A DNA stretch of 47,729 nt from an uncultured bacterium (GTDB taxonomy: Bacteria; Cyanobacteriota; Vampirovibrionia; Gastranaerophilales; Gastranaerophilaceae): assembly GCA_903868125.1 (NCBI GenBank), contig CAIPUE010000024.1, positions 1-47,729 on the forward strand, read 5' to 3'. Under the pieces are notes generated by a model that saw only the letters and a program-made list of their open reading frames with translations, searched no databases and was not told the origin of the DNA. This document shows positions 1-47,729 of the stretch, one piece after another. The translations under genes were made by a program, and so were the position numbers. How positions within the stretch are numbered: position 1 is the stretch's first letter; every line of letters begins with the position of its first letter.

Positions 1-71
1 AACTCATACTCTTGAACAGTATTTAGCATTTTAATAGCCAATGTTTTTGAAATTAGTTCTTTGTTTGTCAT
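1..71 (-). CDS. N-terminus of an unidentified protein, cut by the window edge
   Basis: A minus-strand reading frame starts with ATG at 71 and is still open at base 1, giving about 23 residues that begin MTNKELISKTLAIK. An AGGAG Shine-Dalgarno box lies at 79-83, seven bases before the start, which makes this a real gene start rather than a chance frame. Too little is present to assign a family. Confidence 0.6.
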   Translation of the reverse strand, partial: MTNKELISKTLAIKMLNTVQEYE

Positions 72-133
72 TTTCTTACTCCTTTTTATTTATTTAAAAA
101 CAAAAAGTGTAAGCGAATTACTTGACCTCTACA

Positions 134-186
134 GCAATGACGTAAAAGCACTACACAAGTTAATTAAAATTTACCTGAGTTTTTAC
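134..186. repeat. Dispersed repeat, tail copy related to 23898-23950
   Basis: These 53 bases match 23898-23950 with about seven differences and include shared blocks such as GCAATGACG and CACAAGTTAA. At the second locus the tail follows a palindromic element, so this copy is probably the right-hand end of another, more decayed member. It lies between the edge gene and the small membrane protein gene. Confidence 0.75.
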
Positions 187-266
187 GCATTTTGAATAAC
201 TACCGCTAAGGGGTGATGAAATATTCAGCTAATTGTTTTATATATATTGTAAAAAGGAGAACTGAT

Positions 267-602
267 ATGTTAGAACTTTTAATCCAATGGATACTTTTTG
301 CATTAGGGTTGCTTTTTGTAGCTTGGGTTGTTCCGGGGATTAGCGTTTCAAGCTTTGTCGTCGCATTATGGGCAAGCATTGTGATTGGATTAATCAATAT
401 ATTCATAAAACCGCTTCTGATAATTTTGACCTTTCCAATAAATCTTTTAACCCTTGGACTGTTTACATTCGTCATCAACGGCTTACTGTTTTGGCTTGCG
501 TCAAAATTAGTCGGCGGATTTTATGTCTCAGGCTTTTGGGCGGCATTCTTCGGGGCAATGTTATTGTCGATTATCGGTCTATTAATTCATTCAATAGATT
601 AA
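267..602 (+). CDS. Small four-helix membrane protein, phage holin family 4 superfamily (PF04020-like)
   Basis: This is a 111-residue, almost entirely hydrophobic protein with about four membrane segments. The Gly/Pro-rich turns (VVPGISVSS, FIKPLLIILTFPINLLTLGL) are typical of the PF04020 family. I chose ATG 267 over the upstream in-frame start at 213 because AGGAGA at 255-260 precedes it at ideal spacing. Despite the family name these are chromosomal inner-membrane proteins with no established lytic role. It converges with the M16 homologue only 4 bp downstream. Confidence 0.85.
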   Translation: MLELLIQWILFALGLLFVAWVVPGISVSSFVVALWASIVIGLINIFIKPLLIILTFPINLLTLGLFTFVINGLLFWLASKLVGGFYVSGFWAAFFGAMLLSIIGLLIHSID

Positions 603-606
603 AAAA

Positions 607-1833
607 TCAAACTTCCGGCCTTAAAACCGAGATTACAAAGTGTTCCCCGTGCTCACCACCAAAATATTTCTTCGCACATTCTTGGATTTGTTCGGGAGTA
701 ACTTGCTTAATCTTTGCAATTACTTGAGCTTGAAAATCGAAGCCAAGCCCCATTATCCCGTAATACGCAAGCAAGTTTACCTGTTGAGCATTGGTTTCCG
801 TCACAAATTGCTGTTTGCCGATTACATTGTTTTTTGCACTGCTAAGTTCATCATCACTAACTGGAATTTCTTTTAATTTTTCCAATTCTGTTTTAAACCC
901 ATCAAGACAAATTTGAATATTTTTAGGTTCAGTTGCGATGTAGATACTGAAATTTGCACATTTTTCATTTGTTTCATAAGAGCTTCTGACAGTATAAGCA
1001 AGTCCTTTTTTCTCTCTCAATTCAAGGAATAATCTTGAAGAAAGACCCGCAGAGCCTAAAATTACATTTAAAAGAATCAGCGCAGGATAATCAACAGAAT
1101 CAAACGTAGGCAAAATCCATCCTTGAATAATTTGCGCTTGTTGTGCGTCATTTTTTATTATTTCAACAGTTTTTGCCTCATTTAAGGTTGGGGTCTGAAT
1201 ATTTTTTGCTTTCTGATAATCGTTTTTAATATCGCTCAACTGTTGGTTTAATAAAGCTTGTACGTTTTCAAACTCAATATCACCGACAATCGACAAAACC
1301 TTTTTGCTTGTTGAAACTATTTGCCCATAAGCTTGAATGACATCTTCTTTTGTTATTTTATCCAGATTTTCAAGAATAGTTGTGTAAGTATGCCCGTAAA
1401 AATGTCCTTTAAAGAGATTTTTGTAATAATTATCGAGTGCTTTTGTTTTTGCAGAATCGAGTTCGGCAGTTATTTCACCCTGAAGTTTTACTTTTTCTTT
1501 CTCAAATTCCTCAAACGTAGAATTTTTAATAACATCAGACATAATCTCGGTCGCAAGGGCGAAATCTTCGTTAAGGCAAACGAAGCGAAACCTTAAATAA
1601 TCCTGTTTCATATCACAAGAAAACTCGATTGCATTTTCATCCAATTCCATTGCAAGCTGCTCAGAGGTACGCGTTTTGGTACCTTGCAAAAGTAATCTGC
1701 TCATCAGGCAATATATCCCCGGCAATTGTTCGGCTTCGTTTATTGAAAAATTAAAGCTCAAACCTATTCTGGGCGTATTTTTGTTCTGCTTATAAACAGC
1801 TGTTATATTGTTTTTTAATTTAAATTCTTGCAT
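607..1833 (-). CDS. M16 (insulinase-like) peptidase homologue lacking the zinc motif
   Basis: This 408-residue protein has the two-lobed layout of M16 peptidases: an N-terminal lobe, the second-lobe signature LREKKGLAYTVRSSYE and a C-terminal VTPEQIQECAKKYF end. Where active members carry HxxEH (normally before a LxxGT turn), this one reads GIYCLMSRLLLQGT, so zinc-binding residues are missing. It resembles the non-catalytic partner subunit of bacterial M16 pairs; no catalytic partner is in the window. The start at 1833 is supported by a TAATG overlap with the small upstream ORF, implying translational coupling. Confidence 0.88.
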   Translation of the reverse strand: MQEFKLKNNITAVYKQNKNTPRIGLSFNFSINEAEQLPGIYCLMSRLLLQGTKTRTSEQLAMELDENAIEFSCDMKQDYLRFRFVCLNEDFALATEIMSDVIKNSTFEEFEKEKVKLQGEITAELDSAKTKALDNYYKNLFKGHFYGHTYTTILENLDKITKEDVIQAYGQIVSTSKKVLSIVGDIEFENVQALLNQQLSDIKNDYQKAKNIQTPTLNEAKTVEIIKNDAQQAQIIQGWILPTFDSVDYPALILLNVILGSAGLSSRLFLELREKKGLAYTVRSSYETNEKCANFSIYIATEPKNIQICLDGFKTELEKLKEIPVSDDELSSAKNNVIGKQQFVTETNAQQVNLLAYYGIMGLGFDFQAQVIAKIKQVTPEQIQECAKKYFGGEHGEHFVISVLRPEV

Positions 1834-1952
1834 TATTTTTTCGCTTCTTTCGGAAACGGTCTTGTAATTTGGTGTACTCCCCAAATAAGCGACACTCCAA
1901 ATATAACTGTTAAAATAGCTACCGCAATTTGTGCGAAAACGACACCATTCAT
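1833..1952 (-). CDS. 39-residue single-span membrane protein coupled to the M16 homologue
   Basis: A short frame starting MNGVVFAQIAVAILTVIFG encodes one transmembrane helix (roughly residues 6-25) followed by a basic tail ending KEAKK. It has a GAGG Shine-Dalgarno about 7 nt before the ATG, and its stop overlaps the next start as TAATG. It sits between a two-span membrane protein and the M16 homologue on the same strand, so the three are probably one operon. No family is recognised. Confidence 0.65.
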   Translation of the reverse strand: MNGVVFAQIAVAILTVIFGVSLIWGVHQITRPFPKEAKK

Positions 1953-1960
1953 AATAAACC

Positions 1961-2194
1961 TCATTTCAATCTTTCTTTAATTTCTAAACCCGTATTGGAC
2001 AATCCTATTAACATTGATATTAGTAAAAATACTCCCAAAATTAATAAAATTGATTTAATAATATTTGTGAAAGAAAAAGTAAACGAAAAAGTAATTGATA
2101 AACCTACAAGACCTCCAGACAAAACTATTATACCTGTCCATAAACGGTTCATGTGCAAATTCAAATATTCAAGTATTTTTTCTTCCTTATTCAT
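1961..2194 (-). CDS. Small two-span membrane protein, unknown function
   Basis: The 77-residue protein has a charged N-terminus (MNKEEKILEYLNLHMNRLW) and two hydrophobic segments, about residues 19-41 and 46-68. It is the first gene of a three-gene minus-strand group ending in the M16 homologue. There is no Shine-Dalgarno before the ATG at 2194; instead a -10 box sits 6 nt upstream, so the message may be leaderless. No known family is recognised. Confidence 0.65.
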   Translation of the reverse strand: MNKEEKILEYLNLHMNRLWTGIIVLSGGLVGLSITFSFTFSFTNIIKSILLILGVFLLISMLIGLSNTGLEIKERLK

Positions 2195-2200
2195 AAAAGT

Positions 2201-2229
2201 ATAATATCATTAAACACGTTTTAAATCAA
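2201..2229 (-). promoter_or_regulatory. Promoter of the small membrane protein / M16 group (possible leaderless start)
   Basis: Read on the minus strand, TTGATT (2224-2229) and TATTAT (2201-2206) are separated by 17 bp. The -10 box ends 6 nt before the ATG at 2194, so the predicted transcription start falls on the start codon. Confidence 0.5.
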
Positions 2230-2343
2230 AGAATTACAATAAATTAATATATCGGAAAAAGCCAATCCTATAAACTCCATTATATTGTCAGTTTTACACT
2301 ATTTCGTTTTGTAAAATTCTTACTATAAAAGGGATACAGCCAC

Positions 2344-2372
2344 TTGTAGAAAATATGAATTTATGTTACAAT
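2344..2372 (+). promoter_or_regulatory. Probable promoter of the NAGPA-type glycosidase gene
   Basis: TTGTAG (2344-2349) and TACAAT (2367-2372) are separated by 17 bp. The roughly 190 bp leader down to the ATG at 2569 is purine-rich and then C-rich (2500-2525). I see no further gene in 2230-2568. Confidence 0.5.
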
Positions 2373-2568
2373 GATAGTAGGAGATTTCAGATAATAGTTT
2401 ACGAAAAATCTTCGGAGTGTTACCTCAAGTATTGCGGAAAAGGAAAACGTAAAAGGCAAAAAGAAAAAAGTTGGTAAAAATCGAAAAAATTCTTTCCCTT
2501 TTAACCCTCCCCCTACCCCCACTCCATAAAAAAAAGGTATCTGGTTACTACTTAATTTGGTGACTGAC

Positions 2569-3861
2569 ATGGATACCCTACTTCTGCAACCTAAAATTTT
2601 TTCAAAAGCAATCGCGAATGCCTTAAACATTTCGATTGTTGTCGGACTGTTATTTTCTCAACACATTTTTGAGGGTCCGCCAATTTTGGCTAAGGAGTTT
2701 ATAATTGCAAACAGCGCAATTGTTTCTCCACTTTTAAACGCTACAACTTTGGAAAAAAATATTACAAAAGAACTTTCCCTTGAAGAACAAACTCAAAATT
2801 TCAACCAAGAAATAAGGCGAAAGTATAAAACAGGAGTCATTATCGATGTTGATAAAGGGGTTAAGCATGTTAAACTAACCAAATATTTCCAAGGCAGTCC
2901 TATACGGATTAACGTAATAGAAGTGAACTCCAAAATTAATCCCGATTTACAATTGACTCCGGCATTGGCATCAGAAACTCTAGGAAAAAAATCAACAATT
3001 ACAACAATCGCAAAAAAGAATAATTCAATTGTCGCAATTAACGGTACATTCTTCAAACCTTCTACAGGTGTTCCACTCGGAACTTTAATGATTAACAAAA
3101 AGATGTACACAGGACCTATCTATAACCGCGTGGCTATGGGCATTTTTGATAATGGATATGATATGGCTCGAATTCAATTGAATGCGAGTTTAAAAACTCA
3201 CGACAAAATATTAAAAATAGACAATATTAACCAACCGAGAATGTTATCCACATACATAATCGTCTACACGCCCGAGTGGGGAAAAATGGCTCCATCAAGT
3301 CCAAAATACGGAAAACAAATAGCCGTTAAGGATAACAAGGTTATTGCGGTTTCCACTTCAGCATTGGAAATTCCTGAAGACGGATTTGTTGTTGTCGGTC
3401 CGGCTCAAAGTTTAAACGCATTTACAGATGAAAAAAATATTCAATTGGAAGTTTTAACTACTCCTGAATGGAAAGAGGTTAATCATATTATCAGCGGCGG
3501 CCCGTATTTGGTCAAAAATAGTAATGTCTACGTTGATGTTACAGAGCAAAAGCTGGGCTCAATAGGTGGCAGAAACCCAAGAACAGCAGTAGGTTACACT
3601 GCCAATAATCATTTAATTATAGTAACTGTGGATGGACGCGAAAAAAGTTCGATAGGAATGACCCTATTTGAACTCGCAAGTTTTATGAAATCAATTGGAT
3701 GTGTAAATGCAATGAACTTAGACGGCGGCGGTTCTACGGTTCTTTACGTTAACGGTAAGGTTGTCAATCACCCTCAAATACAAGGCGGAATAGCTCTTTC
3801 AAATGCTTTAACATTAAACAGAATTAATAATGAGCAGTTAACGGCAAGCAGTGAAAAATAA
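2569..3861 (+). CDS. Phosphodiester glycosidase family protein (NAGPA domain)
   Basis: The 430-residue protein has an N-terminal hydrophobic segment (about residues 15-32) that fits a signal anchor or signal peptide. A NAGPA-type domain (PF09992) follows, with AINGTFFKPSTGVPLGTL, an ISGGPYLVK block, RNPRTAVGYT and NLDGGGSTVLYVNG. Members cleave GlcNAc from phosphodiester-linked glycans, in bacteria probably at envelope polymers. ATG 2569 is chosen because GGTGA lies five bases upstream. The TTG and GTG codons just upstream in frame are less likely starts. A strong terminator follows. Confidence 0.9.
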   Translation: MDTLLLQPKIFSKAIANALNISIVVGLLFSQHIFEGPPILAKEFIIANSAIVSPLLNATTLEKNITKELSLEEQTQNFNQEIRRKYKTGVIIDVDKGVKHVKLTKYFQGSPIRINVIEVNSKINPDLQLTPALASETLGKKSTITTIAKKNNSIVAINGTFFKPSTGVPLGTLMINKKMYTGPIYNRVAMGIFDNGYDMARIQLNASLKTHDKILKIDNINQPRMLSTYIIVYTPEWGKMAPSSPKYGKQIAVKDNKVIAVSTSALEIPEDGFVVVGPAQSLNAFTDEKNIQLEVLTTPEWKEVNHIISGGPYLVKNSNVYVDVTEQKLGSIGGRNPRTAVGYTANNHLIIVTVDGREKSSIGMTLFELASFMKSIGCVNAMNLDGGGSTVLYVNGKVVNHPQIQGGIALSNALTLNRINNEQLTASSEK

Positions 3862-3895
3862 AATATTATAATTAATCTACTCTACTTCTTCACAT

Positions 3896-3924
3896 AAGCC
3901 AACCATTAAGGTTGGCTTTTTATT
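3896..3924 (+). terminator. Rho-independent terminator after the NAGPA gene
   Basis: A nine-base stem AAGCCAACC / GGTTGGCTT closes a five-base loop and runs into a T-rich tail. It lies 35 bp after the stop codon at 3861. Confidence 0.9.
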
Positions 3925-3975
3925 AAATATCTTAAATTTTGCCCCCACCTACTGTCTATACGGATACTCTATATA

Positions 3976-4011
3976 AAAAACCCGACTGCCTTTTGAGCTG
4001 TCGAGTTTTTC
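3976..4011 (-). terminator. Terminator hairpin for the 54-residue ORF, probably bidirectional
   Basis: An A-run, CCCGAC, a 13 nt loop, GTCGAG and a T-run form a hairpin with one mismatch. On the minus strand it ends in a run of T just after the stop of the small gene at 4039. Confidence 0.7.
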
Positions 4012-4038
4012 TATAATATAACCGATAATTAATTTTGT

Positions 4039-4203
4039 CTATAAAAGACCAAGTACTTTTTTGTACCAAGAAAATGTTTCGATTTCTAAGCCGTTGAACG
4101 TTGTTTGTAAACATTGTTTCTTTAAATAATTGTCAAACTCATCATTAAACCTTGGTTTAACGTTTTGTTCTTTAGTTTTTGTAGATTTTGCCAGACTAAC
4201 CAT
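4039..4203 (-). CDS. Small hypothetical protein, 54 residues
   Basis: The frame begins MVSLAKSTKTKEQNVKPRF, is lysine-rich at the N-terminus, and ends in an aromatic/hydrophobic segment (ETFSWYKKVLGLL). An AAGGAGA Shine-Dalgarno about 5 nt before the ATG, an extended -10 promoter upstream and a terminator downstream mark it as a real free-standing gene. It has no signal peptide or membrane helix, and I do not recognise the family. Confidence 0.7.
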   Translation of the reverse strand: MVSLAKSTKTKEQNVKPRFNDEFDNYLKKQCLQTTFNGLEIETFSWYKKVLGLL

Positions 4204-4262
4204 TACATTCTCCTTACTTTTGTTACTATATATATAAAAAAAATATTATCTTATCCGTATGC

Positions 4263-4268
4263 ATTATA
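4263..4268 (-). promoter_or_regulatory. Extended -10 box upstream of the 54-residue ORF
   Basis: The minus strand reads TGTTATAAT, a perfect extended -10 element. It lies about 60 bp before the ATG at 4203, and no good -35 is visible. Confidence 0.5.
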
Positions 4269-4379
4269 ACATAAATAACTTACTAATGCTAGTCTATATA
4301 AAACATGTGAATGTCAAAAATTGCTAGTAATAGGCAAAAAATATGTAAATTATTATGAAAGTTTTTTGTTTTTTTAATG

Positions 4380-5123
4380 TTATCGGTCTTTAACTTTTAG
4401 TGCTATTTTATTAGGCGAGTGCTTAAAATCTCCCGCCGGCAAATCTCCGTATTTTTGTTTTAAACGAACTATTAGAGCCGATTTTAAAGGGTTTTCATCA
4501 AAGAACAGGTCTGAATAAATACAAACGCCATTTTTTACTATTGGAGAATTAGTGTTAGTAAAAATATTTGGGAATTTTTTGTTAAATATTCGATGTGCGA
4601 GTGTGTTTAGTGCAAGACATTCAATTTCTTCTTGTATTGAATTTGTTTCATCCTTATCTTTGGCATGCCCTATTTCGTGAAGAATTGCCTCTGAAATTGC
4701 TAAAATTTCTGCAGGATTTTTAGTGTTTTTGTATATTTCATTAATTATTATACAATTATTTCCAAAATCGTATTGAGCATGGATATTCGAGGAGGGCAAT
4801 CGAGCAAATTTTATATTTATTTGCGAATTTTTAACAAAATTTATTGCTTCTTCTCCGCTTAAAACAGGCAAAATTATATTAAGAGATTGAATGTACTTAA
4901 CGTCATTCACATTAAACTCTAAATTGTGTAAATAATTAATTGATTGCAATATCGTTTTGTCTTTAATCCAAGGTAATTCCGAAAGTTTTTGTTTTTGCGT
5001 TGAAGTATTGGGGAATATTTTAGAAGTTATACTTTGAGAACTATGTAGGTTTGATGAAAAACTCACATAGTTTTTTTGATTTTTCTTCTGCGGAGTATAA
5101 AAAAATATTGGAGTTATTTTTAT
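4380..5123 (-). CDS. Putative HExxH zinc peptidase-like protein with an apparent AUA start
   Basis: The protein carries HEIGHAKD (H130, E131 and H134, counted from the GTG at 5066) followed by EEIECLALN, which could supply the third ligand of a gluzincin. No ATG, GTG or TTG start has a Shine-Dalgarno: the GTG at 5066 has none. A perfect AAGGAG (5131-5136) sits 7 nt before an in-frame ATA at 5123, giving an N-terminus KITPIFFYTP that resembles the MKVNSI start of the orphan at 5624. I therefore extend the gene to 5123. The substrate is unknown and the protein may be a metallopeptidase or a degenerate relative. Confidence 0.65.
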   Translation of the reverse strand: MKITPIFFYTPQKKNQKNYVSFSSNLHSSQSITSKIFPNTSTQKQKLSELPWIKDKTILQSINYLHNLEFNVNDVKYIQSLNIILPVLSGEEAINFVKNSQINIKFARLPSSNIHAQYDFGNNCIIINEIYKNTKNPAEILAISEAILHEIGHAKDKDETNSIQEEIECLALNTLAHRIFNKKFPNIFTNTNSPIVKNGVCIYSDLFFDENPLKSALIVRLKQKYGDLPAGDFKHSPNKIALKVKDR

Positions 5124-5223
5124 AATTAGTCTCCTTTTCAGGTTTTATAATATTATTTATTATTGCAAAAAAGATATTAATTACAATCCCTCCTGCATAA
5201 ATATTTATATATTGCTCTTAGGA

Positions 5224-5252
5224 TTGTAATTTGGGGTTTATCGTGCTAAACT
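5224..5252 (+). promoter_or_regulatory. Promoter of the SRP RNA gene
   Basis: TTGTAA (5224-5229), a 17 bp spacer and TGcTAAACT (extended -10, hexamer 5247-5252) place the transcription start at about 5259, exactly at the predicted 5' end of the SRP RNA. Confidence 0.65.
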
Positions 5253-5259
5253 GTGTATA

Positions 5260-5520
5260 GCCGTGCTCCACGGGGAGGTTGCGGATCCCTCGACTCGAAC
5301 GCTTTACGCGAGGTGCAGAGCCTGCTGTGAGGCTTGTATGAGTTTGGTGGACGGATATATTATTGTTGACATTTTAAATTATAGCGGCGTAAGCTGTCGA
5401 ACCGTGTCAGGATGGAAACATAGCAGCACTAAGGCATCTCTTACGGGTGTTATAACTTTGAAAGAGAGATAATATTCCCTGAAGCTTTATTTATGCTTGT
5501 CGATAGGTAGTGGCACGGTT
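5260..5520 (+). ncRNA. ffs: Signal recognition particle RNA, large bacterial type with Alu domain
   Basis: The apical helix 8 core is present around 5405-5440 as GTGTCAGGATGGAAACATAG followed by CAGCACTAAGG, the Ffh-binding asymmetric and symmetric loops with a GNRA-type cap. The 5' end CCGTGCTCCACGGGGAGG pairs with the 3' end GTGGCACGG, and that pairing followed by eight T residues also makes the terminator. At about 260 nt it is the long Alu-containing form, as in Bacillus and Clostridia, rather than the 4.5S form. The SRP targets membrane proteins co-translationally. Confidence 0.92.
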
Positions 5521-5548
5521 TTTTTAAATTATTTTTAATACATATTCC

Positions 5549-5611
5549 CCAATTGGGTAATACGTTTTGTAAATATTTTGGTCTTGCCTAGCAACAAAAA
5601 ATATTTACAAG
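5549..5611. promoter_or_regulatory. Palindrome and long inverted repeat before the HNH-like gene
   Basis: CCCAATTGGG is a perfect 10 bp palindrome (5549-5558). A perfect 13 bp inverted repeat follows: TTGTAAATATTTT at 5568-5580 and its complement at 5599-5611, ending 12 bp before the ATG at 5624. That gene has no Shine-Dalgarno, so the hairpin could be an operator or an RNA element acting on initiation. The function is inferred. Confidence 0.45.
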
Positions 5612-5623
5612 TTATTAATAATT

Positions 5624-6976
5624 ATGAAAGTTAATTCAATAGTTAGTTATAATTTGAATAGTGGGCGGTTAAATAATATTCAAGTGAAGGAGAATAAAAC
5701 AGGAGGTATAAAAATATCTCCCGATAAAACATCTTTGGCGAATATTCCTTTTATGTCTTTAGGCTCTAGGGCATCTAAGTACATTGCTCGATTGGAACTA
5801 CCTTGTGAGGCTCTTACTGAGCTTCCATGTTTTTACTGTAGGGAGCCAATGATAGGTCGAAAAATATTTCGTTCAATAAAATGGCCCAAAGAATTTGTTG
5901 ACATATCCTCAAAAGTAATTATTGCAGATTTAATAAGAAAACAGCAAAAGTTAACTCTAGCCCAAAAAAGATTATTAGGACACATTGCGACTTTGCATAA
6001 GAATGAATTTAAACTGCCATTCAGAGATTTAATTAAAAAAACAAATAATCCGAGTAACTATTTTCCCGATATCAACGATTTTTATAAGGTTGCGCCTGAA
6101 ATTTATAATAAACAGTTGATAGAAACTTTAGAACCTTTTAAGTTTTATATGCATAGCGTGGAAAGCTCTGCATTCGAATTGATTAAAAAATTACATTCTC
6201 AATTTCCACAAAGAACATTTCAACAACTCCTTAGTATGCTTAGAGAACCAAATTTAAAAACCTTAGAAAATGAACAACTTGAAATATTGAACCGAATTGA
6301 GCAGATATTAAAACCTTTGCACACTAGAACAACAACTGAAACGCGGGGTGATAGAAAAGACAAAATAATCGCCTTAGAAATAAAAATACTTATTACTGAC
6401 ACTAAAAATATTATGAAACATTCTTCAAGTGATGAGGGATTTAGAAGAAAAGTTTTTATCAGGAATCTTAATAATCTAACTAAGCAGGGTTATAATAGGG
6501 CATTATTTGGGGATATAAGGAAACTAGCCGAAAAGCTTCCGACTTCTCGGACCAGTAAAAGTGCTTTTATCGTTAAATATTCAGGAAAAGTTTCGGCTCC
6601 TGATGGGACTTTTCAATACAAATCATCACAAGGAATCGCACATAATTTAATATGTTCTGCACAGTTCACTTTAGATCATTTATTAGCTTTGGGCTTGGGG
6701 GGAGAAAATAGCCTTCATAATGCAGTGGGAGCTTGTGCCCATTGCAACAATGAACTTAAAGGAAAGATAAAATTTAAGCAATTTATTAAAAGACCTCATG
6801 TTATCGAAAATATTAAATTCCACATGCAATATCTTATTGACAATGTAGATAAGATACATGATGGCGAAAATAATATTAGAAATTTGGCTAAAACATTAGA
6901 AGAGTTATCAGAAGGAAAGATAAAAATAGATCTTTCGGCTTTTGAATCACAGACAAGCCTTCGAGATGTAATATAG
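5624..6976 (+). CDS. HNH-endonuclease-like orphan protein
   Basis: The 450-residue protein starts MKVNSIVSYNLNSGR. A CFYC pair at residues 69-72 is followed by a long helical middle. Near the C-terminus FTLDHLLALGLGGENSLHN then a CAHCNN motif (D350, H351, CAHC near 370) matches the ββα-metal fold of HNH nucleases. In ordinary HNH proteins the two CxxC knuckles are close; here nearly 300 residues separate them, so the helical region looks inserted. It has neither a signal peptide nor a Shine-Dalgarno. It lies next to the SRP RNA and opposite a HExxH orphan with a similar N-terminus. Its role is unknown. Confidence 0.65.
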   Translation: MKVNSIVSYNLNSGRLNNIQVKENKTGGIKISPDKTSLANIPFMSLGSRASKYIARLELPCEALTELPCFYCREPMIGRKIFRSIKWPKEFVDISSKVIIADLIRKQQKLTLAQKRLLGHIATLHKNEFKLPFRDLIKKTNNPSNYFPDINDFYKVAPEIYNKQLIETLEPFKFYMHSVESSAFELIKKLHSQFPQRTFQQLLSMLREPNLKTLENEQLEILNRIEQILKPLHTRTTTETRGDRKDKIIALEIKILITDTKNIMKHSSSDEGFRRKVFIRNLNNLTKQGYNRALFGDIRKLAEKLPTSRTSKSAFIVKYSGKVSAPDGTFQYKSSQGIAHNLICSAQFTLDHLLALGLGGENSLHNAVGACAHCNNELKGKIKFKQFIKRPHVIENIKFHMQYLIDNVDKIHDGENNIRNLAKTLEELSEGKIKIDLSAFESQTSLRDVI

Positions 6977-6984
6977 ATACTTTT

Positions 6985-8253
6985 TTATAATTCGCCTGCT
7001 GCATTAAACAAGTAATTCATTTTTTCTTTTAAATCATCTTGAATTTCGCTGTAATTGGTGGAAACGGGAGTATTTTTAGCGGTTTTTATAATCTCTGTAA
7101 ATACCCTGTTGTTTCGGGGCGATTTTTTGCAGGACAAAAAATCGCCCTCCGCAACATCAATCCTAGCAGGAACAATCAAACCGCTTTGGCTGAATTTTTC
7201 GATACTTCCTTTTGAAGATAAATATTCTATCAGGCGCATTGCCTCTGTTTTGTGCTTTGAACTTTTGGCAATGGACCAACCTGAAGCATCAAGCGGAACA
7301 ACGCTTCCTTTATCGCCTGTTGGAAAATTAATCACGTTCCAATCAAATTTTGCATCTGTTCTGTATTTTGGTACAAGCCAACGACCTGAAAGATGCATTG
7401 CAAGTTTTTCCTGTAAAAACAGTTGAGCCATGGTTGCACTCGCGCTTTCGGATTTTTTTGGAGCGACATTATATTTATTGCGTAAATCTGAATAAAATTG
7501 AAGTCCTTTTTTACTTTCAGGAGTATTTATTATCATAGTTTTTAAATCATCAGACAACACGCCGCCGCCTTCGCTCATCAAATATGGCAGATAGAAAAGC
7601 AAATCTTCTTCAAAACTTATTCCCCAAATATCGGTTTTCCCGTCTTTATTTGTATCCTTGGTTAGTTTTTGAGCGAGAATTAAAAAATCATTAAAAGACC
7701 AATATTTATTTGGACAAGGAACATTATATCTGTTAAAAATATCTTTGTTGTAATAAATCACCAGAGTCGAAATATCGCGAGGAACTGCATAAAGTTTATT
7801 ATTGTAGGACATGGCTTTTAGGGATTTGTCGTAAAAGGTTGAAAGGTTGAATGGGTGAATGGGTGAATGGTTTTGCAGTTCTCGCTTTCTTTTTCCTTTT
7901 TCCTTTTCCCTTTTTCCTTCTTGCTCCTTAATTTCCTCAAGAATCCCTGCATTTGCGTAAATCGGCAGATACAAATTATTCATAAAAATTACATCGGGTG
8001 CTAAATTTGATGCAAAAAGCAGATGTATTTTTTGAAAATAATTTTGTGGAATATGGATAAATTCGACCTTTATATCAGGATTTTCGAGTTCAAATTCCCT
8101 TAAAATAGGTTTTAGAATGTCAATTTCTGATTTTGACCCCCAGCTTGCGAATTGCAAGTTGATTTTATCAGGTTTTTCGTGTTTTGCATTTTTACCGGCA
8201 AGCACCAAAATCAAAACAAGGAGAACCAAAATAAATAATTTTTTAAAATTCAT
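6985..8253 (-). CDS. ABC transporter extracellular sugar-binding protein (family 1)
   Basis: A lipoprotein-like or signal-peptide N-terminus (MNFKKLFILVLLVLILVLAG) precedes a family 1 solute-binding fold with LQFASWGS, FELENPDIKVEF, LAPDVIFMNN, AVPRDISTLVIYYN and a C-terminal substrate lobe. It should capture a sugar in the periplasm for a MalFGK-type importer; a matching inner-membrane permease is at 33966, far away. I start at ATG 8253, after the stop of the upstream gene, rather than 8271. About 25 unusually basic residues near 120-150 (GKREKEKGKRKRE and following) are encoded by repeat DNA and look inserted in frame. Confidence 0.85.
   Translation of the reverse strand: MNFKKLFILVLLVLILVLAGKNAKHEKPDKINLQFASWGSKSEIDILKPILREFELENPDIKVEFIHIPQNYFQKIHLLFASNLAPDVIFMNNLYLPIYANAGILEEIKEQEGKREKEKGKRKRELQNHSPIHPFNLSTFYDKSLKAMSYNNKLYAVPRDISTLVIYYNKDIFNRYNVPCPNKYWSFNDFLILAQKLTKDTNKDGKTDIWGISFEEDLLFYLPYLMSEGGGVLSDDLKTMIINTPESKKGLQFYSDLRNKYNVAPKKSESASATMAQLFLQEKLAMHLSGRWLVPKYRTDAKFDWNVINFPTGDKGSVVPLDASGWSIAKSSKHKTEAMRLIEYLSSKGSIEKFSQSGLIVPARIDVAEGDFLSCKKSPRNNRVFTEIIKTAKNTPVSTNYSEIQDDLKEKMNYLFNAAGEL
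7837..7868. repeat. Tandem octamer array inside the sugar-binding protein gene
   Basis: Four 8 bp units in a row read GGTTGAAA, GGTTGAAT, GGGTGAAT and GGGTGAAT on the plus strand. A pyrimidine-rich stretch of short TTCC repeats follows (7880-7925). Both lie within the coding frame of the binding protein. Confidence 0.8.
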
Positions 8254-8260
8254 AACTATT

Positions 8261-9871
8261 TCACAGTTCAATTAATAAATTCATATCTTTAGGAGTAACC
8301 TCAACAAGAGCCCTGTAATTTCCGATTTTTGTCATATAATTGACGCTATTCCCTTTATGTTCATTTAATCTGGCTTGAATTGGGGCTTTGATTTTTTCAT
8401 CAAAACGTTTCAACACAAAAATTTCTTCCTCAATATGCCCGACAAGTGAAGTAGCGTCCTCAAAATCAACAAGATAAAACCCTTTTTCTTCATCAATAAC
8501 GAACTCTGATTTAACAAATTCATCCTGTTCTTCAATTTCCGGTTCTTCTTTTATTGCCAATTGTTCGTCGTTGAATTCTTCTTCATATTCTTCGAGAATA
8601 TTATCATCTAATTCATCTTGCATAAAATTTTCCAAAGGTTCTTCGATTTCGAATGTTTCATTCTCGTCAAAAAGTTCTTCAATATCTCTTTCCTCAATAT
8701 TATTCAACAAAGATTCATCAATAAATAATTCGTCTAATTCCTGACTTGGTAATGGAGTTTCGGCAGGTGGAATAGAACTCTGATTCAAAGGTTGGGCATC
8801 TACTGTATCAACGTATGTTTGAAATTTTTCTTTCCAAGACATATCCTCATTAATATTTTTCGTATAATCGGTAAATGATAATGGTTTTTCGTCTAAGTGG
8901 TTGGTGAAAACATTTTTTTGTTCAACATGATTCCGATTGAGTTTTTTTACGACTAAAAGCAATAAAATTAAAAAGGATGAAATTAGTCCTAAAATAGTAT
9001 AAAAATTATCTTTTATTATCTTTTTGTAAGTATTTGGCATACTGCTCACAGGAACAGAAGTATTTGTTTGACGTTCTTCACTAGGTGGTTCAACTACCGT
9101 AGGCGCTGTAGTTTGCATTACTTCTGGTGTTACTTCAGGCGTTTTTTCAGGCGTTACAATTGTTTCAGTCGGGATTTCCATCTTAGTTGCAGGCGTTTCA
9201 ACTTTTTTGACAGGAATTGGCTTTTGTTCAATCTTTTTGGATTGAATTGTTTTTTGGACTAATATTGGAGTTTGCTTTTTCGTATATTCCTTGACTATCA
9301 ATTTGGATTTACTTTTTTGCGTACTTCTTATGGGTTCAGGTGTAATCCATTGTTGTTTTTGAATTGATTTTTTAGAGCTTCTTGGGGCTGAAGTTGTTTG
9401 TGTTATCGCATTTTTCATTGATTGAGCGATTAATTCATTGTAATCATTTTCGCTTAATTGATAATCGGAATTATTGAAAGTTTGAACTTGCGGAATTATT
9501 TGAACAGGTTTTGTGGTCAAAACTGTTATTTTGGTGTAGCCTTTGACTTGATTATTATATTGCTGTGTTTTGATATTAACATCTTTAACCGCATTTGAAG
9601 TTGAGTTCAAAGAGGGTTTTGCAGTTAGGGAATTTGCAGTCTCCGGCAATAGAATAACATATTCAAAATCATTTTTTTTATTTACAACAACAGAATCATT
9701 ATAGGGTTTATTTGTATACAAAGTCATTTTAATTTCACCTAAAGAATTTTCATTAACATCTACTTTAAGTAAATTATTCTGAAACGATTCACTCGCACCA
9801 ATACTTTGCACCCCAAGCAGGATAATACAAAGTACGAAATAAAAAAATCTATTTATACGAATACCCTTCAT
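8261..9871 (-). CDS. AMIN-like domain membrane protein with acidic cytoplasmic tail
   Basis: The 536-residue protein has a signal peptide or anchor (about residues 8-26). A β-rich segment to about 140 resembles AMIN domains (YVILLPETANSL, KGYTKITVLTTKPVQIIPQVQT). A Lys/Pro/Thr-rich linker follows, then one transmembrane helix near 290-312 (FYTILGLISSFLILLLLVV) and a long Glu/Asp-rich tail. The layout suggests a periplasmic envelope-binding part joined to a cytoplasmic part. ATG 9871 is preceded by AGAGG. Its stop lies just 7 bp before the binding-protein start. The family assignment is tentative. Confidence 0.65.
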   Translation of the reverse strand: MKGIRINRFFYFVLCIILLGVQSIGASESFQNNLLKVDVNENSLGEIKMTLYTNKPYNDSVVVNKKNDFEYVILLPETANSLTAKPSLNSTSNAVKDVNIKTQQYNNQVKGYTKITVLTTKPVQIIPQVQTFNNSDYQLSENDYNELIAQSMKNAITQTTSAPRSSKKSIQKQQWITPEPIRSTQKSKSKLIVKEYTKKQTPILVQKTIQSKKIEQKPIPVKKVETPATKMEIPTETIVTPEKTPEVTPEVMQTTAPTVVEPPSEERQTNTSVPVSSMPNTYKKIIKDNFYTILGLISSFLILLLLVVKKLNRNHVEQKNVFTNHLDEKPLSFTDYTKNINEDMSWKEKFQTYVDTVDAQPLNQSSIPPAETPLPSQELDELFIDESLLNNIEERDIEELFDENETFEIEEPLENFMQDELDDNILEEYEEEFNDEQLAIKEEPEIEEQDEFVKSEFVIDEEKGFYLVDFEDATSLVGHIEEEIFVLKRFDEKIKAPIQARLNEHKGNSVNYMTKIGNYRALVEVTPKDMNLLIEL

Positions 9872-9967
9872 CAATTAAAAACCTCTGTTTTAAAACTTCT
9901 AACTTGCCCTTATTTAATATTATTTTAGCATTAATCGGACAAAATGGGAGATAATTGTAAATAAAGT

Positions 9968-10435
9968 TTACCGTAAAAGGTAAAAATGCACGTAATAAGC
10001 ATACAAAACACCCAATGCTGCACCCGCAAAAACTTCTATAGGCGTATGCCCTAAGAGTTCTTTGAGCTTTCCGCCAACGGATTGCACATCGTGCTTGTAA
10101 AAATCATCCATCATCCTGTTAAGACAAGCCGCCATCTTACCCGAAGCGCGTCTTAAACCTGCCGCATCATACATAACAACAAGCGCATACCCCATTGCAA
10201 TCGAAAAATCTATCGAGCTAAATCCTAAAATAATTCCAACCGCAGTTGCAATCCCGACCACACCTGCCGAATGAGAACTAGGCATGCCACCTGTCGTCGT
10301 AAATTGTTTGAAATCAATTTTCTTTTTAAAAATCAAATGTAACAAAAATTTCAAAACTTGAGCGATAAATGCTCCTGATAGACCTGTAAATAAAACTTCA
10401 TATCCTGTATTTAAAATATCAGCTTTTTCTAACAC
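9968..10435 (-). CDS. Divergent PAP2-family membrane protein (DUF212, YuiD-like)
   Basis: The 155-residue protein shows the DUF212 signature GGMPSSHSAGV, YDAAGLRR and LGHTPIEVFAGAALG over four or so hydrophobic segments. The family is distantly related to acid phosphatases and haloperoxidases; its reaction is not established, though a lipid-phosphate substrate is plausible. It starts with GTG at 10435 inside the last codons of ispA (7 bp overlap), so the two are translationally coupled and probably share isoprenoid lipid metabolism. Confidence 0.9.
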   Translation of the reverse strand: MLEKADILNTGYEVLFTGLSGAFIAQVLKFLLHLIFKKKIDFKQFTTTGGMPSSHSAGVVGIATAVGIILGFSSIDFSIAMGYALVVMYDAAGLRRASGKMAACLNRMMDDFYKHDVQSVGGKLKELLGHTPIEVFAGAALGVLYAYYVHFYLLR

Positions 10436-11301
10436 AGCTTGCCCTTTGTCCTTTCTATTATGCCTTCGATTATTTCACTAAAAATTTCAGACTCAATACC
10501 ATTTTTAGTAATTATATCACAAGCACCCTCTAAAAGGCAAATAACTTGCGCGCGCGCTTTTTCCAGCCCGAAAATTGCCGTATATGTAGATTTTTGAGCT
10601 TCTTTATCTTTTCCTAAAGTTTTTCCGAGTTCTTCAAAAGTTGATATCTCATCCAAAATGTCGTCACAAATCTGAAACGCAAACCCTAACTTTTGCCCCA
10701 AGCTATTCATTGCAGTAATTTGTTCTTCGTTTGCTCCTGCAATAATTGCACCTGATTTGAGCGCCAGCTTAAATAAATCAGCAGTTTTATGCGTATGGAT
10801 AAATTCAAGCGTTTCTGATGAAATCTCTTTGCCCTCAGACTCAATATCCACAACCTGCCCTGCGATTAGCCCATAAGCACCTGCGGCAATACAATATTCT
10901 TCAAGCAGCCTCAGAACAATTTTTTCGCCGAGGTTTTTTGATTTTTGTAAAATCAATTGCGGAGCTAAACTCAACAGCGCATCGCCTGCCAAAACCGCTA
11001 TTGCCTCACCAAAAACTTTATGGTTTGTTGGGTTTCCGCGTCTGAAGTCGTCGTTGTCCATACAAGGTAAGTCGTCATGGATTAGGCTTTGCGCATGAAG
11101 CATCTCAATGGCACAAGCAGTGGGGATTGCATCCTGAACATTTCCGCCAAAAATCCTGCATGCTTCAAGACACATTACGGGGCGAAGTCTTTTACCTTTC
11201 GCCAAAACGCTGTAGCGCATGGAACTGAAAATATCCTCAGGATATTTCACTTCTAAAAATTTGTCTAAATTTTCGTCTATTAATTTAATAAAACTTTTCA
11301 T
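10429..11301 (-). CDS. ispA: Farnesyl/geranylgeranyl diphosphate synthase
   Basis: This is a 290-residue all-helical short-chain prenyl transferase. The first Asp-rich motif is HDDLPCMDND (DD at 76-77), with substrate-binding GKRLRP near 36 and the second Asp-rich motif QICDDILD near 210. It condenses IPP with allylic diphosphates in the cytoplasm. The longer-chain synthase at 26354 is separate, so this one likely makes C15/C20 precursors for it. It overlaps the DUF212 gene by 7 bp. Confidence 0.93.
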   Translation of the reverse strand: MKSFIKLIDENLDKFLEVKYPEDIFSSMRYSVLAKGKRLRPVMCLEACRIFGGNVQDAIPTACAIEMLHAQSLIHDDLPCMDNDDFRRGNPTNHKVFGEAIAVLAGDALLSLAPQLILQKSKNLGEKIVLRLLEEYCIAAGAYGLIAGQVVDIESEGKEISSETLEFIHTHKTADLFKLALKSGAIIAGANEEQITAMNSLGQKLGFAFQICDDILDEISTFEELGKTLGKDKEAQKSTYTAIFGLEKARAQVICLLEGACDIITKNGIESEIFSEIIEGIIERTKGKLC

Positions 11302-11370
11302 TTTTAACCATTATTCGTAACATTTTCTCCACTCAATTTTAACACAAACGAAAAGTCCAACGTGGTTCTT

Positions 11371-12363
11371 TTATTTAAAAATATAATAGGTTACACCCAA
11401 AAGTATAATAAATTCTACCGCGATATTTCGAGAAAGGCATAGTCTAAGCATAAACCAGTCTGACCCTTCTTTTATAACATAATCCCAATTTTCCAAAGGC
11501 CCCATCCAAAATTGTTTAGCCTTTTTATCATTTTTCATTAGTTTAATCAATGCATAATTTATCGGAATAATAATAAATGTCAGGATTGATGCAAAAGGAA
11601 AAATTTTCAGGCAAATTCCGATGAAAACTAATGCATAAGCAATCGTATAAAATACCGCAAGTGTAACAATTGCATTTTGAGGGGATTTAAGCAAGGTTGC
11701 AAGAGAAGTTTTACCAACATTTTTATCCGATTTAAAATCCATAATGCAATGTACGAAAGAGATATTTGCAATAAAAATCCCTATAATTATTGAAGAAAAC
11801 AGAATTGTAGTATCAATTGAACCTCCCGCCGTGATATAAGCTCCCGAAAGCAACAATGGACCGAAAACTATTCCGATGGCAAGCTCGCTTAAGCCGTGAT
11901 AGCTTAGCTTAAATGGAGGTGCCGAATAGAAAAACCCGATTAAGCCCGTAATCATCACTATAACAATTATACCAACCCCTACTTTTGATAAAATATATAG
12001 ACCTAATAGTACGGCAATAAAATCCATCGATAGTGCAACAATCAGCAAACTTCTATGCGAAGTTAATCCTTGCTCAAGATAAAAACATTTATGCGTTTTT
12101 ATCTGTTCGCCAGCGAGAATTAATTTTTTGTACTCCTCGACGGCACCGCTTTTCCAATCAAAATAATCATCAAGAATATTAACGCTCATATGAGCTAATA
12201 GAACTCCAATCAGCCCTAAAAAGCTCAAGAAATAATCTACCTGATAATTTTTAGACGCCAAAACAACCGCAAAGGCATAAGCAATAGCTGTTTGCGGTAA
12301 AGTATAATCTCTTGAGATTGCTCGCCATAAATTTAGTTTTTCAATAAGATTTATTTTTTTCAT
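11371..12363 (-). CDS. UbiA-family prenyltransferase (MenA-like)
   Basis: The 330-residue protein has about eight membrane helices and both UbiA aspartate motifs: NILDDYFDW near residues 63-70 and DFKSDKNVGKTSL near 212. Such enzymes attach a polyprenyl chain to an aromatic acceptor in the membrane. With prenyl synthases at 10429 and 26354 in the window a menaquinone-type product is reasonable, but the acceptor cannot be read from sequence. The gene is on the same strand as ispA, about 70 bp upstream. Confidence 0.85.
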   Translation of the reverse strand: MKKINLIEKLNLWRAISRDYTLPQTAIAYAFAVVLASKNYQVDYFLSFLGLIGVLLAHMSVNILDDYFDWKSGAVEEYKKLILAGEQIKTHKCFYLEQGLTSHRSLLIVALSMDFIAVLLGLYILSKVGVGIIVIVMITGLIGFFYSAPPFKLSYHGLSELAIGIVFGPLLLSGAYITAGGSIDTTILFSSIIIGIFIANISFVHCIMDFKSDKNVGKTSLATLLKSPQNAIVTLAVFYTIAYALVFIGICLKIFPFASILTFIIIPINYALIKLMKNDKKAKQFWMGPLENWDYVIKEGSDWFMLRLCLSRNIAVEFIILLGVTYYIFK

Positions 12364-12453
12364 TGGTTTATTATAACATAAATCTGTTTTTCTTCAGTGA
12401 ATAAACTAATATTCTTAAAGTTTTTTTCCTTTTTTTTTACAAAAAAAAAGAAG

Positions 12454-12605
12454 TGGGCAGGGGGGGATTGTCTTGCTCTCTCGCGTTAAACGTGTCTACG
12501 GTGGTTTTTCTTCTCAGTGGTTTTACCACTTCCAAAGAAAAGACCTTCGCACTCCGCTCGTTCGCGCTCGAACAAAACAAAGCTTTGCTTTGTGGTTCTC
12601 ATCCA
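12454..12605 (-). other. tRNA-Tyr 3'-end foldback element (downstream copy)
   Basis: Bases 12454-12469 repeat the 3' end of tRNA-Tyr (12657-12672) with one mismatch in 16. At the other end, 12592-12605 (GTGGTTCTCATCCA) is an inverted copy of the tRNA T-arm with two mismatches. Between them are several small hairpins, for example AGTGG/CCACT and GTTCG/CGAAC. The element lies beyond the tRNA terminator. No credible gene is seen in 12364-12653. Confidence 0.6.
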
Positions 12606-12619
12606 ATAATTGCAAAATA

Positions 12620-12652
12620 AAAACCAAGATAACAAAAGTTATCTTGGTTTTT
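12620..12652 (-). terminator. Terminator of the tRNA Thr-Thr-Tyr operon
   Basis: A 13 bp perfect stem (AAACCAAGATAAC and its complement) with an AAAA loop is followed on the minus strand by a T-rich run. It starts just after the encoded CCA of tRNA-Tyr. Confidence 0.9.
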
Positions 12653-12653
12653 A

Positions 12654-12739
<86 letters not shown>

Positions 12740-12786
12740 ATAATTATAGTATTCGGTTGTCAATTTGTTGTTTAGTTTTATTGTCT

Positions 12787-12917
12787 AGGTGCTCCGACTG
12801 GCGGACTCTTTCAAGACTCATCCTCAAAAAAAGATATTTAATCTTTTTTCTTCGGTCTTCTTGCTTTCAGGCTTACTCGGGCACCTACCCATAATTATAG
12901 TATTCAGTTGTCAATTT
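12787..12917 (-). other. tRNA-Tyr 5'-end foldback element (upstream copy)
   Basis: Bases 12875-12917 repeat 12724-12766 with one mismatch in 43: the tRNA-Tyr leader plus its first 16 nt. The copy then leaves the tRNA sequence for a hairpin-rich insert (e.g. AAAAAGAT/ATCTTTTT). It ends at 12788-12802 with an inverted, slightly altered D-arm (plus-strand GGTGCTCCGACTGGC against tRNA GGTGCCCGAGTGGC). It cannot fold as a tRNA because the anticodon and T-arms are missing. Confidence 0.7.
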
Positions 12918-12939
12918 TAATCCGTCGTGGGTGAAAATT

Positions 12940-13011
12940 TGCCTCTGACGGGATTTGAACCCATGGCCTCTCCCTTACCAAGGGAGTGCGCTACCCCTGC
13001 GCTACAGAGGC
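12940..13011 (-). tRNA. tRNA-Thr (GGT)
   Basis: The acceptor GCCTCTG pairs with CAGAGGC. The anticodon arm is CTCCC TTGGTAA GGGAG and the T-arm contains GGTTCAAATCC. The length is 72 nt with no encoded CCA. It is the second tRNA of the operon. Confidence 0.95.
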
Positions 13012-13036
13012 AAGGCTATGTTATCTTATTTACTTT

Positions 13037-13122
13037 TTAGAACCAAGGGAGTGTTGCTACCCTCCCCCCTCCAAAACCATACTTAATGGTTTTGCGGGTG
13101 CCCTGCTACAGAGGCAAGGCTG
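13037..13122 (-). other. Broken tRNA-Thr copy with hairpin insert in the D-loop
   Basis: Starting at 13115 the minus strand repeats tRNA-Thr (GGT) as GCCTCTGTAGC-AGGG. It is interrupted by about 35 nt containing a perfect CAAAACCAT/ATGGTTTTG hairpin, then resumes as GGGTAGCAACACTCCCTTGGT and stops at the anticodon loop. The leader block CTACAGAGGCAAGGCT is shared with the intact gene. It lacks the 3' half, so it cannot be a functional tRNA. Confidence 0.7.
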
Positions 13123-13150
13123 TTGTTGTTCTATTATTTGTCATAAAACA

Positions 13151-13222
13151 AGCCGGTGATAGGAATCGAACCTACAACCTACGGTTTACAAAACCGTTGC
13201 TCTACCGTTGAGCTACACCGGC
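13151..13222 (-). tRNA. tRNA-Thr (TGT)
   Basis: The acceptor GCCGGTG pairs with CACCGGC. The anticodon arm is ACGGT TTTGTAA ACCGT, and the T-arm is GTAGGTTCGATTCCTAT. The length is 72 nt with no encoded CCA. It is the first gene of the operon, about 8 nt after the predicted transcription start. Confidence 0.95.
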
Positions 13223-13236
13223 AAGTGAATAAGAAT

Positions 13237-13264
13237 ATTATATTTCTTAAAAAGTTCATGTCAA
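13237..13264 (-). promoter_or_regulatory. Promoter of the tRNA Thr-Thr-Tyr operon
   Basis: The minus strand has consensus TTGACA (13259-13264) and TATAAT (13237-13242) separated by 16 bp. This is the best σ70-type promoter seen in the window. Confidence 0.85.
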
Positions 13265-13321
13265 GTATTAATTTTGGGTTAAAGGTTTTCTGGTTGCCCA
13301 TTTTGCTTCATACTTTACCCC

Positions 13322-13732
13322 TCATTCTTCACTTTTTAAAGCTTCCTCAATCGCAAGTTTATAAACAGTCAAATCCCTCGCTGCGATTGATTTAGGTAAA
13401 CAATTTACATCCAGTTTTTTGGCGATACTTCTGACATTATATGATGCTGAAATAACTATTATCGGCACATTTTGATATTCCTTCATCTTTTTAACCTGCT
13501 CAATAAACCACTCACCTGCATGTTTGGGTTCAAAATCCAATTCCATCTGTAAGTCCGAAATAATTAGCGAATAGGGACTTTTTAAATTGTTATAAATCAT
13601 ATTGTAGCCTTCTCGGGCGGAATTTGCCAACTCAAGGGCAAATTCCGCCCCGTAAATCTCTTTCAATGCGGATTGATGATAATCGAGCCAGCCTCTTGAA
13701 TCATCTACTATCAAAATCTTTTTCTCGCTCAT
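13322..13732 (-). CDS. Stand-alone response-regulator receiver domain protein
   Basis: The 136-residue CheY-like domain has the acidic pocket in ILIVDDS, the phospho-acceptor Asp in LIISDLQM, the switch Ser in IVISAS and the conserved Lys in LPKS. No output domain is attached, so it should act by protein contact. AGGGG precedes the ATG at 13732. It follows the GH13-like gene by 12 bp on the same strand, suggesting co-transcription; its sensor kinase is not in the window. Confidence 0.88.
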   Translation of the reverse strand: MSEKKILIVDDSRGWLDYHQSALKEIYGAEFALELANSAREGYNMIYNNLKSPYSLIISDLQMELDFEPKHAGEWFIEQVKKMKEYQNVPIIVISASYNVRSIAKKLDVNCLPKSIAARDLTVYKLAIEEALKSEE

Positions 13733-13744
13733 CAAAACCCCTGC

Positions 13745-16033
13745 CTATTTTGCTAATAAAAACACCTTAAACTCACTCGGTTTAAGTTTTTCAAACGAAA
13801 GCGAATTTTTACACTCTTGTGTAAATTCTTTTTCGACAAAGTTTTCGCCGTCAAAAATAAACTCCGAAACAATTCTATAATCACCCGGCAAATTTATTGA
13901 TTTGTTAACTACTTCTTCACCCTCTTTTATCTCGGGAACAAAGGAACCGTCATCGTCTTCAATCATAATTTTTTCAGTCGGGGATTGATAATTCGCCACG
14001 ACAAGCAGTGCTGATTTGAGTGGTTCTTTGGAAATCAGCCAACTGACAAATCCGTCTTCTTCCTGTTCAATAATTTGTGCTTCGCCCTCGGTAACCAATT
14101 CTTGTGACTTGGCAAAACGATTTATTGCATCAAATTTTGCAAAAAATTCATAATTTTTTGCCCTTATCATTGAAATCTCGTTTCCGATTGTTTTTTCGAT
14201 TCCTGTTTTGGTGAATGATTCATCACCATCCACATATAAAACAGGTCTTTGCGCGTACTTTCCACCCGATAAAAACTTATATTTAAACCATTTGAACAAA
14301 GCTCCGTCCTCGCCTAGTTGCCCCGGATATTGGTCGATAACTTTAAATTCACCATCTTGGTTGTTGTATGTTTTTAAAACAGAAAGATTTTCGATTTTAA
14401 AATTCTTCGTATTATAATTCGCCAAATCCTGATTATCTTCAACAATGATTTCGGGAGTTTTTTCAGATTGAGCAATAATATCGTTTCCCCATAAGACATC
14501 AAATTTCATATCCTCGTGGTATTCTTTCAAATATCCGCCACCAATCATATATTCAGCCAATGATGCAAAATAAGGAATTTTTAAATTCATGGACGAATTT
14601 AATTTAGCCAAAACCTCTCTTGGTGCACGATAGCTTATTGAAACCCCTTTGTTTTCGGAAATTTCATCAATTACATGGTCAAGATGGTCTATTCTAAATC
14701 CGTCAAAATTATAATCGTCCTGAATTTTGTCTATGTAATCGACAAAAAAGTCTATTACAGGTTTATTATGCTGTCCGTTTTCCAAGAACACGAAATAAAA
14801 CGGGGTTTGACAGTCAAGGTTTGCGAAATTTGTGACATCTTCGCCTTTAAAATCATAATGTTTAAAAACAGGATAACTCCCGCAATCACTCATTTTATCA
14901 AAAATCGGATTGCCTGCCGAACACCAAGCTCCACCCGGAGCCGACCAAAACCCTTTTGCTATAAGTTTTTGGATAATATCTTCCTGTTTTGTAATTTCTT
15001 CTTCCTTAAATTGCTTGTTAGACTTTTCGCCCTGTATTTGAGATACGATTTCTTTAATTTGTTTTTGAATTTTTATTTGGTTATCTTTTTTTAACATTTC
15101 GTTTGAGTAATTTTTTTTCAACTCTTTCATCTCTTTTTCAAATTCATTATAAATTTTTTGATAATCCTCGCTCAAATCCCCCGCTCCGCTTTTGAGAGTT
15201 TGCTTGTAAATATCTTTGATAATCTCGACATCTTCTTTATCAAAATCTTTTTCTAATTTTTCAGCGATTAAATCAATTCCATTTTCGAGTTTTACGAGAA
15301 GTTCTTTTATATTAAACCATCTTGCAATATGCGGGTTTGTCAGCACAATTTTTGCAAACCGCCCTGTTTGAGGCAAGATGTCATAAATCACAGGATGCCC
15401 CGCCAATTGGGCAAAAGTTATAAAAGTTTGAACCTGAGCCTTGGCATCAAGTCCCAAGTTTTCTTTTAATAAAGTATCTTGAAGATAAGTACTTACATCC
15501 GTGCTTTTGGGTAAATATGCACAACCGAATTCACGCTCCTGAAAAGGGACTAGATATATTGTCGTTGAAAAAATCCCTCTCTCTAAATTTCCGGAGGGCA
15601 AAATCAAAAGCTGCCTTAACCAATCAATAAATTTCCCTGTATCTTTAGTAATATTACCGTTTCCGAGTGCGGCGAGGTTTATGAGCTTTATGTCATGCCC
15701 TTCTTTTTTAATCCAGTTTGAATTTTGAATATTGTTTCTGGCTAGAACGCTTATTTTATGGTTGTCAAAAATAAACTTTTCACCGTCAAAGACATTATTA
15801 ATCTTCCATTTTATCTCAAGCGAAAACAAAACTTCAGCAGGCGTAAGCTCCTCAAGTGTTTTTATGTGTGGATATGGAAGATATTGATATTTTTCAACCA
15901 AGTGCTTTAAGTAAGTTTTTCTATTTTCTGAAATTTCATCAAATTTATAAATTTCTTTCAATTTTGAATAAATTTGGTTGATTTCGATATTTTTTTTAAC
16001 TTCTTCTTTTTTTTTAAACAAAAAATTTAACAT
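13745..16033 (-). CDS. Large GH13 (α-amylase)-like protein
   Basis: In this 762-residue protein the α-amylase-type regions can be picked out. AGHPVIYDILPQTGR resembles region I, DGFRIDHLDHV is region II with the nucleophile Asp, and SLAEYM is the region III acid Glu. YVDGDESF is near the expected region IV. A Lys/Glu-rich coiled-coil-like insertion (about residues 255-350) splits the barrel, and a β-rich C-terminal domain ends the chain. There is no signal peptide, so it is cytoplasmic and probably acts on storage α-glucan. AGAGGGG precedes the ATG. Confidence 0.72.
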   Translation of the reverse strand: MLNFLFKKKEEVKKNIEINQIYSKLKEIYKFDEISENRKTYLKHLVEKYQYLPYPHIKTLEELTPAEVLFSLEIKWKINNVFDGEKFIFDNHKISVLARNNIQNSNWIKKEGHDIKLINLAALGNGNITKDTGKFIDWLRQLLILPSGNLERGIFSTTIYLVPFQEREFGCAYLPKSTDVSTYLQDTLLKENLGLDAKAQVQTFITFAQLAGHPVIYDILPQTGRFAKIVLTNPHIARWFNIKELLVKLENGIDLIAEKLEKDFDKEDVEIIKDIYKQTLKSGAGDLSEDYQKIYNEFEKEMKELKKNYSNEMLKKDNQIKIQKQIKEIVSQIQGEKSNKQFKEEEITKQEDIIQKLIAKGFWSAPGGAWCSAGNPIFDKMSDCGSYPVFKHYDFKGEDVTNFANLDCQTPFYFVFLENGQHNKPVIDFFVDYIDKIQDDYNFDGFRIDHLDHVIDEISENKGVSISYRAPREVLAKLNSSMNLKIPYFASLAEYMIGGGYLKEYHEDMKFDVLWGNDIIAQSEKTPEIIVEDNQDLANYNTKNFKIENLSVLKTYNNQDGEFKVIDQYPGQLGEDGALFKWFKYKFLSGGKYAQRPVLYVDGDESFTKTGIEKTIGNEISMIRAKNYEFFAKFDAINRFAKSQELVTEGEAQIIEQEEDGFVSWLISKEPLKSALLVVANYQSPTEKIMIEDDDGSFVPEIKEGEEVVNKSINLPGDYRIVSEFIFDGENFVEKEFTQECKNSLSFEKLKPSEFKVFLLAK

Positions 16034-16050
16034 TCGCCCCTCTTTTGTGG

Positions 16051-17121
16051 CTATATATCCATTACCCTAAGTATATCATTTATATCCGAAGATGTCTTTT
16101 TAACCTCTGTACCCGAATACTTAATAGCGGAATCAGGGTCTTTAAGCCCGTTTCCTGTCAAAACGCAAACTATTTTTGAACCTGCCGTAACCAAGTTTGC
16201 CTTATGCGCCTTGATAAGTCCCGCAACAGACGCCGCGCTCGCAGGTTCGGCAAGAATTCCTTCATTTGAAGCGATAAGTTTGTAAGCTTCCACGATTTCC
16301 TCATCACTAACGCAATCAATGCAACCTTTACTCTCATCACGCGCCGATTCTGCTTGTTCCCAACTTGCCGGATTACCTATTCTTATCGCAGTTGCAATTG
16401 TTTCAGGATTTAAAATTCTTTCACCTCTAACAATCGCCGCAGAACCTGTTGCCTCAAATCCCATCATTTTAGGCAGTTTGGAGATTTTCCCCAACGACAG
16501 ATATTCCTTGTAACCTTTCCAGTAGGCTGTAATATTACCCGCATTCCCCACAGGGATAAAATGATAATCAGGCACGCCAATCGCATCACAAACCTCAAAC
16601 GCACCGGTTTTTTGACCATCTATACGATAAGGATTGACGGAATTCACCAGTGTCACAGGATATTTTTCAGAAACAGTTCTTACAACTTCAAGTGCTTGAT
16701 CGAAATTTCCTTGGATTGCGATAATTTCCGCCCCGTACATCATCGCCTGAGAAAGTTTTCCGAGCGCAATGTATCCATCAGGGATAAGAACAAAAGTTCT
16801 CATGCCTGCTTTAGCCCCATAAGCAGCTGCAGCAGCAGAAGTATTTCCTGTTGAAGCACATATTATGGCGCTTGCACCAGCTTCTGCAGCTTTAGAGACA
16901 GCCATGGTCATTCCTCTGTCTTTAAAACTTCCTGTCGGGTTTGCACCTTCAAATTTTAAATAAATTTCTGCATCAAGCCCGATTTTTTTCGCCAAATTAT
17001 CGGCTTTAATCAAAGGCGTATTACCTTCATTAAGCGTAATTATCGGCGTTTTATCCGAAACAGGTAAATATTCTTTATATTTGTTAATTAATCCTTGATA
17101 ATGGTTTGTCATTTGTGTCAT
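16051..17121 (-). CDS. thrC: Threonine synthase
   Basis: This is a 356-residue fold-type II PLP enzyme with the lysine motif [12 protein letters not shown], the phosphate-binding [13 protein letters not shown] loop, and [17 protein letters not shown] near the end. It converts O-phosphohomoserine to threonine. It lies directly downstream of hom (37 bp) with a TGGAGA Shine-Dalgarno, so the pair forms a threonine operon; homoserine kinase is not in the window. It is of normal length for the short ThrC class. Confidence 0.95.
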
Positions 17122-17158
17122 TTGTTTTCTCCATTTTATGCTTTAGTGTTTCCTCGCC

Positions 17159-18427
17159 TCACTCCATAACTCTTATTAAACTATTAATCTTATTGATACA
17201 ACTGTCGTTTTTAAGAATTTTTATAGCATTTTGCAAGTTTTGTTCGTTACAACTCTCCGTAATAACAATAATGTTAGCAGTGTTGTCAGACATAAGACCC
17301 TTTTGCAGCAAACTTGAAACACTAATCTCGTTTTCTGCAAAACTTTTGCCCAAAGATGCAATTACTCCAACATTATTTTTAACATTTATTGAAAGATAAT
17401 ATCTGTTGTATGTTTGGGAAATATCAATCATTTTTGCGGCTTCGCCATGGTGGCACCTCATCATAGGCAGAGGATAATCTGTCGTTTTAAGCTCAGTTGC
17501 AATCGCCAAAACATCACCCACAATCGAACTTGCCGTCGGAAATTCTCCCGCGCCGGCTCCTGAAAACATGATTTCGCCCATCGGATGACCATCCAACATA
17601 ATAGCATTGGTTACATAATCAATGTGCGCAAGGCTCTTTGTCTTTTTTACCAACATCGGATGAACTCTTACATCTGCATTGTCATTTTCATCAAGTTGAG
17701 CAAGTGCAATAAGCTTAATCTTAAACCCGAATTCGCTTGCATACTTCATATCTTCAGCTTGAATTTTAGTTATGCCTTCTCTATAAATATTTTTTATGTT
17801 AATCCGTTTATTAAAAGCAATCGTGGAAAGCGTTGCGATTTTATATGCAGCATCAAACCCCTCGACATCACCGGTAGGGTCAGTCTCGGCATAGCCAAGT
17901 TCCTGCGCCTCGCTTAAAACATTTTGATAGGACGCTCCGTCAACATCCATTTTTGTTAAAATATAGTTTGTTGTTCCGTTTAGAATAGCCGCTATTTTTG
18001 TAATCTTATTCCCTGTCAAAATCGTTTTTATTGGCATTATTATTGGAATTCCGCCAGCAATCGCCGCTTCATATAGAATAACCTTATTGTGTTTTTCAGC
18101 AAAAGAGAACAATTCTTCGCCATGCTTTGCCAAAAGTTCTTTATTCGCAGTTACAATATGTTTTCCGTTTTTTATAGCGGTTTGTATCAGGTCAAAAGCA
18201 GGTTCAACACCCCCTACAACCTCAATAACAATCTGTATATCGGGATTGTCCACGACTTCATAAGGATTATCGGTCAAAACAGATTTGCTTAAATTAATAT
18301 CCCTTTTCTTATTAAGGTTTTTTACTGCGATTTTTACAATTTCAATTTGCTTAAAAGCTGACAAGGTTTTCAAAACGCCTGTACCTACTGTTCCTAAGCC
18401 TATCATTCCGATTTTAATTTTATCCAT
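17159..18427 (-). CDS. hom: Homoserine dehydrogenase with C-terminal ACT domain
   Basis: In this 422-residue protein the nucleotide-binding IGLGTVGTGVLK lies at the N-terminus, followed by ILNGTTNYILTKM and the signature GYAETDPTGDVEGFDAAYK. A C-terminal ACT domain (about residues 340-420, RYYLSINVKNNVGVIASL) suggests feedback by threonine. It reduces aspartate semialdehyde to homoserine. A GCGAGG Shine-Dalgarno precedes ATG 18427, and thrC follows. Confidence 0.96.
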   Translation of the reverse strand: MDKIKIGMIGLGTVGTGVLKTLSAFKQIEIVKIAVKNLNKKRDINLSKSVLTDNPYEVVDNPDIQIVIEVVGGVEPAFDLIQTAIKNGKHIVTANKELLAKHGEELFSFAEKHNKVILYEAAIAGGIPIIMPIKTILTGNKITKIAAILNGTTNYILTKMDVDGASYQNVLSEAQELGYAETDPTGDVEGFDAAYKIATLSTIAFNKRINIKNIYREGITKIQAEDMKYASEFGFKIKLIALAQLDENDNADVRVHPMLVKKTKSLAHIDYVTNAIMLDGHPMGEIMFSGAGAGEFPTASSIVGDVLAIATELKTTDYPLPMMRCHHGEAAKMIDISQTYNRYYLSINVKNNVGVIASLGKSFAENEISVSSLLQKGLMSDNTANIIVITESCNEQNLQNAIKILKNDSCINKINSLIRVME

Positions 18428-18496
18428 AAAAACCTCGCATTTGTCATTATTATATATTAATTAAATCACAAAAGTAACAATTGTACTAAAAAAGTA

Positions 18497-18524
18497 TTGA
18501 AAAATTTTTTTTAAAGAGTAATAT
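18497..18524 (+). promoter_or_regulatory. Promoter of the VKOR-queH pair
   Basis: TTGAAA (18497-18502) and TAATAT (18519-18524) are separated by 16 bp, giving a short leader before ATG 18547. Confidence 0.5.
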
Positions 18525-18546
18525 GTATGCAAAGGAATGGTGAGTT

Positions 18547-19758
18547 ATGAAAAGAATAGAAATAAGCAAGACATTATTCAAAAAAGTATTTATAACTATT
18601 TTATCATTTATTGGGTTTCTGACAACAATAAAACTTGCGATGATTTATTTTGAGTCGAATTTTGACCCTTATGCCTTACCCAGTTTTTGTTCAGTTAATG
18701 AATTTATTGACTGTGACGGGATTGCACAAACTGTTCATTCCCAATTTTTCGGAATACCGCTTGCGTATTGGGGCATGTTCTTATATGGATTTATAACTTT
18801 TCTTGTTTTTGTAGATGAGCTCAAAAAAAATAAATTCTTAGGTTTTTTAGAGGTATTCAAAAACCCTTTATGTTACATATCTGCTCTAGGATTTATTTCA
18901 TTCATAATTTCTATGATTTTGGCTGGAGTTAGCATCTTTGAGATTAAGAAGGTTTGTATCTTATGCGTATTTACCTACTTTTTAAATTTATTGATAGCGA
19001 TAATTGCGACTGATTTTAAAATAGGGGTTATTGAAAGTTTTAAGGTTAGTATAAAAGATTTTATTGATGCTTTAAAAATAAAAAAATATTTAATAAGTTT
19101 TCTTCTTCTGACTATTTTGGCAAGCGGCTTTTTGGCTTACACCACAGTAAGTTGTTGTTTTACGCCTCAAGTTAAACGCTACAAGGCAATCTCTAAATAT
19201 GCAGATATGAAAACAAATCCCTATAAAATTAGTGGAAATATCTTAGGCGATCCCAAAGGTAATCTTGCCGTATATGTTTATACAGATTATCGTTGTCCAA
19301 TCTGTCGGATTTATAATGTAATTTTATATAGAGCCGCCAATGAGTTAAAAGGATTTAGAATTATTCACAAAAACTTGCCTCTTGATATGGATTGTAATAA
19401 AAATCTAAGGAGCCAATTTCATCAGGGGTCTTGCATGTTGGCAAAATATTCAATTGCAGCAGAACAACAAGGACGGCTTTGGGAATTAAATTCGGAATTT
19501 TTTGAAAAACAACCCAAAAGTGAATATGAAGTGCTAAAATTAGCTAAATCATTGGGGTTTGATACGATTAGATTAAGGCGGGATGCAAATTCTGTTCCGA
19601 CGCTTGAAAGATTAAATAAAGACATCAATGATTCCACAGAACTAAAAATAGACGGAACTCCAACAATTGTAATAAACGGTAAAATTCATGCGGGGATAAA
19701 GCCTTATTATGAATTAAGAGATATTTTAATAAAGGCTGGTGCAATTGAAAAAAAATAA
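18547..19758 (+). CDS. VKOR-thioredoxin fusion (disulfide-bond formation)
   Basis: The 403-residue protein begins with a vitamin K epoxide reductase module: membrane helices, a loop Cys pair SFCSVNEFIDC, and the active CxxC in KKVCILCVF near residue 140. After a last helix (about 180-198) a thioredoxin/DsbA-like domain follows with YRCPICRIYN and the cis-Pro loop DGTPTIVI. It should oxidise exported proteins and pass electrons to a quinone. This fusion is typical of cyanobacteria and their relatives. It overlaps queH. Confidence 0.9.
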   Translation: MKRIEISKTLFKKVFITILSFIGFLTTIKLAMIYFESNFDPYALPSFCSVNEFIDCDGIAQTVHSQFFGIPLAYWGMFLYGFITFLVFVDELKKNKFLGFLEVFKNPLCYISALGFISFIISMILAGVSIFEIKKVCILCVFTYFLNLLIAIIATDFKIGVIESFKVSIKDFIDALKIKKYLISFLLLTILASGFLAYTTVSCCFTPQVKRYKAISKYADMKTNPYKISGNILGDPKGNLAVYVYTDYRCPICRIYNVILYRAANELKGFRIIHKNLPLDMDCNKNLRSQFHQGSCMLAKYSIAAEQQGRLWELNSEFFEKQPKSEYEVLKLAKSLGFDTIRLRRDANSVPTLERLNKDINDSTELKIDGTPTIVINGKIHAGIKPYYELRDILIKAGAIEKK

Positions 19759-20308
19759 TAATAAAGTACTGCTACATACCTGTTGTGCAATATGCTCAGG
19801 ATATCCTATACGAAAATTACAAGAACTCGAATACGAACCGATTGCATATTTTTTCAATCCGAATATTTATCCGGATACTGAATACCAAAAACGGCTGGAA
19901 TCACAAAAACGTCTTTGTGAAGAGTTAAAATGTGAGCTTATAGTGGAAGATTATACGCCTAATATGTACATGGGAATTATGCAAGAGTTTGATGGTTATG
20001 AAGAAGGTAGCGCAAGATGTAAAAGGTGTTCCGAATTAAGACTACTCAGGACAATCCAAAAGGCAAAGGAACTCGAAATTGATAAATACACAACCTCAAT
20101 TTCAATAAGCCCTCATAAAAGCTTTACGGTTATAAAGGACCTTGCCAAGTTTTTTGCGGGTTATTTTCAAGCTGAGTTTATTGATATAGATTTTAGGGAG
20201 CAAAATGGTTTTTTCAAAACAAATCAAATATCTAAAGAATTAAATTTGCATAGGCAAAATTACTGCGGTTGTGAAACGAGTATGCAAAGACTTCAATATA
20301 TGCGATAA
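19739..20308 (+). CDS. queH: Epoxyqueuosine reductase QueH
   Basis: The 189-residue DUF208/QueH protein has HTCCAICSGYP at the N-terminus, CKRCSELRL near 99, and YCGCETS near the end, the Cys sets that bind the Fe-S cluster and metal. It performs the last step of queuosine formation in tRNA. The start appears to be GTG 19739 within the end of the VKOR gene (20 bp overlap); a TTG at 19745 is an alternative. Both suggest coupling to the upstream gene. Confidence 0.92.
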   Translation: MQLKKNNNKVLLHTCCAICSGYPIRKLQELEYEPIAYFFNPNIYPDTEYQKRLESQKRLCEELKCELIVEDYTPNMYMGIMQEFDGYEEGSARCKRCSELRLLRTIQKAKELEIDKYTTSISISPHKSFTVIKDLAKFFAGYFQAEFIDIDFREQNGFFKTNQISKELNLHRQNYCGCETSMQRLQYMR

Positions 20309-20317
20309 AAAAATGAT

Positions 20318-21097
20318 TTAGACTAAAATCGGCAATTCATTCATCGGATAAAATATCGAAGAGGCTTGTTTAAATTCTTTCCGGTTTGCACTTACAAAGA
20401 ATTGCTCTGAACCGGTCGTTTTATCATTGAGTAAATTGTTCAGATTCAAATCTTCTTTAATTAATTCGGCAAAATATTCAGCAGGGTCGATAAATATGTC
20501 CCTGGATGTAAAGTTTTCCAAAATATCAAGTAAATAAGGGTAATGTGTGCAGCCTAAAATTATTTTTTCTGGACTGTTTTTCAACATTTTATCTAAGTAT
20601 TCACTTATGCAAGCAATACTTGAGGGGTCAGCTTGAAGTTTTTGTTCCACAATTTTAACCCAAGGAGGACAGCTCATCTCAAAAACTTCCAAATTCGGGT
20701 TGTATTTTTTTAATTCCCGTTCATAAACTCCTGATTTAATTGTCGCTTCAGTTGCGAAAACCCCGATTTTTTCGACCGGCAATTGCGCAATTATTTCCGC
20801 ACAAGATTGGATTATTGGATAAATTTTAAATTTATATTTATCTTTCAACACTTCATAAGTATTTGCAGAAGTTGTATTACAAGCCATAATTACAGCTTTT
20901 GCGTCTTTTTTTTCAAAAAACTTAAAAATTTCATCCGCAATTTCAATTAATTCTTCTCGAGATTTTGCCCCGTAAGGGCTATTTTTCAAATCACCGAAGT
21001 ATAAATAATCTTCGTTTGGTAATTTTTCTTTTACTTTTTTAAAGACGGTTAATCCGCCGACTCCTGAGTCAAAAAATGCTATCGGTCGTTTGTCCAT
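20318..21097 (-). CDS. murI: Glutamate racemase
   Basis: The 259-residue protein has DSGVGGLTVFKKV at the N-terminus and the two catalytic cysteines in MACNTTSAN and LGCTHYPYL. It makes D-glutamate for peptidoglycan. TAGGA precedes the ATG. It follows the amidase gene by 6 bp, so the pair is a cell-wall operon. Confidence 0.95.
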   Translation of the reverse strand: MDKRPIAFFDSGVGGLTVFKKVKEKLPNEDYLYFGDLKNSPYGAKSREELIEIADEIFKFFEKKDAKAVIMACNTTSANTYEVLKDKYKFKIYPIIQSCAEIIAQLPVEKIGVFATEATIKSGVYERELKKYNPNLEVFEMSCPPWVKIVEQKLQADPSSIACISEYLDKMLKNSPEKIILGCTHYPYLLDILENFTSRDIFIDPAEYFAELIKEDLNLNNLLNDKTTGSEQFFVSANRKEFKQASSIFYPMNELPILV

Positions 21098-21103
21098 AAT
21101 TTC

Positions 21104-22996
21104 CTACTTCTTATTCAGATATTTCAAGATGCCTTCGGCAACCGCTTTTGCTGTTTGTTGTTTTCTTTGTTCGCTAACTAATTCGGCTCTTTCCGCATCG
21201 TTTGAAATAAAACCTATTTCGACCAAAATTGCGGGGACATCAGTATGATTAATAACATAAAATTTCGATTTAAACAAGCCTCTATCTTTGCTTTTTATTG
21301 AACTAACCAAGCTGGCATGGACGGTTTGCGCCAATTCCAGACTTTCTTGGTGATAATAATGTGTTTCAACTCCAATTATTTCAGGTCTTACACTTGAATT
21401 AACATGCATACTGACAAAAATATCCGGTGATTTGTTAGCAGAAAATGTGGTTCTGTCTTGTAATGAAACAAACTCATCTTTATCTCTTTCCATATAAACA
21501 ACTACGCCGTTATTCATAAGAAGTGCCTGTATCCTTCTTGCGAGATCTAAATTAATATCTTTTTCGTTAATCCCTGCTCTTATTGCGCCATAATCCGAGC
21601 CGCCATGACCGGCGTCTATTACAACAACTTTTTTCCCTTTACATTTCGGTAAAATTATATTTTTTTCGCCAATGGTACATTCAGTTTTTCTGGGCTTGGT
21701 TCCTTTTGCAACAATCTTTATTGACTTGCCATCGGCACCCAAATAACAGTTGATTAGATTATCTTTTTCTAGCGGGAGTGATAATTTTAACCCGACTTGA
21801 GGGAGCAAATCTATTGTCATTCCATTTAAACTTGAATCTTTAATCGTATTTTTGAATGTATCGTCATTATATCGAAGCGCATTGTATAAATTTATTGTCA
21901 GCTTAGAATTATCTCGTTTAATACTATGTATTACCGGAGAATTAAATGCGATAATAAATTCGTCTGTCAACGGGTTTGTTTTCTTAATCTCATAGGATAT
22001 AGCGTCTGTTGTTTTTGTAAAAAGTGAAGAATTGTCTACTTCTTCAGACTTTACAAACAAAACTGATTGACCGTCAGCGGAAAATATAGGGAAATATTTT
22101 TCTAATTGATTGGAAGTTATTACAACTCGTGTTTTGTTGGATTCAAACTGACCTACCTTGATTGTATCTTCATTAAATTTAAATTCTTTGTCCTTTATTT
22201 CAGAGCCAAGGATTGTATTGGGGAGGTCAAAAACCACTCTGGCAGGATTTGTAAGGTACATAGGCTTTTCAACCCCGACCACTCCAAAACCGCTTATTAA
22301 AAACCCATTTGAGTTTGGACAAATCGAATTCAAGTAATATTTAGATTTTAATTTCAATTCTTTTTTTATTACTTCTGTTGTTCGTGATGAGACAGGTTTT
22401 ATATCGGAAATGGTTGCGGTATTTGAGTTGAAAGATTGTTGAATTTGATTTAAAACTTCATCTTTAGCGGGTGAATTTAAGGTTGTTTTTAATTTATCAA
22501 TCTCCTCAGATGAAATCGATAAATTTTCGTAAAAATCACTGCTTGATGATTTTTCGTCCCTGTAAGTATTTTGAAAATATTCTTCTTTACCTATTGTGTC
22601 TTTAAATTTGATTACGATATTATTGTTTACTTTTAAAAAACTAATTTTGGATTGCTCAAAATCCTCGTCGAGATAGAATACAACCCTAATTTTAGCAGGT
22701 GCAGTTGAAAATTGACTAATTTTGACCTGAGTTACCCCACCCGAATTTAAGAACCAATTTTGAGGTGCGGCAGTTAAAACCGCTGAATTAATATCAAAGT
22801 AAACCCGTTTGGGTTTTTGAAGATTTATCACTTTAACATTTTTCATAATTGCCTCTGTCGTGTTGTCAGGAGAGGTTAAAAAAATCAAAGAATTTGATGT
22901 ATCAAAATTTACCGAAGTAACTCTGAAAATATCCTGAGCGAGTGCGGCATGTGTGGAAATTATTAAAGAAAATATAGTAATTAAAAGTTTTTTCAT
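21104..22996 (-). CDS. N-acetylmuramoyl-L-alanine amidase with AMIN domains
   Basis: A signal peptide (MKKLLITIFSLIISTHAALA) is followed by three AMIN-like β-domains up to about residue 440. An Amidase_3 domain follows with the zinc ligands in VIDAGHGGSDYG, the N-terminal Glu in AGINEKDIN, VSMHVNSS and the catalytic Glu in PAILVEIGFISN. It is a 630-residue periplasmic enzyme that cuts peptide from glycan strands, as AmiC does in cell separation. The large AMIN part suits targeting to the septum or outer envelope. Confidence 0.92.
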   Translation of the reverse strand: MKKLLITIFSLIISTHAALAQDIFRVTSVNFDTSNSLIFLTSPDNTTEAIMKNVKVINLQKPKRVYFDINSAVLTAAPQNWFLNSGGVTQVKISQFSTAPAKIRVVFYLDEDFEQSKISFLKVNNNIVIKFKDTIGKEEYFQNTYRDEKSSSSDFYENLSISSEEIDKLKTTLNSPAKDEVLNQIQQSFNSNTATISDIKPVSSRTTEVIKKELKLKSKYYLNSICPNSNGFLISGFGVVGVEKPMYLTNPARVVFDLPNTILGSEIKDKEFKFNEDTIKVGQFESNKTRVVITSNQLEKYFPIFSADGQSVLFVKSEEVDNSSLFTKTTDAISYEIKKTNPLTDEFIIAFNSPVIHSIKRDNSKLTINLYNALRYNDDTFKNTIKDSSLNGMTIDLLPQVGLKLSLPLEKDNLINCYLGADGKSIKIVAKGTKPRKTECTIGEKNIILPKCKGKKVVVIDAGHGGSDYGAIRAGINEKDINLDLARRIQALLMNNGVVVYMERDKDEFVSLQDRTTFSANKSPDIFVSMHVNSSVRPEIIGVETHYYHQESLELAQTVHASLVSSIKSKDRGLFKSKFYVINHTDVPAILVEIGFISNDAERAELVSEQRKQQTAKAVAEGILKYLNKK

Positions 22997-23071
22997 AATA
23001 TTTTTACAATCTATTCACATTATACCCTTAACTTTTTTTTAGACCAAAAATGTAAATTTTTTTAACTCTTG

Positions 23072-23099
23072 TTGAATTTGTATGAAAAAGGAGTATAAT
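23072..23099 (+). promoter_or_regulatory. Promoter of the 107-residue orphan
   Basis: TTGAAT (23072-23077) and TATAAT (23094-23099) are separated by 16 bp. The predicted start near 23106 rules out the upstream ATG at 23082 and supports ATG 23130. Confidence 0.7.
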
Positions 23100-23129
23100 G
23101 GTTTTATAGTATTTTATTGGGGAATATTA

Positions 23130-23453
23130 ATGAAAAACAGATGGTATGACGATCACAGAGAAACACTGAATACGTTGGATATTTTAAAAAAAATGGACAA
23201 GGACTCCAAAGTAAGATTATCCGGCGATATAATTGACATAGCAAATCAGATAAAATCTATTCATAGAGAAGAGGATGAGCCGCTTTTAAGCATAGGCTTA
23301 GAGAGGGTTTTGGGACTGTATCAAAGCTCTAATTCAAGACGTTGGTACGATAAACAACGTGATTTGGATACTGCAATAAGAACTATTTCCACACTGCCCA
23401 GAGAAGATTTTCTCAATATAATGGAAGGTTTATGCGTTTCGCTTAATGATTGA
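23130..23453 (+). CDS. Small helical orphan protein
   Basis: The 107-residue soluble protein begins MKNRWYDDHRETLNTL. It contains two WYD segments (residues 5-7 and near 70, SRRWYDKQRDLD), suggesting an internal duplication of a short helical unit. GGGGAATATTA precedes ATG 23130. I do not recognise a family. The next orphan at 23557 has a similar GGGGAAT leader and its own promoter, so the two may be related regulons rather than one operon. Confidence 0.7.
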   Translation: MKNRWYDDHRETLNTLDILKKMDKDSKVRLSGDIIDIANQIKSIHREEDEPLLSIGLERVLGLYQSSNSRRWYDKQRDLDTAIRTISTLPREDFLNIMEGLCVSLND

Positions 23454-23507
23454 AATCTTTATTAACTTTTCTAAACAATAAGATGTATTTTTTAAAGTTT
23501 ACCTTTA

Positions 23508-23535
23508 TTGTTGCCGACTACATTACTGTTAATAT
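23508..23535 (+). promoter_or_regulatory. Promoter of the 56-residue orphan
   Basis: TTGTTG (23508-23513) and TAATAT (23530-23535) are separated by 16 bp and lie 22 bp before ATG 23557. Confidence 0.5.
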
Positions 23536-23556
23536 TTTTATGGGGAATAGCAGTTT

Positions 23557-23727
23557 ATGGCAAAAATTATTGAAAATGAACAAGGTCGTAGAATGGTTAA
23601 AATGTCGGTGGATGATATTATAAGTGTAGTAAGGGAATATCAGCGTGTTGTGCAAAACCCTAAAACTTATGAGGGGATTCGCATGGTTTTATCTAAAGCT
23701 TGTATGTATTTGCCTGAAGAGATTTAA
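23557..23727 (+). CDS. Small orphan protein, 56 residues
   Basis: The frame starts MAKIIENEQGRRMVKMSVDD and ends CMYLPEEI, predicted helical with no membrane segment. It has GGGGA upstream of the ATG, with a somewhat long spacing, and its own promoter-like boxes. Codon use looks like that of its neighbours. No family is recognised. Confidence 0.65.
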   Translation: MAKIIENEQGRRMVKMSVDDIISVVREYQRVVQNPKTYEGIRMVLSKACMYLPEEI

Positions 23728-23766
23728 TTTATACTTTTATTAACTCTCAGGTATAAACCCCTTTAA

Positions 23767-23950
23767 GTCATTGCGAGGCGAAGATTTTTTAGTCAGAAAA
23801 CCAATGAGGGAACGAAGCAATCTCGTTCGCCCTTTGCAATAATACAGGGAGATTGCTTCAGTGGACACTTTTTGTCACATTTGGCACTTAACATCTCGCA
23901 ATGACGCAAAATCACTGCACAAGTTAAGCAAAATCTACCTGAGTTGTTAC
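23767..23950. repeat. Nested palindromic dispersed element with conserved tail
   Basis: The outer inverted repeat GTCATTGCGAG (23767-23777) and CTCGCAATGAC (23895-23905) encloses an inner one, AAGCAATCTC / GAGATTGCTT. A tail to 23950 is shared with 134-186. It has no ORF. It resembles non-autonomous palindromic elements (MITE- or REP-like) and ends right at the promoter of the next gene. Confidence 0.75.
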
Positions 23951-23973
23951 TACTTTTATTATATAATACCATT

Positions 23974-24645
23974 GTGAAGTATATTGAATTTGAGGTTAAT
24001 ACAGGCGAAAAAAACATGCAAATCGACAGTGATTTGCTGGATTTTGCTATAAAAAATAAAATTCAAGAACCGATATTAAGGTTCTATGGCTGGTCTCCTG
24101 CGTGCGTTTCGTTGGGACGAAATCAAAACGATGAATTTTTAGATAAGACATTTTTAAACTCAAAAAACATTGATATTGTAAGGCGTTTAACCGGTGGTAG
24201 AGCTATTCTTCATGATAAAGAACTGACATATTGCTATGTTTGTTCTACTTCAAGCCTAAAAGACGGTGAAAACGTTGTTAAGTCTTACAAAGAAATTTCT
24301 CAATTTCTGATTGACGGGTTTGAGCGGTTGGGTATAAAACTTGAATTCCCCAATAATAAAAAACCTCACACGAAATTTGATTATTGTATGTCAATATCGA
24401 CTGGTGCTGATTTATGTTTTGAGGGGAAAAAATTCATCGGCTCGGCACAGTTTCGCAAGGAGGGCTACATATTGCAACACGGGTCGATACTGATTGATTA
24501 TGATAAGGATTTAATCGAACGGCTTTTCGGCGAAAACGTGGACGAAAGCACGCTGACCTGTTTGAAGCATATCAATCGAGAGCTTGGTTTTTATAGTCTT
24601 TACTTCTTTACTCCACAAATATATTTTCCTGACGGAACAGTGTAA
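23974..24645 (+). CDS. Lipoate-protein ligase A family protein
   Basis: The 223-residue protein is of the biotin/lipoate ligase fold. The N-terminal NTGEKNMQIDSDLL matches the NMAIDEALL block of LplA, RRLTGGRAILHDKELTYCYV contains the RRxxGGGxVxHD signature, and GKKFIGSAQFRKEGYILQHGSIL holds the acyl-binding Lys. GTG 23974 is chosen from alignment of that N-terminus. A TATAAT at 23962-23967 sits just before it with no Shine-Dalgarno. The C-terminus is short and overlaps the convergent gene by 46 bp. Confidence 0.85.
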   Translation: MKYIEFEVNTGEKNMQIDSDLLDFAIKNKIQEPILRFYGWSPACVSLGRNQNDEFLDKTFLNSKNIDIVRRLTGGRAILHDKELTYCYVCSTSSLKDGENVVKSYKEISQFLIDGFERLGIKLEFPNNKKPHTKFDYCMSISTGADLCFEGKKFIGSAQFRKEGYILQHGSILIDYDKDLIERLFGENVDESTLTCLKHINRELGFYSLYFFTPQIYFPDGTV

Positions 24646-26144
24646 TAAGTAACGGGACCCTTGAAAGAAGGAGTTGTAACTTCGCTTATTCCAAAATTAC
24701 TTTTATTTAAATCATGCTTTTGGGCGATGTCAACTAAGCCTTGCACCAAAGTTTGGCAGGCAGAAGGAGTCTCGTGCTGATCATAAGCTAGTCTAAAGAC
24801 CATTACATCATCTTCCTCATCATACCAATTTCTACTTGTATCAAAGCTACTGAAAACGGCACTTGCAACAGCTTGTTTAGTGGTTGCCTCATTAATAGTG
24901 GATATTAATTGATTTGCCCAGTCGTAAATGTGACCTTTATCACTGGAATCCACATGTGGACTACGACCGCTACGATTGTTATATGCCGTATTTGCTTTCG
25001 TTTTTACGTTATCTAACAGCGCAATACAATCATCGATTAACTCCTGTACTGTGTAAACAGGACCAGGAGTAGTAGTGATAGGAGTAGTAGTGATAGGAGT
25101 AGTAGTGATAGGAGTAGTAGTGACAGGAGTAGTATCAGGAGTAGTAGTATCAGGAGTAGTAGTAGCAGGAGTAGTAGTATCAGGAGTAGTAGTATCAGGA
25201 GTAGTAGTATCAGGAGTAGTAGTATCAGGAGTACCAGTACCAGTTATCAGAGTGGTCAGAGAATCACCTACACTATCTACAAAGGTACCAATGACACTAG
25301 TAGTATCAGCAACAACAGGATCAGGAGGAGTGCCAGTTACCAGAGCGGTCAGCGAACTGCCTACGCTAGCTACAGTAGTTGTAACCGCGGTTACAAAAGT
25401 CCCAATGCCACCTCCGCCTCCTGAAGAACCAGTGGTGCTTACAAAATTGTTTAACATTCTTACCAAGGAAGACCCGCTTGTAATATGAGATTGGAACTTA
25501 TTTGTCATGTCTTTTATAAAGCTATATTTTTCATTTTTACTCAATGTACTTCTGCCGCTACTATCTTTGGGAACATCAGAACTACTGATAGCACTGCCTA
25601 ATGTCGTATTAAGAGGCAAGTCTACTGTTGCTGAAACACTTGCACCGCTTGAGTCGACTTTTTTCATAGTAAGAACAGAAGGATCGCTTGGATTAATTAA
25701 ATAAGCATATCCGCCTATTCCGTCTTCATTACAGAATTTATCGGAATCGTTTTTCATATAAACACAGATGTCTCCTCGACCCACGATTGCTTCAATTGCC
25801 AAACTCAAGTATTCTATAGTATTTGCATTGGCGTTCGTGTCGTTAAACGGAGATTCTATTAATGTCAATGCAAGGTTGTTTGCCTTTTTTCTTAATCTTG
25901 CTAATCCTTGCTCACCCATTATCTGCACGTTTATTTGAGAACTGGAATAATCTTTGTTAAAAGCTGAAAATGCTGTTTTTACATCATTGTTTTTGAATAT
26001 ATTACTTAAATTAGTATTAACAATCATGTTTTTCAAATTATTGTTAAACAAGCCCAAGATTACAAATAATACCGCTACAGCCAGTGCTACACCAATTGCC
26101 ACTTCCATGGTAACACCTGCCGAATGTCTTTTTCTATTAATCAT
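24600..26144 (-). CDS. Pilin-like surface protein with TTTP-repeat linker
   Basis: A short basic leader (MINRKRHSAGVTMEV) and one hydrophobic helix (about residues 13-33) resemble class III/TadE or type IV pilin-like anchors. A 200-residue globular part follows, then two similar blocks (GTFVTAVTTTVASVGSSLT and GTFVDSVGDSLT), about 70 residues of repeated TTTP, and a C-terminal domain of about 130 residues. AGGAG lies 8 nt before the ATG. It is probably cell-surface exposed; export and exact class are inferred. Confidence 0.65.
   Translation of the reverse strand: MINRKRHSAGVTMEVAIGVALAVAVLFVILGLFNNNLKNMIVNTNLSNIFKNNDVKTAFSAFNKDYSSSQINVQIMGEQGLARLRKKANNLALTLIESPFNDTNANANTIEYLSLAIEAIVGRGDICVYMKNDSDKFCNEDGIGGYAYLINPSDPSVLTMKKVDSSGASVSATVDLPLNTTLGSAISSSDVPKDSSGRSTLSKNEKYSFIKDMTNKFQSHITSGSSLVRMLNNFVSTTGSSGGGGGIGTFVTAVTTTVASVGSSLTALVTGTPPDPVVADTTSVIGTFVDSVGDSLTTLITGTGTPDTTTPDTTTPDTTTPDTTTPATTTPDTTTPDTTPVTTTPITTTPITTTPITTTPGPVYTVQELIDDCIALLDNVKTKANTAYNNRSGRSPHVDSSDKGHIYDWANQLISTINEATTKQAVASAVFSSFDTSRNWYDEEDDVMVFRLAYDQHETPSACQTLVQGLVDIAQKHDLNKSNFGISEVTTPSFKGPVTYYTVPSGKYICGVKK
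25066..25231. repeat. 15-bp minisatellite coding for the TTTP linker
   Basis: About eleven tandem units of the form GGAGTAGTAGTxxxA (mostly 15 bp, one 12 bp) run through the pilin-like gene. Every unit is a multiple of three, so gain or loss of units changes linker length without breaking the frame. Confidence 0.9.
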
Positions 26145-26353
26145 GCCAAACTCCTATTTCTAATTCCAATTTATATTCTTATTCCACATTTTAAAAGCTT
26201 TTAACCAAAATTATTAATAAATATTACATATTTTAGATGATTTTACCACAAACATTATAAAACTTGGGGATGTAGAAAAATTAGAAAATTGTAAATTTTT
26301 GAATTTTCCTGCGTCTGTCTTATTTGTGATAAAATTATTCAGAGGAGTTTTAA

Positions 26354-27280
26354 ATGTTATTTGATGAAAAATTTAACGATATAAAAAGTATAATCAAAGA
26401 GGATTTGGACTATCTTGAACAAGGGTTAAAAAAACTGTTTACTAACAAAAACCCTTTGGATAAAGATTTATCGGCATTTTTGACGGCTCCTGCAAAGAGA
26501 TTACGCCCGCTGCTAGGTGCTTTGTTCTTAAGATGCGTGTTCGGAGAAATAAACTCAAAACAGCACGATATTTTGCTTTCGATTGAACTTATTCATAATG
26601 CGACCTTAATTCACGATGATGTTATTGATAAAGCTAAAAAACGAAGAACGCAAGAAACCTTGAATGTGAAATTTGATGATAATTTGGCAGTGGTCGCAGG
26701 AGATTATATACTTTCTGTTGCCATGGAGAAAATTATTGATATAGGCTCAGTTGAGGTCATTAAACTCTGTACTTCTGCACTTAAATCAACTTGCTTAGGC
26801 GAAATTAATCAATATTTCAGCAAATTTAAAATAACTTCAATTGATGAATATATTCAAAAATCAAAAGAAAAAACAGCTCTCTTGTTTGAAATAAGCGTCT
26901 TAAGCGGGCTTTTTTTAAATGAAAGGCCTATTGATAACAATTTAAAACAAATAGCAACCGAATTTTCTCAAAATTTCGGAATAGCTTTCCAAATCAGAGA
27001 TGATTTGAAAAATGTACTAAGCCTTGACAAGCTTTCAAGCCATGATGTAAGTTCTGGGATTTATACTGCACCGGTGATATTTGCATATCAAGAAAATGAA
27101 AATATTTTGCACGAAGCAAATATAATAGAAATAATAAAAACTACCAATGGGATTGCAAAAACAAAAGATTTGATGGACAATTATTTTGATAGAGCTATTT
27201 TAGCAATAAAAAAATTAGAGGGTAATATTTATAAAAAAGCAATATTAGAATTGATAGAGTTATTAAAAATAAGTGTATAG
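26354..27280 (+). CDS. Long-chain polyprenyl diphosphate synthase
   Basis: The 308-residue trans-prenyltransferase has KRLRPLLGALF, the first Asp-rich motif HDDVIDKAKKRR and a second motif altered to QIRDDLKN. The small residues before the first motif (ELIHNATLIHDDV) are typical of IspB/SdsA-type long-chain enzymes that make quinone side chains. The second motif lacks the usual third Asp, so activity may be reduced. GAGGAG precedes the ATG; lepB follows after 9 bp. Confidence 0.87.
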   Translation: MLFDEKFNDIKSIIKEDLDYLEQGLKKLFTNKNPLDKDLSAFLTAPAKRLRPLLGALFLRCVFGEINSKQHDILLSIELIHNATLIHDDVIDKAKKRRTQETLNVKFDDNLAVVAGDYILSVAMEKIIDIGSVEVIKLCTSALKSTCLGEINQYFSKFKITSIDEYIQKSKEKTALLFEISVLSGLFLNERPIDNNLKQIATEFSQNFGIAFQIRDDLKNVLSLDKLSSHDVSSGIYTAPVIFAYQENENILHEANIIEIIKTTNGIAKTKDLMDNYFDRAILAIKKLEGNIYKKAILELIELLKISV

Positions 27281-27289
27281 AAGAGAAAA

Positions 27290-27910
27290 ATGCAAATAGA
27301 AGAAATAAAAGCAAAAATAAAAGCGGGTATTAAAGAAGCGTTAGAAACAGCCGTATTTGTAATCATTATGGTAATATTGATAAGATTTTTTGTCGGCGAA
27401 ATCCGTTGGATTCCTTCAGGTTCAATGAAACCTACCTTAATAGAGGGGGATAGAATATTTGTTGAACGAGTATCAAGATTTTTTGAAACTCCAAAACGCG
27501 GCGATGTTATGGTTTTTTACCCGCCGTTTGAACCGCTTGCTCAAAATCCGTTAGCAATATTTGAACGTTTGACGGGCTTCTTTTGTAAGGATATAGCTTA
27601 CATTAAGCGTGTAATAGGACTACCTGGCGACAAAATATTAATAAAACCTGATTTTGACGGTAAATACGCCGTTTATGTTAACGGAAAAAGACTTGAAGAA
27701 AAATATATTTTAGATGATTATGATTACATACCATGCTCAGAAAAAATGTATTGCGGACCTCTTACCGTCCCGACAAATAATTATTTTATGCTCGGCGATA
27801 ACCGTGGGAATTCTCAAGATAGTCGTTTTTGGGGGTTTTTGCCTAAAGAAAGATTTGTAGGACGTGCCGTATTCTTATTTTGGCCATTTACCAGAGTTAA
27901 TAAATTATAA
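27290..27910 (+). CDS. lepB: Signal peptidase I
   Basis: The 206-residue protein has one N-terminal membrane helix (about residues 18-37), the catalytic Ser in WIPSGSMKPTL, the catalytic Lys in YIKRVIGLPGD and the C-terminal block LGDNRGNSQDSRFWG. It removes signal peptides on the outer face of the membrane and would serve the many exported proteins in this window. It is probably co-transcribed with the upstream prenyl synthase. Confidence 0.96.
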   Translation: MQIEEIKAKIKAGIKEALETAVFVIIMVILIRFFVGEIRWIPSGSMKPTLIEGDRIFVERVSRFFETPKRGDVMVFYPPFEPLAQNPLAIFERLTGFFCKDIAYIKRVIGLPGDKILIKPDFDGKYAVYVNGKRLEEKYILDDYDYIPCSEKMYCGPLTVPTNNYFMLGDNRGNSQDSRFWGFLPKERFVGRAVFLFWPFTRVNKL

Positions 27911-27958
27911 TAGATTTTACTTGATATTTTATTTTGGTTATGTAAGAATAAAAAGGAT

Positions 27959-28050
27959 GGCAAGGTAGCTCACTCGGTGAGACTTGGCGAAACGAAGTCC
28001 AATTAACACCAGCTGAGCCCCAAATGAAAACTTAATATACAAATGATGAT
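27959..28050 (+). other. tRNA-Met 5'-end foldback element, copy 1
   Basis: This 92 bp unit begins with the first 14 nt of tRNA-Met (GGCAAGGTAGCTCA). It diverges into two hairpins (CTCAC/GTGAG and GACTT/AAGTC) and ends with CACCAGCTGAGC (28007-28018), the exact complement of the tRNA-Met D-arm. A leader-like tail follows. It is identical to copy 2 and in phase with the intact tRNA. Confidence 0.8.
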
Positions 28051-28142
28051 GGCAAGGTAGCTCACTCGGTGAGACTTGGCGAAACGAAGTCCAATTAACA
28101 CCAGCTGAGCCCCAAATGAAAACTTAATATACAAATGATGAT
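28051..28142 (+). other. tRNA-Met 5'-end foldback element, copy 2
   Basis: This is an exact second copy of the 92 bp unit. Its tail is the immediate leader of the functional tRNA, and its CACCAGCTGAGC (28099-28110) could pair with the real D-arm at 28152-28163. Confidence 0.8.
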
Positions 28143-28216
28143 GGCAAGGTAGCTCAGCTGGTGAGAGCGCACGGCTCATACCCGTGAGGTCGTCGGTTCG
28201 ATCCCGACTCTTGCTA
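28143..28216 (+). tRNA. tRNA-Met (CAT)
   Basis: The acceptor GGCAAGG pairs with TCTTGCT (G·U at both ends, as in Bacillus elongator tRNA-Met). The D-arm is GCTC/GAGC, the anticodon arm CACGG CTCATAC CCGTG and the T-arm GTCGG/CCGAC. CCA is not encoded and a run of seven T follows. CAU could also be read as lysidine-type Ile, but the body resembles elongator Met. Confidence 0.93.
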
Positions 28217-28386
28217 TTTTTTTGTGTCTATTTATCATGTATTGTATCGGGATTCGAACCAGTATGTTTTTCCCGTAGGTCAAAACATACGCGGTTAATC
28301 GACATGCCGATATCCTGCCTCGTAAGGCTCGTGCCACTCGCCTACGATGCAAGAGATCCCGACTCTTGCTATTTTTTGTGTCTATT
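28217..28386 (+). other. tRNA-Met 3'-end foldback element
   Basis: After the tRNA trailer comes an inverted T-arm (CGGGATTCGAACC, 28248-28260), then a structured insert with TATGTTTT/AAAACATA and GCCT/AGGC hairpins. A second copy of the tRNA 3' end plus trailer follows (28355-28386, matching 28200-28232 apart from one T). The insert read on the minus strand has faint tRNA-like features but no good anticodon arm. Confidence 0.7.
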
Positions 28387-28497
28387 CGATTTTTTCGTGT
28401 GTAAATTGTGGGTAATTTCTCATTTAAACAAAATACCGCCTGTATGAACCAATAACTTCTACAGGTCTATTTTCATGAGACTAAATCTTTAGTATTT

Positions 28498-30195
28498 TTA
28501 ATTAAACACTTTTTTATAATTCGAATAATTAAAAATTAAGATTGATTTTTTAAGATCATCCCCACCAACAATTAAAACAGAATCATTTTCTAGCAATATT
28601 GAATTTGTTGTTAATCTTTGAGGGGCTATTTCAGCAATTAATTCAAATATTTTTGTTTCAGGATTATACAATTCAAGACAGGTTTTGCCTTTGCCATATC
28701 CTTCAGGTCCTACTATGAATACTTTTCCATCTGATAATAAAACTGAAGAATCGCCTTCTGACCTTATTGCGTTTTTAGTATCTGGCAATTGTTCAACTAT
28801 TCCAGATATAGGGTCAATCAATTCTGCTTTTGCATTTCCGCCGATTGCAAGTACTTTCCCATCTTTTAAAAGCGTCAAACGAGGTGTTTTTTGCATATCA
28901 TTGTGCATTTTACCAATAACACTAAACGTTTTCTTCTGCGGGTCATATATTTCTATATTTTTCGTATCAACTATTTCGGTTGTTGCTTTTTCCCCACCAA
29001 CTATTAAGACCTTTCCAGATTGTAATAAAAGGGCTGAATGATTAAATCTAGGGAAGTTCATTTTTCCAACATCAATAGACTTTTTTGTATTTGGGTTATA
29101 GACTTCTGCTTGTGCAGTTCTTTCTTCATATTCTCCTGCTTGCTTGCTTTCTGGAGTGAATAGTCCTGTTCGTCCACCTGCCAAAAGAATAGAACCATCT
29201 TTTAAAAGTGTAGCTGTATGCCAAGACCTATGATGATTTAATTTTCCAGCAGGATTAATTTCTTTATTTTCTAAATTTATAAAAAAGGTCTCTTTACTAT
29301 AATCTTTATGTGCCATACCACCAGCTATTAATATTAATTTTTTCGAGAGTACAGTCAGTGATTCATAATCTTTATTGTAACTGAAAGGTATTGAAAGTTT
29401 TTCCGCTTTTTTAGTTTCAATATCGAACAACTCTAGCCTAGAGGGACGATCTGTGTATAGAACTTTATTATCTAAGACTAAAAAAGCTTTTCCTTTATAA
29501 TAGTTTGAATTTAAATTTCCGTATTCTTGAATAATCTTTGCATCTGCAAACTTTTTGGTTTGTTCTTGTTCTTTTTTTAAGGTTTCAACTCCATCAATTA
29601 AAGATTTCGAAATAGACTCTTTAATTGATGGCCATTTTGATTCTTCAACAATCCCAGCGTCAGCCCCTTTTATAAAATTATTTATTCCATGAGCACAAAT
29701 CCACTTTGGAGAAGTCTTTGCCGGATGTTTCTTTTCAAAGTCAATAACTTTTGGTGTATAAGTAATTAGTATATCTTGATTTGAAGCTATATATTGTGCC
29801 GTTTTAGGTGCAATCATGGCAATAAAAGAAATTCCAGAACATGATGAGGTATCTTTGCATCTTGCAGCATCATAGTATGTACGATATTTACCTAGCAAAA
29901 ATAGGAATGAAGCATCATTTTTATTGTTATAAAATATACTCTCTGCAAAAACAATTAAATATAGTGGTTCAAGATTCGGTTCATTTTTAATAATCCAATC
30001 ACCAAGATTTTGTTTTGATTCATTAGGTACAGTTTTTATCATTTTTAGTGCTTCTGTCGTTTGCCCATGTTTAATCAGAGAAGCTACCTGCTTGACATAT
30101 TTATCATTTTTATTTGATGCAAAACATACAGTAATTGTGGTAAAAGCTATTACTATACTGACTAAGAGACAAATGTAATATTTATTATTTTTCAT
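28498..30195 (-). CDS. Exported Kelch-repeat protein
   Basis: In this 565-residue protein a signal peptide (about residues 1-26, ending VCFAS) precedes a helical region to about 200. At least five Kelch-type blades follow with LLKDGSILLAGG, LLQSGKVLIVGGE, LLKDGKVLAIGGN, LSDGKVFIVG and ENDSVLIVGGD, forming a β-propeller. Such propellers bind protein or sugar partners. AAGGAG precedes the ATG. It is followed upstream by a TPR protein on the same strand, and both lie between two copies of a tRNA-derived repeat. Confidence 0.85.
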   Translation of the reverse strand: MKNNKYYICLLVSIVIAFTTITVCFASNKNDKYVKQVASLIKHGQTTEALKMIKTVPNESKQNLGDWIIKNEPNLEPLYLIVFAESIFYNNKNDASFLFLLGKYRTYYDAARCKDTSSCSGISFIAMIAPKTAQYIASNQDILITYTPKVIDFEKKHPAKTSPKWICAHGINNFIKGADAGIVEESKWPSIKESISKSLIDGVETLKKEQEQTKKFADAKIIQEYGNLNSNYYKGKAFLVLDNKVLYTDRPSRLELFDIETKKAEKLSIPFSYNKDYESLTVLSKKLILIAGGMAHKDYSKETFFINLENKEINPAGKLNHHRSWHTATLLKDGSILLAGGRTGLFTPESKQAGEYEERTAQAEVYNPNTKKSIDVGKMNFPRFNHSALLLQSGKVLIVGGEKATTEIVDTKNIEIYDPQKKTFSVIGKMHNDMQKTPRLTLLKDGKVLAIGGNAKAELIDPISGIVEQLPDTKNAIRSEGDSSVLLSDGKVFIVGPEGYGKGKTCLELYNPETKIFELIAEIAPQRLTTNSILLENDSVLIVGGDDLKKSILIFNYSNYKKVFN

Positions 30196-30227
30196 ACTAT
30201 AACTCCTTAATTAATAAAATTGTTCAA

Positions 30228-31703
30228 TTAAAACAAATAATTTGATAAAACTTGAAGATTTTTGGCTTCATAAGGCGTCTTAAGATCTTTACTGCTGTTA
30301 TTAATTAAAAGCAGTTTTTTTGCTTGCTTAATGTCGGCTTCATAACCAATCTTGTCCCCGCAGGATAATCTGCAAAGTCCTCGATTATAATATGCACTTG
30401 CACTCTTTGGATCTACTTCTATAGCTTTTGAAAAATCCGAAAGAGCATTTTTGTAATTTTTTAACATTCTATTGCTAAAGCCTCTGTCAATGTACGCATT
30501 TGTATATTTAGAGTTTAATTTTATCGCATAATTAAAATATTCGATGGCTCCACTATAATCACCAAGTTTGTTTTTACAGTTTCCAATATTGACGTAGCTA
30601 TAAACGCTTTTAAATCCCAAATTAATTGATTTTTTATGGTCTTCAATTGCGGACTTATAGTCGCCCATTTCGTATTTTGATATCCCTCTATTATAATATG
30701 CATCAGCATTATTCGGATTTAACGCTATATATTTGGACAAATCATTAATTGCATTTTTAAAATCTAATAAATTTGCATATGCAGTTCCACGATTGTAATA
30801 AGCATTGGCATTATTTGAATCTAATTCTATAATTTTTGTTATGTCTTCAACTGCACCTTTAGCATCTTTTAATTGAAATTTGCAATATGCTCTATAAGAA
30901 TATGAATCTAGGTCATTAGGATTTAGCTCAATAGCTTTGGTAAAATCAGCAATAGCATTCTTGTAGTCTTTAAATTCAAATTCAATCCGTCCTCGGTTCT
31001 TGTATGCAAAAATATCGTTTGGATTCAGCTCTAATGTTTTAGTAAAATCTGAAAAAGCTTTTTTGTAATTTTTTGATACTGCGTTGCACTCGCCTCTTTT
31101 GTAGAAAATTTCAGCATCATTTGAACCCAACTCTATTGCTTTATCAAGGTCTGCAATGGCTTCTTTATATTTATGCAAGCTAGAGTATGCATAACCTCTA
31201 TTATTATAGGCAATTTGATCACTAGGGTTTAATTCTAAAGCTTTTGTAGAATCATTTATTGCCCCCATATAATCGTTCATTTTTAATTTAATATTCCCTC
31301 TGTTACAGTATGCATCAGAGAACTTAGGATCTAAGTCAATTGCTTTTGAATAGTCAGAGAGTGCTCCTGAATTATCTTCAATCTTACTTTTTAATAATGC
31401 TCTATCATAATATAATCTTGCAAAATCAGGTTTAATCATTATGGCTAGAGAGAAATCAGCGATTGCACCATTGTAATCATTAAGCCTACCTTTTGCTTCA
31501 CCTCTACAGGCGTAAGCATGCATGTTTCGAGGGTCTTTAAGAATTGCATTTGTTAAATCATTAATAGAGCCTATATAATTACCTTTGGCAAATTTAGCCC
31601 CACCACTATTTATATAATATTGGGCAGTCATATCTGTGGCACTGCAAGGCGACACTCCCAAAAATATATGAAACAATAATAAAATGATTAAATACTTTTT
31701 CAT
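30228..31703 (-). CDS. Exported TPR-repeat protein
   Basis: A signal peptide (MKKYLIILLLFHIFLGVSPC) is followed by about a dozen 34-residue TPR units of the form AYxNRGxxKxxLxDYxxAIxDFxKAIELNP. It should be a periplasmic or lipid-anchored scaffold; the Cys near residue 20 may be a lipobox (VSPC). I start at ATG 31703 rather than further upstream because the signal peptide begins there and a TATAAT lies 6 nt before it. It is a likely operon partner of the Kelch gene 32 bp downstream. Confidence 0.88.
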   Translation of the reverse strand: MKKYLIILLLFHIFLGVSPCSATDMTAQYYINSGGAKFAKGNYIGSINDLTNAILKDPRNMHAYACRGEAKGRLNDYNGAIADFSLAIMIKPDFARLYYDRALLKSKIEDNSGALSDYSKAIDLDPKFSDAYCNRGNIKLKMNDYMGAINDSTKALELNPSDQIAYNNRGYAYSSLHKYKEAIADLDKAIELGSNDAEIFYKRGECNAVSKNYKKAFSDFTKTLELNPNDIFAYKNRGRIEFEFKDYKNAIADFTKAIELNPNDLDSYSYRAYCKFQLKDAKGAVEDITKIIELDSNNANAYYNRGTAYANLLDFKNAINDLSKYIALNPNNADAYYNRGISKYEMGDYKSAIEDHKKSINLGFKSVYSYVNIGNCKNKLGDYSGAIEYFNYAIKLNSKYTNAYIDRGFSNRMLKNYKNALSDFSKAIEVDPKSASAYYNRGLCRLSCGDKIGYEADIKQAKKLLLINNSSKDLKTPYEAKNLQVLSNYLF

Positions 31704-31709
31704 ACGGCA

Positions 31710-31715
31710 ATTATA
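31710..31715 (-). promoter_or_regulatory. -10 box at the TPR gene start (possible leaderless transcript)
   Basis: A perfect TATAAT on the minus strand lies 6 nt before ATG 31703, and no Shine-Dalgarno is present. The -35 region (TATCTA at 17 bp) is weak. Confidence 0.45.
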
Positions 31716-31815
31716 CATAAAAAAATTATTTATAGATATATTAGCCGTTGATTTAAAGTAACTGTCTCTTAACACGTTCTAAATGGACTAAAAATACTTG
31801 CTTGTGGGTTACTTA

Positions 31816-31892
31816 ATTTTTTTGTGCTTATTTATCATGTATTGTATCGGGATTCGAACCAGTATGTTTTTCCCGTAGGTTTGTGTCTATTC
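31816..31892 (+). repeat. Dispersed copy of the tRNA-Met 3' element
   Basis: Bases 31816-31880 match 28216-28280 with two mismatches, covering the tRNA trailer and inverted T-arm. The match then jumps directly to TTGTGTCTATTC, the trailer copy at the far end of the first element, so this is a deletion derivative. No tRNA is next to it. Confidence 0.85.
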
Positions 31893-32146
31893 TCATGGGT
31901 TGTGCTCGTATTCCTCGCATCTCCATTCGAAACGATAATTAATCGTTTCTATAATATTTTTTTATCTGAAAAATCTTTCATGTTTGTCTCCTTTTTCTCT
32001 TTATAGTCAATTGACTATATATCGGAAGAAAATTTTACAAAATAGCCAAAACGGTTAAATCTTGGATTCATCAAGTACTCTTTTGGGGCTAGATTTTTTT
32101 CGATATTTTGTGAAAGCTAACTATAATATATTTAAAGGAGAACATC

Positions 32147-32386
32147 ATGAAAATCATTCATTTTAGTGACATTCACATTGGTTATAAGGATAAAGAATAT
32201 TCCAATAAATATTCTGTTGCGGACGATAGATTTTCTTTAATTATCGATAATCTTCAAGTAAAACTGCAAGAATTGAACAAATTAGAGCCGAATGAATACG
32301 TCATTATTATAACCGGCGAGCGATATAGCCAAGATTTTGAAATGTTTTTGGAGCGAACTCTTGAAATTCACTATGGTTTTATTTAA
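32147..32386 (+). pseudogene. Truncated metallophosphoesterase (SbcD/calcineurin type)
   Basis: An AAAGGAGAA Shine-Dalgarno and the start MKIIHFSDIHIGYKD give the first metal motif (DxH). The frame reaches YVIIITGE, where GD is expected, and then loses similarity and stops at 79 residues. The remaining metal-binding motifs (GNH, GHxH) are absent. It cannot be an active enzyme and is probably a remnant of the element next to tmRNA. Confidence 0.7.
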
Positions 32387-32514
32387 TTTTTAAATTTTTA
32401 TCAATATAAATTTGCTTTATGTTACAAAACATTAAAAATTAGCTTTAATGATATGGTTTCAGGTCAATTTTTTCATTAAAAAAACCTTTATTTATATGAA
32501 GGTTGTGTAATTAT

Positions 32515-32859
32515 ATGTTGAAAGCCTATAAATTCAAAAGTTCCGTCGTCGGTGGAGAAATAGTTGCAAGAGGAATGAAAAGGACTACGGTTGCAGGTAT
32601 TGCAGTAATAGGACTTTTTGAGTTACCAAAAATTGTAAAAGAAATCATGAAGGGCGATAATTTCTTTGAGCATGTTGGAAACGGAGCAAAACAAGTTATA
32701 AATTCCGCAGGCAATGTTGCATTAACTACAGCAGGTATAGCAATCGGTGGAGCTCTCGGAGCAAAATATCTTGGAGCTACAGGCTCAATAGTTGGAATGG
32801 GAATAGGTGCAGTTGCAGGAAGTAAGCTATCTAATCAGTTACAAACAGCTACAGGTTAA
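32515..32859 (+). CDS. Small glycine-rich membrane-associated protein
   Basis: The 114-residue protein ends with a glycine-zipper region (TTAGIAIGGALGAKYLGATG, then GMGIGAVAGSKL) that could insert in or pack against a membrane. No family is recognised. The start is uncertain: ATG 32515 has only a distant AAGG, and an in-frame TTG at 32503 is possible. It lies in a region of gene fragments and may itself be incomplete. Confidence 0.5.
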   Translation: MLKAYKFKSSVVGGEIVARGMKRTTVAGIAVIGLFELPKIVKEIMKGDNFFEHVGNGAKQVINSAGNVALTTAGIAIGGALGAKYLGATGSIVGMGIGAVAGSKLSNQLQTATG

Positions 32860-32919
32860 TTCCTACTTCTTTTGCTTTTTTCTTTAGCATTTCAATGGCT
32901 TCATCTATAATAACCTTGA

Positions 32920-33219
32920 ATGCTACCTAAAGTTGCAGAAACTGATTACATATTCCCTAATCCAAAGAATAACGAACCTTATAATGATTCGTATATTAAA
33001 AGAGCTTGGAATAAAGCTAAGGCTGATGCCTGTATAAACGATTTTAGATTTCACGATTTAAGGCATACGGTTGGAACTAGGTTAGCTCAATCAAATATCC
33101 CCGTACCAGTTATAAAAGAATTATTAGCACATTCTGATATCAAAACAACAATGAGATATGTACACACAGCTTCAAGTCAAATGAAAGAAGCTATGTTGGT
33201 TCTTAATTCATTCAATTAG
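32920..33219 (+). pseudogene. C-terminal fragment of a tyrosine recombinase/integrase
   Basis: About 99 residues hold the second half of the catalytic site: HDLRHTVGTRLAQ, LLAHSDIKTTMRYVH with the nucleophile Tyr. The N-terminal DNA-binding part and the first catalytic Arg are missing, and no Shine-Dalgarno precedes it. It ends 85 bp from the 3' end of tmRNA, a common integrase target. Confidence 0.85.
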
Positions 33220-33304
33220 GGTTTATTTCAGACGATTTAGTGGGCACAGGGTGGACACGTTAAAAAGTGAAACACCTGTAAACACAGTAGTATAAAAGAA
33301 AAAA

Positions 33305-33719
33305 TGGTGGAGACGGTGGGAGTCGAACCCACGTCCAAAATGGATTAAAGCAAACCTCTACGAGTGTAGATTTCATTGACTCTCGATAATCCCCAGGTAA
33401 AATCAGTCCTGTTAGAACTATCAAAGCAGTTTTAAGTGATACGCACTTCGAGAAAAGTCTTGATACGTTTGATTCTCATCCACGTACTGCAACTTGCGTT
33501 GTTGTCCCTATAAATCGGCAAGTTAGATTAATAGAGAGGATGACTGCCTAATTAATTAAACAGCAGTTGCTAATTCGCTATTTCTAGCGAATGCAACTCT
33601 AGCATCAAGTTTGTTATTTGCTTTAGCATTTAACTTGTTTTGCTCGTTGATAACTCGGAACAGCGCCGAGACTCGCAACTTACTTTCACCGAACATTCTG
33701 TCAAATCCAGAGCGTCCCC
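33305..33719 (-). ncRNA. ssrA: Transfer-messenger RNA
   Basis: The 5' end GGGGACGCTCTGGATTTGACA and 3' end TTCGACTCCCACCGTCTCC plus encoded CCA form the tRNA-Ala-like half with matching acceptor strands. The tag frame starts ANNKLDARVAFAR (GCA near 33608) and ends ELATAV before TAA. The length of about 412 nt fits. It rescues stalled ribosomes with SmpB. Several pseudoknot-like stems follow the tag. The predicted transcription start is about 57 nt upstream, so the 5' end must be made by processing. Confidence 0.95.
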
Positions 33720-33776
33720 ATATTCTTTTTTCAATGTTCTTATAACGGCTCCGCTCAGTTCAGTCTGCTCGTCCCC
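33720..33776 (-). other. Partial tmRNA 5'-end copy in the tmRNA leader
   Basis: TATGGGGACG occurs both at the mature tmRNA 5' end (33719) and 57 bp upstream at 33776, right at the predicted transcription start. The spacer contains CTGAGCGGAGCC, loosely an inverted copy of the tmRNA GGACGCTCTGG. The copied part is short, so this could be chance. Confidence 0.45.
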
Positions 33777-33784
33777 ATAATTAT

Positions 33785-33812
33785 ATTATAACTCATTTGT
33801 ATTCTATTTCAA
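33785..33812 (-). promoter_or_regulatory. tmRNA promoter
   Basis: The minus strand has TTGAAA (33807-33812), a 16 bp spacer and TATAAT (33785-33790), giving a start at about 33778. Confidence 0.75.
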
Positions 33813-33965
33813 GGGGATGATTTTGGTGAAAACTAAAAAATCAATTACATGGCAAAAGTTGTAAAGATATTTAAAAGACAAAATAGACAAAATAGATAAA
33901 TGCGTGTATTATTACAATACAGACCTCACGTTTCGTTAGAAGCTCAACGGAGAAAGAAAGTAAAA

Positions 33966-34808
33966 ATGAAAAGATTTTTTGAAAAAATAGGCATACACGC
34001 TATATTGATATTCGTATCGCTTTTGTCTATATTTCCTTTTATATGGTTAATTTCTACTTCCTTAAAAGGAAACGCCGAAAATATTTTTGCGTATCCTCCT
34101 CAAATAATCCCCTCTGATTTCACATTGCAAAATTATATCGGGGTGTGGAAAAGGGTAAATTTCGTTGCTTATTTTATAAACAGCATGATTGTGGCAGGAG
34201 CTACCGTGTTTTTAAATTTGCTTTTATCCGCACTTGCTGCGTATCCTTTGGCAAGGATGCAATTTGCAGGGAAAAAATTCGCTTTTTTTGCGGTGCTTGC
34301 AACAATTATGGTGCCGTTTCAGGCAATTATGCTTCCTGTCTATTTGATTACGTTAAAGTTGAATATGGTTGATAGCGTTAATAATTTAATGGGATATTTG
34401 GGACTGATAATGCCTTTTGCGGTCAGTGCGTTTGGAATTTTTCTTATGCGTCAAGCTTTTTTGGCAATCCCGAAAGAAATGGAAGAGGCGGCAATTGTTG
34501 ATGGTTGTAGTGTTTTTCAAGTCTTTTTCAGGGTGCTTTTGCCTATGGTAAAACCGTCTTTGGCTGTTTTGGCAATATTCACGTTTATTGGTTCTTGGGG
34601 TGAATTTCTCTGGCCGAGTATTGTGCTCACAAAGGAAGCCATGTACACGCTCCCTGTGGGGGTAAATAATTTGCAAGGGATGTTTAGTTCAAATTGGCGT
34701 TTTATAGCCGCAGGTTCCATTTTAGCAACCATTCCAATTGTAATTTTCTTTCTTGCTATGCAAAAATATTTTATTTCAGGCGAAAATGAAGGCGCCGTTA
34801 AAGGGTGA
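33966..34808 (+). CDS. ABC sugar transporter permease (MalG/UgpE type)
   Basis: The 280-residue protein has six membrane helices and the EAA loop EMEEAAIVDGCSVFQVFFRVLLPMVKP that docks on the ATPase. It starts at MKRFFEKIG with a GGAG about 12 nt upstream; the longer frame from 33900 adds a basic, unlikely N-terminus. A MalF-type partner and ATPase are absent nearby; the binding protein at 6985 may belong to the same transporter. Its stop codon lies inside a tandem heptamer array. Confidence 0.9.
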   Translation: MKRFFEKIGIHAILIFVSLLSIFPFIWLISTSLKGNAENIFAYPPQIIPSDFTLQNYIGVWKRVNFVAYFINSMIVAGATVFLNLLLSALAAYPLARMQFAGKKFAFFAVLATIMVPFQAIMLPVYLITLKLNMVDSVNNLMGYLGLIMPFAVSAFGIFLMRQAFLAIPKEMEEAAIVDGCSVFQVFFRVLLPMVKPSLAVLAIFTFIGSWGEFLWPSIVLTKEAMYTLPVGVNNLQGMFSSNWRFIAAGSILATIPIVIFFLAMQKYFISGENEGAVKG

Positions 34809-34845
34809 ATGGTGAGTGGTAAACGGTAAACGGTGAACGGTTAAC
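34804..34845. repeat. Six tandem heptamers at the permease gene end
   Basis: Consecutive 7 bp units read GGTGAAT, GGTGAGT, GGTAAAC, GGTAAAC, GGTGAAC, GGTTAAC. The first unit supplies the TGA stop of the permease gene. The pattern recalls the short tandem heptamers (STRR) of cyanobacterial genomes. Confidence 0.85.
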
Positions 34846-34924
34846 GGGGAGCAAGAAGTGCAAAACTGTTCGACTATTCGACTTTTCAACTAAAAACAGC
34901 CTTTCAGCCCAAACACCACTCACC
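34811..34924. repeat. Element with 10-bp terminal inverted repeats
   Basis: GGTGAGTGGT (34811-34820) and ACCACTCACC (34915-34924) are perfect inverted repeats bounding about 114 bp between two convergent genes. The left arm overlaps the heptamer array. It also contains GGAGCAAGAAG and TGCAAAAC, which recur in the inserted segment of the binding-protein gene (7865-7935, opposite strand). Confidence 0.65.
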
Positions 34925-34926
34925 TC

Positions 34927-35475
34927 TCACTTTATCAACGCTTGAACTTCTTTAAAATAAAGGTTTTTGGCACTTTTTAGCCATTCAAACAAAATGATTT
35001 CAACGCAAGAAATTTTTATTCCGTTTGCTTGCATTCTGTCAATTCCCTGCTTAAATTCATATTTATTTCTGCTGGCACAAGCATCTTTTGCGACATAAAC
35101 GTCAAAACCGGCATTGATTAAATCCGCAGCGGTTTGATGTACGCAAACGTGTGTTTCGATGCCGCATAGTACTATCTGATTTCTATTGAACGATTTTAGA
35201 ATTTCCATAAATTCAGTTTCTTTTACGGCAGAAAAAGCTGATTTTTCAATTATCTGAGTATTTGGGGCAAAGCTTTGCTTCACAGGTTCAACAATTTGTC
35301 CCAATCCTTTTGAATATTGTTGAGTGGCAATTGTCGGAATTTCAAGAATTTTTGCAGCTTTGACAAGGGTTAATGTCCTATTCACAACGACATCTTTATC
35401 CAAAGCCTTTACAAGCTTTTCCTGTACATCTATTACAAGTAAAATACTATCTTTTCTGTCCAGCATATTTATCAT
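34927..35475 (-). CDS. Isochorismatase-family cysteine hydrolase
   Basis: The 182-residue protein has the catalytic triad residues of the family: Asp in LLVIDVQEK, Lys in IEKSAFSA and Cys in LCGIETHVCVHQTA. It resembles YcaC-like members whose substrates vary (amides, isochorismate), so none is assigned. The ATG overlaps the stop of the upstream gene (ATGA), making it the last gene of a coupled run. Confidence 0.9.
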   Translation of the reverse strand: MINMLDRKDSILLVIDVQEKLVKALDKDVVVNRTLTLVKAAKILEIPTIATQQYSKGLGQIVEPVKQSFAPNTQIIEKSAFSAVKETEFMEILKSFNRNQIVLCGIETHVCVHQTAADLINAGFDVYVAKDACASRNKYEFKQGIDRMQANGIKISCVEIILFEWLKSAKNLYFKEVQALIK

Positions 35476-36722
35476 ATTTCACCCATTTTAAATTCTTGTA
35501 TAAAATCCTCAAGAATTTTGGTTAATCTTGATTCATCAAGCTCTGTCAAATCCAGACCGATACGTTTATTTTCCGGACTATCAAGCCCCTGATGAATTAT
35601 GTCGATATTTATTTTTGAAAATCCCGGATAAGTTATTTTTAACTCGCTAACTTGATTTCCTTTTCTTAGTACAAAAGAGCTTAATGTCGAATTAGAGTAT
35701 TGTTCTACTTGCGTTTGGAATAATTTCTCTTCATATAATTTTTGTATTTGGAAAAATACAGGAGTTATTACTTTTTCAAGTTTTTTGTTAAAAGCTTGTT
35801 TAAACAATTTAAAATTCTTTTGAGTAGAGTTGATTTTTTCAAGCCAATCGCCAGATGATTTTTTCTCCTCTTTATTTACAATAACTAAATCCTGATTGGT
35901 GGAGGTTGACTCAAGCAACGCACCCAACAGGTCATCTTTAATTTCTTCAAATTTCTTTTCATCAATAGCACTTATTCCTGCGTTGATTGTATATTGCTCT
36001 CCCACTGCTCGCTTTATTTTCTCCCAAACGCAAAAAGCACCCTTTAACTGTGTTCCCTCAAGTAAGACATAAAATCTATTAGCACTGCCATGGACTACGA
36101 CATCAGAGTTTCTTATTGAACCTTTTATTGCTTTTGCAAGTTGAAATGCATCTAATTTGGTTTTACTTTCCTCACTTGCAGAAATTAACATTAATATAGC
36201 GTTAGAATTAATTTCTTTTAATCTTGTAAATTCAGTTTTGAAAAACTTGTCACAATATTCATTCGCATAAAAACCTGAAACTTTATCAATAACGCCTAAT
36301 TCTTCAAGCAGGCGATGTTGTTTGTCAATCGTTGCCATATTGGCATTTTTCTTTAAACACCAAATTGTCCGTATTAAAATTTCCGCATCATCAGCATTTA
36401 AAGTCAAATAATCAGTTATATTTTCATCATAGGCATTTAATATAAAATCTTGGTCATACTTATCTATTATTAGTAAAATAGAAGTTTTCTTTGTTTTTTC
36501 ATCCGTTTTTATAGAGTTTATAATATTTAAACATTCTTTTTTTTCATTTGAACAATAAATCAAAATTGTTTCAGGAGCAATGTTTTTAACATTTTTCATT
36601 GCTTCTGCATACGTAGTCGTTAGAATATCATCTATTTCTCTCAATAAAACCAACTTCGGTTTTAAAATATTTATAACTTTGTCGTCATTAGATATTAAAA
36701 TTATGTTACTTTCTGCAGACAT
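35472..36722 (-). CDS. Receiver-like / degenerate GGDEF regulatory protein
   Basis: In this 416-residue protein, residues 5-120 look like a receiver fold (IILISNDDKV, ILLIIDKYD). From about 135 to 285 a GGDEF-like fold follows, in which the RxGGDEF turn reads VVHGSANRFYVLLEG and the later YTINAGISAID strand is kept. The catalytic motif is lost, so it probably binds rather than makes c-di-GMP. A C-terminal domain of about 130 residues is unassigned. It is coupled to HDOD and isochorismatase genes. Confidence 0.7.
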   Translation of the reverse strand: MSAESNIILISNDDKVINILKPKLVLLREIDDILTTTYAEAMKNVKNIAPETILIYCSNEKKECLNIINSIKTDEKTKKTSILLIIDKYDQDFILNAYDENITDYLTLNADDAEILIRTIWCLKKNANMATIDKQHRLLEELGVIDKVSGFYANEYCDKFFKTEFTRLKEINSNAILMLISASEESKTKLDAFQLAKAIKGSIRNSDVVVHGSANRFYVLLEGTQLKGAFCVWEKIKRAVGEQYTINAGISAIDEKKFEEIKDDLLGALLESTSTNQDLVIVNKEEKKSSGDWLEKINSTQKNFKLFKQAFNKKLEKVITPVFFQIQKLYEEKLFQTQVEQYSNSTLSSFVLRKGNQVSELKITYPGFSKINIDIIHQGLDSPENKRIGLDLTELDESRLTKILEDFIQEFKMGEI

Positions 36723-36736
36723 AAAATCCTTTCTAT

Positions 36737-37537
36737 TTATGTTGATAGTTCATCCAATAGTAATTGCGCTTTGGCAATGATATTTTCCTTCAAAATTTGA
36801 GGTTGAATAATTTGAATATTCAAATTATTGAGTATATCCTGATTCACATTAGCCACTTCAAAAGTATCTTTAATAAGCGTATCCACAAAATAAACCAGAG
36901 AACAGGCTGTAGGCATTGATGATAAATTTGGAGTGTGGTGATATTTTATTATGTTATTTATTAAAAGAGGTAATTGCCATCTTTTAGATAAAAGACTACC
37001 AATTTGACAATGATCTACCCCAAAATAAATAAGTTCCGCTTCAAGAATATTCCCACTTCTTTCAGCGATGTCTTTGACTTTTTCATAAAGTACGGGATTT
37101 TTTAAATTCAAAACCACTTTCCCCAAATCGTGCAAAAATCCTATTACAAAAGCTTCATCAGAGTCCATAATTTTATAATTTTTTGCAACATATTCACAAC
37201 CGACGGCCGTCACCATAGAATGTTCCCAAAGTTCTTTATCCCCCTGATTAACTAACATTGGTCGCATCGCAATGGTTAGGATTAAATTTTTAGTTTTAGA
37301 CATCCCAATAAGAGAAATCGCTCTACTTATTGACGTTATTTGTTGCGAAAAACCATAATAAGCAGAATTAACTAACGTCAAAACTGTTGTACTCAATGAT
37401 TGATCGTAGCTAATAATTTTTGCCAGTTCTTTAGTGTTTGAATCTGGATCTTTCATCACGTTCAAGGCGTGCATAATCACATTCGGCATAGCTGGAAATT
37501 CTTGTAAACTATTAATTAATTCATTTAAATTGAACAT
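36737..37537 (-). CDS. HDOD-domain signalling protein
   Basis: The 266-residue HDOD domain has LQEFPAMPNVIMHALNVMKDPDS, the SAYYGF block, GMSKTKNLILTIAMR and GFLHDLGKVVLN. These domains are catalytically dead HD relatives found in two-component and c-di-GMP circuits. It lies 3 bp after ftsX and 14 bp before the receiver/GGDEF-like gene, so signalling and division functions share a transcript. Confidence 0.9.
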   Translation of the reverse strand: MFNLNELINSLQEFPAMPNVIMHALNVMKDPDSNTKELAKIISYDQSLSTTVLTLVNSAYYGFSQQITSISRAISLIGMSKTKNLILTIAMRPMLVNQGDKELWEHSMVTAVGCEYVAKNYKIMDSDEAFVIGFLHDLGKVVLNLKNPVLYEKVKDIAERSGNILEAELIYFGVDHCQIGSLLSKRWQLPLLINNIIKYHHTPNLSSMPTACSLVYFVDTLIKDTFEVANVNQDILNNLNIQIIQPQILKENIIAKAQLLLDELST

Positions 37538-37540
37538 AAT

Positions 37541-38449
37541 TCATACCTGCAGATGTTTCTTAATTGATAAAAAGCTACCGCCGGCACCAAATAAAATTCC
37601 TAAGAAAAACATTGTAATTATTACAATGTTTCCTGCAAACAGAGGAGTTGGAATAAGAAAAAATTTATGAACATTATTAAGCATATTTTGAACAATATTT
37701 AAAGGTATTAGAGCAAACGCCGCACCTAAAAACCCATACAAGGCTCCTTGCATTATCAAAGGAATTTTAATATACCAATTACTTACGCCCATAAGCCTCA
37801 TAATTTCAATTTCATCTTTCCTTGATTGTATTACAAGTTGAATTGTATTATTTATTATTGTAATTGTCAAAATTGCAACAATTATTACGACAAATATTGT
37901 TGTTGTGTTTACAATTTGATTTAAAAATTGGATTTTCTTTGCAAGTTCTTGAGCATAACTCATATCAGAAACAACTGAAAGGGTCTTAATTTTGCCAAAA
38001 ACATAATTAATGTTTTCAGGTTTATCTACCTTGACATGAAGCGTGTCAGGAAGCGGATTATCTATATCAGGAATGTCTATTTCTCGTTTCAACTCGTTCC
38101 AAGACTTCTCTCTTGGTATTACTTTTACTTTTTGCACATGCTCAATTTTTTTCATCCTTCGGCTCACAGCAACAGCATCAGCATTCGGCTTTAGATAAAC
38201 GGAAATTTCAAGAACATTTCCAAGTTCATGGGCAAACGCTGAGACGGAAAGGGTAGTTCTGAACAATGCACCAAAAATTGTTAATATTGCCGCTATCGTT
38301 GTAACTATTACAAGATTAACTATTCCTGTTCTTTTTATGTCATTAAAAGTTTCCATCATAATCCGATAAACAATTCTGAGCTCTGTCAGCCAATCTTTGG
38401 GAATATGTTTTTTAACTTTTTTCTTTATATTTTGTTTACTGCTGCTCAT
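37541..38449 (-). CDS. ftsX: Cell-division ABC permease FtsX
   Basis: The 302-residue protein has a cytoplasmic N-terminus, a first helix near residues 42-64, a large periplasmic loop (EVSVYLKPNADAVAVSRRMKKIE...) and three further helices. The loop activates peptidoglycan hydrolases at the septum, driven by FtsE. It overlaps ftsE by 14 bp. The amidase at 21104 is a plausible but unproven client. Confidence 0.92.
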   Translation of the reverse strand: MSSSKQNIKKKVKKHIPKDWLTELRIVYRIMMETFNDIKRTGIVNLVIVTTIAAILTIFGALFRTTLSVSAFAHELGNVLEISVYLKPNADAVAVSRRMKKIEHVQKVKVIPREKSWNELKREIDIPDIDNPLPDTLHVKVDKPENINYVFGKIKTLSVVSDMSYAQELAKKIQFLNQIVNTTTIFVVIIVAILTITIINNTIQLVIQSRKDEIEIMRLMGVSNWYIKIPLIMQGALYGFLGAAFALIPLNIVQNMLNNVHKFFLIPTPLFAGNIVIITMFFLGILFGAGGSFLSIKKHLQV

Positions 38450-39116
38450 AAGTACCTGCTTGAATATCTCTTACAACTTCTCCATTTTCAAGAGTGACGA
38501 CCCTTTTTCTGAAATAATCGACCATCGCTGAATCGTGAGTTGAAACGATTACTGTAATTCCTCTTTGATTAATTTGGTCTAAAATTTGCATGACTTCCAT
38601 TGAATTCTTAGGATCCAAATTTCCGGTAGGTTCATCTGCAATCAAAAGTGGGGGACCGTTAACAATTGCTCTTGCTATACTGACTCTTTGCTGTTCCCCG
38701 CCTGAAAGTTCAGAGGGTTTTGCCTTGATTTTATCCGAAAGTCCTACGACCTTAAGCGCTCCTAACACTCTAGCGTTAATTTCTTTGGTGCTTATGCCTA
38801 GAGTTCTTATCACATATGCAACGTTATCGTACACGGACTGATTTTGGAGCAATTTGTAATCCTGAAAAACAATCCCCATACAACATCTAAGATTAGGAAC
38901 TTTGTGGCTTGGTAGATTGGCAATATTTATTCCGCCAATCATGACCGTTCCGGAAGATGGAGTTTCTTCTTTATATAAAAGTTTCATAAGCGTTGATTTC
39001 CCTGCGCCTGAGGCTCCTACTATAAATACGAATTCTCCTGATAAAATGTCCAAATTGACATTTTTTAGTGCATAAGTATTTTTATATTTTTTTGTTACTG
39101 AACGTAGTTGAATCAT
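38436..39116 (-). CDS. ftsE: Cell-division ABC ATPase FtsE
   Basis: The 226-residue ABC ATPase has Walker A GASGAGKSTLMKL, signature LSGGEQQRVSIARAI and Walker B LLIADEPTGNLD followed by the H-loop STHDSAMV. Its neighbour is ftsX. The ATG overlaps the stop of the transketolase C-terminal subunit by 4 bp, so expression is coupled to it. Confidence 0.94.
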   Translation of the reverse strand: MIQLRSVTKKYKNTYALKNVNLDILSGEFVFIVGASGAGKSTLMKLLYKEETPSSGTVMIGGINIANLPSHKVPNLRCCMGIVFQDYKLLQNQSVYDNVAYVIRTLGISTKEINARVLGALKVVGLSDKIKAKPSELSGGEQQRVSIARAIVNGPPLLIADEPTGNLDPKNSMEVMQILDQINQRGITVIVSTHDSAMVDYFRKRVVTLENGEVVRDIQAGTYEQQ

Positions 39117-40063
39117 TTTATTTCTCTTAATTTCTTCTCAATTTTCTGTGCTAGTTTTTCTGCAGTAAGCCCGTAAAACTCCATTAGTTGCCTTTGTTCC
39201 CCGCTTTGCCCAAATTCGTCGTTAATACCTATTCTGTATACAAAAGTAGGCATATTTTCACTTAAAATCTCGCTAAGAGCACTTCCCAACCCACCTATTA
39301 TTGAGTGGTTTTCGACTGTTACAACAAAGTTTGTTTTTTTAGTCTGTTCTAATATTGTATCATTATCTAATGGTTTTACAACAGGTATATGAAGTATTTG
39401 CGCCTCGATTCCCGAGTTCTCAAGAATATTGGCACATTCAATCACTTCCGCAAGTGTTTCGCCGTTGGTTACAATTGTAACATCTTTACCTTGTCGCAAG
39501 ACTTTTGCCTTTAGGTCGAATTTATAACTTTCGTCAAAAATATCCGGAACATTTGTTCTTGCAATTCTGATATACATAGGTCCTTGATGGCTGGCGGCAT
39601 ATTTTATAGCTTCTTCACATTCCTTACAGTCAGCAGGCACGATTACGGTCATGTTGGGAAGATTTCGCATAAGTGCAACATCTTCAAGCGCCTGATGACT
39701 TGCACCATCTTCTCCCACAGTGATTCCACCGTGTGTGGCAACTATTTTTACATTAAATTGCGGATAACAAATCGAATTTCTTATCTGGTCGTAAGTTCTG
39801 CCGGTTGCAAACATCGCAAAAGTCGATGCAAAAGGGATTTTGCCTTGGCTTGCAAGCCCTGCTGCGGTTGTCATCATATCCTGCTCAGCTATTCCCATAT
39901 TAAAAAATCTTTCGGGGAATTCTTTGCCAAATATGGCCGTTTGAGTGGAACAAGCCAAATCCGCGTCCAGTACAACTATGTTTTCATTTATTTTACCCAG
40001 TTCAACCAAAGCTTTGCCGTAAGCTGCTCGTATTGATTTTGTTTTTGTTCTGTCTATGTTCAT
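39113..40063 (-). CDS. Transketolase, C-terminal subunit
   Basis: The 316-residue protein has the pyrimidine-binding and C-terminal domains: VLDADLACSTQTAIF, the MGIAEQDMMTTAAGLA motif with the catalytic Glu, THGGITVGEDGASHQ and the C-terminal ENHSIIGGLGSALSE. It forms the second half of a split transketolase with the gene at 40187. GGGGAGAAGAA precedes the ATG. Confidence 0.94.
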   Translation of the reverse strand: MNIDRTKTKSIRAAYGKALVELGKINENIVVLDADLACSTQTAIFGKEFPERFFNMGIAEQDMMTTAAGLASQGKIPFASTFAMFATGRTYDQIRNSICYPQFNVKIVATHGGITVGEDGASHQALEDVALMRNLPNMTVIVPADCKECEEAIKYAASHQGPMYIRIARTNVPDIFDESYKFDLKAKVLRQGKDVTIVTNGETLAEVIECANILENSGIEAQILHIPVVKPLDNDTILEQTKKTNFVVTVENHSIIGGLGSALSEILSENMPTFVYRIGINDEFGQSGEQRQLMEFYGLTAEKLAQKIEKKLREIK

Positions 40064-40186
40064 TTCTTCTCCCCAAATAATGAAAATATCATATCAGAAA
40101 CCCGCGCATTTTTCAAATTTACAAAAATGCAAAAACAAATATTACGTTTTGTAAATAATCAAATTTTTGGTAGCAAATCGTTATTG

Positions 40187-41008
40187 TTAAGCCAATTCTG
40201 CCAAAGCCAGTTGGCAATCCGCATCGCAAGGAGCTTTGCCATGCCAGCCGCATTGGTTTTCCATAAAACTTACGCCTTTGCCTTTGACCGTATTCGCTAT
40301 AATCGCAGTCGGTTTATCTGATTTTTTAGCATTTTCGCAGGCTTCATAAATTGCCACAACATCATGCCCATCAATCTCAATTACATTCCAGTTAAACGCT
40401 TTAAGTTTAGCATCAAGCGGGTTAATATCCTTTATCTGCTCAACCGTTCCGTCAATTTGAAGATGGTTTCTGTCAATTATTGCCGTTAAATTATTTAATC
40501 GTCTATGAGGGGCATGCATGAACGCTTCCCAACAACTTCCCTCTTGCAGTTCGCCATCACCTAAAAGCACAAACACATTTGCCGGATTTTTATCTAACTT
40601 CAAAGCCATCGCAATCCCGCAAGCCATTGACAATCCTTGCCCCAAAGACCCCGTAGGGACTTCAACACCGGGAATATGTGTATTAGGATGACCTTGCAGT
40701 CTTGAACCTAATCGTCTAAAACTCATGAGTTCGTCTTTCGAGAAATAACCTCTTTGAGCCAAAACCGCATATAATGTCGCAGAAGCATGTCCTTTCGATA
40801 AGACAAATCGGTCACGCTCGTTATGGGAAGGTGATTTGTCCCATTCGGGAAAATTCTTCATACTTTTTTCGTACAAAACAGTCAATATATCCGTCGCTGA
40901 AAGCCCACCACCCGGATGCCCCGACTGCGCACAGTGTATCATTTTAATTATTTCGCATCTGTTTTGTTTACATATATTTTCTAATCGTTTTATTTCATCT
41001 CTGTCCAT
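40187..41008 (-). CDS. Transketolase, N-terminal subunit
   Basis: The 273-residue thiamine diphosphate domain has QSGHPGGGLSATDIL, LSKGHASATLYAVLA, GSLGQGLSMACG and the metal site GDGELQEGSCWEA followed by IDRNHLQIDG. An ideal GGAGGTGA Shine-Dalgarno precedes the ATG. It is upstream of the C-terminal subunit with a 123 bp gap that holds no gene. Together they link glycolysis and pentose phosphates. Confidence 0.94.
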   Translation of the reverse strand: MDRDEIKRLENICKQNRCEIIKMIHCAQSGHPGGGLSATDILTVLYEKSMKNFPEWDKSPSHNERDRFVLSKGHASATLYAVLAQRGYFSKDELMSFRRLGSRLQGHPNTHIPGVEVPTGSLGQGLSMACGIAMALKLDKNPANVFVLLGDGELQEGSCWEAFMHAPHRRLNNLTAIIDRNHLQIDGTVEQIKDINPLDAKLKAFNWNVIEIDGHDVVAIYEACENAKKSDKPTAIIANTVKGKGVSFMENQCGWHGKAPCDADCQLALAELA

Positions 41009-41099
41009 TTATTTCACCTCCACACGATTTTTTTTGTTTTCGCGCCTTTATTAACTTTTTTATTTGTTGCTTTTTGTTCGGTGGGTTAGGGAACCCACC

Positions 41100-41825
41100 C
41101 TACCTCTCATCACTCAATATTACTCTCAAAATAAATCGAGGTAAAGTTGGGAAAATGCGCTTAAACCTTTGTGGCTCTTTTATTGTTCTGTAAAGCCATT
41201 CAAGCCCTAGTTTTTGATAAATCACAGGTGCTCTTTGAACCTCACACGACCAAACATCAAAACTTCCTCCGACTCCTATCATTAGCGATTCTGGTAGAAG
41301 TTTTCTTGCTTGGATTATAAATTCTTCCTGCTTTGGAGAACCAAGTGCAACAAGCACAAATTGGGGCGATTTTTCTTTCAATTCAAATAAAACTTTTTTG
41401 CTGTCTTGAAAGTAGCCGTCTTGCTGATAAATAATATTTAAGTTCTTAAACTCAGCTTTCAAATTTTCCGAAGTTTTTTGGATTATATGCGGTTTTGCGC
41501 CGATTAAACCGATTGAAATATTATTTTTGGCACATTCTTCGATTAGTTTATGGCTGAATTCAATCCCCGCAATCCTTTTTGTATTAATCCCTTTAATCTT
41601 CAGCCCTATTTTTACTCCAACACCATCCGGAATAACTAAATCGGCATTATTTAGAATTTGCGCAAAATCAGAGTTTTTCAGCCCTGCCTCAATCATTTCG
41701 GGATTAATCGTAATAATTTGCCCGCCTTTTTGGGTTTTAATCAAATCTTTTGCATAATTAATCGCACTTTCAAAATCAAAAGTATCAATATTAAATCCTA
41801 AAAGTTTAACTTTTTTCATCTCCAT
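41100..41825 (-). CDS. WecG/TagA/CpsF-family glycosyltransferase
   Basis: The 241-residue protein matches GT26: ITINPEMIEAG, ADLVIPDGVGV, RIAGIEFSHKL, LIGAKP and LVALGSPKQEEFI, ending GGSFDVWSCEVQRAPVIYQKLGLEWLYR. Such enzymes add N-acetylmannosamine-type sugars to undecaprenyl-linked glycans at the membrane. No Shine-Dalgarno precedes ATG 41825; a promoter ends 7 nt upstream. Confidence 0.92.
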   Translation of the reverse strand: MEMKKVKLLGFNIDTFDFESAINYAKDLIKTQKGGQIITINPEMIEAGLKNSDFAQILNNADLVIPDGVGVKIGLKIKGINTKRIAGIEFSHKLIEECAKNNISIGLIGAKPHIIQKTSENLKAEFKNLNIIYQQDGYFQDSKKVLFELKEKSPQFVLVALGSPKQEEFIIQARKLLPESLMIGVGGSFDVWSCEVQRAPVIYQKLGLEWLYRTIKEPQRFKRIFPTLPRFILRVILSDER

Positions 41826-41832
41826 AGTAATT

Positions 41833-41861
41833 ATTATACCTAAATAAATCCCTTTCGTAAA
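41833..41861 (-). promoter_or_regulatory. Promoter of the glycosyltransferase gene (possible leaderless start)
   Basis: TTTACG (41856-41861), 17 bp, TATAAT (41833-41838) on the minus strand, with the -10 box 7 nt before ATG 41825. Confidence 0.6.
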
Positions 41862-41937
41862 GCTTTTTATCGAAATTTGCTTTTATTTTTTTTGGAGTTA
41901 AAATTCTATTGTAATATTTGATATGAGGATAATTATT

Positions 41938-42279
41938 ATGAAAAAGATTTTAGTAGCATCTTGCTTTTTATCGGTAGTACTTACTTCTGCAGCATTTGCA
42001 GAGGGTAGTTTTCAGGGTAAAGGTAATGAAGTTTATCAGGCTAAAAAAGATTTGATTCAGGCTAAAGAGCAGCGTTTAGAAAATCGTGAGCAAGCTTTAG
42101 AAAGAAGACATGAACAATTACAAGGACGCCAAGACCGCAAACAGGAAGTTCACCAAAGTTATGGACAAGGACAAGGCATGGAACGCAGACAAGAAATGCG
42201 TCAGGACCATAGGCAAGGTGAACTCCAAGACCAACTTCATCAACGTTCGGAACAGGGTGCTTACGGCGGACGCAAATAG
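41938..42279 (+). CDS. Secreted Gln/Arg-rich coiled protein
   Basis: A signal peptide (MKKILVASCFLSVVLTSAAFAEG) leads a roughly 90-residue mature chain extremely rich in Gln, Arg and Glu (ENREQALERRHEQLQGRQDR), likely helical or disordered. I start at 41938 because GAGGA lies about 7 nt upstream. No family can be named. A terminator follows, so it is a single-gene unit. Confidence 0.7.
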   Translation: MKKILVASCFLSVVLTSAAFAEGSFQGKGNEVYQAKKDLIQAKEQRLENREQALERRHEQLQGRQDRKQEVHQSYGQGQGMERRQEMRQDHRQGELQDQLHQRSEQGAYGGRK

Positions 42280-42301
42280 TTCTTTTTTTAAAAATAATTC
42301 T

Positions 42302-42340
42302 AAAAATTGTCAGAGTTTCAAAATTCTGGCAATTTTTTTG
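42302..42340 (+). terminator. Terminator after the Gln/Arg-rich gene
   Basis: AAAAATTGTCAGA pairs with TCTGGCAATTTTT around a 10 nt loop with one mismatch, followed by T residues. Confidence 0.8.
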
Positions 42341-42427
42341 TAAATAATTTGTAACACTTAAGGCAATTTTTTTAACGAAAAAAACTTTATTAATGTATGG
42401 GGATAAATTAAGGGGATTTTTATAATT

Positions 42428-43210
42428 ATGACTAATGATTTTAGTATATCAATGAGAAATGCGGATATTTCTAAACAAATCCAAAGAGGGCTGTTTAATC
42501 CTGTAGAAACAGGGGCATCGAACACGATTTTCCCGATGCCGTGTTCTACTTCTATGTCCCCTTATGATATTGGGTTTAGCACGACATTTAATATGAATTT
42601 TATGATGTGGATGATGCAAATGCAGGCCATTCAGGTAGCTTTTGCAAATGCAATGAAAAATCTTGGACCTGGAGAAAGCATGCATGTCGGTGCACCTTCT
42701 CCCCACAGAGCTAATTTAACAAAACTTTCTCCAGAATGTGATAAGAGAATTGATGCTATATCTCAAAGATTAAATTGTAATCCTGATGACTTAAAAGCCG
42801 TTATCTATTCAGAATCGGGTGGTGACCCAAAAACGGTAAATAAAACCAGCGGGGCTACAGGATTAATACAGTTTATGCCTTCCACGGCGAGAGATTTGGG
42901 AACATCAACAGGGGCAATTGCTCAAATGAGTGCCGAGACACAACTTGGCTATGTCGAAAAATATCTTCAAAGAGCGAAAAGCCAAGCAAGATTTGCACCT
43001 GACCATAAGCTTACATCAGGCGAATTATACGCACTTGTATTCATGCCTGCAAAAGCGAAGCAGGAAGTAATGTGTTTCGCGGGAAGCAAAGCCTATAGGC
43101 AAAATAGCGGTTTAGATCGCAGTAATAATCGTGACGGACAAATTACCAAGGGAGATTTGACGGCAAAAATGGAAAGTGTTAAAAACAGTTTTTCGAGATT
43201 TTTCTCCTAA
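42428..43210 (+). CDS. Lytic transglycosylase (SLT) domain protein
   Basis: The 260-residue protein has a C-terminal goose-lysozyme-like SLT domain with the catalytic Glu in AVIYSESGGDPKT followed by SGATGLIQFMPSTA. The N-terminal 90 residues are Met-rich (MNFMMWMMQMQAI), without a clear signal peptide, resembling phage- or surface-delivered muramidases. GGGGAT precedes the ATG. Its end overlaps hydE (convergent) by 32 bp. Confidence 0.85.
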   Translation: MTNDFSISMRNADISKQIQRGLFNPVETGASNTIFPMPCSTSMSPYDIGFSTTFNMNFMMWMMQMQAIQVAFANAMKNLGPGESMHVGAPSPHRANLTKLSPECDKRIDAISQRLNCNPDDLKAVIYSESGGDPKTVNKTSGATGLIQFMPSTARDLGTSTGAIAQMSAETQLGYVEKYLQRAKSQARFAPDHKLTSGELYALVFMPAKAKQEVMCFAGSKAYRQNSGLDRSNNRDGQITKGDLTAKMESVKNSFSRFFS

Positions 43211-44222
43211 AGCCATAATCGGTTGAAATGCTACGGTTTATGCTTTTTATTTTGTTTGTAATACATCCTCTGCATTTTGTCGGGGTATCGTTTACGCATA
43301 TTTTTCCGGGATAAATCTCATAAAATTTTCGATAATCGCCCTGCGTAACATTTGGCATAACAACATTCGCTCCGCTTTGAAGTGCAATCAATCTACCGTT
43401 AGGATTAAGCGTTTCCATGGCTGTTGTCGCTGGAATATTTATATCTGGCAACAAAAGTCTGGTAATTGCCATAACTTTTAGTGCAAGCTCGAAAGTTCCG
43501 CCCAGAGCGTCTTTTAATGGAGTATTTGCGTTAGGAATAAACGGTCCGATGCCAATCATATCGGCGTTAATTTTCTTAAAAAATAAAATATCCTCAGCCA
43601 ATGAATCCAAGGTCTGCTCGGGAAGCCCGACAAGACAGCCTGTTCCGACTTCGTAACCCAACTCCCTTAAATTGTCAAGACATTTTAAACGATTTTGCCA
43701 ATCCATATCGGGATCGAGTTTTGTGTACAAATGTTTGTCTGTTGTTTCAATTCGGATTAAAAACCTGTTAGCTCCCGCATCTTTGTAAGCCTCATACTCC
43801 TCAAATGTTTTTTCCCCGATGCTTAAAGTTATTGCCAAATCGAACTTTTTTATCTCTGAAATTATGTGTTTCATTTTATCAATTGTATAGTAAGGGTCTT
43901 CGCCTGATTGAAGTACTACTGTTTTATAGCCTTGCTCGGCGGCGTCTTTTGCAAAGCCGATAATCTGTTCTTCTGTCAGTCTGTATCTGGTGGCGTTTTT
44001 GTTGTCACGTCTAAATCCGCAGTAAAGACAGTTTTGCTTGCAGTAGTTAGAAAATTCAATAAGCCCGCGCAGATGAACTTCGTCACCGACATATTTTTTA
44101 CGCACTCTGTCTGAATGTATGAAGAGTGAGGAATTAAAAGTGAAAGGGAATTCAAGTAGGCTTACAATTTCTTCTTTTGTAAGTTCATGAGTTTCTTCGG
44201 CTTTTTTAAGTAATTTTTCCAT
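43179..44222 (-). CDS. hydE: [FeFe]-hydrogenase maturase HydE (radical SAM)
   Basis: The 347-residue radical SAM enzyme has the cluster motif CKQNCLYCGFRRDN, LQSGEDPYY, the IRIETTDKHLYTKLDP block and C-terminal CRGCITNK. HydE helps build the dithiomethylamine bridge of the H-cluster. The hydrogenase and HydF/HydG are not in this window. ATG 44222 is preferred to TTG 44234. It lies about 30 bp after alaS on the same strand. Confidence 0.92.
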   Translation of the reverse strand: MEKLLKKAEETHELTKEEIVSLLEFPFTFNSSLFIHSDRVRKKYVGDEVHLRGLIEFSNYCKQNCLYCGFRRDNKNATRYRLTEEQIIGFAKDAAEQGYKTVVLQSGEDPYYTIDKMKHIISEIKKFDLAITLSIGEKTFEEYEAYKDAGANRFLIRIETTDKHLYTKLDPDMDWQNRLKCLDNLRELGYEVGTGCLVGLPEQTLDSLAEDILFFKKINADMIGIGPFIPNANTPLKDALGGTFELALKVMAITRLLLPDINIPATTAMETLNPNGRLIALQSGANVVMPNVTQGDYRKFYEIYPGKICVNDTPTKCRGCITNKIKSINRSISTDYGFRRKISKNCF

Positions 44223-44252
44223 AAGTTCTTTCAAAATTTTTTCAAAATAAGT

Positions 44253-46859
44253 TTAGGTATTCTTTATACTGCATTTAATATTTTCTAAAGTTTCATCTAC
44301 CATCATCAAATCACTTAACCCACCTTGTGCAAATTGTGGACGACCTCCGCCTTTGCCACCGCATTTCGATGCTATTTCAGCAACAATTTTTCCTGCCTGA
44401 ATTCCTTTTTCAACAAAATTGTCGCTGACTTTTGCAATAATCGTAGCACCGTTCCCGTCAAGTTTTGGTGAAACCAAAACAATAATAGAATTACCAAGTC
44501 TTTGAGACAGGATTTCGGCTCCGTCTTTTAATGTGTTTGCGTCCATAGCGTCAAGCTTTGAAACGAATAATTTACCGCTTTCTATCTGCTCGGCTTTCTC
44601 AACAAGCGCATTAAATTTTTGCTTCGCTAATACATACTGCACATTCGCCAACTCTTTTTGAATTGATTTGTTTTCTTCCTGAAGTTTTTCCACGCGCCCT
44701 ACAACCTCATCATAAGGTGCCTTGAAATGTGTTGAAAGTTTATCGATTTCAATTTCTTTTTTGTTCAAATATTCCAAGGCTGTAGCGCCAACAACCGCTT
44801 CAATTCTACGAGTACCAGCCGCAATTGCACTTTCTGAAACTATTTTCATCAAACGTAAATCAGCAATATTTTTGGCATGAGTTCCCGCACAAAATTCTTT
44901 TGAAATATCAGCAATACTTACAACCCGAACCTCGTCCTCGTATTTTTCACCAAAAAGGGCGGTAGCACCGGTTTTTTGAGCTTCTTCAATATTCATTATT
45001 TTAGTTGTAACTTCAAGCTTTTCGCCAATCCAATCGTTGATAATTTGTTCTACTTTTTTAATTTCCTCATAAGTCATAGCCCGAGAAAAAGAAAAATCGA
45101 AACGTGTTCTGTTTTCTTCAACCTGCGACCCTGCCTGTTTTACGCCATCACCAAGAACTTTTATCAAAGCAGATTGGAGCAAGTGAGCGTTTGTGTGGTG
45201 AATTTTTATATCTTCTCGCCTTGCCGTGTCAATTTTCGCATCTAAAGCATTATTTCGAATGGCTTCACCATTAATCAAATTGCAACGATGCACAAAAAGT
45301 TTATTAACCTTGAAAGTTGTAATAACTTCTGCTTTAAATGTGTCATTTTCCAAAACCCCACTGTCTCCGACCTGTCCGCCACATTCTGCGTAGAAAGGGG
45401 TTTTATCCAAGATTATATCTACAAATCCGTCGCCCTCGACAGTTGCTATAATTTTTGCATTTGTTTCGGTTTTTTCATATCCAACGAATTCAGTTGAGCC
45501 GAATTGTTTTTCAATCTCAACATAAACCAAATCATCGGTTAAACTTATTTTTTGCGCCGCCGCCTTTGCACGGGTTTTTTGCTCCTGCATTTCTTTGTTA
45601 AAGCCGTCAACATCCACTTTTAAACCGCTTTCTTGAGCTATTTCTACTGTTAATTCAAGCGGAAACCCAAACGTATCATACAATTTAAAAGCGTTCTCCC
45701 CTGTTATATCTTTTTTGTCGGAAATCAAGTCTTCAAGCAGTTTATAACCTCTATCGAGAGTTAGTTTAAATCGTTCTTCCTCATCTCTTATAATGTCTTT
45801 AATTCTGATTTTATTTTTTTCTAAATCAGAATAATTTCCAGCATAATTTTTTACCACTACATCAACCAAATTGTGCAAAAACGGAAGTTCAAGTCCGAGC
45901 ATTTTACCGTGCCTAAGGGCTCTGCGCAAAATCATTCTAAGAACGTAGTTTCGCCCTTCGTTACCGGGGATTACGCCATCATTTATCAGAAAAGTTACGC
46001 AGCGGGCATGGTCTGTGATTATTCTTAGCGAGACGTCCGTTTTTGGGCTTTGCTTATATTGAACATTTGTCATTTTTGAGACTTCGTCTAAAATCGGTTT
46101 TAACAAATCGGTTTCAAACGTTGAGGTTTTACCCTGAACGACCATGGTAATTCTTTCAAGCCCCATGCCTGTATCGACGTTTTTCTTTTGCAATGGAGTT
46201 TGGTTACCTTCTGCATCTTGGAAAAACTGCATGAAAACCAAATTCCAAATCTCGACCCAACGATCACATTCACATGTGTCGATTCCACAATCATCAGAAC
46301 ATTTTAGGTGTTCGCCAAGGTCATAATGAATTTCGGAGCATGGACCGCAGGGGCCGTCGGCACCGGGGGGACCCCAAAAGTTATCTTTTTTGCCTTTTCT
46401 CAAAATGCGTTCAGGAGCGATGCCTGTTTGTTTCCAGATTTCGAATGCTTCATCGTCATTGTTGTAAATTGTTATCCAGAGTTTATTTTTATCTAATTTC
46501 AAATAATTTGTTACAAAATCCCAACTCCAAGGGATAATTTCCTTTTTAAAATAATCACCGAAACTAAAGTTACCTAACATTTCAAAAAAAGTATGGTGGC
46601 GGGGTGTTCTGCCAACATTTTCTATATCGGAATCTTTACCGCCTGCTCTCGCGCATTTTTGACATGTGGTTGCACGCGCGGGAGAAAATTTAGGTGTTTC
46701 CATACCCAAAAAATAGGGTACAAATTGGAGCATGCCCGCAGTAGTTAAAAGCACTGTCGGATTATCAGGCACAAGACTTGAACTTTCGATTAATTTATGG
46801 TTATGTTTTTCTTTAAAATAGTTGAGAAATAATTCTCTGATTTGATTACCTGTTAGCAT
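44253..46859 (-). CDS. alaS: Alanyl-tRNA synthetase
   Basis: The 868-residue enzyme has the class II core (RHHTFFEMLGNFSFGDYFK, GMGLERITMVVQG), an editing domain with HHTNAHLLQSAL and CAGTHAKN zinc residues, and a C-terminal DHHA1-type domain with GGKGGGRPQFAQGG. It is of full length. GAGGA precedes ATG 46859. tmRNA in this window is a second substrate of the enzyme. Confidence 0.97.
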   Translation of the reverse strand: MLTGNQIRELFLNYFKEKHNHKLIESSSLVPDNPTVLLTTAGMLQFVPYFLGMETPKFSPARATTCQKCARAGGKDSDIENVGRTPRHHTFFEMLGNFSFGDYFKKEIIPWSWDFVTNYLKLDKNKLWITIYNNDDEAFEIWKQTGIAPERILRKGKKDNFWGPPGADGPCGPCSEIHYDLGEHLKCSDDCGIDTCECDRWVEIWNLVFMQFFQDAEGNQTPLQKKNVDTGMGLERITMVVQGKTSTFETDLLKPILDEVSKMTNVQYKQSPKTDVSLRIITDHARCVTFLINDGVIPGNEGRNYVLRMILRRALRHGKMLGLELPFLHNLVDVVVKNYAGNYSDLEKNKIRIKDIIRDEEERFKLTLDRGYKLLEDLISDKKDITGENAFKLYDTFGFPLELTVEIAQESGLKVDVDGFNKEMQEQKTRAKAAAQKISLTDDLVYVEIEKQFGSTEFVGYEKTETNAKIIATVEGDGFVDIILDKTPFYAECGGQVGDSGVLENDTFKAEVITTFKVNKLFVHRCNLINGEAIRNNALDAKIDTARREDIKIHHTNAHLLQSALIKVLGDGVKQAGSQVEENRTRFDFSFSRAMTYEEIKKVEQIINDWIGEKLEVTTKIMNIEEAQKTGATALFGEKYEDEVRVVSIADISKEFCAGTHAKNIADLRLMKIVSESAIAAGTRRIEAVVGATALEYLNKKEIEIDKLSTHFKAPYDEVVGRVEKLQEENKSIQKELANVQYVLAKQKFNALVEKAEQIESGKLFVSKLDAMDANTLKDGAEILSQRLGNSIIVLVSPKLDGNGATIIAKVSDNFVEKGIQAGKIVAEIASKCGGKGGGRPQFAQGGLSDLMMVDETLENIKCSIKNT

Positions 46860-46936
46860 TTTGTCCTCAATTTTCTATTTGTTTAGTATCTTCGTATGCT
46901 AATTATACATTAAAAACGTGTGATTTAATATCATTT

Positions 46937-46960
46937 TTATGTAAAAATTATTTTACATAA
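46937..46960. promoter_or_regulatory. Perfect 10-bp palindrome in the alaS upstream region
   Basis: TTATGTAAAA and TTTTACATAA are separated by 4 bp, between the divergent alaS and small membrane protein genes. It could be an operator, but in such AT-rich DNA chance is possible. Confidence 0.35.
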
Positions 46961-47021
46961 GCAATAAAAATAGAGTTTTTATAGTATTCTTGTAGGTGTA
47001 CATAAATTGATAGGGGAGTAT

Positions 47022-47270
47022 ATGAAAAGAACATTTTTCATTTTAGCAATGGTTTTTTGTATGACGGCGAATTTAGCATTTGCGGATGCATACGCTGACA
47101 GAAGACTAGAATCAAAATACAGAAAAGCGATGAATGTGGGTTGTGAATATATCCAAGTGAAAGATCCTGCTACGGCAACTGCTCTTGGTTTTCTTTTAGG
47201 CGGCGGTTCGTTTTATACTGGGCAAACTTGGCTGGGTGTTGCAGATCTTGTAACTTGGCCTTTTCTATAA
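47022..47270 (+). CDS. Small exported membrane protein, apparently frameshifted
   Basis: A signal peptide (MKRTFFILAMVFCMTANLAFA) is followed by a Gly-rich helix (LGFLLGGGSFYTGQTWLGV) and DLVTWPFL, where the frame stops. In the -1 frame, from the T-run at about 47262, the sequence continues SIIWDAPLAHDRAEK and on for about 30 residues to a stop at 47363, matching the LLTWPxSILWD ending of related small TM proteins. So the intact gene would be 47022-47363 with one missing base or a -1 slip. GGGGAGT precedes the ATG. Confidence 0.7.
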   Translation: MKRTFFILAMVFCMTANLAFADAYADRRLESKYRKAMNVGCEYIQVKDPATATALGFLLGGGSFYTGQTWLGVADLVTWPFL

Positions 47271-47378
47271 TTTGGGATGCTCCATTGGCGCATGACCGAG
47301 CAGAAAAAATGAACAAACAAGAAACAGTTATGGTCTGTCAAGAAAGAGGACGTAAACTGTAAATAAATGTTTTAGATA

Positions 47379-47407
47379 AAAGGGTGAGAGAAATACCGCC
47401 CTTTTAA
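47379..47407 (+). terminator. Terminator after the small membrane protein gene
   Basis: AAAAGGG pairs with CCCTTTT around a loop of about 14 nt just after the extended frame's stop, which supports 47363 as the original gene end. Confidence 0.6.
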
Positions 47408-47510
47408 TCTAAAAAAAACAGCTTGTATGTTAAAATTTATATGGTAAGATTTCATGTAGGTTGGTCTTTTTCAATCTAAGAAAAAAATAAGTAGTAACAT
47501 AAATTTACGT

Positions 47511-47605
47511 CTTGGAGGCTTAGCTGGTCTGTTGTACTTTTACAGAGTGTAAACATTCAATAAAAGTAAAATAGGAAGTTTTATACCACTGAAGAAAGCT
47601 AAGAC
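47511..47605 (+). other. tRNA-like 5' foldback element, copy 1 (right-edge array)
   Basis: CTTGGAGGCTTAGCTGGTC resembles a tRNA 5' strand plus D-arm. A TTTACA/TGTAAA hairpin follows, then an AT-rich tail with AGCTAAG, an inverted piece of the D-arm. It is homologous to 47651-47729 along its length. No gene is seen in 47410-47729. Confidence 0.6.
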
Positions 47606-47650
47606 AAATACAGAATGATAATTGAATAGTAAACAGAAACTCAAAGTTAT

Positions 47651-47729
47651 GCCTTGGTAGCTCAGCTGGCCTGTTGCATCTTTTGCGAAAGCAAAAGTAC
47701 AATAAAAGTTAAATAGCTCTATACAGCTG
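47651..47729 (+). other. tRNA-like 5' foldback element, copy 2, cut by window edge
   Basis: GCCTTGGTAGCTCAGCTGG is a perfect tRNA 5' strand and D-arm start. It is interrupted by a CTTTTGC-GAAA-GCAAAAG hairpin and an AT tail, and ends with ACAGCTG, the start of an inverted D-arm. It lacks anticodon and T-arms, so it is not a tRNA. The intact tRNA is probably just beyond base 47729. Confidence 0.6.

Follow-up and report, generated by a model that had tools for sequence, protein, structure and literature searches.

Leaders of tRNA precursors are usually viewed as short, disposable tails. Among leader RNAs that recognise a tRNA, the T-box is a regulator of mRNAs that contacts its tRNA in trans, at the anticodon and the acceptor end. 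Among repeats, the tyrT/rtT repeats of E. coli lie downstream of the gene, carry the tRNA 3' end and have no antisense segment, and the REP and Rickettsia palindromic elements are dispersed palindromes without boxA or a complement of a cognate D-arm (anti-D). The leaders of rrn operons carry boxB and boxA; the latter is the element that recruits NusB-S10, and a proposed further role is to help RNA fold in rRNA operons (PMC10250234). In addition, boxA regulates non-rRNA genes, suhB and others, in a survey that did not extend to non-coding RNAs (PMC5725501), and partial tRNA copies are known to arise by partial duplication on integration of large mobile elements (PMC9897764).

We analysed a window of 47,729 nt (the whole stretch of DNA, from an uncultured member of the Gastranaerophilales, whose gut-dwelling family is related to cyanobacteria) in which two tandem units precede tRNA-Met. 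As with the T-box, a leader RNA would recognise a specific tRNA via base pairing and alternative folds; unlike the T-box, the unit leader belongs to the precursor of the same tRNA whose D-arm it targets, Rfam gave no match besides tRNA, and the downstream gene is the tRNA itself and not an mRNA. The units resemble the tyrT/rtT repeats as tandem repeats bearing a fragment of the neighbouring tRNA, but they lie upstream, carry a 5' copy and include an antisense segment. Some of their cores (types B and C, below) resemble dispersed palindromic repeats such as REP and the Rickettsia elements, to which the units add a cognate anti-D and boxA. With rRNA operon leaders (boxB-boxA, Nus/rrnTAC antitermination; PMC10250234) they share a structured leader, a boxA before a stable RNA and an interplay of leader and mature RNA, but they serve single tRNA genes, and their hairpin takes its sequence from the cognate tRNA and is antisense to it. 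Non-rRNA boxA leaders (suhB and others; PMC5725501) likewise place boxA beyond rRNA, but without antisense. Tandem units of about 90-150 nt, made of 5'-end copies with an anti-D, also differ from the tRNA fragments of integrative elements (PMC9897764), which are likewise partial copies beside an intact tRNA; the units are contiguous with tRNA-Met, and no integrase was found nearby. Among the defining features of the closest ideas, T-boxes and rRNA leaders, the unit leaders have the boxA-like motif only.

Two identical units before tRNA-Met

The tRNA-Met (CAT) gene lies on the forward strand at 28143-28216 according to Rfam (28142-28217 according to ARAGORN). It is abutted by two units of 92 bp each, at 27959-28050 and 28051-28142 on the same strand, which are letter-for-letter identical, as the sequence-only reading had claimed; TRF gave a period of 92 bp, 98% matches and 2.3 copies. 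The coordinates place the units exactly in register with the tRNA. Each opens with nt 1-14 (GGCAAGGTAGCTCA) of the gene that starts at 28143 (copies at 27959-27972 and 28051-28064), which bears out the earlier claim of a tRNA start that breaks off at nucleotide 14. This copy is followed by a core hairpin (CGGTGAGRCTNGRCGAAACGAAGTY; 27973-28006 and 28065-28098) of what we call type A, which is common to tRNA-Ala units of this genome and the congeneric G001 and to tRNA-Gly units of G101 and G143. The anti-D, CACCAGCTGAGC, occupies 28007-28018 in unit 1 and 28099-28110 in unit 2; in both, as had been noted, all 12 nt are reverse-complementary to positions 28152-28163 of the D-arm. In the tail of each unit is a boxA-like motif (TGAAAACTTAATA; 28025-28037 and 28117-28129) resembling the rRNA-leader motifs TTGACAACAGAATA and CTTTGAAAATTGAATA. 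The window holds the inverted repeat ACCARCTGAGC-N25..55-GCTCAGYTGGT once, and none of 100 dinucleotide shuffles held it.

A promoter-like site, TTGATA-17-AAGAAT, is located at 27921-27949 on the forward strand, and the same promoter stands before the unit of G001. It is a consensus match only and a weak one (9 of 12 consensus positions; shuffles of the region average 1.3 such matches). RNA from this predicted promoter would begin a few nucleotides before unit 1, and both units and the tRNA would then share one transcript, in agreement with the sequence-only reading. That reading had proposed a comparison of copy number, and G001 was found to carry one unit at the tRNA-Met site (94% identity) against the two seen here. 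Because G001 has a single unit, copy number varies and the exact duplicate at tRNA-Met appears recent. The earlier suggestion of recent expansion or selection is thus supported in part, expansion by the single unit of G001 and selection by the conservation of the anti-D described below. The six neighbouring proteins tested with Pfam comprised a lipoate ligase, a polyprenyl synthetase, a signal peptidase S26, a Kelch protein, a TPR protein and one protein with no hit; none was a transposase or integrase.

Several minor observations concern the same region. Downstream of the gene (28218-28390), about 130 bp away, there is a copy of the 3' end of tRNA-Met plus tail (GATCCCGACTCTTGCTATTTTTTGTGTCTATT). 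On the minus strand, the intervening stretch of about 130 bp looks like the remains of a tRNA whose variable arm was long, and a 65-bp part is present again at 31816-31880 (97%). The acceptor stem of tRNA-Met ends in G1.U72, a feature common to its relatives, and the genome has further CAT tRNAs, an initiator-like one and a third (loci L064 and L054). Elsewhere in the window, at 25064-25233 inside an ORF of the minus strand (24600-26144), a 15-bp repeat gives TTTPD repeats in a pilin-like protein with no Pfam hit.

Cognate units in the genome and in other bacteria

The sequence-only reading had treated the feature as a local oddity, and this part did not stand. Two further units were found in the window by the flank survey, both on the minus strand and with weaker complementarity: one at 13013-13116 before tRNA-Thr(GGT) (score 10.7) and one at 12740-12890 before tRNA-Tyr, with the boxA-like sequence TGACAACCGAATA (score 9.5). 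We extracted the flanks of all 33 tRNAs in the 60 contigs of the genome (G000) and counted a tRNA as unit-bearing when it had a strong upstream anti-D or a 5' copy. By this count 18 of the 33 tRNAs had an upstream unit, each matched to its own tRNA, so that confinement to tRNA-Met is ruled out, with units at about half of the genome's tRNAs; in related genomes the counts were 13 of 29 (G001), 14 of 25 (G080) and 16 of 29 (G051). Examples are Phe (three), Lys-CTT (three), Leu-TAA (two), Leu-GAG (two), Arg-CCG, Trp, Pro, Ala, Lys-TTT and Leu-CAA. A unit-bearing tRNA has one to three tandem units of about 90-150 nt each; since several arrays end contigs, the unit numbers for this genome are lower bounds (the arrays L054, L056, L061, L064 and L414 sit at contig ends). 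In general, a unit repeats tRNA nt 1 to 11-18 and then has a core hairpin, often a remnant of the 3' half of the D-arm, an anti-D of 12-19 nt that sometimes covers the entire D-arm, usually a boxA-like motif, and a short spacer. In the Lys-CTT array the core types alternate C-B-C.

The complementarity is specific to the cognate tRNA, as expected of a cis-antisense leader. In a hand count over G000, G001 and G080, complementarity to the tRNA's own D-arm reached 12.5 or more upstream of 39 of 89 tRNAs, compared to 4 downstream and 1 for the reversed sequence, and upstream complementarity with other tRNAs of the same genome was rare. The predicted leader-tRNA interaction was -11.1 kcal/mol for cognate and -1.9 kcal/mol for swapped partners (Mann-Whitney p 2e-25), and shuffling the anti-D alone changed it to -4.1 kcal/mol, with 28 of 510 shuffles reaching wild type. 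Examples include the anti-D of Arg-CCT (GTTCTATCCATCTGAA against TTCAGATGGATAGAAC), the 19-nt anti-D of Leu-TAA (GCGTCTATCGAATCCGCCA) and that of Phe (CACCAACTGAGCTAA), which outreaches its in-unit partner, TTAGC only. Orthologous tRNA-Gly genes with differing D-loops have anti-Ds that match accordingly, AGCCATTGAGTTAC in G101 and G143 and CCAATTGAGTTAC in G080 and G051. Comparison of sequences establishes the anatomy, cognate specificity, recurrence and conservation of the units.

A scan of 84,980 species genomes, in which the inverted repeat alone was queried and the 5' copy was outside the query, returned 89 stretches, of which 80 loci were listed. Among these 80, the right arm was a tRNA D-arm in 75, and 70 of the 75 also carried the tRNA 5' copy; with a 5' copy in 70 of the 80 loci listed, divergent tRNA pairs are ruled out as the source of the matches. 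A phage origin was likewise rejected, the sole match in a viral contig being coding sequence. The loci listed are mostly from Gastranaerophilales, and the others come from Saccharibacteria (Lys, Met), Cytophagales (Thr), Bacteriovoracaceae UBA2394, one alphaproteobacterial MAG and one deltaproteobacterial MAG, the last with cognate units at Met, Asp (two in tandem), Val and Arg. Among 386 genomes of the phylum, 24 matched, all in the order of the window, and the reversed control gave 0. These counts are lower bounds because the pattern sees only D-arms of the GCTCAGYTGGT type. Rfam at the gathering threshold returned nothing but tRNA for leaders in the window and at eight related loci, and at a relaxed threshold it gave no relevant match for the units; it holds no family of tRNA leaders with self-antisense units, and the open-access literature that we searched contained no description of such leaders.

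The boxA-like motif and the predicted folding of the precursors

The motif TGAMAAYTNAATA is located between the anti-D and the tRNA or next unit. Of 61 unit leaders, 51 have it at a distance of 1-40 nt upstream of the tRNA, against 7 of 55 leaders without a unit (Fisher p 6e-15). It is probably a boxA, because similar sequences sit in rRNA leaders and ITS: the rRNA leader of G034 has the same motif (CTTTGAAAATTGAATA), and the 16S leader (TTGACAACAGAATA) and ITS (TTGAAAATTACATA) of this genome have looser versions, so that it is like the boxA of the organism's own rRNA operon. Over the 817 kb of the genome the motif occurs 15 times, with 15-28 expected under a first-order Markov model; since there is no genome-wide excess, only its association with unit leaders is informative. 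It was not seen in the units outside Gastranaerophilales.

When the leader was folded alone, the anti-D was 71% paired inside its own unit, so that the in-unit helix and the D-arm helix compete. With the tRNA attached, the fold in which the anti-D pairs with the D-arm won over independent folding for 50 of the 51 leaders, with a median pairing probability of 0.97. These are nearest-neighbour energies, which leave out the stabilisation of the native fold by tertiary contacts in the tRNA, by modifications and by proteins. For prefixes of the tRNA-Met transcript, the second anti-D was predicted to stay paired within its unit until nt 28156 and, from the synthesis of nt 28164 on, to pair with the D-arm (P ~0.87). 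This pairing had P ~0.78 when the whole transcript was folded, and the first anti-D took most of the remainder; together the two occupied essentially the whole D-arm, and native acceptor pairing was ~0. The two helices are thus predicted to be mutually exclusive, the anti-D pairing in its unit first and then, as transcription proceeds, on the D-arm. As far as predicted folding goes, the idea that a unit could pair with its tRNA in one transcript was borne out, a block of tRNA folding in the cell being its putative consequence. Co-folding of the 280-nt precursor, which the sequence-only reading had also suggested, gave a divided answer: the pairing of anti-D and D-arm is predicted, but overall stability was only modestly above that of 100 shuffles, five of which did as well (z = -1.87), and for this reason our case rests on comparative evidence and not on raw stability.

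The 5' copy was predicted to capture the 3' acceptor strand in 42 of 42 cases, and still at 0.86 with the anti-D shuffled. Because this capture persists independently of the anti-D, we treated it as a model artefact and dropped the idea of an 'impostor' tRNA fold formed with the captured 3' acceptor.

Conservation, gain and competing explanations

Identity between congeneric pairs was 97.7% / 91.7% in the anti-D, 86% / 78% in the cores and 84% / 72% in the spacers. At 16 congeneric loci, which were chosen for an anti-D in both species and hence partly selected on it, the anti-D was 95% identical against 85% for same-length windows in the same leaders, a value that 0 of 20,000 resamplings reached. 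In the Trp units of G051 and G080 the anti-D is kept at 16 of 16 positions and the hairpin is compensated (GCAAACC-GTCG-GGTTTGC and GTGGACC-GTCG-GGTCCGC, respectively). In the Phe units of many species, an anti-D of 14-15 nt is kept although its in-unit partner spans only ~5-6 nt; the hairpin stems are paired in 45 of 55 cells, with double-sided change at 4 of 5 positions, and 4 of 5000 shuffles reached this pairing. The tRNA-Gly units of one genus have a conserved three-way junction, for which RNAalifold shows a single double-sided change. A test for wobble enrichment over 524 interior positions gave 17 G.U pairs against 16 mismatches; the G.U share exceeds the 0.20 expected from uniform change, lies within the 0.59 expected from transitions alone, and is only suggestive.

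The gene for tRNA-Trp follows rpmG in most surveyed genomes, usually without a unit. Clear Trp units were seen in only five genomes of three lineages (G000/G001, G055 and G051/G080), and the gains were placed in g1, g49 and g53. This patchy distribution implies that units were gained repeatedly and, with most Trp sites empty, that the system is dispensable; judged by their sequences, units look to be maintained once gained. In Met, Ala and Gly the insert is flanked by direct repeats of ~19-30 bp (leader plus tRNA 5' end), which differ among the three, so that site-specific integration with one common core is ruled out. In some units, such as L148 (GCTCAGTTGGTGGCGGCTACGCCTACCAACTGAGC), there is little besides a fold-back of the tRNA start. 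Within the 817 kb of this genome, type B/C-like cores have three dispersed palindromic copies away from tRNAs, and the cores of types A and D that were found all lay at tRNA units. The data fit an origin in which fold-back template switching or insertion of a palindrome gave rise to the units and selection then acted on pairing; they do not fit well with purely neutral units. An intron, in which excision of one 92-nt unit would restore the tRNA, was also considered and set aside, with Rfam giving no intron match and the endonuclease context absent.

Dispersed palindromes outside tRNA settings in this genome (L432 at about 150-310, L431 and L421) have GAYTAARTRTC as their loop and either AAGGACTCC..GGAGG or ACTCTGCCGA..GAGAGG as their arms, and they are of the same family as the type B and C cores. 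The type C palindrome (L006/L030) was also seen downstream of tRNA-Met, beside a 3' tRNA copy, in G004, and in some Phe regions (L095, L121 and L154) the inverted repeat around it comes from the acceptor strand (GCGTCTC..GAGACGC) and not from the D-arm.

We propose, with a probability of about 0.48, that the units form an antisense leader of the pre-tRNA which acts in cis, is specific to its tRNA and serves as a gate to the folding or maturation of that tRNA. The anti-D would pair inside its own unit first and, once the real D-arm is transcribed, could switch to the longer uninterrupted helix, so that the tRNA cannot form its D-arm. Such a switch may gate or time the folding of the tRNA and its maturation by RNase P: precursors that are promptly folded and cut would yield tRNA, and the remainder would be trapped. 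A boxA between the anti-D and the tRNA would recruit NusB-S10, bias this choice and couple tRNA output to ribosome synthesis, and tandem units would raise the antisense dose, with fast turnover through duplication. In its broadest form the proposal is tentative and has the odds against it: the units might be cis-antisense riboregulators of an undescribed, tRNA-specific class that arose or spread in several phyla. Each pre-tRNA leader would capture the D-arm of its own tRNA and thereby set, gene by gene, the share of precursor that matures, occupancy of boxA by NusB-S10 being the likely input in Gastranaerophilales. Structured, gene-specific antisense leaders are borne by about half of the tRNA genes of one bacterium and recur in unrelated lineages; if functional, they would be a missing layer of RNA-only control of tRNA supply, with concrete predictions for RNase P processing and Nus factors.

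The main rival is a selfish or mutational origin, which we consider unlikely: the D-loop of a tRNA copy receives a small palindromic element or is a site of template switching, and the outcome is a fold-back inverted D-arm and a long duplication that takes in the leader and the 5' end of the tRNA, with an intact tRNA downstream; the resulting units spread and duplicate in tandem by slippage without a function for the host. The mostly unit-free tRNA-Trp sites behind rpmG are the empty sites expected of a mobile repeat, and the direct repeats around the insert, the near-pure fold-backs such as L148, the dispersed palindromes of type B and C and the C-B-C alternation at Lys-CTT all agree with this origin. 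Against it stand anti-D complementarity that is kept while cores and spacers change, hairpin compensation, the boxA association and type A and D cores that were found only at tRNA units in the 817 kb, and the six neighbouring proteins tested include no transposase or integrase. If correct, it would describe an element of a new kind, one that with each insertion makes an inverted copy fitted to its target, and either this or the functional reading would explain a conspicuous repeat that RNA family libraries miss.

The frequency of the boxA-like motif in unit leaders, its presence in the rRNA leader of G034 and, more loosely, in the 16S leader and ITS of this genome, together with the boxB and boxA of rrn leaders (PMC10250234), would suit a Nus-type antitermination or processing leader, a boxB-like hairpin followed by boxA, in which the anti-D is a stem built from nearby tRNA sequence and tRNA pairing is incidental. 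We regard this as rather improbable, since a mere stem need not match the cognate tRNA, since the anti-D spans D-arm positions missing from the unit's own copy (Phe, Trp and Arg-CCT), and since units outside Gastranaerophilales have no such motif. Action in trans is less probable still; here cleaved units would be small antisense RNAs that bind the nascent or unfolded cognate tRNA, or sponges, and each precursor would indeed free one to three anti-D-bearing RNAs with compact hairpin cores, but the units always sit directly upstream, in cis, a folded tRNA is a poor antisense target, and free-standing copies were not found. The arrays at contig ends make copy numbers uncertain and might suggest an artefact of assembly in metagenome binning; as the source of the feature itself this is already refuted and of negligible probability, since the copies are not all identical and the architecture recurs in many independent assemblies, including a non-MAG record, Algoriphagus sp. 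A40.

That genome (L278-L307) also has a second kind of tandem partial tRNA, before Ala-GGC (three), Asp (two), Lys (two) and Pro. These copies lack an anti-D, retain the D-arm and carry a hairpin of the CCCGAT..ATCGGG type in place of the anticodon arm.
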